Origin: Polycladidibacter stylochi
Lineage (GTDB): Bacteria; Pseudomonadota; Alphaproteobacteria; Rhizobiales; Stappiaceae
Assembly (NCBI RefSeq): GCF_001562055.1
Contig: NZ_LLWE01000021.1
Span: forward strand, 1 to 48,899
Direction of reading: 5' to 3'
Length of the DNA: 48,899 nt
The notes under the pieces are model-generated. The model made no database searches. It was not told the DNA's origin and worked only from the letters and a program-made list of their open reading frames with translations. Positions 1 to 48,899 of the stretch are shown here, piece by piece (within the stretch, counting starts at the first letter, position 1; each line of letters opens with the position of its first letter). Made by a program: the position numbers and the translations under genes.

Positions 1-60
1 CGGCCCAACATGGCCATCGGCGGCATAACACCTGCCACTAAACTAAAACTGGCAGCGTAA
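1..60 (+). pseudogene. C-terminal tail of an IS3-family transposase (OrfB), cut by the window edge
   Basis: Frame 1 reads RPNMAIGGITPATKLKLAA and then a TAA stop. The R-P-N-M-x-[IL]-G-G-I-T-P-A-x-K-L-K pattern is the usual C-terminus of the DDE integrase-type transposase (OrfB) of some IS3-family elements, just after the last catalytic Glu. Only 19 codons are inside the window, so it cannot be said whether the gene is intact upstream. The following bases hold a short GGGG/CCCC dyad (near 89-101) that may belong to the end of the element, but I could not define its terminal inverted repeat. Confidence 0.6.
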
Positions 61-278
61 CTCTACAGCCAAGCTCCTCCAAAAATGGGGGATTTCCCCT
101 ATAACTGATTGGGCCTTTATTCTAATATTTAAAACTAGTGTTATATTATCACATATAACTTCCACTAATAAGCTAAACTATAAGTAACATGATAATAAGT
201 TAATAATATGTAAGATGAATACTTGATTTCTATTCTTGGTTGATATTAGAAATACCAATACTCTTATTGGGGATAGAA

Positions 279-623
279 ATGACAGAACAAACAATGAGCA
301 ATGCCACTATTGCCGCGCAATCAATGGCATTTTGTACAACTTGTGGTGAAAAAATAGCCAAAGCAGCTGTAGCTTGTCCAAAGTGTGGAGCACCAAACAG
401 CTTGGCAGAACCGATGACTTCCGAAAAGCGTATGGTGCCAGCAGCTTTACTATGCTTCTTTTTAGGTGCGCTGGGGATCCATCGATTTTATGTAGGTAAA
501 GTTGGTACGGGAATATTGATGCTTTTGACACTTGGTGGTTTGGGTATATGGACGCTAATTGATCTAATAATGATTATTGTTGGTGCTTTCAAAGACAAAC
601 AAGGCTTACCTTTGGCACGATGA
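279..623 (+). CDS. Zinc-ribbon plus TM2-domain membrane protein (first of an overlapping pair)
   Basis: A small inner-membrane protein of 114 residues. It has an N-terminal zinc ribbon (C-T-T-C-G, then C-P-K-C-G, about residues 19-38) and a C-terminal TM2 domain: two membrane helices around the motif [11 protein letters not shown]2 proteins are widespread and mostly of unknown function. I start at ATG 279, preceded by a GGGG Shine-Dalgarno-like stretch 8 bases upstream, rather than at the in-frame TTG at 240, which would add 13 hydrophobic residues without a clear ribosome site. The stop overlaps the start of the next gene (ATGA), so the two are surely cotranscribed and probably arose by duplication. 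Confidence 0.8.
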
Positions 624-1042
624 CAACGAATAACTCTTCAATCAATTTAAGTGGTTGGGGGTTTTGTGCCCATTGCGGGTGTAAAATAGCATTTACCGCT
701 AAAATTTGCCCGCAATGTGGTGTACCTCAATTGTATTCATCAAGTAAAAAAGTTGATAATGTAAGTCCTAAAAATTATGGTGTTGCCGTAGCACTTTGTG
801 GTATCTTCGGTATCCTGGGAATTCACCATTTTTATTTGGGTAATTTACTACATGGCCTTTTTGATTTTGGGTTATGCATCGCTGGAATTATGGCTTTCAT
901 CTCTGCTACAACTGAACCATCTATGCTTTTCGTTGCCCTTTTTCTGTTTTTATTAGATGCTATCCATACAGTTTTTGTATTTACTAAGCTGATAATTGGA
1001 AATCAAAAAGATGGTAAGGGTCGAATAGTATCTGCGCCCTAG
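620..1042 (+). CDS. Zinc-ribbon plus TM2-domain membrane protein (second of the pair)
   Basis: A 140-residue paralogue of the preceding protein with the same plan. Its zinc ribbon uses C-A-H-C-G and C-P-Q-C-G (about residues 16-35). A linker leads to the TM2 motif G-I-H-H-F-Y-L-G-N and two or three hydrophobic helices. Its ATG overlaps the upstream stop by four bases, indicating translational coupling. The two may form a heteromer in the membrane with the ribbons in the cytoplasm, but that is inference. The biological role is not known. Both genes are more AT-rich than the metabolic genes downstream and sit next to an IS tail, so recent acquisition is possible. Confidence 0.78.
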
Positions 1043-1049
1043 CATGTAA

Positions 1050-1103
1050 AGAGCGTTTCCATCTGCATTCAGGGCTACAACCGATTGCTACTGAAAACGC
1101 TCT
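1050..1103 (+). terminator. Inverted repeat downstream of the TM2 pair
   Basis: AGAGCGTTT (1050-1058) is exactly complementary to AAACGCTCT (1095-1103), with a 36-base loop. It starts eight bases after the TM2 stop and is followed by ATAATAAATT. The loop is long for a classic intrinsic terminator and the T-tract is weak, so it may instead be a 3'-end stabiliser or a small mobile repeat. Confidence 0.4.
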
Positions 1104-1157
1104 ATAATAAATTATAGGCTCCTACATTTAATGTTTATAGTAAGGGCCTAAGAAACA

Positions 1158-2231
1158 ATGAATAACACGCCAGACTTACCGCCATATTTGGTCGAAATTC
1201 AAAGCAGAATCGGCACCATGCCCAAAGGCATGCGCAACACCATCTGCGATGTGCCGGGAGTAAAACTGGCGCATCTCACCCTTAAGGAATGTGAGTGCCA
1301 AACCGGCGTCACCGCTTTAACGACACATAATGAGCATCCGTTTTATGTACGCACCCGTGCTGCTGCCCATGTGTTTAACGGCTTCGGTAAGTCCACTGGT
1401 CTTGTACAAGTAGAAGAACTGGGAGAGCTGGAAACACCGATTCTACTTACCAATACCTTAAGTGTCGGAGCCGCCAGTGAGGGGCTTATCCGCCACATGC
1501 TGGAAATTACACCGGAAATTGGTCTTGAAGCGGGCACAGTTAACCCCGTGGTGTTTGAATGTAATGATGGCTATTTGAACGATATTCGCGCCCTCAGTAT
1601 ACGGCCCGAACATGTGCTGGAAGCGCTGGGCAATGTCTCGCGGGATTTTGAACAAGGTGCTGTCGGGGCAGGGCGGGGCATGTCATGCTTTGGCTTGAAA
1701 GGCGGTATTGGTAGCGCATCGCGTCAGGTAAAAGTCGGCAATAATACATTCCATCTCGGCGTTCTGGTCCTATCCAATATGGGTCGGCTGCCAGACTTCA
1801 TTTTAGCTGGTGAACCAATGGGTGAAGAGCTGCAACATTCAATTGATAAAATTGAAAATGGTCCTGAAAAAGGCTCGATTATTATGATCGTGGGTACGGA
1901 CTTGCCTTTATCAGAGCGTCAGTTGAAGCGGGTCGCTAAACGCACAGGCGTTGGCTTGGCGCGTACCGGCTCCTATCTTGGCCATGGTAGCGGCGATATC
2001 GCGCTGGCATTCACAACCGCCGATCCGGTTTTATTCAAATCCCGCCGCAAAACCATGACAGTGGAACAGATTGACGAGCGGCGTATAGACCGTGTTTTCC
2101 GCGCAACTGCTGAAGCCACGGAAGAAGCTATCGTGAATTCAATGCTTTATGCGCAACCGGTCATAGGACGGGCTGGGAATAATCGTTATGCATTGGCCGA
2201 TCTTCTTGCTGACTTGCAGAACAAGATGTGA
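1158..2231 (+). CDS. P1 family (S58, DmpA/BapA-type) aminopeptidase
   Basis: A 357-residue member of the DmpA/BapA family of N-terminal-nucleophile aminopeptidases (L-aminopeptidase/D-esterase, beta-peptidyl aminopeptidase). These precursors self-cleave into alpha and beta chains in front of a Ser that becomes the catalytic N-terminus. Family landmarks are visible: N-T-I-C-D-V-P-G-V near residue 27, G-T-V-N-P-V-V-F-E-C-N-D-G near 126, G-A-V-G-A-G-R-G-M near 167, and the putative cleavage site Gly239-Ser240 in K-G-S-I-I-M-I-V-G-T-D. The last segment matches the start of the beta chain. There is no signal peptide, so it is expected in the cytoplasm. Natural substrate unknown. Its ATG lies just after a weak AGGG site and it appears to be a single-gene unit. 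Confidence 0.88.
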   Translation: MNNTPDLPPYLVEIQSRIGTMPKGMRNTICDVPGVKLAHLTLKECECQTGVTALTTHNEHPFYVRTRAAAHVFNGFGKSTGLVQVEELGELETPILLTNTLSVGAASEGLIRHMLEITPEIGLEAGTVNPVVFECNDGYLNDIRALSIRPEHVLEALGNVSRDFEQGAVGAGRGMSCFGLKGGIGSASRQVKVGNNTFHLGVLVLSNMGRLPDFILAGEPMGEELQHSIDKIENGPEKGSIIMIVGTDLPLSERQLKRVAKRTGVGLARTGSYLGHGSGDIALAFTTADPVLFKSRRKTMTVEQIDERRIDRVFRATAEATEEAIVNSMLYAQPVIGRAGNNRYALADLLADLQNKM

Positions 2232-2325
2232 ACCGTGCCTATTAGGCAGGCGACGCCAGCGGTAAAATCGGCTATGAAACCATTTCAAAGTAAGATCGAA
2301 CAAATTAGGGGCAGGGCCGCACTGT

Positions 2326-3438
2326 ATGGATTGGTCACCACAACAGGATAACGCACTCAAGGAAGCCGCGGAATGGCTACGTTATGGCGGCCAACAGGTC
2401 TTCCGCCTCTTTGGCTACGCTGGGACAGGGAAAACAACACTGGCCCGCCATCTCGCCGAAGATGTGAACGGTGATGTGGCATTTGGCGCATTTACCGGCA
2501 AAGCGGCCCATGTTTTGCGGCAAAAAGGCTGTGAGGATGCCTCTACCATCCACTCGCTCATCTATCGTCCGAAAGGCACCAAACAAAGCGAAGAGGATGA
2601 AGACGAGGTCACGCCGCAGTTTACCATCAACCGCGACAGCGCTGCCGCCAAGTGTGATCTGATCATCATCGATGAATGCTCCATGGTCGATGAAGAGCTG
2701 GGGCGCGACTTGCTCTCCTTTGGCAAGAAAGTGCTCGTACTGGGCGATCCGGCCCAGTTGCCTCCAGTTAAGGGTGGCGGCTTTTTTACCGAGCAAGAAC
2801 CGGATTTTATGCTCACCGAGGTACACCGCCAAGCACGCGACAACCCAATTGTCCGCCTTTCAATGGATATCCGCGAAGGGGGGGAGTTGAGTTATGGCCA
2901 GCATGGCGAAAGCGCGGTGATCTCAAGACGCGATATTAATAAGGATATCATCCTTGACGCCGATCAGGTGCTGGTAGGCACCAACAAAACCCGCAGGTTA
3001 TATAACAACCGTATCCGCGAACTCAAAGGTTTTACAACGCAAATGCCTGCGGTTGATGACAAGCTGGTTTGTTTGCGCAACGACAAGCAAAAAGGCCTTC
3101 TCAATGGGGGGCTGTGGCACGTGAAGCGGTTGCGTCCGCCACGCGGCAATACCCTGCGCTTTGATGTGGTTTCGGAGGATGATTTTTCCAAATCCAGCGT
3201 TCAGGTTAAAGTACTCCCCTCCATGTTTGAAGAGGGAGCCGAACAACTGCCCTATGCCATTCGCCGCCGTGCAGACGAGTTTGATTACGGTTACGCCCTC
3301 ACGGTGCATAAGTCACAAGGTTCGCAATGGGATAATGTGGTGCTGTTCGATGAAAGCTGGGCATTCCGCGATCATAAGCAACGCTGGCTCTACACAGCCG
3401 TAACGAGGGCCGCCCACAAAATCACTGTCGTGCGCTAA
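2326..3438 (+). CDS. Small RecD/Dda-like superfamily 1B DNA helicase (ATPase)
   Basis: A 370-residue stand-alone SF1 helicase related to the C-terminal motor of RecD and to phage T4 Dda. Visible motifs are Walker [10 protein letters not shown] (30-38), motif Ia near F-T-G-K-A-A (56-61), Walker B I-I-I-D-E-C-S-M (113-120), motif [12 protein letters not shown] (140-148), and a UvrD_C_2 segment with [10 protein letters not shown] (from about 323) plus motif VI T-A-V-T-R-A. It lacks the long N-terminal part of RecD2 and has no recB/recC neighbours, so it is not part of a RecBCD complex here. The likely role is 5'-3' unwinding in repair or replication restart. The product is cytoplasmic. Confidence 0.87.
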
Positions 3439-3482
3439 CCCGCAATTCATTCTTTCATTCCTGGATCAAGCAAGAGAACTGC

Positions 3483-5936
3483 ATGTCTGATTTCTCCGTT
3501 TCTTCAACACCATCTACACCAGCTGCTAAAGAGCTCTCTCCCGATATCGCACTGCGCATTGCCCGTAATATTGCCAGTGAAATTGGTTGTCAGCCCAATC
3601 AGGTAAACGCCACAGTACAGTTGTTGGATGAAGGCTCGACAGTACCGTTCATTGCCCGCTATCGTAAAGAGGTTACAGGCGGGTTAGATGATACACAGCT
3701 GCGCCAATTGGAAGAGCGCTTGATCTACATGCGCGAAATGGAAGATCGCCGTAAAGCCATTGTCAAATCGATCGATGAACAAGGCAAACTGACCGACGAT
3801 CTGGCAAAGCTCATTGCGCAGGCAGATACCAAATCGGCATTGGAAGATTTATACCTGCCGTATCGCAAAAAGCGCCGTACCAAAGCCCAAATCGCCAAAG
3901 AAGCGGGCTTGGAACCTCTGGCAGATATGTTGTTGCAAGACCCCAACAAAACACCCGAGCAAGAGGCAACGGCCTTTATCGATGCCGAGAAAGGCTTTGC
4001 CGATAGCAAAGCGGTGCTGGATGGTGCGCGGCAAATTCTCATGGAACGCTTCTCCGAGGATGCCCAGCTGGTGGGTAAACTGCGTGATTACGTGTCCAAA
4101 AGCGGTACGGTCGGCTCATCTGTGGTCGAAGGCAAAGAGCAGGAAGGCGCGAAGTTCGCCGACTACTTCGACTATAATGAAAGCTGGAAGAATATTCCGA
4201 GCCACCGCGCCCTTGCGCTTCTGCGCGGGCGTAATGAAGGCATTCTGGCGATTGAGCTGAAGGTTGACGAAGACGACCAAAGCCCGGTGAAACCTGTAGA
4301 GCAGATGATTGCATCAGCCGCTGGGATAAAAAACAATGGCCGCCCGGCAGATAAATGGCTTTCCGATGTGGCCCGTTGGACTTGGAAGGTCAAGATCGGC
4401 TTGCACCTTGAGCTGGACCTTATGAATTCACTGCGTGAACGCGCCGAAGAAGAAGCCATTAACGTCTTCGCTCGTAATCTGAAAGACCTGCTACTAGCAG
4501 CTCCTGCCGGTGCTCGCGCTACGCTGGCGCTTGATCCGGGTATTCGTACCGGTGTTAAAGTGGCGGTGATTGATGCCACGGGTAAGCTGGTGGACACAGC
4601 AACCATATACCCATTTGCACCCAAGCACGATACCATGGGCTCGCTCGCCGTCCTTAAGGCGCTCATTGCCAAGCATGGTGTTTCGCTGATCGCCATTGGC
4701 AACGGTACAGCCAGCCGCGAAACCGATAAACTGGCAGCGGATCTCATCAAGGATATTCCGACAGAATTCCGCCCTACCAAGGTTGTGGTGAATGAAGCAG
4801 GCGCTTCGGTTTATTCAGCCTCCGCGCTGGCTGCAAAAGAAATGCCGGATGTGGACGTATCGCTGCGCGGTGCCGCTTCCATCGGTCGCCGTTTGCAAGA
4901 CCCGCTTGCCGAGCTGGTAAAAATCGAACCCAAATCTATTGGTGTTGGCCAGTACCAGCACGATGTCAACCAAACCAAACTGGCCCGCTCGTTGGATGGT
5001 GTGGTAGAAGATGCAGTGAACGCCGTTGGTGTGGATTTGAATACCGCATCTGCAGCACTTCTTTCCCACATTTCTGGTTTAACCGAGTCGCTAGCCAAAG
5101 GCATCGTGGAATACCGTGATACGGTGGGGGCTTTTAAAAACCGCCGCGAAATTCTCAAAGTCTCGCGCTTGGGACCTAAAGCGTTTGAACAGTGCGCGGG
5201 CTTCCTGCGTATTACTGGTGGTGATAATCCGTTGGATGCTTCCTCAGTTCACCCCGAAGCATACCCTGTGGCGGAAAAAATCATCAAGGCTTGTGGCCGT
5301 GACCTAAGAGAAATAATGGGCTCTAAAGTGCTGGCGTCACTTGACCCGAAAGAGTTTATTTCCGAGCAATTCGGTCTGCCAACGGTAAAGGATATTTTTG
5401 CCGAGCTGGAAAAACCGGGCCGTGACCCGCGCCCAGAGTTTAAAACCGCCACCTTCCAAGAGGGCGTGGAAAAAATCTCCGACCTTAAACCGGGAATGAT
5501 GCTTGAAGGCTCAGTGACCAATGTAACCAACTTCGGTGCCTTTGTGGATATCGGCGTGCATCAGGACGGTCTCGTCCACGTTTCGCAGCTCTCCGATAGC
5601 TTTGTTGATGACCCCCATAAAATCGTCAAGGCAGGCGATATCGTCAAGGTTAAGGTGGTTGAAGTCGATGTCCCGCGCAAGCGTATCGGTTTGACCATGA
5701 AAAGCGATAGTGCCGAAGCTCGTGAACAAGCCCGCGAGCGCGGTGCCGGTGGTCCGCGCTCTGGTGCCAACCGCAACAGCCCGCGTACTCACGCCGGACA
5801 AGGTGGCAAACCGCGCGGTGGTCAAGGGACACGCCAAAACCACGGTAAGGCAAATGCGGGGGGTCGTCAGGCACAAGATACCGGCAACAATGCCATGGCC
5901 GCAGCACTCGCAGCTGCATTCAACAAAAAGAAATAG
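3483..5936 (+). CDS. tex: Tex family RNA-binding transcription accessory protein
   Basis: An 817-residue Tex homologue (typical length about 770-790). Tex is a conserved cytoplasmic nucleic-acid-binding protein linked to transcription and RNA metabolism. Domain order is visible: N-terminal helical Tex region with [10 protein letters not shown] (near 55), RNase H-like YqgF fold beginning [10 protein letters not shown] (about 348), helix-hairpin-helix repeats with N-T-A-S-A-A-L-L-S (about 518-577), and an S1 RNA-binding domain [14 protein letters not shown] (about 668-740). An Arg/Gly/Asn-rich tail of about 65 residues follows, which lengthens the protein and should add unspecific RNA affinity. 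The small gene 17 bases downstream is likely cotranscribed. Confidence 0.95.
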
Positions 5937-5953
5937 GACCAAGGAGCATCCGC

Positions 5954-6412
5954 ATGGCGCAAATTACCTCTAAAATCTATGTGGATGCCGACGCTTGCCC
6001 GGTAAAGGAGGAAATTTACCGGGTGGCAGAACGCTATAATCTGCCCGTCTATCTGGTCTCCAACAGCTTCATGCGTGTCCCGCGCGATCAGGAAGTCTTT
6101 TTCATTAAGGTGGAGGATGGTCCCGATGTGGCCGACGATTGGATCGCCGATACAGCCCAGCAGGGCGATGTGGTCATCACCCAAGATATTCCGCTAGCGC
6201 ACCGCTGCTTGCAAAACAGTGTGCGGGTTCTCTCGCCCAAGGGCAAAGAATTTGATGACGCTTCTATCGGTATGGCATTGGCTACACGCGATTTGAAAGA
6301 GGACTTACGCTCGTTTGGCGAAATGACCGGTGGCCCCAAACCCTTCTCGGCGAAGGACCGTTCAACCTTTTTGCAGTCTTTGGACCGCGTACTCGTCTCG
6401 CTACGAAAATAA
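5954..6412 (+). CDS. YaiI/YqxD family (UPF0178) protein, PIN-like fold
   Basis: A 152-residue protein of the DUF188/YaiI-YqxD family. Conserved landmarks are I-Y-V-D-A-D-A-C-P-V-K at the N-terminus, D-V-A-D-D-W-I-A in the middle, and V-V-I-T-Q-D-I-P-L-A. The spaced acidic residues suggest a PIN-like metal-binding nuclease fold, but no activity is firmly established for the family. A clear Shine-Dalgarno AAGGAG precedes ATG 5954. It sits 17 bases after tex and ends at a bidirectional terminator shared with the convergent helicase gene, so tex and this gene form a two-gene unit. Confidence 0.88.
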   Translation: MAQITSKIYVDADACPVKEEIYRVAERYNLPVYLVSNSFMRVPRDQEVFFIKVEDGPDVADDWIADTAQQGDVVITQDIPLAHRCLQNSVRVLSPKGKEFDDASIGMALATRDLKEDLRSFGEMTGGPKPFSAKDRSTFLQSLDRVLVSLRK

Positions 6413-6452
6413 CAGCGCTAATTCTATGATTTCCTCATAAAAGGCAAAAGAA

Positions 6453-6475
6453 AAGGGCGGTTCATGACCGCCCTT
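6453..6475. terminator. Bidirectional intrinsic terminator between the tex unit and the DEAD-box gene
   Basis: A perfect 9-bp stem, AAGGGCGGT (6453-6461) with ACCGCCCTT (6467-6475), and a 5-base loop. On the minus strand it is followed by TTTTCTTTTG, a good U-tract for the helicase gene. On the plus strand AATCATTTTAAT follows, a weaker tract for the tex unit. Confidence 0.8.
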
Positions 6476-6482
6476 AATCATT

Positions 6483-8255
6483 TTAATCTTTGGAGCTTGG
6501 TTTGCCATCACGTGGCCCGCGCTCTCGGCGTTCACGACGCTCGCCGCGCTCACCACCACGTTCACGGTAAGGGCGCTTGCCACCGCCACCGCGATGACCA
6601 CCACCACCGCCACCACGACGTGGCGGACGACGACCACCGCCTCCGCGGCCAGCTTCAGGGTTACCTTCAATACGGGTAATGGTGATGGACTTTTCGCCCG
6701 TACCATTTTCTTTAACCGCTTCAAGGAACTTGTCCGCGTGCTGTGGTGCCAGCTCAAAACGGCTGTCCGCATCAAAAATACGAATGGCACCAATATCTTT
6801 TTTGGTGATGTGGCCGGCACGGCAAATCATCGGTAGCAACCAGCGCGGCTCGGCATTGTGCTTACGGCCAACATTCAACCGGAACCAGACGCCACCTTCA
6901 AAGTCTTTGCGCTCACGCCGTTCACGTGGCTCACCACCTTCAACCTTTTCCAAAAGCTCTTCAGGTGCTGGCAGTGTCGCCTGCATTTGGCGCAGGTACG
7001 CAGCGGCCAGCTGCTCTGGAGAATACGCTTCCAGAAGCTCGGCAACAGCCTTGGCTTCGTCCTCACCAACAGGAGCAGATTCACTCAACGCTTCAAGCAT
7101 ACGCTTGTGGTCACGCTCCAAAATAGCATCGGCTGTCGGCGCGCTTTCCCACTCGGCTTTCACCTTGGCAAAGTGCAGCAAACGGCTGGCTGTACGCTTG
7201 CGGGTGTAAGGCACAATCAGTGCGCACACACCTTTACGGCCCGCACGGCCCGTACGACCGGAGCGGTGCAATAAAGTCTCGCCATTGGTTGGCAGATCAG
7301 CATGAACCACCAGATCAAGGTTCGGCAAATCGATACCACGGGCAGCAACGTCAGTTGCCACACAAATACGGGCACGACCATTACGCATGGCTTGTAGGGC
7401 GTTGTTACGCTCGGCCTGTGTCAATTCACCAGAAAGCGACACTACAGAGAAACCACGGTTGCCAAGGCGGGCAGACAGGTGCTTTACTGTTTCACGAGTA
7501 CCGCAGAAGATTATTGTGTTTTGTGCTTCATGGTAGCGCAGCACGTTGATGATCGCGTTTTCACGGTCATTCGGCGCTACTTGTAGCACTTTGTAGCTGA
7601 TGTCTTGGTGTTGCTCACGTGCCGCAATTGTTGAAATGCGCTTTGCGTCCCGCTGGAACTTCTTGGCAAGCGATTCAATTTGAGGGGGGACAGTTGCCGA
7701 AAATAGCAGTGTGCGGCGCTCGGAAGGCGCGGCACCTAAGATAAATTCAAGATCCTCGCGAAAACCCAGATCAAGCATTTCATCAGCTTCATCCAGCACG
7801 ACAGTGCGCAAGGAAGACATGTCTAATGAACCGCGCTCAATATGGTCACGCAAGCGACCTGGCGTGCCGACCACGATATTGGCACCATGTTGCAGGTTGC
7901 GCCGCTCTCGGCGCATATCCATACCGCCAACACATGTTGCGATGCGTGCACCGGCTTCACCGTAAAGCCACTCAAGCTCGCGACTTACTTGTAGTGCCAA
8001 CTCGCGTGTTGGAGCCACGGCAAGAGCAAGTGGTTCACGATTTTGGGAAATCTTTGATCCATCTGGCAGCAGTTCGGGGGCAATAGCCAGACCAAATGCA
8101 ACTGTTTTACCAGACCCTGTTTGGGCAGATACCAGTAGATCTTGTCCTTGGAGCTCTTCAGCTAATACAGATTCCTGGACAGCAGTAAGGGTGGAATAAC
8201 CTCGTTTTTCAAGCGCAGCAGTTAGGGTCGGGGCAACCCCTTCAGGTATCGTCAT
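6483..8255 (-). CDS. DEAD-box ATP-dependent RNA helicase with DbpA-like C-terminal domain and RGG tail
   Basis: A 590-residue DEAD-box RNA helicase acting on structured RNA, probably in ribosome assembly or cold-shock RNA turnover. Motifs in order: Q-motif G-Y-S-T-L-T-A-V-Q (19-27), Walker A A-Q-T-G-S-G-K-T (44-51), P-T-R-E-L-A (82-87), T-P-G-R-L (131-135), D-E-A-D (155-158), S-A-T (186-188), A-R-G-I-D, and H-R-S-G-R-T-G-R-A-G. After the two RecA domains comes a DbpA/CsdA-type RNA-binding fold (around G-H-I-T-K-K-D-I-G-A-I-R-I-F). The end is a low-complexity Gly/Arg-rich tail of about 60 residues, as in cold-shock helicases of alphaproteobacteria. The gene is monocistronic, with a 5' region of about 400 bp without other genes. 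Confidence 0.93.
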   Translation of the reverse strand: MTIPEGVAPTLTAALEKRGYSTLTAVQESVLAEELQGQDLLVSAQTGSGKTVAFGLAIAPELLPDGSKISQNREPLALAVAPTRELALQVSRELEWLYGEAGARIATCVGGMDMRRERRNLQHGANIVVGTPGRLRDHIERGSLDMSSLRTVVLDEADEMLDLGFREDLEFILGAAPSERRTLLFSATVPPQIESLAKKFQRDAKRISTIAAREQHQDISYKVLQVAPNDRENAIINVLRYHEAQNTIIFCGTRETVKHLSARLGNRGFSVVSLSGELTQAERNNALQAMRNGRARICVATDVAARGIDLPNLDLVVHADLPTNGETLLHRSGRTGRAGRKGVCALIVPYTRKRTASRLLHFAKVKAEWESAPTADAILERDHKRMLEALSESAPVGEDEAKAVAELLEAYSPEQLAAAYLRQMQATLPAPEELLEKVEGGEPRERRERKDFEGGVWFRLNVGRKHNAEPRWLLPMICRAGHITKKDIGAIRIFDADSRFELAPQHADKFLEAVKENGTGEKSITITRIEGNPEAGRGGGGRRPPRRGGGGGGHRGGGGKRPYRERGGERGERRERRERGPRDGKPSSKD

Positions 8256-8675
8256 TCAGTTTTTTCTTTCAAAGGAAACCAGTGGTTGAAGCTGTTTCCG
8301 GGTGTTTGGCAACTGATGTCATCATATTCAGCCTAATCTTATAAAGATCATAAGGTCGTTGCACCGCGTATAAAACGCGGCAGCCGGTCCTCAAAGCGGT
8401 TCGTGCCATTTGCAAGAGTGTTTCTTGCAATTATATGACCTCACTGTCAGTATCTACTTAATGAATTCACAAAGTAGTCAGGAGGCAATCTGCGATGAAC
8501 GCGTCGCCATTAGAGTAGGGTACATGCGCAGATAAACGAACCTGCGCCACATGCCTCAATACATAGGTTATTATCATTTCGTCAAGTGCGAACACGTTGC
8601 ACAGGCAATAAGAATGCCGTATCCCTCTAACAAACAGCTATAAATACTCAATTGGGGAAACAAAGTAAGGTGCAA
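8256..8675. other. Intergenic region upstream of the DEAD-box helicase and a small membrane protein
   Basis: About 420 bases without a supported gene. It must hold the helicase promoter and long 5' leader (minus strand) and the promoter of the small gene at 8676. A strong Shine-Dalgarno (AGGAGG, about 8480-8485) precedes ATG 8495, but that frame closes after seven codons. I see no terminator-like hairpin or known riboswitch. Confidence 0.5.
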
Positions 8676-8891
8676 ATGGGTGATTATCTAACGCAAATAC
8701 CCAGCTGGTGGGGCGTGGTTTTTCTTGTAGTCTTTGCCATGGCAGGCAATCGCTTTCGCAACACATGGAAACAGCGCCCGAAAGGTTGGCAATTACACTG
8801 CTGGCTTTATGCAATTATAACCATATTGAGTTTTTCACTCATGGTATTTGGCAGTTTCGACTTCAGCCAAAACCTTACCAACGTAATGTAA
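8676..8891 (+). CDS. Small hypothetical membrane protein
   Basis: Seventy-one residues starting at ATG 8676, with AAGTAAGG placed 6 bases upstream as a plausible ribosome site. An in-frame TTG at 8652 would add eight residues and is less likely. The protein has two hydrophobic segments (about residues 11-24 and 44-61) separated by a basic, Trp-containing loop (N-T-W-K-Q-R-P-K-G-W). The loop suggests a two-helix inner-membrane hairpin with the loop in the cytoplasm. I do not recognise the family. It lies between the helicase leader and nqrM, which runs toward it, and no functional link is evident. Confidence 0.5.
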   Translation: MGDYLTQIPSWWGVVFLVVFAMAGNRFRNTWKQRPKGWQLHCWLYAIITILSFSLMVFGSFDFSQNLTNVM

Positions 8892-8972
8892 CCTGTTGAT
8901 AGGATAAGCGAACTTATCGCTTGTCTATGCGAAAGTTAACAGGGCTTACCCTTTCCCACGAACCAGCCGTAT

Positions 8973-9218
8973 TTAAGATGATAGGGTTTGATCGGCTTCA
9001 GCCTCAGCCTTTTGGCGGTTCTTACAAGGCTGCAGTTTTTCTTTAAGAGGGCTGTTTTTATCAATAGGCCGGTTACAAACCACACAATGGTCGGCATCGG
9101 AAATCGCGTTCAGCCCGCCACAACTACCGGTAATCGGTTTATTGCGAAACACTGCCCCAATAGACATACCGGCAACGATGAGCAACAGAACAACAAACGC
9201 AATGATAAAAGTCGACAT
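8973..9218 (-). CDS. nqrM: Na+-NQR maturation factor NqrM (DUF539)
   Basis: An 81-residue protein required for assembly of Na+-NQR, probably by supplying the iron centre bound between NqrD and NqrE. It has one N-terminal membrane helix (about residues 4-22) followed by the family signature G-S-C-G-G-L-N-A-I. Four cysteines are seen (33, 45, 48 and 65), with the C-V-V-C pair in the middle. I use ATG 9218; the longer open frame from 9308 adds 30 charged residues that break the signature N-terminal helix. It lies downstream of apbE on the same strand with a hairpin between them. Both serve the divergent nqrA-F operon. Confidence 0.92.
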   Translation of the reverse strand: MSTFIIAFVVLLLIVAGMSIGAVFRNKPITGSCGGLNAISDADHCVVCNRPIDKNSPLKEKLQPCKNRQKAEAEADQTLSS

Positions 9219-9313
9219 TTCATTAATCCCTAACGCAAAAGCGTGATCTCGTTCACTAGCCCTTATGCCTTTCTGCGCGGATTTGCAAGGATATCTGTAG
9301 GGGCACAAGAAAA

Positions 9314-9337
9314 GAAGCGCCGCATAAGCAGCGCTTC
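9314..9337 (-). terminator. Intrinsic terminator after apbE, before nqrM
   Basis: GAAGCGC (9314-9320) pairs with GCGCTTC (9331-9337) across a 10-base loop. On the minus strand the stem is followed by TTTTCTTG. It starts nine bases after the apbE stop. It would reduce but perhaps not abolish transcription into nqrM. Confidence 0.6.
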
Positions 9338-9345
9338 ACATAAAA

Positions 9346-10368
9346 TTATTCAGCTTTTTCATAGGCCTTGAAGGCGGGTGAGCCAACCTGCCTGAAACCA
9401 GCACCATCACGGATAATCATAAACACAGGCAGCTGTAAACGTTCGGCTAAAGCCATGCCCTTTGTCTCGCCCAATGCAAATATTGCAGTGGCGAGGCCAT
9501 CAGCACGAGTCGCATTTTCGGCAATAACAGTTACCGAGGCCAAACGATGTGCAATGGGCATACCCGTTACAGCATTAAGGATGTGTGAGGCTCGTTTGCC
9601 ATTCACTTCCTTGTAATTCCGATAGTCACCTGAAGTCGCCATGCCTTTACCGCTGAGGTGAACAATGTGCTGCACACTGCCGGCAGCAGCATCCGGCTTT
9701 TCAATGCCAAGTACCCAGTCTTGTTTATGGGCATTATGACCTTTTGCAAATAAATCGCCGCCAATCTCGACCATATAATTGTCAAAGCCATTGGCTTCCA
9801 GAGTTGCCGCAACCTTATCAATACCGAAACCTTTGGCAATGGCAGAGAGGTTGACAGTGGTCTCGGGGTTCACCTTGCGCAGGGCAGGCGGATTATCTGC
9901 GTATTCCAGCATGCTGCTCATGCCAACGGAGGCTAATGCTTCTTGGATCGCTGCATCACTCGGGCGGGGTGGAGTGTCTTTTGAAGGTCCAAAGCCCCAC
10001 AAGTCGATTAATGGGGCAAGAGTTACATCAAAATACCCGCTACTCTCGCGGTGTATTCTTAAGGCCTCGGACATCACCTTGCTAAAATCGCCGGAAATTG
10101 GGGTCCATTCTGTACTGCGTGATCGGTTGAAGTTTTCGACTTCAGAATCTTTGACCCAGTTAGAAAGACCCTGGTTTACTTTTTTCAAAGTCTGTTCAAT
10201 CTCACGGTGGAGTACTTGCGCCGAAGCGGTTTTTTCGCCGACAATGGCTTTCACATGGTAAGTGGTACCCATTGTTTTGCCGGTTATAGTTATTTCTTCA
10301 AGGTTTGAAGAGCCTTGACCACAGCCGACTAAAACAAGGAAACAAATGATAACAATGAGTTTACGCAT
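9346..10368 (-). CDS. apbE: FAD:protein FMN transferase ApbE (flavinylates NqrB and NqrC)
   Basis: A 340-residue ApbE. It covalently attaches FMN through a phosphoester bond to Thr in D-x-[SA]-G-A-[ST] motifs, which here are found in NqrB and NqrC. The N-terminus is a lipoprotein signal: a basic start, a hydrophobic core, and lipobox L-V-G-C with Cys16, so the enzyme is anchored to the periplasmic face. Family landmarks are G-K-T-M-G-T-T-Y-H-V near residue 31, W-G-F-G-P in the middle, and E-I-G-G-D-L-F-A-K-G plus H-I-L-N-A-V-T-G for FAD and Mg binding. It is divergent from nqrA rather than at the operon end, which is the usual place. Confidence 0.95.
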   Translation of the reverse strand: MRKLIVIICFLVLVGCGQGSSNLEEITITGKTMGTTYHVKAIVGEKTASAQVLHREIEQTLKKVNQGLSNWVKDSEVENFNRSRSTEWTPISGDFSKVMSEALRIHRESSGYFDVTLAPLIDLWGFGPSKDTPPRPSDAAIQEALASVGMSSMLEYADNPPALRKVNPETTVNLSAIAKGFGIDKVAATLEANGFDNYMVEIGGDLFAKGHNAHKQDWVLGIEKPDAAAGSVQHIVHLSGKGMATSGDYRNYKEVNGKRASHILNAVTGMPIAHRLASVTVIAENATRADGLATAIFALGETKGMALAERLQLPVFMIIRDGAGFRQVGSPAFKAYEKAE

Positions 10369-10694
10369 AAGCCGCCCCGACTATTAAAAGTGGGTTCCTT
10401 TTTCTAAGTACTTTTATATCTGTCAAGATACAAAATATGAGCAACAGGTGTTTAAAAGCAGTATATCTGTATCTAATCCTTCAACATAAATGCTGCCAGT
10501 ACTAGAAAATAGCATAGATTCAAAACCTTATGACAGCACTTTCTGATATATTATAAATTATTGCAAAAACTAACCTATTAATTTTATGTAAGAAAATCTC
10601 AAGTTTTGTTGGTTCCCTTGGGTTATCCCTATTGAAAAATGTCGCAACTCAGGTTATTGCCCCGTAAAAATCCGTGTGACTTCATGTCAGTTAG

Positions 10695-10733
10695 GCAAAA
10701 TCGACGCACTCTATTTGTGCGTGAGAGTTTTGC
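10695..10733 (+). promoter_or_regulatory. Imperfect two-part hairpin in the nqr leader
   Basis: GCAAAA (10695-10700) pairs with TTTTGC (10728-10733). Inside it ACGCAC (10704-10709) pairs with GTGCGT (10717-10722) around a 7-base loop. The two stems are separated by an internal loop (TCG opposite GAGAG). It lies 234 bases before the nqrA start. Confidence 0.5.
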
Positions 10734-10773
10734 TTAGCGTGTGGATCTATGGATTGTCAGCCTTGAAAGATTG

Positions 10774-10804
10774 AGAAATACGCATTTAGGCCGTGCGTAT
10801 TTCT
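10774..10804 (+). promoter_or_regulatory. Perfect 11-bp hairpin in the nqr leader
   Basis: AGAAATACGCA (10774-10784) is exactly complementary to TGCGTATTTCT (10794-10804), with loop TTTAGGCCG. It is not followed by a T-tract, so it is not a simple terminator. Its closeness to the preceding hairpin suggests a single RNA element or a pair of protein operators. Confidence 0.5.
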
Positions 10805-10966
10805 GGACTGTAATTAACGTTATGAGACGCGATTGTGCTCTTGCATGGCTTTTGAGAGGGGCAATACAGCGAGCTGGAATATGAAGGCTCAGTTGTTTTG
10901 TAAAAGCCGGATGTATCGCTTCACAAAACCATATTTAGGTCACGCTAGAGCCAAGTAGGGCAAGGG

Positions 10967-12316
10967 ATGAAAATAACAAAAGGTTTGGACCTGCCGATGA
11001 CAGGCGCACCACTCCAAGAGATCTCAATGGGTCTCGCGGTGGGGCGTGTTGCCGTCAACGGTGGAGATTACATTGGGCTTAAACCGCGCATGCTGGTTGC
11101 CGAAGGTGAGACTGTCAAAAAAGGGCAACCTTTATTTGTCGACAAAAATTCACCGGAAATAAACTTTGTCGCACCAGGTGCTGGTGTGATTGAGGCGATC
11201 AACCGTGGGCCACGCCGCGTTTTGGAAACAGTTGTCATTCGCTTGGCTTCAACAGAAGAAGAGCTGGTTTTTGATAGCTATTCGGATGTCGAACTAAAAG
11301 CGGCTTCCGTTGATGCGGTGAAAAAGCAGTTGGCAGTCACAGGATTATGGAGTGCGTTCAAAACGCGCCCTTACTCCAAGATGCCAGCGCTGGAAAGTAC
11401 GCCGCGCTCCATCTTTGTCACCGCGATGGATTCAAACCCATTGGCTGCTGATGCTGGCGTAATCATCAAGGCGAATGAAAAGGCATTTGAAGCGGGTTTA
11501 CTTGTTCTGTCCAAATTGACAGAAGGCAAGGTTTTTGTCTGCCATTACTCTAAAGACAACCTGCCAGGCCAACAGGTAGAGCAAACCCAGTTTGCAGCCT
11601 TTGATGGCGTTCATCCAGCAGGTCTGGCTGGCACCCACATTCATTACCTTGATCCAGTCAATGAAGAAAAAACCGTTTGGTCCATCGGTTACCAAGACGT
11701 GATTGCTATTGGTAATCTGTTCTTGACCGGTAAGATCGACAGCCGCCGCACCATCGCTATTAGCGGTCCAATGGCCACAAAGCCGCGTCTTGTTACCACC
11801 CGTGAAGGTGCTGACCTTTCCAGCTTGCTAACTGGCGAATTCGATAAGGAACAGCCAACCCGGGTTATCTCCGGCTCGGTTCTGAGCGGCCGCCATGCAC
11901 ACGATCAGTTTGCCTATTTGGGACGTTTTCACACTCAAATTACTTTGATGGCAGAAGACACCAAACAAGATGTAATGGGCTGGGTACGCCCGTTCATGTC
12001 CAAGTGGTCGAATCTCAACGTCCATCCCTCCAGTTTGCTCCGCGGCAGCCTGAAGTTTCCGTTTGGCACCAATAAAAACGGTTCCATTCGTGCGATCGTG
12101 CCTTTGGGAACCTATGAAAAAGTCATGCCGCTTGATGTGCTGCCCACCCAATTGCTGCGTGCACTCATGGTGTTGGATACAGATATGGCACAAAAGCTGG
12201 GTGCACTTGAGCTGGACGAAGAAGATTTGGCTCTGTGTACCTTCATTTGTCATTCTAAAAACGAGTACGGTGCGGCCCTGCGTGCCAACCTCGAAAAAAT
12301 CGAGAAAGAGGGCTGA
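10967..12316 (+). CDS. nqrA: Na+-NQR subunit A
   Basis: A 449-residue peripheral cytoplasmic subunit of the Na+-translocating NADH:ubiquinone oxidoreductase. The N-terminus M-K-I-T-K-G-L-D-L-P-M-T-G is the family signature. A biotinyl-lipoyl-like beta-barrel follows (G-E-T-V-K-K-G-Q-P-L-F-V-D-K), then a Rossmann-like region. NqrA has no redox cofactor of its own; it packs against NqrB and is linked to quinone binding. Length matches the usual 445-450. It is the first gene of a compact six-gene operon, with nqrB starting two bases after its stop. Confidence 0.97.
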   Translation: MKITKGLDLPMTGAPLQEISMGLAVGRVAVNGGDYIGLKPRMLVAEGETVKKGQPLFVDKNSPEINFVAPGAGVIEAINRGPRRVLETVVIRLASTEEELVFDSYSDVELKAASVDAVKKQLAVTGLWSAFKTRPYSKMPALESTPRSIFVTAMDSNPLAADAGVIIKANEKAFEAGLLVLSKLTEGKVFVCHYSKDNLPGQQVEQTQFAAFDGVHPAGLAGTHIHYLDPVNEEKTVWSIGYQDVIAIGNLFLTGKIDSRRTIAISGPMATKPRLVTTREGADLSSLLTGEFDKEQPTRVISGSVLSGRHAHDQFAYLGRFHTQITLMAEDTKQDVMGWVRPFMSKWSNLNVHPSSLLRGSLKFPFGTNKNGSIRAIVPLGTYEKVMPLDVLPTQLLRALMVLDTDMAQKLGALELDEEDLALCTFICHSKNEYGAALRANLEKIEKEG

Positions 12317-12318
12317 TC

Positions 12319-13527
12319 GTGGGATTACGTAATCAACTCGATAAAATAGCGCCGCTCTTTGAAAAGGGCGGTAAGTACGAGAAGTTCTACGCCATCTACG
12401 AGATGGTTGATACTTTCCTCTACACCCCCAAAACCGTAACCTCCGTTGCCCCGCATGCCCGTGATCACGCCGATTTGAAACGCGTGATGACTTACGTGGT
12501 ACTGGCAACAATCCCCGCGATTTTGATGGGTATGTACAACACCGGCTATCAGGTAAACATGGCTATCTCAGCTGTGGGCTCTATTGAAGCTGGTGGCTGG
12601 CGTGCTGTTATCCTTGACATGTTGGGTGTTGGCTTCAATGCCAACAGCATTTTTGCAAATATTGCCCACGGCGCTCTTTACTTCCTGCCAATCTATATTG
12701 TCACGCTGGCTGTTGGCGGTATTTTCGAAGTAATCTTTGCCACCGTACGCGGCCATGAAGTCAACGAAGGCTTCTTCGTGACTTCCATGCTCTACACGCT
12801 CATCATGCCCGCAGGCACGCCATTGTGGCAGGTTGCCCTTGGCATCGCCTTTGGTGTGGTATTGGGTAAAGAAGTCTTTGGCGGTACCGGCAAAAACTTC
12901 CTCAACCCGGCACTGACAGGGCGTGCGTTCCTCTACTTCGCTTATCCGGCATCCATGACAGGTGATACCGTCTGGACGCCAGTTGACGGCTTCTCTGGTG
13001 CGACCGCACTGGGCATCACTGCAAACGAAGGCGTTGCCGGTCTTGCAGACCACGGCATCAACTGGATGGATGCATTTATTGGTACTGTTCAAGGCTCGTT
13101 TGGCGAAACCTCGGTTGTGGCAATTACAATCGGTATGGTGTTCTTGGTTGCCACAGGCATTGCCAACTACCGCCTGATTGTCGGCTGTTTAGCGGGCATG
13201 ATCGGCTTTACACTGTTGCTCAATTTTGTCGGATCCGACACCAACCCGATGTTTGCCATGCCTTGGTATTGGCATCTGGTAACAGGCGGCTTCTACTTCG
13301 GTCTGGTGTTCATGGTCACCGAGCCGGTAACTGCTGCCATGACCAACCCGGGCCGTTATATTTACGGTGCCCTGATTGGCTTCATGTGCATCATGATCCG
13401 CGTCATCAACCCGGCGTTCCCGGAAGGCATGATGCTGGCCATCCTGTTTTCTAATATCTTCGCCCCGCTCATCGACTATTTCGTCGTAAAAGCCAACATC
13501 AAGCGGAGGATGCAGCGCCATGCTTAA
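12319..13527 (+). CDS. nqrB: Na+-NQR subunit B (covalent FMN, Na+ channel)
   Basis: A 402-residue membrane subunit with about ten helices. It holds covalent FMN and riboflavin, and is the site of Na+ passage and quinone reduction. The flavinylation motif D-G-F-S-G-A-T-A-L is present with the acceptor Thr at 229, matching Thr236 of Vibrio NqrB. Other landmarks are N-P-A-L-T-G-R-A-F-L-Y-F near 196 and H-L-V-T-G-G-F-Y-F-G near 317, preceding P-V-T-A-A. The start codon at 12319 is GTG, two bases after nqrA. It overlaps nqrC by eight bases. Confidence 0.97.
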   Translation: MGLRNQLDKIAPLFEKGGKYEKFYAIYEMVDTFLYTPKTVTSVAPHARDHADLKRVMTYVVLATIPAILMGMYNTGYQVNMAISAVGSIEAGGWRAVILDMLGVGFNANSIFANIAHGALYFLPIYIVTLAVGGIFEVIFATVRGHEVNEGFFVTSMLYTLIMPAGTPLWQVALGIAFGVVLGKEVFGGTGKNFLNPALTGRAFLYFAYPASMTGDTVWTPVDGFSGATALGITANEGVAGLADHGINWMDAFIGTVQGSFGETSVVAITIGMVFLVATGIANYRLIVGCLAGMIGFTLLLNFVGSDTNPMFAMPWYWHLVTGGFYFGLVFMVTEPVTAAMTNPGRYIYGALIGFMCIMIRVINPAFPEGMMLAILFSNIFAPLIDYFVVKANIKRRMQRHA

Positions 13528-14338
13528 GGCCAATCCTGAATTTACCCCAAAGCAGGGTTTATGGGCCCGCTTTATGGCAATGCCGCTGGATTCTGCCCCG
13601 CGTACCATTGCGATTACCGTTGTGCTTTGTCTGTTCTGCGCCATGATTGTGTCAGCTGCGGCTGTGATGCTCAAGCCACAGCAGGAACTGAACAAAACCC
13701 TCGATAAAAAAGTCAATATCCTCAAAGTTGCTGGCCTCTATAAAGAAGGCATCAACGTGGATGAGGTCTATAAAAGTGTCGAGCCACGCGTTGTCGATCT
13801 CAAGAGCGGCAAATTCGTCAAAGATATTGATGCAGCGTCCTTTGACCAGCGCAAGGCTGCCAAAAATCCGGCAACCAGCACCAAACTGGTAAACGATCCC
13901 GCTTCCATCAAGCGTCAGGCAAAACAGGCATCTGTTTACCTCATTCGCAACGATGCTGGTGATATCGAGCGCATTATACTGCCAGTTCATGGCTATGGTC
14001 TGTGGTCAACGCTGTACGGCTTCATTGCTCTGAACGCCGATGGCAACGACATCTACGGCCTGCGTTTCTACCAGCATGGTGAAACACCGGGTCTGGGTGC
14101 GGAAGTTGAGAATCCCAAATGGATGGCTCAATGGCCGGGCAAAAAGGTATATGGCGACAATGGCGATGTCCGCATCACCGTTTCTAAAACCGCGGGTCCG
14201 GATGCGGATAAATTCCACATCGATGCGCTGGCTGGTGCAACCTTGACCTCACGCGGCGTCGACAATCTTGTAAAATTCTGGATGGGCGAGCAGGGCTTCC
14301 AGCTCTTCCTTGATAATTTGAAGAAGGGAGCGGCATAA
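13520..14338 (+). CDS. nqrC: Na+-NQR subunit C (covalent FMN)
   Basis: A 272-residue subunit with one N-terminal membrane helix (about 28-50) and a periplasmic FMN-binding domain. The ApbE target motif [10 protein letters not shown] is present, with acceptor Thr241 (equivalent to Thr225 in Vibrio). Further landmarks are [11 protein letters not shown] and [11 protein letters not shown]. It passes electrons between the NqrD/E iron centre and NqrB. Translation is probably coupled to nqrB through the overlap. Confidence 0.97.
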
Positions 14339-14339
14339 A

Positions 14340-14996
14340 ATGGCTTTAAAAGACAAAACCATGCTTATCGACCCGCTTGTCGATAACAACCCAATTACCC
14401 TTCAGGTTCTGGGTATCTGTTCGGCACTGGCGGTAACCTCTTCACTCAAAGTGGCATTGGTGATGGCGATCGCCGTGACTTTGGTGACAGCGTTCTCCAA
14501 CTTCTTCATCTCACTGATCCGTAACCAGATCCCGTCTTCTGTACGCATCATCATCCAGATGGTAATTATTGCCTCGCTGGTGATCTTGGTGGACCAGATC
14601 CTCAAAGCGTACTTCTTTGAAATCTCCAAAACCCTCGCGGTTTTTGTGGGTCTTATCATCACCAACTGTATCGTGATGGGCCGTGCAGAGGCATATGCCA
14701 TGAAGAACCCGCCCATCCCGTCTTTCTTGGACGGTATCGGTAATGGTTTGGGCTATGGCCTCATTCTCATGCTGGTGGGTACCATCCGCGAGCTGTTTGG
14801 CTCCGGCTCTCTGTTTGGCGTTCAGATTCTGGAAACCGTTAACAACGGTGGCTGGTATGTGCCAAACGGCTTGTTGTTGCTGCCGCCTTCATCCTTCTTC
14901 GTGATTGGCCTGCTGATTTGGGCATTCCGCACATGGAAGCCGGGGCAGGTTGAAAAACGTGAATATAAAATCATGGAATCCGAGGGGTCGCACTAA
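14340..14996 (+). CDS. nqrD: Na+-NQR subunit D
   Basis: A 218-residue integral membrane subunit with six predicted helices. It is homologous to NqrE in inverted topology, and together they bind an intramembrane iron centre. The two conserved cysteines are visible: Cys27 in V-L-G-I-C-S-A-L, and one in [13 protein letters not shown]. It starts one base after the nqrC stop and ends three bases before nqrE. Confidence 0.96.
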
Positions 14997-14999
14997 GCC

Positions 15000-15608
15000 A
15001 TGGAAGGTCTCGTATCTCTCTTCGTCAAGGCGATCTTTATCGAAAACCTTGCACTTTCCTTCTTCCTCGGCATGTGTACCTTCCTTGCCGTTTCCAAGAA
15101 GGTAGAAACCGCCCTTGGTCTGGGTATTTCAGTTGTCGTTGTGCAGGCCATCACCATACCGGTGAACAACCTGCTATACACCACACTGCTGAATGACGGG
15201 GCATTGGCTTGGGCTGGCCTGCCGGATGTTGATTTGCGCTTCTTGGGTCTAATCAGCTTTATTGGTGTGATTGCCGCTATTGTGCAGATTCTCGAAATGG
15301 TGCTCGATAAGTATGTGCCAGCGCTTTACAACGCGCTTGGCATCTTCTTGCCGCTGATTACCGTGAACTGCGCCATTATGGGTGGCTCGCTGTTCATGAT
15401 GGAGCGCGATTACACATTCGTTGAATCATCCGTTTACGGTGTGTCCTCCGGTATTGGCTGGGCACTGGCGATTACTGCAATGGCCGGTGTGCGTGAAAAA
15501 CTGAAATACTCTGACGTTCCAGATGGTCTGCAAGGCCTTGGCATCACCTTCATCACTGCGGGTTTGATGGCCATGGGCTTTATGGCCTTCTCTGGCGTCA
15601 AACTGTAA
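15000..15608 (+). CDS. nqrE: Na+-NQR subunit E
   Basis: A 202-residue membrane subunit paired with NqrD. Conserved cysteines are present: Cys26 in F-L-G-M-C-T-F-L-A, and one in I-T-V-N-C-A-I-M-G. These are the ligands of the membrane iron centre whose assembly needs NqrM. The signature [11 protein letters not shown] follows the first cysteine. The length is the family norm. Confidence 0.96.
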
Positions 15609-15621
15609 GGGGAGCTGAAAA

Positions 15622-16845
15622 ATGATTGAGTTTTCAGCGGGTATTACCCTCTTTATCCTGATCGTGCTGGCTTTGGTCACCATTATTCTAATGGCGCGTA
15701 AAAAGCTGGTTTCCTCCGGTAACGTTAGCATTGATATTAACGGCGAAAAAACGATTTCCGTTCCTGCCGGTGGTAAGCTGCTCAACGTTCTGGCAGATCA
15801 GAAAATCTTCGTCCCCTCCGCTTGTGGTGGTGGCGGTACCTGTGCCCAGTGCCGCGTAAAGGTGCACGAAGGTGGCGGTTCTATTCTGGCAACAGAAGAA
15901 AGCCACATCACCAAGCGCGAAGCCCGCTCTGGTGACCGCTTATCCTGTCAGGTTGCTGTAAAGCAGGACATGAAAATCGAAGTGCCGGAAGAAGTATTTG
16001 GCGTGAAGAAGTGGGAGTGTACAGTGCGCTCCAACGAAAACGTTGCCACCTTCATCAAGGCACTGGTGTTGGATCTGCCAGAGGGCGAGGATGTTAACTT
16101 CCGCGCTGGTGGTTATATCCAGATCGAAGCACCAGCCCACAAGCTGAAGTATACCGATTTCGACATCGAAGAGCAGTACCGTGAAGACTGGGACAAGTTC
16201 AACCTGTGGCAGTACGAGTCCATCGTTGATGAGCCTGTCGAACGCGCCTACTCCATGGCCAACTATCCGGAAGAAAAAGGCATGATCATGCTGAACGTGC
16301 GTGTGGCTTCCCCACCGCCGGGTAGCACAGGCATTCCAGCCGGTAAGATGTCATCGTTCATCTTTAACCTGAAGCCGGGTGACAAGGTGACAATTTCCGG
16401 TCCGTTTGGTGAGTTCTTTGCCCGCGAAACCGACAAGGAAATGGTGTTCATAGGTGGTGGTGCCGGTATGGCGCCAATGCGCTCGCACATCTTCGACCAG
16501 CTCAAGCGTTTGGAAAACCGTGACCGTAAGATTACCTTCTGGTACGGTGCCCGCTCCAAGAAAGAAATGTTCTTCGTTGAAGATTTCGACCAGCTGGCCA
16601 AAGAATTCCCGAACTTCACATGGCATGTGGCGCTTTCTGATCCGCAGCCAGATGATGACTGGGACGGTTACACCGGCTTTATCCATAACGTACTCTACAA
16701 CGAGTACCTGAAGGATCACGCCGCACCGGAAGACTGCGAATACTACATGTGTGGTCCGCCAATCATGAACTCCTCCGTGATCAACATGCTGCTTGATCTG
16801 GGCGTTGAGCGTGAAGACATCATGCTCGATGATTTCGGCGGCTAA
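15622..16845 (+). CDS. nqrF: Na+-NQR subunit F, NADH dehydrogenase (2Fe-2S, FAD)
   Basis: A 407-residue electron-entry subunit that oxidises NADH on the cytoplasmic side. It has one N-terminal membrane helix (about 5-25). A 2Fe-2S ferredoxin domain follows with ligands Cys68, Cys74, Cys77 and Cys109, which match C70/C76/C79/C111 in Vibrio. Then come an FAD-binding domain with R-A-Y-S-M-A-N-Y and an NADH domain with [10 protein letters not shown] and C-G-P-P near the end. The C-terminus L-D-D-F-G-G is typical. A GGGGAG ribosome site precedes ATG 15622. It is the last gene of the operon. Confidence 0.97.
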
Positions 16846-16864
16846 ACCACTTGCTTAAAAGCTG

Positions 16865-16897
16865 AAAACCGGCCTTCTGAACGAGGCCGGTTTTTTT
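16865..16897 (+). terminator. Strong intrinsic terminator of the nqr operon
   Basis: AAAACCGGCCT (16865-16875) pairs perfectly with AGGCCGGTTTT (16884-16894) across an 8-base loop. A run of seven T residues ends at 16897. It lies 20 bases after the nqrF stop. Confidence 0.92.
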
Positions 16898-16971
16898 GTC
16901 GCAAAATTACATCTTGCAGCCAAAAGCAAAAGCGACCAAATAAAGCAGGCATTAATAAAGGACAGGTCAAC

Positions 16972-17301
16972 ATGTTCGGTTTTGATAATCTCATTGAGCG
17001 GCAAATTCAAAAGGCGCAGCAAGAAGGGCAATTCGATAACCTCGAAGGGGCAGGCAAGCCGTTTCCCAAGCGCAACCCGCACGTTGACCCCATGGAAGAA
17101 TTCCTCTATCGCGTGATGGCAGAAAATGGTGCCGTTCCTAAAGAAGTCGAGCTGAAAAAAGAAGTTGATGCACTTAGAGAGCAACTGGCGAGCTTGACAG
17201 ATGAAACAGAGCGCAAGGCAATAATGCGCCAGATGGCCGATGTGCAACTGAAAATAGATATGGAACGCGAAGCCCGCCTCAAGCTCGCTAGGCATAAGTG
17301 A
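16972..17301 (+). CDS. DUF1992 (DnaJ-homologue-like) small protein, copy 1
   Basis: A 109-residue cytoplasmic protein of the DUF1992 family (also labelled DnaJ-homologue subfamily C member 28 domain; no J-domain is present). The N-terminal signature is N-L-I-E-R-Q-I-Q-K-A-Q-Q-E-G-Q-F-D-N-L, then G-A-G-K-P-F and a charged coiled-coil-like C-terminus (about residues 55-105). Function is not established. A paralogue lies 1.2 kb downstream (18536-18868), with two unrelated genes between them. Confidence 0.85.
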   Translation: MFGFDNLIERQIQKAQQEGQFDNLEGAGKPFPKRNPHVDPMEEFLYRVMAENGAVPKEVELKKEVDALREQLASLTDETERKAIMRQMADVQLKIDMEREARLKLARHK

Positions 17302-17439
17302 TAGGTGCGGAGCTATTTACCAATTCATCTATGGGGGCTAGGCTAAGTCATTTCAAATAGTGAGTTAGCCAATGTATATTGATCGATTAAGCCTCATTTT
17401 CATTTTAAGGTTATTTTTTGTATTCTATTTTTTTATACG

Positions 17440-17799
17440 ATGCCTTCCGTGGTATATTGGGCGGTATTTGAAAGCGAAGCCACATTACCACCCTTAGGTA
17501 TTTCAGAAAATATGTGGCCTATGGTAGCTGTTTTTGCTTTTATGATGCCTTCATTACTTTATAAAGAACACAAATTACGCTTGAAACTGCCGGCAGTTTT
17601 CATCCTCACTACAATCGGGACAATTTGGGTTGTGTTTGCGAATGCACTTGCGGTTTACTTGAGTTTGTTTTTTGTGCAATCAGAGAGTATTACCGCTCTA
17701 AACATCCTACTTGATGCGATTCACATAATAAGTATCGCCCCCGCCCTTTTTCTGGGCCTTTGGTTGGGAGGGAAGTTTGAACACTGGCGGCATAATTAA
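17440..17799 (+). CDS. Hypothetical membrane protein, possibly N-terminally frameshifted
   Basis: A 119-residue hydrophobic protein with three predicted helices (about 24-38, 51-77 and 86-110) and a basic, His-containing C-terminus. I do not recognise a family. ATG 17440 has no good ribosome site. An ATG at 17372, in another frame, opens a hydrophobic stretch (M-Y-I-D-R-L-S-L-I-F-I-L) that runs through several T-runs before closing. Joining the two by a one-base slip in the T-rich tract 17411-17434 would give a protein with one more N-terminal helix. The AT-rich composition differs from the nqr genes. The end overlaps the convergent next gene by four bases. Confidence 0.5.
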   Translation: MPSVVYWAVFESEATLPPLGISENMWPMVAVFAFMMPSLLYKEHKLRLKLPAVFILTTIGTIWVVFANALAVYLSLFFVQSESITALNILLDAIHIISIAPALFLGLWLGGKFEHWRHN

Positions 17800-18287
17800 T
17801 TATTTATTTGAACATTATAAACGACAGTAAAAGGTGGGTTCTTGGTATCAATCAGAGACTTTAATTGCTCAAGTTCCTCTTGAGAACCAATCTTACCAAC
17901 GACATAAATTTTGCAAACATCCTCGGCATTCCCGCTAATAAGAATGTCATCGTAGGCAGGGTTATTTCGAATTTTATTTGTATACCATGGCTCAAGCCAG
18001 CGATTTAGGACCAACACAGTTTTACCTAAATCGCTTTGCATATAGTCAATATCGCAAGACATTTCACGAACGGCAAAATTAAGATCATCACGCAGGTCTT
18101 TAGTTATAAAAGGTTTGATTTGTAATAGTATTTTTCGAATATTAGATAGCTCTTTTTTTGAGCTGACTGGCTTAAGAAGAGTACTTTCCATATCTTTGTT
18201 AAAGTTAGTACCGAGTTCCGTTCTTATTTCATCAATTAAGTTATCATCAAGTTGAATAGTTGATAAAAATTTTTCCCATGTACTCAA
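17796..18287 (-). CDS. Hypothetical cytoplasmic protein
   Basis: A 163-residue, acidic, mostly helical protein without signal peptide or membrane helix. The last 40 residues alternate strand and helix (K-I-Y-V-V-G-K-I-G, then E-E-L-E-Q-L-K-S-L-I, then T-V-V-Y-N-V-Q-I), a pattern resembling a small alpha/beta domain. I do not recognise a family. The gene is AT-rich, convergent with the neighbouring membrane protein, and lies between the two DUF1992 copies. It looks like an accessory gene. Confidence 0.55.
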   Translation of the reverse strand: MSTWEKFLSTIQLDDNLIDEIRTELGTNFNKDMESTLLKPVSSKKELSNIRKILLQIKPFITKDLRDDLNFAVREMSCDIDYMQSDLGKTVLVLNRWLEPWYTNKIRNNPAYDDILISGNAEDVCKIYVVGKIGSQEELEQLKSLIDTKNPPFTVVYNVQINN

Positions 18288-18535
18288 AACGATATACCCT
18301 CAAATTTGAAATGATAAATAATGAATGTTCTTAGTATTAGGCGGTATAGATATTATTATAATTTGTCTGCTTTTACTTTTAGCGTTTTGATGCCACATCG
18401 TCAAAACATGAATTGAAGAATACTATTGGATTTCAATAGAGACATTTATAAAGTATATCAGGTCGCGCTACTTAAAAACGCCATCTGGCACCAATATATC
18501 CATAGGGTGAGAAAAAGCCTATCGCGGAGGTTACC

Positions 18536-18868
18536 ATGGCCAGAGGGTTGGACGCATTAATCGAACGTCAGATGATGAAAGCCAAAAGCCAAGGGCAGCT
18601 CTCTGATATTGCCGGTGAGGGCAAACCCCTGCCACGCCGTTATGGTGTACACCCCAAAGATGTCAGCGAAGCCCTGCAATTTCGAATGAAAGCTGATAAC
18701 CAGCTCCACAAAGACCCACAGCAGCTGGATGAAGCTATTCAAATGGCCCGCCAGGCCGTCATGGCTGCAAGCGATGCAGCAACCAAAAAACTGGCACAAA
18801 AGAAACTTGCGACCCTGGAACTACAAAAAACCATCGAGGCTGAAGCGAGAGCAGGCCTACTGCGCTAA
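18536..18868 (+). CDS. DUF1992 (DnaJ-homologue-like) small protein, copy 2
   Basis: A 110-residue paralogue of the protein at 16972. It has the same plan: L-D-A-L-I-E-R-Q-M-M-K-A-K-S-Q-G-Q-L-S-D, then G-E-G-K-P-L-P and a charged helical tail. A clear CGGAGG ribosome site precedes ATG 18536. The two copies have diverged well beyond recent tandem duplication. Function unknown; it may act in the same process as copy 1. Confidence 0.83.
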   Translation: MARGLDALIERQMMKAKSQGQLSDIAGEGKPLPRRYGVHPKDVSEALQFRMKADNQLHKDPQQLDEAIQMARQAVMAASDAATKKLAQKKLATLELQKTIEAEARAGLLR

Positions 18869-18893
18869 GCCTCTGTGCTAGCGCGATTACCAG

Positions 18894-20147
18894 CTATGAA
18901 TGGCGTTGCTGGCGCAAGCGTTGTAAGGCGCGCCAAAAGGTTAAAAGCCCGGCAAGCATTGCGACAAACGCCAGTAAAAACGGCGCACCGGGGAAATAAA
19001 CAGTTTCCTCATGGTGTGTCGCCGCTGTAAACAATTGCGTCATAACCAGCGTAGAAACCACCATCGTCAGCCCGAAGAGGCTGGAAAGCGCTCCTTGCAT
19101 GGTGCCTTGATAATCTTGTGGCACCAAGCAGCTCATCAATCCGGTAAGGGCAGGGGGTACTAATGCCCCTAAAACAGAAAGCGGTAGCAACAGCATAATG
19201 GTTAGGTTGTTTTGCGCCAAAGCAAAACCCAAAAGTGCCAGTGTTGCGCATAAAAAGCCCACCAGTGCCGTGGTTGCTTCACCGTATTTGGGCACAACAA
19301 AACGAATAAGCCCGCCTTTCACGCCGGAAAAACCAAAACCGACAACAGCGAGCGAGAGCCCCACCTGTGTACTCGACCAACCAAACGCCTCCATCGTAAA
19401 ATATGGCCAAATAACGGTATAAGCATTATTGGCAAACTGGAACAATACCAGCGCGGTCATAAACCAGCCTATGCGACTTAGCCGCACAATTTGCGTGACT
19501 GCACCAATCGGGTTGGCTTTATGAAAGGAAAAAGCGCGCCGCCGATCATTTGGCAATGTTTCAGGCATATAAAACAGCCCATAGGTCAAGGTTAGCGCCA
19601 TTAAAATGGCGGCGCAATAAAACGGCACCCGCGTACCGATTTCCCCCAGCACACCGCCAATAACCGGCCCAAAAATAAACCCGGCCCCAATGCATGCTCC
19701 CACCATGCCAAAACGTTTGGCGCGGGTTCGGTTGCCAGAAATATCGGCAATCGAGGCATAGGCTGTGGCATAGGTTGCACTTGCAGCCCCCGCAATCAGC
19801 CTGCCAACAAATAATAGCCATAGGCTCTGCGTAAAAGTCATGATTAAATAATCAATCACCAGTACAAATAGCGAAAAGAGCAATACCGGCCGTCGTCCAA
19901 ATCGGTCCGAAAGTGCGCCATAGGTCGAGCCACATAAAAATTGCATACCAGCATAAAGCGCCGCGATGTAGCCGCCAAGTGCTGCGGCCCCGCTAATATC
20001 GCGAGCACTGAGTTCGGTAATCAGTGAAGGCATTACGGGTATAATTAAACCCGCCCCCACAGCATTTAAAAAGCTGGTGCCACCAATGAAAATTAAAATT
20101 GCGATAGGGCGCTTGTTCTTTGCTTGGGGCACAGGGGAAGCAGGCAT
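18894..20147 (-). CDS. MFS multidrug/tetracycline-type efflux transporter
   Basis: A 417-residue inner-membrane proton antiporter of the major facilitator superfamily, DHA1/TetA-like branch, with about 12 helices. Motif A is clear after helix 2 (G-A-L-S-D-R-F-G-R-R-P-V-L-L). Motif C-like G-x-x-x-G-P-V-I-G-G follows in helix 5 (F-I-F-G-P-V-I-G-G-V-L-G). The N-terminal helix carries N-A-V-G-A-G-L-I-I-P-V-M-P, as in TetA/Bcr-type exporters. Substrate cannot be told from sequence; the tetracycline label is family resemblance only. It is monocistronic, convergent with the DUF1992 gene. Confidence 0.87.
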   Translation of the reverse strand: MPASPVPQAKNKRPIAILIFIGGTSFLNAVGAGLIIPVMPSLITELSARDISGAAALGGYIAALYAGMQFLCGSTYGALSDRFGRRPVLLFSLFVLVIDYLIMTFTQSLWLLFVGRLIAGAASATYATAYASIADISGNRTRAKRFGMVGACIGAGFIFGPVIGGVLGEIGTRVPFYCAAILMALTLTYGLFYMPETLPNDRRRAFSFHKANPIGAVTQIVRLSRIGWFMTALVLFQFANNAYTVIWPYFTMEAFGWSSTQVGLSLAVVGFGFSGVKGGLIRFVVPKYGEATTALVGFLCATLALLGFALAQNNLTIMLLLPLSVLGALVPPALTGLMSCLVPQDYQGTMQGALSSLFGLTMVVSTLVMTQLFTAATHHEETVYFPGAPFLLAFVAMLAGLLTFWRALQRLRQQRHS

Positions 20148-20229
20148 TGTTTTCTCTTTAAATCAACATGCCGCTATGTATCAGACAAGCCGGTGAAGTA
20201 AAGAAAAAACAATGCGCTTAATATAAGGA

Positions 20230-21036
20230 CTAATCGGCAGCCTTTGCGTTTTTCATTTGCTCCTTAGCGCCCATTTGGGCAAAAAACGATGCAATTGCCT
20301 TCTGTGCTTCATCACTTTCCCATCGGTCTGCCAGTTTTTCTACTGAATGGGCCACCTGTTCCTTTTGAGAAGAGCGAGACAAGTACAGGCAAAGTTGCTT
20401 GGCTTCACTTACTGCCCCGGGTGCGCAGCGCAAGAACGCATCCGCTTCTTCCAATGTGGCATCTCCAAGCTGACGCGAGTTCACAACCTGGCTGACCAGC
20501 CCCAGCCGTTGCGCCTCATGCGCCGAAAAACTTTTAGCATTCATAAAAACTTGCCGTGCAGCACCTTCTCCGAGGCGGCGTACCACGTATGGGCCAATAG
20601 TTGCCGGTATAAGCCCAAGTCGGGTTTCGGTAAGCGCAAACTGGCAATCATCTGCAGCCACCACAATATCGCAAACGCTCAACAAACCAACGCCACCGCC
20701 GTAAGCTGGTCCATTGACCTTGGCAATAATCGGCTTAGTGAAATTGTCTATGCGCTCTAACATCTTGGCAAGGCGCGTTGCTTCGTCAATTTTTGCCTGC
20801 CGCGGTTTTCGTGCTTGGTCTTGCATCCACTTCAAATCGCCACCAGCACAAAAAGTTCTACCAATAGCTGCAAGTATAACCACACGGGTTTCCGTGTCTT
20901 TTTCAAGTATATTTAAAATTGAAACAAACTCATCCATCATTTGGGAATTGATGGCATTACGTTTTTCAGGCCGATCTAGGCTAATTGTTGTTATTCCAGA
21001 TTCCAGATTTTCAATGCGCAGCGTTTCATAAAACAT
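20230..21036 (-). CDS. liuC: Enoyl-CoA hydratase family; probable 3-methylglutaconyl-CoA hydratase
   Basis: A 268-residue crotonase-fold enzyme, the last gene of the leucine/isovalerate operon. In that pathway it would hydrate 3-methylglutaconyl-CoA to HMG-CoA. Crotonase signatures are visible: R-P-E-K-R-N-A-I-N near residue 21, oxyanion-hole segment F-C-A-G-G-D-L-K-W-M, and the second G-G-G-V-G-L near 112. The exact substrate is inferred from position between MCC, HMG-CoA lyase and the operon end. The start overlaps the HMG-CoA lyase gene by 11 bases. Confidence 0.88.
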   Translation of the reverse strand: MFYETLRIENLESGITTISLDRPEKRNAINSQMMDEFVSILNILEKDTETRVVILAAIGRTFCAGGDLKWMQDQARKPRQAKIDEATRLAKMLERIDNFTKPIIAKVNGPAYGGGVGLLSVCDIVVAADDCQFALTETRLGLIPATIGPYVVRRLGEGAARQVFMNAKSFSAHEAQRLGLVSQVVNSRQLGDATLEEADAFLRCAPGAVSEAKQLCLYLSRSSQKEQVAHSVEKLADRWESDEAQKAIASFFAQMGAKEQMKNAKAAD

Positions 21037-21892
21037 GGTTGCGTTCCTTCAACTGGTGGCAATATCTTTCCGCTTTCTCCAATGCATCTACGTCAAGCCC
21101 TGTAATATATCCTAAAGAATGCGCCAGCCTTGCAACTGCAACCGTACTAACGTTTCCCTTGGCTCCGGGCGCATAGGGGCAACCTCCCATACCGCCAATC
21201 GCGCTGTCAAAAACACGTAAACCTAGATTGAGTGACGCCGCCACATTTTCAAGCGCCCGATCTCCCGTATCATGAAAATGACCAGCTACTTGTGCTGCAT
21301 CACATGTTTTCAGCACGGCGTTCAGCATTGCTTCTGTTGTTGCCGGTGTGCCAGCGCCAATCGTATCTCCAAGCGAAACCTCGTAGCAGCCCATATCCAG
21401 CAGCCGCCGTGTTACCTTTGCCACCTGCTCGGGCGTTGTTGGCCCATCATAAGGGCAGGCAATCACACAGGAAACATAGCCGCGCACGGGCATGCCCTCG
21501 GTGCGGGCGCGAGTAATAACGGGGGCAAAACGCCCAAACGCCTCATCAATGGAGCAATTGATGTTGGCCTTGCTAAACCCTTCAGAGGCAGAGCCAAACA
21601 CAGCAACCTCGTCAGCGCCAGCTGCAACCGCCGCCTCATAGCCACGCATATTTGGGGTGAGGGCGGTATACTTCACCCCTTCCTTGCGCGTGATGCCCGC
21701 CATAACTTGTGCAGCGTCGGCCAGCTGTGGCACCCATTTAGGCGAAACAAAACTGGTTGCCTCTATCTTTTCATAGCCACAAGCTGAGAGCAGATTGATA
21801 AGTTCTATCTTTGCCTCGGTCGCAATGATGCGCTTTTCGTTCTGCAAGCCGTCACGCGGTGCCATTTCGACGATTTTTACCTGCTTACTCAT
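21026..21892 (-). CDS. liuE: Hydroxymethylglutaryl-CoA lyase
   Basis: A 288-residue TIM-barrel lyase of the HMGL family that splits HMG-CoA into acetoacetate and acetyl-CoA. The N-terminal signature E-M-A-P-R-D-G-L-Q-N-E-K carries the catalytic Arg/Asp. The active-site Cys lies in G-G-M-G-G-C-P-Y-A-P-G-A-K-G-N. Metal-binding His residues are in H-F-H-D-T. It overlaps liuD by four bases (ATGA) and liuC by 11, so translation is coupled. Confidence 0.95.
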   Translation of the reverse strand: MSKQVKIVEMAPRDGLQNEKRIIATEAKIELINLLSACGYEKIEATSFVSPKWVPQLADAAQVMAGITRKEGVKYTALTPNMRGYEAAVAAGADEVAVFGSASEGFSKANINCSIDEAFGRFAPVITRARTEGMPVRGYVSCVIACPYDGPTTPEQVAKVTRRLLDMGCYEVSLGDTIGAGTPATTEAMLNAVLKTCDAAQVAGHFHDTGDRALENVAASLNLGLRVFDSAIGGMGGCPYAPGAKGNVSTVAVARLAHSLGYITGLDVDALEKAERYCHQLKERNHVL

Positions 21893-23883
21893 GCCGCTTC
21901 CTCCTCTAGGGAAAGCAGCAGTTGCCCCTCATTGACTTGCGCGCCCTCTGCCACATGCACGCTGGCCACCACGCCATCTCGCGGGGCTTTGAGCGCATGT
22001 TCCATCTTCATTGCTTCGCTAATCACCAGCGTTTGCCCTGCTTGCACTGTGTCGCCTGCCGCCACTTGTACCGCCAAAACAAGCCCTGGCATGGCAGCGC
22101 AAATGCTATTGCCAGCCTCTGTGCTGTCATCCTCGGCAGTTAATTGGTCAAGCGCAGTGAAAGCGTAGTGCTCTGCCTCGCATGCAACTGAAATTTGCAT
22201 TCTGTGTTGTGAAACGCGGTAGGTCCTTTGCTGCCCTTGGCTCTTCACGCGCAGGTTTTCGCCTTCCTTGGCGATGATTTGCAGCTCAACATGCTCATCA
22301 CCAATCGCAGCAGTAAAGCGGTTTGCCGCTAGAATGCCAAGTGTGACATCAAGCAGCGCATCGCCCCATTGCAAATGGCAATGCTGTGTTGCAGATCCAA
22401 AGTGCCGCCAGCCGGTGAGCGATGCAAACGGCTCTTTTGCATCTTGTCCGGCTTGATCTTGTAGCAAACCCAGCTCGGCAATGGCAGCGAGCGCGATTAT
22501 GAGAGATGACGGCTTTGCCGGCAGGGTGAGGCTCTCGAGCTGGCGGTCAATAAGCAGGGTGTTCATTTCGCCAGCCACAAATTCTGGCTGTTGTGATAGG
22601 CGAAGCAAAAACGCTGCGTTGGTTGTGGTGCCTTCTATATTCGTTGCGAGAAGGGCCGCTTTCAGCTTGGCAAGCGCGCTGGCGCGGTCATTTCCATGCA
22701 CAATGAGCTTGGCGATCATCGGGTCGTAATAGGGAGTAATGCTATCACCAGCACGTACCCCGCTATCCACTCGCGCCAATTCAAAGGGTAAGTTAAGAGC
22801 CGCAATCTCGCCAATGGCTGGCAGAAAGTTGTTTGCTGGATCTTCTGCATAAACGCGCGCCTCAAAGCTGTGGCCGCGCATTTGCAACGCGTTCTGCCTT
22901 TTTGGCAAAGGAGCACCTGCCGCCACTTGCAACTGCCACAACACCAGATCTTCGCCGGTGATTGCTTCGGTTACGGGGTGCTCCACCTGCAAGCGGGTGT
23001 TCATCTCCATAAACCAGAACTTGTCAGCCTGTAGCCCGTTTGAGCTATCGCAGATGAATTCAACCGTGCCAGCCCCCTCATAGCCCACCGCTTGCGCGGC
23101 TTTTACAGCAGCAGCGCCCATGATTTCGCGCATATCGAAGCTCATGCCGGGGGCGGGGGCTTCCTCAATCACCTTTTGGTGGCGCCGCTGTAGCGAACAA
23201 TCGCGCTCGAACAAATGCACAGCATTGCCGTGGCTATCGGCAAAAACCTGTACTTCCACATGGCGGGGGCTGGCGATGTACTTCTCTATCAGCACATGCC
23301 CATCGCCAAAGCTGGCAAGGCCCTCGCGCTGGGCGCTTAGCAAAGCCTCATGAAAATCATCCGCCTGCTCTACTTTGCGCATGCCTTTGCCGCCACCGCC
23401 CGCGCGGGCCTTGATCAACACCGGATAGCCGATCAGTTCGGCCTGCCTTGCTAAAAAATCCACTTCCTGTTCCTCGCCATGATATCCCGGCACCACCGGC
23501 ACACCCGAGCGCGCCATTAAGGCTTTGGCGGTATCTTTTAGCCCCATGGCGCGAATAGCACGGGCAGGCGGGCCGATAAACGTCAGCCCGGCCGCTTCCA
23601 CGGCCTCGACAAACGCCGGATTTTCAGAAAGGAAACCATAGCCGGGGTGTATCGCCTGTGCGCCGCTGGCGAGCGCTGCGGCTATGATCCGCTCAATGTT
23701 GAGATAGCTCTCGCCAACGGTAGAGCCGCCAATGTGATAGGCCTCATCTGCCATGGCCACATGCAGCGCGTTTTCATCCGCATCAGAGTACACCGCCACA
23801 ACACAAATGCCTTGCGCCTTGGCGGTGCGGGCAATGCGGCAGGCAATTTCACCACGATTTGCAATCAGGATTTTGCTGAACAT
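21889..23883 (-). CDS. liuD: Methylcrotonyl-CoA carboxylase, biotin-containing alpha subunit
   Basis: A 664-residue alpha subunit of 3-methylcrotonyl-CoA carboxylase with biotin carboxylase and biotin carrier domains. I start at ATG 23883, giving M-F-S-K-I-L-I-A-N-R-G-E-I-A, the standard N-terminus; a longer frame from 23937 runs into liuB. ATP-grasp glycine loop K-A-R-A-G-G-G-G-K-G-M is near residue 158. Carboxylase motif R-D-C-S-L-Q-R-R-H-Q-K follows near 234. Biotin site S-E-A-M-K-M-E-H lies about 40 residues from the C-terminus, with the carboxylated Lys between two Met. The partner beta subunit lies 10 bases upstream. Confidence 0.95.
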   Translation of the reverse strand: MFSKILIANRGEIACRIARTAKAQGICVVAVYSDADENALHVAMADEAYHIGGSTVGESYLNIERIIAAALASGAQAIHPGYGFLSENPAFVEAVEAAGLTFIGPPARAIRAMGLKDTAKALMARSGVPVVPGYHGEEQEVDFLARQAELIGYPVLIKARAGGGGKGMRKVEQADDFHEALLSAQREGLASFGDGHVLIEKYIASPRHVEVQVFADSHGNAVHLFERDCSLQRRHQKVIEEAPAPGMSFDMREIMGAAAVKAAQAVGYEGAGTVEFICDSSNGLQADKFWFMEMNTRLQVEHPVTEAITGEDLVLWQLQVAAGAPLPKRQNALQMRGHSFEARVYAEDPANNFLPAIGEIAALNLPFELARVDSGVRAGDSITPYYDPMIAKLIVHGNDRASALAKLKAALLATNIEGTTTNAAFLLRLSQQPEFVAGEMNTLLIDRQLESLTLPAKPSSLIIALAAIAELGLLQDQAGQDAKEPFASLTGWRHFGSATQHCHLQWGDALLDVTLGILAANRFTAAIGDEHVELQIIAKEGENLRVKSQGQQRTYRVSQHRMQISVACEAEHYAFTALDQLTAEDDSTEAGNSICAAMPGLVLAVQVAAGDTVQAGQTLVISEAMKMEHALKAPRDGVVASVHVAEGAQVNEGQLLLSLEEEAA

Positions 23884-23893
23884 CTCCGCGCTC

Positions 23894-25501
23894 CTACATT
23901 CTGAATACGCCAAAGCGCGTCTCTTCAATGGGGGCATTCAGGCAAGCGGCTAAGGATAGGCCAAGCACCTCGCGCGTTTTGCGCGGGTCGATCACCCCGT
24001 CATCCCACAGGCGGGCGGAGGCATAAAGCGGATGCCCTTGCTCTTCAAACTGCGTCACTATCGGGGCCTTGAAGGCCTCTTCATCTGCGGCGCTCCACGT
24101 GCCGCCCTTGCGCTCGATACCATCGCGGCGCACAGTTGCCAGCACGCCGGCTGCCTGTGCCCCGCCCATGACAGAAATGCGTGAATTCGGCCATGTCCAT
24201 AAAAAGCGCGGCGAGTACGCCCGCCCGCACATGCCATAATTGCCTGCGCCAAACGAGCCGCCAATGATTACAGTGAGTTTGGGAACTTTGGCGCAGGCCA
24301 CCGCTGTCACCAGCTTGGCGCCATCCTTGGCGATACCGCCCGCCTCGTATTTTTGGCCCACCATGAAACCGGTGATGTTTTGTAGGAAAATCAACGGGAT
24401 TTTCCGCTGGCAACACAGCTCGACAAAATGTGCACCTTTCAAGGCGGCCTCGGAAAATAGAATGCCGTTATTGGCGATTATGCCTACTGGCATGCCATTG
24501 AGATGCGCAAAGCCCGTAACCAGCGTGGTGCCATAGCGGGCTTTAAATTCGTCAAAACGGGAGCCGTCGGTAATACGGGCAATCACCTCGCGTACATCAT
24601 AGGGGGTTTTCAAGTCGGCTGGGACAACACCCAGCAGCTCTGCGGGGTCGTAGAGCGGCTCTTCCACCTTGCGCCTTGCCAATTGCGCGGGCTTTGTTCG
24701 GTTCAAATTACGCAGGGCTTGCCGAGCAAGGGCTAGGGCATGGGCATCGTCCCGCGCCAAAACATCCGCGACACCGGAGAGGCGCGTATGGACATCGCCG
24801 CCGCCGAGATCTTCCGCGCTCACCACTTCGCCCGTGGCCGCTTTCACCAGTGGCGGACCGGCAAGGAAGATTGTTCCCTGTTCGCGCACGATAATGGTTT
24901 CATCGCACATGGCGGGCACATAGGCACCACCTGCGGTGCATGAACCCATCACCACCGCAATCTGGGCGATGCCCTCGGCTGACATGGTGGCTTGATTAAA
25001 GAAGATACGGCCAAAATGCTCTTTGTCTGGAAATACCTCGTCTTGCTGAGGCAGATTTGCCCCGCCAGAATCCACTAGGTAGATACAGGGCAGGCGGTTT
25101 TCCCGCGCAATTTCTTGCGCCCGCAAATGCTTCTTGACGGAGAGCGGGAAGTAGGTGCCGCCTTTAACTGTGGCATCATTGGCCAGCACCATGCATTCTT
25201 GGCCTTCGATGCGGCCGATGCCAGCAATCATCCCTGCGGCGGGACACGCGCCCTCATACATGCCATGGGCTGCAAACTGCCCCACCTCCAAAAACGGCGA
25301 GCCGGGGTCGAGTAGCCGCGCCACCCGCTCGCGCGGCAGTATCTTGCCGCGCCCTTCGTGCCGGTTGCGTGCTTCTGCGCCGCCGCCTGCCACTGCCAGA
25401 GCGCTGGCATTTTCTACCTGCGCCAGCGCGGCCAAATGTGCCGCTTCATTTGCCGCGTAGTCGGGCGATGCAGCGCCTAGGGTGGATCGGAGCGCACTCA
25501 T
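23894..25501 (-). CDS. liuB: Methylcrotonyl-CoA carboxylase, carboxyltransferase beta subunit
   Basis: A 535-residue carboxyltransferase that moves CO2 from carboxybiotin to 3-methylcrotonyl-CoA. Both crotonase-like halves are seen: [14 protein letters not shown] near residue 58, [11 protein letters not shown] near 141, and in the second half N-I-T-G-F-M-V-G and [15 protein letters not shown]. The signature [11 protein letters not shown] near the end is typical of MCC beta. Length is the family norm. Its start overlaps the liuA stop by one base. Confidence 0.95.
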
Positions 25502-26664
25502 TACGCGGTTTCCTTGAAGAGCTCGCGCCCGATGAGCATGCGGCGAATTTCCGAGGTGCCCGCGCCGATCTCATAAAGCTTGGCATCTCGCACAAGGCGG
25601 CCTGTTGGATACTCGTTGATATAACCATTGCCGCCAAGGCTTTGCAGTGCCTCAAGTGCCACCTGCGTTGCTTTCTCGGCTGAGTATAATATGCAGCCAG
25701 CCGCGTCCTTACGCGTTGTCTCACCGCGATCACATGCCTGTGCCACTGCATAAACATAGGCGCGGCAAGCATTGGTGGTGGCGTACATATCGGCGATTTT
25801 GCCTTGCATCAGCTGAAATTCGCCTATGGCTTGGTCAAATTGCTTGCGCTCGTGAATGTAAGGCATCACCACATCCAGCGCCGCCGCCATAATGCCGAGT
25901 GGCCCGCCGGAAAGCACCACGCGCTCATAATCAAGGCCCGACATCAGCACCCGCACGCCGCCGCCCAGTTGGCCCAGAACATTTTCTTCCGGCACCATGC
26001 AATCTTCAAACACCAGCTCGCAAGTATTGGAGCCGCGCATGCCCAACTTGTCGAGCTTCTGCGCTGTCGAAAACCCGGCAAACCCGCGCTCGATAATAAA
26101 GGCTGTGATGCCACGCGACCCGGCCTCGGGATCGGTTTTGGCGTAAACCACCAGCGTGTGCGCATCCGGCCCGTTGGTGATCCACATTTTGTTGCCATTC
26201 AAAACGTAATGATCGCCGCGTTTTTCTGCCCGTAGCCGCATGCCAACAACGTCTGATCCCGCTCCCGGTTCTGACATGGCCAGCGCGCCAATATGTTCGC
26301 CGCTGCATAGTTTAGGTAGATACTTTGCTTTCTGCTCGGGCGTGCCATGCCGGTTGATCTGGTTCACGCACAAATTTGAATGCGCCCCGTACGATAGACC
26401 GATTGAAGCCGAGGCACGGGAAATCTCCTCTACCGCCACCACATGGGCCAGATACCCCATGCCAGAGCCGCCATAGGCAGGATCGGCGGTGACCCCCAGC
26501 AGGCCAAGTTCTCCCAACTGCGGCCATAAATCTGCAGCAAACGTGTTGGTCGCATCAATCTGCGCAGCCCGTGGTGCCAACTTCTCTTGCGCCCATCGCT
26601 GCGTCATCTCGCGTAGGGCATCAATCTCTTCGCCCAATCCAAAATTCAAACTATTGCTGAACAT
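25501..26664 (-). CDS. liuA: Isovaleryl-CoA dehydrogenase
   Basis: A 387-residue acyl-CoA dehydrogenase, first enzyme of the operon, oxidising isovaleryl-CoA to 3-methylcrotonyl-CoA with FAD. Start chosen at ATG 26664 ([11 protein letters not shown]), the usual N-terminus of the family. Landmarks are [15 protein letters not shown], and the subgroup motif [13 protein letters not shown]. The Glu of that motif is the catalytic base specific to isovaleryl-CoA dehydrogenases. C-terminal [12 protein letters not shown] also fits. The promoter should lie in the divergent region with the TetR gene. Confidence 0.95.
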
Positions 26665-26730
26665 CTCAAGAAGGCCTCCCGCTTTAACGCCACAGCCGGG
26701 CGTAACCGCCAATACAAATAACTGGTAATT

Positions 26731-26746
26731 AAACGAACGTACGTTT
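26731..26746. promoter_or_regulatory. Palindromic operator between liuA and the TetR gene
   Basis: AAACGAACGTACGTTT equals its reverse complement at 14 of 16 positions. It lies 66 bases before liuA and 85 before the regulator. TATAAT at 26752-26757 on the plus strand could be the -10 of the regulator gene, which would put the palindrome between its -35 and -10. The size and shape fit a TetR dimer site. Confidence 0.65.
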
Positions 26747-26831
26747 GAATATATAATGCAAAACAGTTAAGCTGCAATCAAACCTTGGAATAGGTCTGCG
26801 CGAAAACGAATGGGTATTTGAGAGTAGGAAT

Positions 26832-27431
26832 ATGGCTAGAACCAAAGGTTCCATAGGCAAGGACACACAGGCGGCCATTTGGCAAACCGCAAAAAAACTG
26901 ATCGTAGCACACGGCTTTGAAGCGATGACGCTGCGCCAGCTGGCGCGAGAAGTAGGGCTGCAACCTGCTTCGATCTACCGCTATATCAATAGCAAAGATG
27001 AGCTGCTGCAAAGCCTGATGCTAGAGCATATGGGCCAACTACTCACTGCTTGTCAAAAGGCTGTGCCTCAACATGCCACCGCCTCGCAGAAGCTGAAAGC
27101 GTTTGTCGCCTTCCATATCCGCTACCATATCGAGCGCCGCGCGGATGTCATCCTTGCAAACTTGGAGCTACGCTCCATGCAGGGCGAAGCCCGCGCCCAA
27201 GTGGTTACCAAGCGCCGCACCTATGAAGAGCAGCTCATCGCCATACTCGAGCACGGGCGAAATGAAGGGGCATTCGCCATCGAGGAGTTGGAAGTCGCGG
27301 CCTACGCCATTCTTGCCATGCTGACGGGTGTTTGTTTTTGGTACAATGCGGAGGGTCGCCTTTCGATCGAACAAATCATTGCTGAGCATCAGGCACTTGT
27401 CATGCAAGGCGTGGCACGTACGGCGTTATAG
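26832..27431 (+). CDS. TetR/AcrR family regulator of the liu operon
   Basis: A 199-residue TetR-family repressor. The N-terminal helix-turn-helix is clear (A-M-T-L-R-Q-L-A-R-E-V-G-L, then A-S-I-Y-R-Y-I-N-S-K-D-E-L-L; about residues 35-63). The variable ligand-binding domain of about 130 residues follows. It is divergent from liuA with the palindrome between, so it probably represses liu genes and itself and is released by an acyl-CoA of the pathway. Both ligand and target are inferred from position. Many other proteobacteria use a MerR-type LiuR for this job. Confidence 0.87.
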   Translation: MARTKGSIGKDTQAAIWQTAKKLIVAHGFEAMTLRQLAREVGLQPASIYRYINSKDELLQSLMLEHMGQLLTACQKAVPQHATASQKLKAFVAFHIRYHIERRADVILANLELRSMQGEARAQVVTKRRTYEEQLIAILEHGRNEGAFAIEELEVAAYAILAMLTGVCFWYNAEGRLSIEQIIAEHQALVMQGVARTAL

Positions 27432-27501
27432 TACGTTATACGGCAGAGTTATATTTTAGTAAAAACGTAGTTTAAAATAATTCTAAGCAATAATACTTCA
27501 T

Positions 27502-27515
27502 TTGATATATATCAG
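27502..27515 (+). promoter_or_regulatory. FNR/Anr-type box upstream of cytochrome c peroxidase
   Basis: TTGATATATATCAG matches the FNR consensus TTGAT-N4-ATCAA in 9 of 10 defined positions. It is 61 bases before the peroxidase start, a good place for activation. Cytochrome c peroxidase genes are classic FNR/Anr targets. Confidence 0.65.
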
Positions 27516-27576
27516 TGAGGAAGCTGAGAATAATTCTAGTCTTTTCCAATGGGGCAGAACCTCCTGGGAGAGAGTG

Positions 27577-28617
27577 ATGAAACATCAATTTATTGCATCA
27601 GTATTTCTATTATTTGGTACGCAAGTTGCAACAGCATCTGAGCTACTTGAAGAAGCGATCGTTAACTTTAAGCCATTGCCATCCACCATACCGACAGTGC
27701 AGGGGCAAAGGATTACAGAAGAAAAAATAGAGCTTGGTAAAGCATTGTTTTTTGACCCAAGATTATCCGCCTCGGGCGTATTTAGCTGTAATTCTTGTCA
27801 TAACCTTGCCACAGGCGGCGATGATAACTTGGAAACCTCCATAGGCCACGGTTGGCAAAAAGGCCCACGCAATGCGCCAACGGTTTTAAATGCAGTTTTC
27901 AATACTGCGCAATTTTGGGATGGGCGGGCACCAGATTTAGCAGAACAGGCCAAGGGCCCAATTCAGGCCTCTGTTGAAATGGCAAACACACCGGAAAATA
28001 CAGTAGCAACTCTTAAAAGTATGCCGCAGTATGTTGAATGGTTTAAAAAAGCCTTCCCCGATCAAAAAGAGCCAGTCACATTTAATAATCTTGCACTATC
28101 TATTGAGGCTTTCGAGGCAACGCTCATCACACCGAGCCGGTTTGATGCATTCTTGAATGGTGATGTTGAAGCATTGAACGCGCAAGAGCAAAAAGGCTTG
28201 GCGCTGTTTATGGATAATGGTTGTGCAGCCTGTCACAACGACGTGAATTTGGGCGGGACTGGTTACTACCCCTTTGGTCTGGTGGAAAAGCCGGGAGCTG
28301 AAATTTTGCCCCCCAACGATAAAGGTAGATTCGCAGTAACTGAAACAGTTGACGATGAATATGTATTCCGCGCGGCCCCATTACGCAATATTGCAATAAC
28401 GGCTCCATATTTCCATTCTGGCAAAGTTTGGAATTTAAAAACAGCTGTAGAGATCATGGCGGATTCGCAGTTAGGCACCTCTCTTAGTGATGACGAATCA
28501 GAGGCGATTGTTGCGTTCTTGCATACACTAACCGGCAAGCAACCACAGGTTACCATCCCTGAACTTCCTGCGGAAACAGCAACAACGCCAAAACCTGTTT
28601 CACAGATTTTGCCATGA
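27577..28617 (+). CDS. Periplasmic di-haem cytochrome c peroxidase
   Basis: A 346-residue precursor of the CcpA/MauG di-haem peroxidase family that reduces H2O2 with electrons from cytochrome c. The Sec signal peptide is about residues 1-20 (V-A-T-A-S cleavage area). Two haem c sites are present: C-N-S-C-H (71-75) and C-A-A-C-H (216-220). Conserved N-A-P-T-V-L-N and F-W-D-G-R-A-P-D-L segments and A-P-L-R-N-I-A near 267 also fit. I start at ATG 27577, preceded by GGGAGAGA; a longer TTG-started frame from 27502 would cover the FNR box and spoil the signal peptide. It is a single-gene unit. Confidence 0.92.
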   Translation: MKHQFIASVFLLFGTQVATASELLEEAIVNFKPLPSTIPTVQGQRITEEKIELGKALFFDPRLSASGVFSCNSCHNLATGGDDNLETSIGHGWQKGPRNAPTVLNAVFNTAQFWDGRAPDLAEQAKGPIQASVEMANTPENTVATLKSMPQYVEWFKKAFPDQKEPVTFNNLALSIEAFEATLITPSRFDAFLNGDVEALNAQEQKGLALFMDNGCAACHNDVNLGGTGYYPFGLVEKPGAEILPPNDKGRFAVTETVDDEYVFRAAPLRNIAITAPYFHSGKVWNLKTAVEIMADSQLGTSLSDDESEAIVAFLHTLTGKQPQVTIPELPAETATTPKPVSQILP

Positions 28618-28702
28618 GCAATTTATGTCACCAAATATGAGAGTACCTTTGGTGCATAACTACAAAAAATGACAGGATTTCAACTGTTAACTATGTGATT
28701 TG

Positions 28703-28738
28703 AATGCGCCCTTGCCATTAAAACGCTAAGGGCGCATT
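28703..28738 (+). terminator. Hairpin terminating the cytochrome c peroxidase unit
   Basis: AATGCGCCCTT (28703-28713) pairs perfectly with AAGGGCGCATT (28728-28738) over a 14-base loop. AGAAATTTTAA follows. A second 7-bp hairpin (28629-28654, CACCAAA/TTTGGTG) sits closer to the stop codon. Confidence 0.7.
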
Positions 28739-28790
28739 AGAAATTTTAACTAACTACAACCCATGCAAGAAACTCTGATATTTTTTCCCG

Positions 28791-28820
28791 TTGACAAATG
28801 CAAAAAAATGGCGATAGATT
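28791..28820 (+). promoter_or_regulatory. Probable sigma-70 promoter of the tna operon
   Basis: TTGACA (28791-28796), 18-base spacer, TAGATT (28815-28820; 4 of 6 matches to TATAAT). It would start transcription about 55 bases before the TnaC leader peptide. I see no clear CRP site upstream. Confidence 0.5.
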
Positions 28821-28881
28821 TGCTTTGTAACACTTCGGAAACTTAAGTAATAGTTTTACGAAGACTGATGAGGATATCACC

Positions 28882-28980
28882 ATGAGCCGGTCTCTTCTGG
28901 TTCCAGTACATAACGCTCCAGCGTTTACAAAATGGTATAATCGCGACGTCATGCTCGCCTACGATTTCCCTCGCGCCTAA
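28882..28980 (+). CDS. tnaC: TnaC-type tryptophan-sensing arrest leader peptide
   Basis: A 32-codon frame: ATG 28882, stop TAA 28978-28980, with GAGG placed 8 bases upstream. The C-terminal half contains K-W-Y-N-R-D, and Pro30 lies exactly 12 residues after Trp18, with Asp22 four residues after Trp18. E. coli TnaC has K11-W12-F13-N14-x-D16 and P24, the same spacing, and those residues are the ones needed for tryptophan-induced ribosome arrest. I19 of E. coli corresponds to Leu25 here. Unlike E. coli, two codons (Arg, Ala) follow the Pro, as in Proteus, where tryptophan blocks elongation rather than termination. It lies 332 bases upstream of tnaA. In E. coli the arrested ribosome hides a Rho loading site and so turns the operon on. 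Confidence 0.85.
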   Translation: MSRSLLVPVHNAPAFTKWYNRDVMLAYDFPRA

Positions 28981-29312
28981 TCCTGCAAGGAATTATAATC
29001 CTGTAATCTACTGAAATAACATATAAATTGTTATTACTAGCATGCCATTGGGAGATGGTGGGTGGTCGGTAGATAACATAATCATGCAGCCAAACTCTCA
29101 AAAAGAATCAATCAATAGCTGGTCTATAGCATGGCATAAACATTTATTCGTTTAAGCCTCAATAGTACTCTATTGTCTATTTCAGTTTTGTAATGCTGAA
29201 ATTTAGAGAGTTTGAAGCGAGATTAAAGATAAATAAAAGTAGAACCCAAGTAATTCTGTGTCTTTAGATTCAGTCTGTGGGAGAGCTACGTCAAGTAAAT
29301 TGGATGAAAATC
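28981..29312 (+). promoter_or_regulatory. Untranslated spacer between tnaC and tnaA
   Basis: About 330 AT-rich bases with no open frame of note and no strong intrinsic terminator. A few weak dyads are seen, for example TCCTGCAAGGA right after the tnaC stop. In E. coli the equivalent spacer (about 220 bases) contains the Rho-dependent terminators relieved by TnaC arrest. The same control is expected here, but the Rho sites cannot be pinpointed by eye. Confidence 0.55.
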
Positions 29313-30710
29313 ATGAAACGTATTCCAGAGCCATTCCGCATTAAAATGGTCGAGCCAATCAAAATGACCAGCTTTGAAGACCGTCAAAAAGCATTGGAAG
29401 CCGCTGGTTACAACCCGTTCCTGCTTAAAAGCGATGATGTTTATATCGATCTGCTCACTGACAGTGGCACCGGTGCCATGAGTGATAACCAGTGGGCTGG
29501 CTTGATGATGGGCGATGAAGCCTATGCCGGGAGCCGCAACTTCTACAACTTAAAAGCGGCCATGCAGCACTTCTTTGGCTACGAGTATCTTATTCCAACC
29601 CATCAGGGGCGCGGTGCCGAGCAAATTCTGTTTCCATGCCTGATAAGGCGTATGAAAGAAGTGCGCGGCGGTGAAAATCCGGTATTTATCTCCAACTACC
29701 ATTTCGACACCACCGCAGCCCATGTGGAGCTGAATGGTGCCAAAGCCATAAATGTTGTGACAGAGAAGGCCTTCGACACCACAACCTATTACGATTGGAA
29801 AGGTGATTTCGACCTCGAAAAGCTCGAAGCGACAATCAAAGAACATGGCGCGAAAAACGTTGCCGCCATTGTCACCACCGTCACCTGTAATTCATCCGGC
29901 GGTCAGCCAATTTCCATGGCGAATATGTGTGCTGTCTATGAAATCGCGCAGAAAAACGACATTCCGGTGGTCATCGATTCCGCCCGCTATTGCGAAAATG
30001 CCTACTTCATTAAGAAGCGCGAGCAAGGCTACGCCGATAAGTCCATAACTGACATTATCCGTGAAATGTACTCTTATGGCGATATGCTCACCATGTCCGC
30101 CAAAAAAGACCCCATGGTCAACATCGGCGGCATGTGCGCCATTCGCGAAAAAACCGAGTTGTTCCAGGCGGTGCAAACCCTTTGTGTGCCACTGGAAGGT
30201 TTTGTCACCTATGGTGGTCTGGCTGGGCGCGATATGGAAGCACTGGCGCGTGGTCTCTACGAAGGTGCCGATGAGCACCACTTACACTACCGCATTTCGC
30301 AGGTTGAGTACTTGGGTGAAAGGCTGCGGGCAGGCGGTGTGCCTATCCAGTATCCGACAGGTGGTCACGCCGTGTTTGTTGATGCAAGGAAAATCCTGCC
30401 GCATATACCAGGCGACCAGTTCCCCGCGCAAGCACTTTGTAATGCGCTCTATCTGGAATCCGGTGTGCGTGCGGTGGAAATCGGTTCCTTCTTGTTAGGC
30501 CGCGACCCAGCTACGGGCATACAAAAGGAATCGCCACTTGAGTTAATGCGTCTCACCATTCCGCGGCGTGTTTACACCAACGACCACATGGATTACATCG
30601 CAGATGCATTGATTGAAGTGGCTAAAAACGCGAGCTCGATCAAGGGGTTTGATTTTGACTATGAACCGCCCGTTCTGCGTCACTTCACGGCTCGCCTCAA
30701 ACCACTCTAA
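29313..30710 (+). CDS. tnaA: Tryptophanase (tryptophan indole-lyase)
   Basis: A 465-residue PLP enzyme splitting tryptophan to indole, pyruvate and ammonium. The N-terminus [11 protein letters not shown] aligns with E. coli L-P-E-P-F-R-I. Landmarks are [20 protein letters not shown], the PLP Lys in M-S-A-K-K-D (about 261-266), [20 protein letters not shown] and the end [10 protein letters not shown]. The start is uncertain: ATG 29313 (weak TTGGATGA site), ATG 29304, or GTG 29277. E. coli TnaA has 471 residues. Assigned as tryptophanase rather than tyrosine phenol-lyase because of the TnaC leader and this close resemblance. Confidence 0.95.
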
Positions 30711-30717
30711 TTTGAGC

Positions 30718-30749
30718 AGGGGAGACGGTGGGACGTCTCCCCTTTTTTT
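30718..30749 (+). terminator. Strong intrinsic terminator between tnaA and the permease gene
   Basis: AGGGGAGACG (30718-30727) pairs with CGTCTCCCCT (30734-30743) across a 6-base loop, followed by T residues to 30749. It begins 8 bases after the tnaA stop. Only 47 bases separate it from the permease start, so the downstream genes probably depend on partial read-through. A small GCTAG-CAAA-CTAGC hairpin follows at 30753-30766. Confidence 0.85.
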
Positions 30750-30796
30750 GATGCTAGCAAACTAGCACCTGCCTCACTTCATGGGAGCGAAGTAAG

Positions 30797-32074
30797 ATGG
30801 CTGAAACTATTGAAACTGGAAATATTTCGCAAGGTAAAGATAAGGTCTCACCTTCATTTATCGGGGGGGCAATGATAATTGCCGGCACAGCAGTCGGGGC
30901 GGGCATGTTCTCTGTACCCACAGTCAGTGCCGGAATGTGGAGCATTTGGGCAATCATTGCTTTGGTATTCACTTGGTTTTGCATGTTGCATTCGGGGCTG
31001 ATGATTTTGGAAACCAACCTTAATTATCCTGTTGGTTCCAGCTTTGACACTATGGTAAAGGACACGCTTGGCAATGCGTGGAATATCGTCAACAACCTTT
31101 CGGTAGCGTTTGTCGGTTATATCCTTTGTTATGCTTATATCTCTGGCGGCGGCTCTATTGTTAGCCATACACTTACCGCCACCATTGGCTTTGCCCCGCA
31201 GCCAATGATTTCAGGCCTGATATTTGCCTTGGGTTTGGCATTTTTTGTCTGGTGGTCCACCAAAGCGGTAGATCGCATCACCACAATTATGCTGGGCGGT
31301 ATGATCATCACCTTCTTCATGTCGGTCACCGGCTACACATTAAATGTGAGTGCAACTAAGTTCTTTGATAGCGACAGTAATATGGGTTTGTTTTCATACT
31401 TCCCGTTCCTGTTTGCAGCATTACCCTTCTGCCTGGCCTCTTTTGGCTACCACCATAATGTACCCAGCTTGATGAAGTACTACGGTAAAAAACCGCAGGT
31501 CATCACCAAATGCCTTGTAACCGGTACAGTCATTGCGCTGCTGCTCTATCTGTTCTGGCTACTGGCAACACTGGGGAATATCTCGCGGCCAGACTTTATT
31601 CCGGTTATCGAAAAAGGCGGCAATATCGGCGTTCTTGTGGCGGCCCTAAGTGAAACCGTCAGTAGCGCTACAACATCCAACCTGCTATCCGCATTTGGGA
31701 ACATGGCGGTTGCCAGCTCGTTCCTTGGCGTATCGTTGGGCCTGTTTGACTTTTTGGCAGACTTGCTGAAGTTTGATGATAGCCGACAGGGTAGGGGTAA
31801 AACAGCGCTTGTTACATTCCTGCCACCGCTTATTGGCGGTATCTTCTTCCCTGATGGCTTTATTATGGCTATTGGTTTCGCAGGTCTTGCCGCAACAGTT
31901 TGGGCCGCTATTGTGCCAGCATTAATGGTGCGTCAAAGCCGGAAGAAATTCGCAGGCCAAACCTACAGGGTCTGGGGTGGCGACGCCTTGGTCTTCACTG
32001 TTGTAGGCTTTGGTCTACTCATTGCTATTAGTCATATTCTCGGCATGTTGCATATGCTGCCGGTCTATCCATAA
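30797..32074 (+). CDS. tnaB: Tryptophan/tyrosine permease (TnaB/Mtr/TyrP family)
   Basis: A 425-residue aromatic amino acid transporter of the HAAAP family with about 11 helices. The first helix has the family signature [30 protein letters not shown] and Y-Y-G-K further on are also typical. It should import tryptophan for TnaA, with the tna context favouring tryptophan over tyrosine. It follows tnaA, as in E. coli tnaCAB. The pyridoxal kinase gene starts 14 bases after its stop. Confidence 0.92.
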
Positions 32075-32088
32075 CACGAGGCACGCAC

Positions 32089-32943
32089 ATGAAAGGCGTT
32101 CTTTCCATCCAGTCACATGTCACCTACGGTCATGCCGGCAACAGCTGTGCGGTATTTCCAATGCAGCGCAGCGGTCTGGAAGTCTGGCCTATTTATACGG
32201 TTCAGTTTTCCAATCACACCCAGTATCCGCAGGGTTGGACAGGCCGCGCCATGAGCGGCGATGAAATCCGTGAAGTGTTCAATGGCTTGTGCAAGTTAGA
32301 ATGCCTTTCAGACATTAAAGCCATCGTTACCGGATATCTTGGGGCACCAGGGCACAGCGAAGTTATCGCAGATATTGTAAAAGAAGTGAAACAACACAAT
32401 CCAGATTGCCTGTTCGTCTGTGACCCGGTTATGGGTGATCCGGCAAAAGGTTGTATTGTCTCCGATGGCGTGGCAGAGAACCTTATCGATATTCTGCTAC
32501 CCATGGCAGATGTTATTGTCCCCAATCAGTATGAGTTGACCCAGTTCACTGGGGTAGAAATCAACTCCCTACAAGATGTGAAAGCAGCCTGCACCAAAGC
32601 GCATGGCAAAGGGCCGCAAACCATCGTGGCTAAGCATTTGCACAGCTTGTCTGACCAAGCCTTTTCCATGGCACTTTCAAATGGCGGCGAATATTATCTA
32701 GCGCAACGCCCGCACTTGCCGTTCGAGCGGCAACCGGTTGGTGTTGGCGATCTTATTTCTGCGTTATACACCGCAGGTGTGCTGAACGAAAAAACACCAC
32801 AACAAGCCTTTGAGCATCTTAACAATGCAGTTTATGGTGTCTTGAAAGCAACAAAAGCGCAAGGTGAATGGGAGCTACAAACCATTGCAGCTCAAGAAGA
32901 GCTGGTTGCGCCAACCGCGTCATATAAACTTGAAAAATTCTAG
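32089..32943 (+). CDS. pdxY: Pyridoxal kinase (PdxY family)
   Basis: A 284-residue ribokinase-like enzyme phosphorylating pyridoxal to PLP, the cofactor of tryptophanase. N-terminal S-I-Q-S-H-V-T-Y-G-H-A-G-N-S-C-A is the substrate-binding signature of PdxK/PdxY. D-P-V-M-G-D and P-N-Q-Y-E-L-T-Q-F-T-G follow. The catalytic Asp is in G-V-G-D-L-I-S-A-L-Y (the classic G-x-G-D). E. coli PdxY has 287 residues. Its place inside the tna operon suggests cofactor supply is tied to induction of TnaA. The gene ends 8 bases before ridA. Confidence 0.93.
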   Translation: MKGVLSIQSHVTYGHAGNSCAVFPMQRSGLEVWPIYTVQFSNHTQYPQGWTGRAMSGDEIREVFNGLCKLECLSDIKAIVTGYLGAPGHSEVIADIVKEVKQHNPDCLFVCDPVMGDPAKGCIVSDGVAENLIDILLPMADVIVPNQYELTQFTGVEINSLQDVKAACTKAHGKGPQTIVAKHLHSLSDQAFSMALSNGGEYYLAQRPHLPFERQPVGVGDLISALYTAGVLNEKTPQQAFEHLNNAVYGVLKATKAQGEWELQTIAAQEELVAPTASYKLEKF

Positions 32944-32951
32944 GAGGCATC

Positions 32952-33335
32952 ATGAGCGCAATTACAACAGATAAAGCCCCGGCTGCCATCGGTCCCTACG
33001 TACAGGGTATGAAAATGGGCAATCAGGTCATCACTTCTGGCCAATTGCCAATTGATGTGGCAACAGGTGAAATGCCAATCGATCCGGCCGAGCAGGCAAC
33101 TCAGTCTCTCAATAACGCTCTGGCAATTATCGAAGCGGGTGGCCTGAGCGCGCAAGATGTGGTCAAAGCCACTGTATTCGTCAAAGACCTCAACCACTTT
33201 GGTGTCATCAATGAAGCCTATGCTGCATTCTTTGATAGTCATCAAGCAGGCTATCCAGCCCGTTCGTGTGTTGAAGTAGCGCGCCTGCCAAAAGATGCAT
33301 TGGTCGAAATCGAACTCACTGCAGTTAAAAGCTAG
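32952..33335 (+). CDS. ridA: RidA (YjgF/YER057c/UK114) enamine/imine deaminase
   Basis: A 127-residue trimeric RidA. It hydrolyses 2-aminoacrylate and related enamines/imines from PLP enzymes to keto acids and ammonium. Family landmarks are K-A-P-A-A-I-G-P-Y-V-Q-G near the N-terminus, S-G-Q-L-P-I-D, and the conserved catalytic Arg in P-A-R-S-C-V-E-V-A-R-L-P-K-D near the end. It is the last gene of the tna operon, with an AGGAGG ribosome site overlapping the pdxY stop. Tryptophanase releases aminoacrylate before it becomes pyruvate, so the job here is easy to imagine. Confidence 0.94.
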   Translation: MSAITTDKAPAAIGPYVQGMKMGNQVITSGQLPIDVATGEMPIDPAEQATQSLNNALAIIEAGGLSAQDVVKATVFVKDLNHFGVINEAYAAFFDSHQAGYPARSCVEVARLPKDALVEIELTAVKS

Positions 33336-33342
33336 GCGTATT

Positions 33343-33367
33343 AACGGGGCCAAATGCTGGCCCCGTT
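33343..33367. terminator. Bidirectional terminator shared by ridA and the Amt-MCP gene
   Basis: AACGGGGCCA (33343-33352) pairs perfectly with TGGCCCCGTT (33358-33367) across a 5-base loop. GCCTTTTC follows on the plus strand. It ends 9 bases before the convergent gene. Confidence 0.8.
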
Positions 33368-33376
33368 GCCTTTTCA

Positions 33377-35812
33377 TTAAAACTTGTAGGAACCAATTGC
33401 TTGCGTGAGTGTGTCTGCGGCACGTTTCACATCACTGGAAACCTGATCAGTCCGCTGGGCATTTTGTGCAGTTACTTCAGCTTCACTATGAAAAGCCTCC
33501 ATGGACATGTGCAATGCCTGCGCACCCGCAGCAGCTTCTTGGGCGCCACTGGCAATCTGCCTGCTATTGTCGCTGATCTGGTCAATGCTCTGGCTCACTT
33601 GCTGCGTGCTGGCAACGGATGAGATTAAACGCGAAGAAATTTCCTGAGCCGCATCATTTTGTGTGGTAGAAATTGAGCTGATTTGGCTCACGGCGTTATG
33701 CATGTCGCTTATAATCTCGGTTATGCTTCCGATAATTTCATTCACGTTTCCGCTGGAACACTGAATATTTTCAATTCTTTGCTGAATATCCTGCGTTGCT
33801 TTTGCGGTTTCCTCGGCCAATTGCTTTACTTCACTTGCAACAACCGAAAAACCTTTGCCTGCTTCACCAGCGCGTGCCGCTTCAATGGTGGCGTTCAAAG
33901 CAAGCAGATTGGTTTGGTTCGCAATCTTTTTGATTATCTCCACCACTTCACCAATACCGTCAGCTGCCATGCTGAGCGTTCCAACAGTTTCATTTGCTTG
34001 TGCCGTTAACTGGTCGGCATGTTGGGCAACGTTGGAAGCTTGTTCCGACCTATTCGCCACTTCACCAATAGAGGCTGTCAGCTCATGCAAAGCATCGCCC
34101 ACCAGCTCCATGTTCTGTGAAAGAGTTGATGCACTCTGCGAAATACCACTGATTTCGCCATCAATAGATTGCAAGAGCTCACTCATACCATCCACCTCCT
34201 GCGCCATTGCTTGGTTACTGGCAGTGACATCACGAGATTGCTGCGACATCTCCTCGGCGCTGGAGGCAAGTACGCCACTAACCGAGCGCATATGGACCGA
34301 ATGATCCTGCAGATTGTCGGAGGCGCTGTTTATTTGCCGCAGCAAGTGCTGTATGCGTTCAAGAAACGTATTGAACAAATAAGCAATTTCGGCAGCTTCA
34401 TCGCCATTTTCCACCTGTAATCGCTTGGTCAAATCACCACTACCAAAAACGACATCTTCCAAGCGTTGTTGTAAAAGGCCAGTCCCAAGGCTTGCCTTAT
34501 GCTCGGCTATATTCAAACCGACAACTTCTTGTTCCGCGCTCACACGTAATTTGAAAAAGCGATTGACGGCTAAGCACATGATATAGGCAACGCTAAATGA
34601 ATAGAGGAAGATATAGACAACACCTTCCAACTGGATAATAAACTGATCCCAGTGAGAGCCCGATACCAGTAAGCTTTCATCGCCAACGAGTGCAAGCAAT
34701 AGCGTGCCGACAGCACCGCTCACCCCATGCACAGGAACAGAGCCAATAACATCATCTATTTTAAGGTAATGCGTCATAATATAGCTGCTGAAATGCATCG
34801 CCAGTCCACTGGCCACACCAATTGTTATGGCTCCCCATGCATCCACCACATTACATCCAGCAGTAATACCAACCAATCCGGCAATGACCCCATTCAAAGC
34901 CTGATCGGGGTGGAAGTGTTGGGTTTTGATACGGTCCGCAATAATGGCAGCAGCGCCACCGAAAACCGATGAGAGAATCGTGTTGAATACGATAGGTGCA
35001 AAGTCAGAGTTACCAACTGTTGTTGAACCGCCGTTAAAACCGATCCAGCCAACCCACAATATAATTGTGCCAAGCGAGCTTAAAACAAGACTATGCCCTT
35101 CCATCGGGTTAACGGTGCCGGTTTTCCCATCATATCTACCAAGGCGTGGCCCTATGACAAGACAAGCTGCCAAAGCTACCCAGCCCCCGACGGAATGCAC
35201 AACTGTTGAACCGGCAAAGTCCATGAAGCCGTGACGTATGAGGTAGGTATCGACTTCGGGGTTCAAAAGGTTACCCCAGGCCCAGTGCCCGACAACAGGG
35301 TATATAAAGAGCGCGATTATAATGGTGACTAAAATATAGCCGGTAAAGCGCATACGCTCGGCTACCGCGCCAGAAACAATTGTTCCGGCAGTACCGGCAA
35401 AGACGGCTTGAAAAACAAAGAAAGTATAAACCCAAGGATCGTCGGCGCTACGAAAAGCAGCTAGCGAACTGCTAAAACCAAACCAGTCGCCTATAGGGCT
35501 GCCAAACATAATGGCGAAACCTAAAAAATAAAAAACAGTAACGTTGATTATTAAATCAACAATGTTCTTTTGAGCGACACTAATTGAATTTTTTGAACGC
35601 ACCTTGCCAGCTTCAAGCAGCAGAAAGCCACCTTGCATAAACAGCACTAAAGCAGCGGCGAGCATGGTCCAAATGTGATTCAGGCTATCTTGCTGCTCGG
35701 CAAACTTTGCCTCAACAGCGGCACTTAAAACACTTTCTGTTTCGGCAAAGCTATTAGTTGAGAATAAAAGAATGGTTAGTATTGTAATAAAGGTGAAACT
35801 TCTTCTTCGCAT
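33377..35812 (-). CDS. Amt ammonium transporter fused to a methyl-accepting chemotaxis signalling domain
   Basis: An 811-residue fusion. Residues 1-23 are a signal peptide, as in many Amt proteins. About 40-445 is a full Amt domain with 11 helices. The twin-histidine pore is intact: His206 in D-F-A-G-S-T-V-V-H and His362 in P-V-H-G-V-S-G, with Asp198 matching D160 of AmtB. Amt ends at [13 protein letters not shown]-like linker follows (G-D-L-T-K-R-L-Q-V, about 459-495). The rest (about 510-811) is a coiled-coil MCP domain whose hairpin tip is intact ([21 protein letters not shown], 630-650). No periplasmic ligand domain is present, so the Amt part must be the sensor. The likely role is chemotaxis toward ammonium, possibly also transport. 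The frame is continuous, so this is not an assembly artefact joining two genes. Confidence 0.93.
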
Positions 35813-36077
35813 ACATAACTTCCTAACTAGTTACTAGCTAGAACATCAGGATAGAAACAGTGTTTCAAATAGACTAAAGTATAATAGCCCGTAATGTAAG
35901 ACTATATTTATGGGGTAAGCAAAAATATCAGCCATTAAAAGCCTAGTAATATTGAATAGTTAGGGTTCTATGACTAATTACTAAGCACACAATGCATTAA
36001 TAGTTATCATTCTATGTAAATGTAGCCTGTGCATATGCGATTGGGATCAGAAATGTTTTAGAATCCTGTCGTATTAG

Positions 36078-36782
36078 TTAATAAAATTCATCATTATTAA
36101 TATTATCAAATGAAATCCATTGGACCTCCGCACGCTCAAGATGATTCCGCATGGCTAGGTCAGTTTGTTCCGCATCACCAGTACGGATGGCGTCAAGAAC
36201 TTTTATATGCCCATCAAGGCTCTCTCTATTATGGGAAATAATATTCTCTTCTTGTATGCCACGCCGCGCAACCAGCCAGCCCATGGCTGTCCGGTGCACA
36301 CTAACTAAAAGTGCATTACCAGACATTTGTGAGAGATAGCAATGAAACGCTATATCTAATTCACTAAACCTTTCGCGGCTATGAATATTTTTTTCGGACC
36401 TATCAATTACTTCTGTAAGGTAGGCAATGTCTTCATCGGTAGCATTATCAGCAGCTTCTCTAGCCAAACTACGTTCTAATAAAATTCGTGCTTCATTGAA
36501 ATTATGCAATCCTTTGGGGGTTCTAAGTAAATTAGTAACCATTCTATCAAAACCACGAAACATAACCGATGTATCTTGCTCAATTACGAGTGGTCTTTCA
36601 CCCCGCCGTATTTGCAAATGACCTTTTTGTTGTAGGGATGCAAGTGCTTCACGAATTGATGGGCGACCTACTTGAAACTGTTCCATTAATGTGCGTTCAG
36701 ATGGTAATCGGTCTCCCGGTTTAAAAAATCCTTCATTTAGTAAGCGCGTTATTTCTTTTTCTATGAGCTCCGAAAGTCGCAT
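36078..36782 (-). CDS. GntR family (FadR subfamily) regulator, probably of the TTT transporter
   Basis: A 234-residue regulator with an N-terminal winged helix (P-G-D-R-L-P-S-E-R-T-L, then G-R-P-S-I-R-E-A-L-A-S-L, about 22-51). A C-terminal all-helical FCD effector domain follows, with likely metal-binding residues in D-I-A-F-H and the later H-x3-E-type segment. It is divergent from tctC, so it probably controls the transporter and itself in response to its substrate. The gene is AT-rich, like its partners. The effector is unknown. Confidence 0.87.
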   Translation of the reverse strand: MRLSELIEKEITRLLNEGFFKPGDRLPSERTLMEQFQVGRPSIREALASLQQKGHLQIRRGERPLVIEQDTSVMFRGFDRMVTNLLRTPKGLHNFNEARILLERSLAREAADNATDEDIAYLTEVIDRSEKNIHSRERFSELDIAFHCYLSQMSGNALLVSVHRTAMGWLVARRGIQEENIISHNRESLDGHIKVLDAIRTGDAEQTDLAMRNHLERAEVQWISFDNINNDEFY

Positions 36783-36953
36783 AATTCTATCACCTATTAC
36801 TTATGTTGTTAGAGGGCGTTATTTATTCGAAGTTGTTTCTGTCAATGATCTGTTGATTTTCTAGCAAAAAAAATCTTCTTCTTTCATTTTATATCCTTAC
36901 TCTAGGGTAAAAGGTATGCGCAATCAATATGATGCATTTTTTAAACATAAGGT

Positions 36954-36983
36954 TTGACAAAACTGGTATAACAACCTTACAAA
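36954..36983 (+). promoter_or_regulatory. Probable tctC promoter with an embedded FadR-type operator
   Basis: TTGACA (36954-36959), 18-base spacer, TACAAA (36978-36983; 4 of 6 matches). Inside the spacer TGGTATAACAA (36964-36974) fits the FadR-subfamily consensus TNGTNNNACNA at every defined base. A repressor bound there would block RNA polymerase. The 5' leader to tctC would be about 225 bases; the rest of 36783-37214 is AT-rich with nothing else I can name. Confidence 0.6.
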
Positions 36984-37214
36984 ATATTACCGATAATATA
37001 ATAAAAAATATTGTTCGGTGTGAAAAAAATAATAAGTAAGTACTGGGAGAGAGTAAATCTAACTTTATGCGTAAATTATAAATAGATAAAAATTCACGGA
37101 TGTTATTTATTCCTACACATCGGTTGATGTTTGTGTTGTGTAAATAGTCATTTAATGCATAAATTTACGTATAGTTGATTGACTTGAAACTTACTTGATA
37201 TTGGAGGATTACTA

Positions 37215-38207
37215 GTGAAATTATCCGGTCTCAATAAGCTATCAAAAGTGATTGCGGTTGCGTCACTCTCAGCAATGGCAGCAGTTGGAATTGCATCGTC
37301 AGCACAAGCAAAATATCCTGATAAACCAATAACAATAATAGTACCATGGGGTGCTGGTGGTGGTACAGATACAACGGCACGTATCATTGGCAAGCTAATG
37401 CAGGAAAAATTGGGTGTTCCTGTGAACGTTGTGAATCGTACGGGAGGGCAGGGTGTTATCGGGCATACTGAAATTGCTAAAGCTAAGCCCGATGGATGTA
37501 CACTTGGAATTATTACTGCTGAAATAACTATGATGCATTGGCAGGGACTAACTGACCTGACCTATAAGGATTATACGCCGCTTGGAAAAATGGTCGGTGT
37601 CGTAGGTGGTATAGAAGTCAAAAAGGGCTCAAAATTCAAAGATGCTAAATCATTATTTGACTACATTCGCGCCAATCCGGGTAAATTAACTGCCTCAGGT
37701 ACAAGTTATGGCGGCATTTGGCATTTAAACATGCTCGGAATGCTCTCTTCTGCAGGATTAAAGCCTGATGCAGTACGTTGGGTGCCGGCAGAAGGTGCGG
37801 CGCCAGCTTTGCAAGAATTGGTTGCAAATGGTGTTGATTTCGCGACCACTTCAATTAATGAATCTGCGGCAATGATAGAGGCTGGTGAGGTGACTGGCTT
37901 AGCTGTTACCGGCCAAAAGCGTTCTGTTCACTTTCCTGACGTTCCAACTTTGAAGGAAGCGACTGGATACACCTGGAAAATCGGTTCATGGAACGGTTTG
38001 GTAGGTCCTAAGGGGCTGCCAAAGGTAGTTATGGATAAGCTCCTTCCTATCACTAAAGAAATTCAGGCAGACCCTGAGTTGAAGGACTTTGTGACAAAAC
38101 GTAAATTGAACCTTTACGCTTTACCAGCCGACGAATGGTCATCCGAATTGGCCGTTGTTGATGCAGCAATTGGTAAAACAATGAAAGAGGCGGGGCTTAT
38201 TAAGTAA
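37215..38207 (+). CDS. tctC: Tripartite tricarboxylate transporter substrate-binding protein (TctC/Bug family)
   Basis: A 330-residue periplasmic receptor with a signal peptide (about 1-33, ending S-S-A-Q-A-K). Family landmarks are Y-P-D-K-P-I-T-I-I-V-P-W-G-A-G-G-G-T-D near the N-terminus, V-V-N-R-T-G-G-Q-G-V-I-G, and K-A-K-P-D-G. Bug proteins bind carboxylates such as citrate or other small organic acids; the ligand here is unknown. GGAGG precedes the GTG start (37215). A hairpin with AGGAGG/CCTCCT arms (38221-38242) follows the stop and may limit read-through, so that receptor exceeds permease. Confidence 0.92.
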   Translation: MKLSGLNKLSKVIAVASLSAMAAVGIASSAQAKYPDKPITIIVPWGAGGGTDTTARIIGKLMQEKLGVPVNVVNRTGGQGVIGHTEIAKAKPDGCTLGIITAEITMMHWQGLTDLTYKDYTPLGKMVGVVGGIEVKKGSKFKDAKSLFDYIRANPGKLTASGTSYGGIWHLNMLGMLSSAGLKPDAVRWVPAEGAAPALQELVANGVDFATTSINESAAMIEAGEVTGLAVTGQKRSVHFPDVPTLKEATGYTWKIGSWNGLVGPKGLPKVVMDKLLPITKEIQADPELKDFVTKRKLNLYALPADEWSSELAVVDAAIGKTMKEAGLIK

Positions 38208-38401
38208 TATCTTCGGTTTAAGGAGGGGGCGATGCGCCTCCTCTGTTTATGCAATTTCTCCATAAAAAGCGCATATCGTTCTTTTTATTAAGAATATGCA
38301 ATAGCCAAGATCAAGGTAGTTTGATTTTAGTGAAATGATATTGGGCTACCTTTAAAAAAGCAAAAAAATAACCTTTCGTGCGGTACTAGGCATATTTAGC
38401 C

Positions 38402-38872
38402 ATGACAAATAAAGATCGAATTTGGGGCGCATTATTGGTAATGCTCTCGCTAGGATTGCTATATAAAACTAGTAGTTTTCCCTCTCTTCCTGGGCAGTTG
38501 GTGGGCGCGGGTACATTTCCAGAAGTAATTGCTACCCTTTTGGGTGTTTGTGGAATACTTCTCTTTTTCACTAAAGATAAAAAGAAATTTGATCAGCAGG
38601 TTATACCAAATGAAATTCAATTGCGTGTAGTAATTTCTTTAGTTTCACTGTTTGCAGTGCCATTATTCTGTAGTTTTTTCTCAAGTATCATTGGTTTTAC
38701 TTTGTCAGCAGCGATACCCACTGGAGTTTTGATGATTTCCTTAAGAGGGGGCAAGTGGCTGCAATCAGTGTTTCTAAGTGCTTTGCTTACTTCGATTGTA
38801 TTCGTTGTGTTTACAAAAGCGCTTTTGGTTCCGCTGGCCGATGGCCCATTGGGCACACCAATTGGCTTTTAA
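38402..38872 (+). CDS. tctB: Tripartite tricarboxylate transporter small membrane subunit (TctB)
   Basis: A 156-residue protein with four predicted helices, the small membrane component of the TTT secondary transporter. N-terminal R-I-W-G-A-L-L-V-M-L-S-L-G-L-L-Y followed by G-A-G-T-F-P-E-V-I-A is characteristic of TctB (DUF1468). It sits between receptor and large permease, 32 bases before tctA. I see no good ribosome site before ATG 38402. The gap of 194 bases after tctC is larger than usual. Confidence 0.88.
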   Translation: MTNKDRIWGALLVMLSLGLLYKTSSFPSLPGQLVGAGTFPEVIATLLGVCGILLFFTKDKKKFDQQVIPNEIQLRVVISLVSLFAVPLFCSFFSSIIGFTLSAAIPTGVLMISLRGGKWLQSVFLSALLTSIVFVVFTKALLVPLADGPLGTPIGF

Positions 38873-38904
38873 TATAATCTTTCAATGATATTCGGAGATT
38901 TCCG

Positions 38905-40410
38905 ATGGATGTATATGTTCAAGCCATGGAAATGGTTTTTCGACTAGATGTCTTTCTCACGCTTTTGGCCGGTGGTGCGTTTGGTCTTTTCATGGGGGCT
39001 ATGCCAGGTTTAACCTCTACCATGGCTATGGCACTACTAGTTCCGGTTACATTTTTTCTCCCCCCTGTACCAGCTCTCGCATTAATGGTTGCCGCTAGCT
39101 CAATGGCAATTTTTTCAGGAGATCTACCTGGGGCACTAATGCGTATACCAGGAACACCGGCATCAGCTGCTTATTGCGAAGATACCTATTATCTCACAAA
39201 AACCGGTAGGGCTTCAATAGGTTTGGGGCTGGGCTTGGGGGCTTCTGTTGTGGGTGGTATGGCTGGTGCTCTCATATTATCACTAAGCGCACCATTGCTG
39301 GCTAAGGTGGCATTAAATTTTAGTTCCTACGAGTATTTTTGGCTGGCTTGTTTGGGGCTCACCTGTGCTACTTTGGTTTCGCAATCAACAGCCGTTAAAG
39401 GGCTCGTATCATTACTAATTGGCTTATTGGCTGCGACTGTTGGCTTGGATGCGACGACCGGGTTTCCGCGTTTCACCTTCGGCCTAACCGAGATGATGGG
39501 CGGCATTTCTTTTATTCCGGCAATGATTGGAATGTTTGCAGTTGCTGAGCTGATTTCGACCATTTTACGAAATGAGAAGCAAGCGACGGTGCCGCAATAC
39601 GAAATGGGTTCCCTTTGGAAAGTAATTTCAACACGCATGTGGCATCATAAGGCAAATGCGGTAAGGGGTAGTTTAATCGGTACTTTGGTTGGTGCGCTGC
39701 CTGGTGCTGGCGCAGATATTGCGGCATGGGTTTCCTATGCAATTGCTAAGAAGTTATCAAAAAAAACGGAAGAATTTGGAAAAGGGACTGAAGAGGGGAT
39801 TGTTGCGGCCTCATCCTCAAATAATTCCAGTATTGCAGGAGGCTGGATACCAACTCTTGTTTTCGGCATCCCAGGAGATTCTGGGGCTGCCATCATTATA
39901 GGTGTGCTATATTTGAAAGACTTGGCACCAGGGCCAACTCTATTTCTATATAAGCCTGAGGTTCTTTATGCTGTATTTGCAACCTTTTTTATAGCCAATA
40001 TCCTGCTATTCTTAATGGGGACGGTAATGATAAAGCTGTCAAGTCATATACTCAAAGTGCCCTATGGTGTTTTAGCGCCGTGTATAATGATGTTTTGTGT
40101 TGTCGGGGCTTTTGCAATGAATAATAGCTACTTTGGTGTGGCTGTGATGATGGCAGCAGGCGTATTGGCGTGGTTTATGAAAGGTAATGGAATACCGGTT
40201 GCGCCGGCAATTCTGGGAATGGTTCTGGGTAATTTGCTAGAAAAAAATTTCTTAACATCAATGGTTAAGGCGAATGGTGACCCACTCTTGTTTTTCTCAA
40301 GACCAATATCGGCAGCTCTTGGTATTGTAACTATACTGATTTGGTGCTTGCAAATTTATAGCAGCTTTAAATCTGGCCGAAGGCATCAGCAGAATATAGG
40401 CAACCTATGA
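38905..40410 (+). CDS. tctA: Tripartite tricarboxylate transporter large permease (TctA)
   Basis: A 501-residue permease with about 12 helices that moves the substrate, usually with Na+ or H+. The TctA signature G-A-M-P-G-L-T-S-T-M-A is near residue 32 and a second G-A-L-P-G-A-G-A-D-I-A-A-W-V-S-Y occurs near 263. Other landmarks are S-S-N-N-S-S-I-A-G-G-W-I-P and F-G-I-P-G-D-S-G-A-A. Length is the family norm. It ends the operon at an intrinsic terminator. Confidence 0.94.
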   Translation: MDVYVQAMEMVFRLDVFLTLLAGGAFGLFMGAMPGLTSTMAMALLVPVTFFLPPVPALALMVAASSMAIFSGDLPGALMRIPGTPASAAYCEDTYYLTKTGRASIGLGLGLGASVVGGMAGALILSLSAPLLAKVALNFSSYEYFWLACLGLTCATLVSQSTAVKGLVSLLIGLLAATVGLDATTGFPRFTFGLTEMMGGISFIPAMIGMFAVAELISTILRNEKQATVPQYEMGSLWKVISTRMWHHKANAVRGSLIGTLVGALPGAGADIAAWVSYAIAKKLSKKTEEFGKGTEEGIVAASSSNNSSIAGGWIPTLVFGIPGDSGAAIIIGVLYLKDLAPGPTLFLYKPEVLYAVFATFFIANILLFLMGTVMIKLSSHILKVPYGVLAPCIMMFCVVGAFAMNNSYFGVAVMMAAGVLAWFMKGNGIPVAPAILGMVLGNLLEKNFLTSMVKANGDPLLFFSRPISAALGIVTILIWCLQIYSSFKSGRRHQQNIGNL

Positions 40411-40458
40411 TATGCCACCTCGAATAGAGTAGCTTCAAGCAAGCATTTAAATAGTAAG

Positions 40459-40488
40459 GGCGCTATCCGTTAGGATGGCGTCTTTTTT
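40459..40488 (+). terminator. Intrinsic terminator of the tct operon
   Basis: GGCGCTATCC (40459-40468) and GGATGGCGTC (40473-40482) form a 10-bp stem with two G-U pairs and loop GTTA. Six T residues follow. Confidence 0.85.
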
Positions 40489-40899
40489 GTTTGAAGAGAT
40501 TATACAGGAAGAGCAATACGTACTAGCATTAGAATTCAATAATATAAATAAAATTGATTAATTCCACATTGGCTTGATGTTTTTGATTTAGTGATTGTAA
40601 TCACAATAATCAAAAAACCATTAGGTAAATCAAAATCTAAATCTTGCCAGCATTTTATTGTGTCGAAAATTTAGCATGATAAGTGTTGTAAAACAACAAC
40701 ATCGCCTTAAATCATCAGTATTGATTATAATTTACGACTATTCAACACAAATTATGATGAGTATTTATTATCTGTCAATTGCTTGTGATTCATCACTGAT
40801 AACGATGATTCATAACGATAATTAATAAATGCGATTGCGCATGAGGTATGAGCCAGTTTGGGTAATAGCCGCTGGTTCCTATGAGTTGGGAATAGAATA
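40489..40899 (+). promoter_or_regulatory. Upstream region of porin 1
   Basis: About 410 AT-rich bases without a gene. It contains the palindrome GTGATT-GT-AATCAC (40591-40604) and several ATGATTCAT/ATCACTGAT-like repeats near 40785-40815. These could be regulator sites for porin expression. No promoter can be assigned with confidence. Confidence 0.45.
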
Positions 40900-42057
40900 A
40901 TGAATGTAAAAGCTATCGCTTTGGCAGCAGCAGCAGCGGCTGCAGCTACTTCTGCAAATGCAGCAGACCTGCCTTCTGCAAATGCTGTTGACTATGTAAA
41001 AGCATGCGATGCCTACGGTTCTGGTTTCTTCGTAATGCCAGGTTCCGATACATGCTTGAAAGTTGGCGGCCGTGTACGTATCGAAGCACGTTTCAACAAC
41101 TTCTCTGATGATGGTGTTTGGGGCGATAAAACTAAAAACAGCACCAACTTCTATGCACGTGGATATGCACGTTTGGATGCGCGTACTCAAAGCGAGCTTG
41201 GCCTAATCCGCTCTTACGCTTCTCTTTACATCACCGACACTTCAGATGGCAGCAGTTCAGCAACTCTTGAGTCTGGTTTTGTTCAAGTGGGCGGCTTCTT
41301 CGTTGGTCGTGATTACTCCCAGTTCGACCAATTCACTGGTTATGTAAATGGTGATGCTGTTCGTCGCGGTTATTCTGACCAAACAACATGGTCCGCAACA
41401 TATACAGCTGACCTGGGTCAGGGCTTCACTGCAAAAATCGGTACTGAAGACGCAACCGACCGTGTTGTTGGTGTAGTTGACGCATCAGGTACTTTGACTG
41501 AAGCTGGTACACGTCTCCCAACCATTATGGGTGGTCTGAACTTTAACCAGGGTTGGGGTTCTGCAGCACTGTACGCAGCGGCTCAAGAGCTTCGTTCTAT
41601 CGACGCAGGTGTTGATTCCACAGTTGGTTACGGTGTTCAGGCAACAGTTAAGTTGAACCTGGATATGCTGACACCCGGCTCTCAAGCTGTGTTCCAGGCA
41701 GCCTATGCTGATGGTGCGATGTCCTACATCGGTGCAGACCAGAAATATGATGCAGATGGTGCCGTTAGCGGTACAAAAATTGAAAAATCTAAAGGTTACA
41801 CATTCGGCGGTGGTCTGAATATCAACCTGACAGATACAGTTTCAGCCCGCGGCGAAGGCACTTACATGTCTGTTAAAAACGACGTAACAGGCGATTACAA
41901 GCGCTACGCAACTGCAGGTTCCTTGGAATATGCAACAAGCGAAGGTCTTCGTTTGGCTGGCGTTGTTTCCTATGCCAACACAGACTTCTCTACCGATTCT
42001 GCTAATGTCGATACGAAAGATACCCGCTTCACATTCCGCGTGCAGCGTGACTTCTAA
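40900..42057 (+). CDS. Outer membrane porin, Omp2-type, copy 1
   Basis: A 385-residue outer-membrane beta-barrel porin of the alphaproteobacterial porin family. The Ala-rich signal peptide (about 1-21) ends A-N-A-A-D-L. The family core V-K-A-C-D-A-Y-G-S-G-F-F-V-M-P-G-S-D-T-C-L-K-V-G-G-R follows with its two cysteines. Repeated amphipathic strands and a terminal aromatic (V-Q-R-D-F) fit a 16-strand barrel. It shares start and end motifs with the next two porins, but its middle has diverged. It is followed by its own terminator. Confidence 0.93.
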   Translation: MNVKAIALAAAAAAAATSANAADLPSANAVDYVKACDAYGSGFFVMPGSDTCLKVGGRVRIEARFNNFSDDGVWGDKTKNSTNFYARGYARLDARTQSELGLIRSYASLYITDTSDGSSSATLESGFVQVGGFFVGRDYSQFDQFTGYVNGDAVRRGYSDQTTWSATYTADLGQGFTAKIGTEDATDRVVGVVDASGTLTEAGTRLPTIMGGLNFNQGWGSAALYAAAQELRSIDAGVDSTVGYGVQATVKLNLDMLTPGSQAVFQAAYADGAMSYIGADQKYDADGAVSGTKIEKSKGYTFGGGLNINLTDTVSARGEGTYMSVKNDVTGDYKRYATAGSLEYATSEGLRLAGVVSYANTDFSTDSANVDTKDTRFTFRVQRDF

Positions 42058-42098
42058 GTTGGGCACCCTCGCTTAACTGATTTCATGACAGTCTCATT

Positions 42099-42127
42099 TT
42101 CCGGCGGGTCCAAACCGCCGGAATTTT
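42099..42127 (+). terminator. Terminator of porin 1
   Basis: TTCCGGCGG (42099-42107) pairs with CCGCCGGAA (42115-42123) over a 7-base loop, then TTTT. Confidence 0.82.
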
Positions 42128-42420
42128 CGTTCACAGTTGTAGTTTCCCTTAGTGGAGGGGTTTTTCGTCGTAAATTTCATTAAAATTAAAGGGATTGCCA
42201 GCATTTTTATTTCTTGACCTAAGGTTTTCAGTAATTGTCACTGTGCCAATAATGACACAGAGCTGTTGTAGATCTGCAATTAATGAAAACTATTCAATGC
42301 ATGCTCCTTGCAAAAAACAATCCTCTGATGCATCAAAGTCTCGTTGACGCGGTAGAGATACCAGCAAAGCCAACTCTTAGTTGTGCTTCGCTTTTGGTAT
42401 TTCCCGTCAAACAGGGTTTA

Positions 42421-42462
42421 GAGAATTGAGGTCTGCTCCAACCAGACTTCAACGAAATTCTC
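42421..42462 (+). promoter_or_regulatory. Two-part hairpin in the porin 2 leader
   Basis: GAGAATT (42421-42427) pairs with AATTCTC (42456-42462), and inside it GTCTG (42431-42435) pairs with CAGAC (42443-42447). The element ends 34 bases before the start codon. It may be a porin mRNA leader structure. The rest of 42128-42496 holds nothing else I can name apart from a TGTCA...TGACA dyad (about 42237-42255). Confidence 0.45.
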
Positions 42463-42496
42463 TTTGAAAAATGAGACTCTTTGGAGGTCAGGAATT

Positions 42497-43564
42497 ATGA
42501 ACGCTAAGCTTATCGCTATGGCTGCAGCTACTGCTGCACTTGCAACTTCTGCTCAGGCAGCCGATCTTCCAGCAGCAGCTGGTCCAGTTGACTATGTTCA
42601 AGCATGTGACGCATTTGGCGCAGGCTTCTTCAAACTCCCAGGTAAAGACACCTGCATCCGTGTTGGTGGTCGTGTGCGTACACAGCTGGAATCAGGTGAT
42701 CTGAAAAGCGACGCCAACAAATACGCTGGTTATGCAAAAGGTTATTTCCGTTTGACATCCATGACCGATTCCGAAATCGGCATGATCAAAACTTACTCCG
42801 AACTGTCTATCCTTCATGACTTTAACGGTGTTGAAGGTGCTGACGACGCTGGTGCTGAAGACGTTTACGTTCAAATCTCCAACAACATCGGCAGCTTCCT
42901 GATCGGTAAAACAACATCACAGTTTGATGGTTACACAGGTAGTGCAGCAGTTGGTATCATCGGTCGTAACTGGTCCGACACAGGCTTGATGCAGGTTTCT
43001 TACACAGCTTCCTTAGGCGCTGGTGTATCTGCAGCCGTTTCTGCAGAAGCTTCAGGCTACCGTGGTGGTGAAGACAACCGTGCCGACTTCGTTGGTAAAT
43101 TGAAAATCGCACAGGGCTGGGGCTCTGCTCAAGTTGCTGGTGCATACCACGACGTTAAAGGCAGCGACGATGCAGGTTACGCTTTCGGCGGTAACGTAAA
43201 CTTTGACTTGGGTACAGTAGGTGTTGAAGGCACTTCTGTTGTATTCCAGGCTCAGTATGCCAATAAAGCTATGAACTACCTTGGCTATGCGACTGCAGAC
43301 GAAGCTAACCAGTCTGGTTATGCATTCTCAGCTGGTACCAATGTTGCTCTGACAGATACAGTTTCCTTCCAGTTGGACGGTTCTTACCTGAAAGTTGACA
43401 ACAAATCCATCAAAGACGTAACACGTACAGCTATTGATGGTTCTATCTCCTGGACACCAGAAGCAAACATGCTGTTCGCTTTGGACGCAGGCTTTGCTAA
43501 AGAAAAAGCAGTTGCTACAACTGACTCTGCAAAAGTTGCAGCACGTGTACAGTACACTTTCTAA
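42497..43564 (+). CDS. Outer membrane porin, Omp2-type, copy 2
   Basis: A 355-residue paralogue of porin 1. Start at ATG 42497 with GGAGG 9 bases upstream; an upstream in-frame ATG would add 11 residues before the signal peptide. The signal peptide ends S-A-Q-A-A-D-L. The core is V-Q-A-C-D-A-F-G-A-G-F-F-K-L-P-G-K-D-T-C-I-R. The C-terminus is V-Q-Y-T-F with the aromatic end needed for outer-membrane assembly. It is closer to copy 3 than to copy 1 (shared D-S/T-E-I-G-M-I-K-T-Y-S-E and I-G-R-N-W-S-D-T-G-like segments). Confidence 0.93.
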   Translation: MNAKLIAMAAATAALATSAQAADLPAAAGPVDYVQACDAFGAGFFKLPGKDTCIRVGGRVRTQLESGDLKSDANKYAGYAKGYFRLTSMTDSEIGMIKTYSELSILHDFNGVEGADDAGAEDVYVQISNNIGSFLIGKTTSQFDGYTGSAAVGIIGRNWSDTGLMQVSYTASLGAGVSAAVSAEASGYRGGEDNRADFVGKLKIAQGWGSAQVAGAYHDVKGSDDAGYAFGGNVNFDLGTVGVEGTSVVFQAQYANKAMNYLGYATADEANQSGYAFSAGTNVALTDTVSFQLDGSYLKVDNKSIKDVTRTAIDGSISWTPEANMLFALDAGFAKEKAVATTDSAKVAARVQYTF

Positions 43565-43596
43565 TATTTAAGCAGCACAAGATGCTTATTTAAGAG

Positions 43597-43624
43597 CCCG
43601 GCCTGTATTGCAGGCCGGGTTTTT
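43597..43624 (+). terminator. Terminator of porin 2
   Basis: CCCGGCCTG (43597-43605) pairs perfectly with CAGGCCGGG (43611-43619) over a 5-base loop, then TTTTT. Confidence 0.92.
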
Positions 43625-44503
43625 GCGTTTTTATGGTCCCATCAAAGGCTAGCAAAAGCCTAAATAATTCTTTTTATCGTAAAGCGTCCAATGTAAACGG
43701 TATTTACTTCATTTCTGTATGCAATAAATTGCAAAGATTATGAAAACTGGAGTGTTGCAGTATTCATCTGTTTTGCTGGGTTTAATTAGCTGCATTGCTG
43801 ATGAGGCTGCTTGAGCAGCTAGAGCATCCAAAAATATTCATTAAAGTGAAAATATTTGCCTGCTCAAAAATGAAGCCTCCTTGTTAAGTGTAAGCTTGAA
43901 GTTAAGTGTAAGCTTGAATTCCTCAGGACCAAATTAAACGAAGAGCAAACTCTCTTCCTTGAATGCATCTTTGATGTTTCAATTCACCTATCAAGAGATA
44001 GCAAGAATTATCTTAAAACCTAACAAAACATGTGAGCGAAACAGACGCTTGAATGCCAAGTGGTCACATATGGCGCGTTTAACGACATAAATAGCGAAGA
44101 ATCAAAAATCTAAATGCGATTGAAAATCTTATTTCACTAAATTCAATCAAATAAAAATCCACAACCTAAAATATACATGCATATAACATATAAATAATTA
44201 ACAAGTTAAATTGTCATAACGTCATTTATAAAAATTGACGAAGCGTATAAAAAGAAAAATTAAGTATGTATAGAGTATAAATTAATCGATTTTATCTATA
44301 CTATTGCAAATATAAATGTGATTAAAACGCAACAATACAACATTTCTGAAGTGATAATGACTATGGGTAAACTTAATTAGCTGTTTTAAACCCAATAAAA
44401 CTCAGTAGTTATTAGCTGAAGCAAATTTGGTGCTCGCATCAATTCCTGCTCAGCGCAAAGCGAAGGCTTTGCAACAACCTATTAAGATTTTGGGATAAAA
44501 TTC
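43625..44503 (+). other. Long AT-rich spacer between porin 2 and porin 3
   Basis: About 880 bases without a credible gene. It contains a perfect 18-base tandem repeat (43883-43918), a small GCTGC-TTGA-GCAGC hairpin (43806-43819), and an increasingly AT-rich stretch (44100-44440) before porin 3. It is unusually long for a simple promoter region. A small RNA or extended regulatory region is possible, but nothing can be assigned. Confidence 0.5.
43883..43918 (+). repeat. Perfect 18-base tandem repeat, two copies
   Basis: GTTAAGTGTAAGCTTGAA occurs at 43883-43900 and again at 43901-43918 without a mismatch. It lies 586 bases before porin 3. Such perfect copies suggest a recent slippage event or a variable number repeat. 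Confidence 0.85.
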
Positions 44504-45661
44504 ATGAACGCGAAAATTATCGCTATGGCTGCAGCTGCTGCAGCTGCTGCAACTTCTGCACAAGCTGCTGACCTTCCAACTGCTGCTGAGCCAGTAGACT
44601 ACGTACAAGCATGTGACGCATTTGGCGCTGGCTTCTTCAAAATGCCAGGTAAAGACACCTGCATCAAAGTTCACGGCCGTATCCGTGCGGAAGTAAAGTC
44701 TGGCGATTTGGTTGACCCAACAGAATCCAAGGTTGACCGTGCGCGCCCGATGAAAACTTCTTACTACGTGAAGGGTTATGTTAAGCTGACCTCCATGACC
44801 GACACTGAAATCGGCATGATCAAAACTTATTCTGAAATTGTCACTAAATTTGACCAAGATTCTGCTAGCGAAGTAACAGCTGGCGATGCATACGTTCAGT
44901 TCTCTACTGGCGCTGGCGATTTCCAAATTGGTAAATTGGGTTCTAAGTTTGACGGCTTCACAGGTGCAGCAGCTGCTGGTGCTGTTGGCCGTAACTGGTC
45001 CGACACAGGCACTCTTCAAGCTTCTTATGCCGCTGATCTTGGCTATGGCCTGACAGCAGCTGTATCCGTTGAAGATTCTAGCTACCGTAAAGGTGCTGAA
45101 AATACTGTAGACGGTGTTGCAAACGTTAAGTTCACCCAAGGCTGGGGTTACGTACGTGCAGCTGGTGCACTTCATGCTTATGAAGACGAAGTAGAAGTAC
45201 CAGGTACAGTAGATAAAGAAGGTGAAGACGCTAAAAACAAATACGGCTTTGCTGCTGCCGGTACTGTTGGTGTGAACCTTGACATGATTGGCCTTGCAGG
45301 TGGTGAAGTTACTTTCCAAGCTGCATATGCTAAGAGCGCAACATCCTACTTGGGCTATGACAGCAGCAATGAAATCGACAAAAACGAAACTAAAGGCTTC
45401 AACGTAAGCGGTGGTGTTAAACTGCCTGTTACTGAAGAAGTAACTATTGCTGCTGATGGTAGCTTCCTGAAACTTTCCGACAAAAACGACAAAGACACAA
45501 AGCGCTTTGCAGTCGACGGTTCTATTGCTTACTCCCCAGTGTCCGATCTCGTAATCGCACTTGACGGTGGTTTTGCTAAGACATCAGTTACACCAAAAGG
45601 TGGTAAAACTGGTGATACTAAAGAAGCAAAAGCAAAAGTACGCGTTCAGTACAGCTTCTAA
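44504..45661 (+). CDS. Outer membrane porin, Omp2-type, copy 3
   Basis: A 385-residue porin, paralogous to copies 1 and 2. The signal peptide of about 21 residues ends S-A-Q-A-A-D-L. The core is V-Q-A-C-D-A-F-G-A-G-F-F-K-M-P-G-K-D-T-C-I-K. Compared with copy 2 it has charged insertions, probably in surface loops (V-D-P-T-E-S-K-V-D-R-A-R-P and V-P-G-T-V-D-K-E-G-E-D). The C-terminus V-R-V-Q-Y-S-F is a good outer-membrane assembly signal. Loop differences suggest different selectivity or surface antigenicity. Confidence 0.93.
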   Translation: MNAKIIAMAAAAAAAATSAQAADLPTAAEPVDYVQACDAFGAGFFKMPGKDTCIKVHGRIRAEVKSGDLVDPTESKVDRARPMKTSYYVKGYVKLTSMTDTEIGMIKTYSEIVTKFDQDSASEVTAGDAYVQFSTGAGDFQIGKLGSKFDGFTGAAAAGAVGRNWSDTGTLQASYAADLGYGLTAAVSVEDSSYRKGAENTVDGVANVKFTQGWGYVRAAGALHAYEDEVEVPGTVDKEGEDAKNKYGFAAAGTVGVNLDMIGLAGGEVTFQAAYAKSATSYLGYDSSNEIDKNETKGFNVSGGVKLPVTEEVTIAADGSFLKLSDKNDKDTKRFAVDGSIAYSPVSDLVIALDGGFAKTSVTPKGGKTGDTKEAKAKVRVQYSF

Positions 45662-45673
45662 TATTGCTTAAAG

Positions 45674-45698
45674 TGGTCCGGCGCTCCGCGCCGGATCA
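45674..45698 (+). terminator. Hairpin after porin 3
   Basis: TGGTCCGGCGC (45674-45684) pairs with GCGCCGGATCA (45688-45698), 11 bp with one G-U pair and a 3-base loop. TTCTTAAAA follows. It starts 12 bases after the stop, so it probably acts as the terminator despite a weak T-tract. Confidence 0.65.
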
Positions 45699-45886
45699 TT
45701 CTTAAAAATGTAGAGTCCTAATCAATAATCAAAAATAACAGCTGGCAAAAATACCCTACCAAAGCTTCGGCTGGTTTGCTTGGCATATATATGCTACAAG
45801 AATTCATAGATAGTGGATATTTCATAAATAATATGAATGTGTCGCAGATTACTTCAGGAACAGCAGTTAACTGTTAACCTGACATC

Positions 45887-45951
45887 CTGATTGAAGCTTT
45901 ATCCTGACCTTCAATCAGTCTCAAGCCCGGCGGTTCCAACCCGTCGGGCTT
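45887..45951 (+). other. Two adjacent strong hairpins in the post-porin spacer
   Basis: CTGATTGAAG (45887-45896) pairs perfectly with CTTCAATCAG (45909-45918). Four bases later AAGCCCGGCGG (45923-45933) pairs with CCGTCGGGCTT (45941-45951; one G-U). No T-tract follows the second. They may be the end of a small RNA, a remnant terminator, or the end of an inserted element. Confidence 0.45.
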
Positions 45952-46045
45952 CCCTGCTTAGGTCTACCCACTCTTGCCTTTCAGTATTATTATCTTGCGC
46001 CACACGGGTATTTTTGAGTGTTTTTTCCAGTTGCAGGATTGATCT

Positions 46046-46219
46046 TTCTTGGTTTACAACATATCCAGCAGCCATCAAGTACTTCCAGCATTCTTACAGG
46101 TTGAATAAGTTATATACTTGCCAGAGCGTCTATCAGCGCTTCAAATGTACGTGCTCCCAAGCGTCACTTTTGAGTTTTTAAAACGCCATCTCGACTGGGT
46201 TGAGATCTGGAGAATATGG
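46046..46219 (-). pseudogene. C-terminal remnant of an IS630-family transposase
   Basis: Read on the minus strand from 46219, the frame gives P-Y-S-P-D-L-N-P-V-E-M-A-F, a stop, K-L-K-S-D-A-W-E, two stops, T-L-W-Q-V-Y-N-L-F-N-L, a stop, and E-C-W-K-Y-L-M-A-A-G-Y. The P-Y-S-P-D-L-N-P-[IV]-E block holds the last catalytic acid of the IS630/Tc1-type DDE transposases. The E-C-x-x-Y-x-x-A-A-G-Y end is also typical. Four in-frame stops and the missing N-terminal half show it is dead. Confidence 0.7.
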
Positions 46220-46438
46220 CTAAACTCATAAAACTTGATTGCACTGTTTTCATGGCTACTCTGCTTCGTTTCGTTGTAATTTTCTCTCCAATCGTGAGAA
46301 GGAATGACTGTCAATCAGACAAGTTGCTAAGCGCTTTTGCATCGGTGTGGCCAATGTTACCCACTGGGTTGAAAAACCCGAGCCACAACTGCCTTGCAAT
46401 AAGCCAGCTACAAAGATAGACCAGCCACCAAGTTAGAA

Positions 46439-47012
46439 ATGAAAGCTCTTGCAGCAGATGTTCGCCTGTATCCCGATGCCTATCAATATGAGCGGGCCGC
46501 AAGGCGTGGTGTGAGCCCCAAGGGCATTGCCCACGCCCTGAAGCGTCTTGGTGTCAGTAATAAAAACCATTGCGCCATGCAAAGGCAAGCGAAGAAGAAT
46601 AGCAAGCCTACCTTGAAAAGATCAGCGCCTATAAAAGCAAGGCGAACAATGTTTACATAGATGAAAGCGGCTTTGCACGCATATGCTGCGCACCTATGGG
46701 TATGCGCGCATTGGCGAGCGGTGTTTTGAGGTTCACAACTGGCAGGTTAGGGGCCGTGTGAATGCGATTGGTGCACTGGTGGGTGTAAACCCTCTGAGTA
46801 TCGGGTTGTTTGAAGCGAATGTGAATGCGGACATCTTTACTGCCTGGATTGAACGGGAATTCCTCCCCTAACTACCCGGTGCCAGCGTGCTGATTATGGA
46901 TAATGCAGCCTTTCATAAATGCGAGGACACAGGAAAGCTAATTGCCAAAGCGATCCGCAGGAAAACGGGCCAATCAGCAGATGATCTGTTTAAGCTGAAT
47001 CAATCTATATGA
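46439..47012 (+). pseudogene. Decayed IS630-family transposase
   Basis: Pieces of one transposase lie in order in three frames. They are D-A-Y-Q-Y-E-R-A-A-R-R-G-V-S (from about 46475), V-Y-I-D-E-S-G-F-A-R (about 46651), then R-T-Y-G-Y-A-R-I-G-E-R-C-F and G-R-V-N-A-I-G-A-L-V-G, an internal stop, A-S-V-L-I-M-D-N-A-A-F-H-K, and A-K-A-I-R-R-K-T-G-Q-S before a final stop at 47012. The first two DDE acids (I-D-E, M-D-N) are there. The third block (Y-S-P-D-L-N-P-I-E) has been deleted between H-K-C-E-D-T-G-K-L-I and A-K-A-I-R-R. At least two frameshifts and one stop; not functional. Confidence 0.82.
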
Positions 47013-47276
47013 CGATAGCACTAAGTACTGCTAGTTGATCCTGGTGTCCCAGTTGAATTTCAAAACCATAACACTTGTCATATCCGTCCTCTTGTCAGGA
47101 ACGACTGTTATCGGCATCCCCTACATGGTAATAATGGCTTTGACCTCGCGTACAAGGTGGGTACCCGATATTAAGGTATCGAAAGAAAGTGTCACAAATT
47201 CGCAGCAATAGCTATCAATCAATGCCAGATTGGACTGGCTTAAGATAAAGTGGAGTACCTGCTTTTCAGTATACTC

Positions 47277-47641
47277 GTTCCGCTTTTCAAGCATCATTGG
47301 CAATTGATCGCCCAATGCTGAGTGCCATCTGTTTGGACTATAAAAGCCCTCAATGTAAAGGCCAAGTGCTTTTTCCGTCTTGAACACGCTCTCCACTTTA
47401 GCGTGTCGGAACAGTTTCCTTTGCTGCTCATTGAAGCTGCTATCCCATGCTTCTTCATGAGCTTTTGATTAGCGCCGGAGCAATGCTGGCTCCCCTTGTC
47501 ACTGTGATGGATAAAGTCCGTCAGGTTTGTACGTGTTGTTAGGGCACAGCCCATCGCCTCCATAGCAAGTCCCGTTTTCATACGGTTGCTGGTTGCCCAG
47601 TCGACAAAGCGGTGAGAGAGCACCTCTACGGCAATGGCCAA
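47277..47641 (-). pseudogene. Decayed IS3-family transposase (OrfB) fragment
   Basis: On the minus strand one frame (from 47641) reads S-H-R-F-V-D-W-A-T-S-N-R-M-K-T-G-L-A, then I-H-H-S-D-K-G-S-Q-H-C-S and G-I-A-A-S-M-S-S-K-G-N-C-S-D. A second frame continues with Y-I-E-G-F-Y-S-P-N-R-W-H-S-A-L-G. This is the integrase core of an IS3-family OrfB, with the second Asp (H-S-D) and the region of the last Glu, broken by a frameshift near 47390. The N-terminal part and OrfA are missing. It is a different IS3 subgroup from the tail at 1-60. Confidence 0.8.
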
Positions 47642-47699
47642 ATACAGTCAGCTTTCCCCTTAAAATCTTGGGGATCTCATCAACACTGCTATTTCATGG

Positions 47700-48899
47700 C
47701 ATGTCGTTGGTACTCATCCCGCCAGTCACCCTACCTACTGTATGCTTAAGTTCTTTTGTCTGCTTTGTTTCTTCTCTAAATCCTTTTTGATTTTTTGGGC
47801 TGCTATTCGTTTTGTCATGATCAAGCCGGTAATGCCTGCATTTGTGGTTAAAGTTTTCTGCTTGGTCCAATGTGTACTTCTTTGCAATATGTGCTTCTCT
47901 GTGGATGTTTGCTTTGGTGTTTTGTGTTTTGCTGGAGCTATCCTGCTTGTTTTTTAGTTTGGTCGCAATCCGTGCAATTTTGTTCCTCAAATGTTCCTAT
48001 TTGTTCTTGCTTGGTGTTTATGTGGGGCTGGTGCTTTGGTTTTTGGGCGTGGTATTTGTGGGAGAGAACGGTTGCTTTTTTAGTTTTCTTATTGTGTTGG
48101 CTTGGTGTGTTTTTGGTCTGTTATTGGTACGAGGCTGATACGTTTTAGGTACGTTTTTGATATGGTGAGTGAGGGGGATAAGCTGCTTTGGTTTGGGGGC
48201 TTTGCGTTATTTATCCGCGTAAGGGCCTTGTGTGAGTGGTTATCGGTCTTAGTGAGCCTCTTTGTATTGGTTGCGGGGATATGTGTTTAGCTGGCTTATC
48301 AAGCCGGGGCAGGCTTTAGGCTTTTGCCTCTGCTTTAAAATAAGGAGCTCATCCCAATGTATGACAGTTGCGGTCCACTTTGTTAGTGTGCTTTTTTCCC
48401 GCTGGTTGCTTTTGGGCTGTGAGTGTCCAGCTGCGCTTTCTTTTTTGCCAGAGCTTGGCTTGCCTCGTGCTTTTCTTCGTTTTTCTCCTAAACGCTTCTG
48501 TGTTTTTTCTGGCCGCATGAAGTTTTCCGTGATTGTAATTACACAAAGGGTCTTCCACTTTTCTTGATGCAGCCACTCTTGTTTGTATCTTCACTTTCCT
48601 ATGTATCCTTCGTTTTGTTTTTCCTGGCATCTCCTCTTCACTTCTGTCGCTCTTTTTTGCTGCTCACTCTTTGCTTGGTTATCTTTGGCCAGTCCATTTC
48701 TCGTTTGGAGCTCACTTATTTATTGATCTTTGCGCTTGGAGTTTGTCTGGTTGTTCGCTCTCCACTTTGTTTCTGTGTTTGAGTTTCCTCTCCCTCTGGC
48801 AGGCGTGGTTTTCGTTGTTTTGCTTGTGCTGTTGATTTTAGTAGTTTGTTAAGGATTGGTGGAAAAGAGGGTTGTTTATAATGGTTTAGTTGAATTGCT
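47700..48899. other. Strongly T-rich, A-poor region without credible genes
   Basis: About 1.2 kb with extreme strand asymmetry. In the row 48061-48120 I count 30 T, 19 G, 6 A and 5 C. Several overlapping open frames exist on both strands, but those on the plus strand are runs of Phe/Leu/Cys/Val and those on the minus strand runs of Lys/Arg/Gln/Ser. None shows a recognisable domain or a good ribosome site. The region follows the IS graveyard and reaches the window edge. Confidence 0.5.

Follow-up and report, generated by a model that had tools for sequence, protein, structure and literature searches.

A TnaC-type leader peptide before tryptophanase in Pseudovibrio and a putative TnaC-derived sensor before tyrosine phenol-lyase

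The window, by which we mean the whole 48,899-nt stretch of DNA analysed here, carries a tryptophanase operon in the order tnaC-tnaA-tnaB-pdxY (Table 1). Its genus is Pseudovibrio, of the lineage Alphaproteobacteria, in agreement with the alphaproteobacterial host suggested in the initial annotation; as grouped here, the genus comprises 16 genomes including the window's own, 13 of which possess tnaA. The window TnaA scores 746 bits against the tryptophanase subfamily model PRK13238, above cut-off, and 797.7 bits against the tnaA equivalog model TIGR02617, below the cut-off of 825.8. The tnaA-tnaB-pdxY order is the same in the window and at the 12 other Pseudovibrio tnaA loci; the position of pdxY 3' of tnaB at all 13 offers a plausible cofactor supply for TnaA, a PLP enzyme. 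On the reverse strand, close to this ammonia-releasing operon, lies a gene (33377-35812) for an 811-aa protein in which an ammonium transporter (PF00909) is fused with the signalling domain of a chemotaxis receptor (PF00015); one narrow literature search had no report of such a fusion among the matches listed.

Table 1. Coordinates of the features discussed, in window numbering unless a locus is named.
Feature	Position	Strand	Evidence
Sigma-70-like promoter, TTGACA-18-TAGATT	28791..28820	+	consensus scan, weak evidence
Ribosome-binding site TGAGG	28869..28873	+	invariant columns T159-G163, alignment A2, 10 Pseudovibrio leaders
tnaC leader ORF, 32 codons + TAA	28882..28980	+	translation, homologues, shuffles
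tnaC residues W18, D22, F29, P30	28933-28935, 28945-28947, 28966-28968, 28969-28971	+	
tnaC tail after Pro, Arg-Ala	28972-28977	+	
tnaC-tnaA spacer, expected attenuation site	28981..29312	+	
tnaA, tryptophanase, 465 aa	29313..30710	+	TIGR02617, PRK13238, tree
tnaB-like tryptophan permease	30797..32074	+	PRK10483, 595 bits, above cut-off 515
pdxY, pyridoxal kinase	32089..32943	+	PRK05756, 342 bits, above cut-off 292; synteny
tpl leader examples, each including 120 nt of upstream flank	L046:5695-5913; L048:6608-6826 (-)		
Three-way-junction RNA	L048:6145-6265 (-); L052:5673-5793 (-); L051:6352-6472; six more		

The leader frame translates as MSRSLLVPVHNAPAFTKWYNRDVMLAYDFPRA, followed by TAA, and is a short ORF immediately before tnaA, within a tna operon that also encodes a permease. 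Its W18, D22 and P30 stand at W-x3-D and W-x11-P (W-x3-D-x7-P overall), the same spacing as W12, D16 and P24 of E. coli TnaC, which reads MNILHICVTSKWFNIDNKIVDHRP in NC_000913.3; the core is KWYNRD in the window and KWFNID in E. coli. On these features of sequence and position we identify the ORF as a real TnaC, a relative of the E. coli tryptophan-sensing peptide, and so uphold the identity first proposed for it. The GAGG ribosome site (28870-28873, within TGAGG) and the distance of 332 bases from the tnaC stop to the tnaA ATG were confirmed as well. The TTGACA promoter held up in part: the hexamer is present, but a single promoter-like match was found against a mean of 2.7 expected in shuffles, and we do not treat it as a meaningful signal. 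Rfam gave no match to the window at gathering threshold, and in the tnaC region only chance-level matches.

Lack of the W/D/P pattern upstream of tnaA in relatives had been named as a result that would refute this identity; it was not observed, and the leader is present in 13 of 13 Pseudovibrio tnaA genomes, the window's included, 258-383 nt before the tnaA match. With the start assigned to the closest ATG that lies 14 or more codons before the Trp, ATG and Trp are 17 codons apart in all of them, and D at W+4, L at +7 and A-Y-D-F-P at +8 to +12 are invariant. Among the 10 distinct sequences of the 13 leaders, pS and pN are 0.505 and 0.089 for the W-to-P core and 0.423 and 0.313 for the loosely constrained N-terminal half; the core is under purifying selection at the amino-acid level. 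The tail after Pro comprises four residues in 11 congeners, six in another and two in the window's TnaC alone.

The range of this peptide was examined by scanning GTDB species genomes for W-[YFH]-x2-D-x3-A-Y-D-F-P, a pattern that by design excludes E. coli-type TnaCs and other C-termini. The scan returned 41 stretches, 33 of them true matches (31 upstream of tnaA, two upstream of the tyrosine phenol-lyase gene tpl) and eight unrelated. Seven of the latter, inside a long Bacteroidota ORF that is probably Lgt, were set aside, as was L103, whose locus has no tnaA or tpl match. The true matches come from Pseudovibrio, Tistrella mobilis (plasmid pTM3), Aquitalea, Vogesella, Shewanella, Enterovibrio and Photobacterium, the same leader preceding TnaA in each of the six genera besides Pseudovibrio. 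Tistrella mobilis is also an alphaproteobacterium, and the matches span alpha-, beta- and gammaproteobacteria, which bears out the wider range that had been suggested. In all 33, between two and six residues follow the Pro, most often two, a tail left free by the search pattern. A tail is thus the norm in this Phe-Pro branch of TnaC; the two-residue tail to which attention was first drawn is real and singular within Pseudovibrio, but tails as such are ordinary here.

Of 385 genomes sampled across the class, 10 have a TnaA-like gene at 1e-50. Four of these carry a TnaC, namely the window's genome and three Tistrella-like ones, and the other six (seven TnaA-like genes) have no leader within 1.5 kb. 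One locus of these six genomes, L061, shows a stray W-x3-D 1313 nt upstream of its TnaA-like gene. No leader was found upstream of the TnaA-like genes L015, L109, L112, L113, L121, L114, L152 and L157, with L111 left out of that scan; L114 has a stray W-x3-D at 978 nt. Other TnaC-like leaders upstream of tnaA have W-x3-D and lack a Pro at W+12, such as SPWYNLDYTLSLLSKESSLH, AWYTLDHQLSFHLSSE and KWYNCDFRLVRACLHC; these, at loci L108, L110, L116, L117, L142, L143, L144, L154, L155, L174 and L175, are possible natural Pro-less forms of TnaC. A literature search, with subscription journals mostly outside its scope, gave no TnaC of alphaproteobacteria, Labrenzia, Pseudovibrio, Tistrella, Aquitalea or Enterovibrio among the matches listed.

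Phylogeny points to the source of the operon. In a 75-row tree, Pseudovibrio TnaA forms one clade (100/99) nested in a 26-row clade (99/99), while E. coli TnaA occupies a separate long branch. The other 13 rows of the larger clade are nine from Photobacterium, Enterovibrio and Shewanella and four from further genomes, three belonging to a single family in which Vibrio-like leaders also occur, and L109, placed to phylum only. Those genomes with G handles that are called gammaproteobacterial here are so placed from their tree neighbours and from leaders matching named Vibrio records. Because Pseudovibrio TnaA is nested among marine gammaproteobacteria, the pattern suggests one transfer of tna from that group into the Pseudovibrio lineage, as had been supposed. 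Relatives sharing 79-81% identity occur on records of Vibrio and Photobacterium whose type is given as plasmid, some of these records being as large as a second chromosome.

Sensing by E. coli TnaC provides a template for the window peptide. As described in passages of PMC8429421, free L-Trp sits between A752:U2609 and W12, I15 and D16; psi746, G748 and uL22 K90 hold the ligand backbone, the last of them at the carboxylate. Most of these ribosomal contacts are kept: the window genome's 23S rRNA retains U746, G748, A752, A2058, A2059, U2585 and U2609, with U2586 changed to C (L163) and uL22 Lys90 to Arg (L162). A residue that E. coli TnaC needs for sensing, Ile19 (W+7), is replaced by Leu in each of the 13 Pseudovibrio TnaCs and in the other tailed TnaCs of the scan. 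The same passages report that R23F in E. coli TnaC lowers the tryptophan required for half-maximal arrest ~30-fold and that Phe is common at this position in homologues (PMC8429421). Phe precedes the Pro in 13 of 13 Pseudovibrio TnaCs, and also in the 33 true scan matches, where the scan required it.

We consider it very probable that the ORF is the tnaC of a transferred tna operon and that a predicted tryptophan-dependent elongation stall at Pro30 would induce that operon. While the ribosome translates codon 30, nascent TnaC would lie in the exit tunnel, where W18 and D22, together with the 23S pair A752:U2609, would form a pocket capturing free L-tryptophan; the complex would then stall, Phe29-Pro30 lying in the peptidyl-transferase centre. 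Because codon 31 is Arg and not stop, the stall is predicted to block peptide-bond formation with Pro30 in the P site, which makes arrest during elongation plausible for this TnaC. The stalled ribosome would keep the transcript open, and tnaA, tnaB and pdxY would be made when tryptophan is plentiful, presumably through relief of attenuation, Rho-dependent or otherwise, in the spacer. This step after stalling is unsupported in the window genome because its spacer contains neither an intrinsic terminator (0 found) nor a clear C-over-G bubble (C 0.15, G 0.20; best 78-nt stretch 17 C/10 G).

Other explanations must be weighed against this induced-stall reading. Short ORFs are common enough for the frame to have arisen by chance, yet in dinucleotide shuffles of 28712-29312 even a loose pattern (W-x3-D-x7-P, 0-6 further residues, stop, and an in-frame Met upstream) appeared in just 4 of 20000 and, when restricted to W[FY]NxD, in none of the 20000; combined with conservation of the leader across the genus, which rules out a chance ORF, this leaves the idea a negligible probability. 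The Trp codon could also belong to a classical attenuator that senses charged tRNA-Trp instead of free tryptophan. That would be highly improbable with one Trp codon only, with D and P positions and a W-to-P distance kept that a codon counter does not need, and with catabolic genes, which are expected to be induced and not repressed by tryptophan.

Two further alternatives grant that the peptide is TnaC. It might be a relic of the transferred operon, an ORF that survives and regulates nothing on an alphaproteobacterial ribosome, as the uL22 K90R, U2586C and Ile19-to-Leu changes and the missing terminator would allow; against this, purifying selection on the core and retention throughout the genus render such a fate quite improbable. 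Alternatively, the stall could come at termination, after slow addition of Arg31 and Ala32, so that the E. coli mechanism has simply moved two codons. Tails of two to six residues vary freely (RA, RR, NV, NACV, SIWRKP), and therefore selection on the tail itself is not tight, which suits that alternative. However, Pro stands at W+12 and is separated from the stop in all 33 scan matches (Pro being fixed by the scan, the tail not) and in every Pseudovibrio TnaC, and the tailed TnaC of Proteus vulgaris is said, in a 2009 J Bacteriol paper, to stall in elongation. We regard a termination stall as unlikely.

The window gene is a TnaC of known type, and what is surprising is a second leader, outside the window, upstream of tpl. 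A tpl gene above the curated cut-off occurs in 11 of the 16 genus genomes (five checked singly) and is absent from the window's genome. In all 11 (L042-L052), a 32-codon TnaC-like ORF lies 668-689 nt before the tpl match, with the length and the 17 codons from ATG to Trp of the window TnaC, and a TnaB-like permease gene lies 3' of tpl. A typical example reads MRWYQLYLNILKRDKLPWHIEDVSMANNLHLV, and the leaders of the two P. exalbescens genomes read ...PWHVDDRTVAYDFPAL and ...LWHIDDVTVAYDFPAR. All 11 keep the W, the D at +4 and the A at +8, hence the W-x3-D spacing, while W+12, always Pro in Pseudovibrio TnaC, is Pro in two and His in nine. The His-type ORF has pS 0.419 and pN 0.058 (seven distinct sequences of nine), a ratio of 0.14, and 0 of 621 adjacent-spacer windows fall below 0.39; because its pN/pS lies below all of these windows, the His-type leader is a peptide under strong selection at the amino-acid level. 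The tpl leader is a TnaC-derived peptide and putative sensor, and the nine His types, which lack Pro at W+12, are not filed as TnaC.

The two leaders differ at positions of the predicted ligand pocket. At W+1, 13/13 TnaCs have F or Y, whereas ten tpl leaders have H and one has P. The residue at W+3, which corresponds to the ligand contact Ile15 of E. coli, is Glu or Asp in 11/11 tpl leaders and 1/13 TnaCs, counts in which the rows are related by descent, and in none of 24 distinct other TnaC cores, a hand-picked set. The one TnaC with an acidic W+3, that of G002 (WFTEDI), weakens this residue as a mark of tyrosine. Tyrosine would fit the E. coli TnaC pocket too loosely, according to a passage of PMC8429421. 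Our hypothesis is that the acidic W+3 could hold the tyrosine hydroxyl. Pseudovibrio sp. D323 is described in part of PMC3164381 as making phenol, with output raised strongly by L-tyrosine (data not shown in that paper); a greater supply of substrate could by itself account for this increase.

The spacer of the nine His-type tpl leaders also contains a 120-nt three-way junction, 328-346 nt after the leader stop, with 36 pairs, 96.6% of cells paired and nine pairs changed on both sides; 0 of 500 shuffles were as good, for a structure derived from the same nine sequences. With 150 candidates scored per genome, a covariance model found it once per genome on the forward strand in the nine His-type genomes; in seven of these, weak matches also appeared on the reverse strand at that position. 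The model found none in the two Pro-type or the other five genus genomes. Rfam gave only chance-level matches to the L048 tpl leader region, and no kin. The RNA accompanies the missing Pro, being present in 9/9 His types as against 0/2 Pro types, and because the two Pro-type genomes are one lineage, both changes may represent a single event. Outside Pseudovibrio, no convincing leader was found within 1.2 kb of tpl at the 10 of 12 over-cut-off loci scanned (L139 and L141 were left out). Two strays were set aside, a W-x3-D in a 30-codon frame 639 nt upstream at L105, with no Met before the Trp, and a full W-x3-D-x7-P in a 67-codon frame 1124 nt upstream at L133. No tpl leader or arrest peptide was among the matches listed in the literature search, which left subscription journals mostly outside its scope.

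The tpl leader of these sister species may be a new amino-acid sensor. Our tentative proposal, to which we give somewhat less than even weight, is that TnaC was copied before tpl and retuned into a tyrosine-sensing arrest peptide, and that the His types stall at [Asn/His]-Asn-Leu-His, coupled to the RNA ~340 nt downstream. The peptide keeps the W/D scaffold and could bind the tyrosine hydroxyl through the acidic W+3 in the ligand pocket, and in nine of the 11 genomes the His-type motif would replace Tyr-Asp-Phe-Pro at the stall site. If true, a nascent peptide would here sense tyrosine, a natural example of altered ligand specificity in a small-molecule sensor of the ribosome. Cells with TnaC-like leaders before both tryptophanase and tpl, differing at pocket-lining residues, form a natural experiment, and these differences make ligand choice by a nascent-peptide sensor directly testable. 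More broadly, these findings extend predicted TnaC-type tryptophan sensing to alpha- and betaproteobacteria, and the E. coli stop directly at Pro appears to be one version among others, with Phe-Pro and a short tail common in a large branch whose Phe-Pro is fixed by scan design and whose tail is not.

Compared with E. coli TnaC, the window peptide has the same W-x3-D and W-x11-P, the same KW[FY]NxD core, the same place before tnaA-tnaB and the same 23S pocket positions. It differs in its two codons after Pro, in Phe instead of Arg before Pro, in its 32 residues versus 24, in Leu at the Ile19 position and in its host, which is alphaproteobacterial and has uL22 Arg90. Residues after the critical Pro, and hence a sense codon in the A site, are common to the Proteus vulgaris and window TnaCs, the tail being Lys-Leu in the former and Arg-Ala in the latter. 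The laboratory mutant TnaC(R23F), as described in part of PMC8429421, shares Phe-Pro at the stall site; there a stop codon follows, whereas in the natural Phe-Pro versions two to six residues do. The tpl leader shares with the window TnaC its 32 aa, 17-codon ATG-to-Trp interval, W-x3-D and A at W+8, and differs in having tpl downstream, a spacer of 668-689 nt and, in 9/11, the three-way-junction RNA. Similar in form are the TnaCs of Tistrella mobilis pTM3, Vogesella, Enterovibrio, Shewanella and Aquitalea, which like the window's read W-[FY]-x2-D-I-x-L-A-Y-D-F-P plus two residues but have an unlike N-terminal half and spacers of ~140-270 nt; the FPRA ending of the window TnaC recurs in Tistrella, Vogesella, one Enterovibrio and one Aquitalea MAG.
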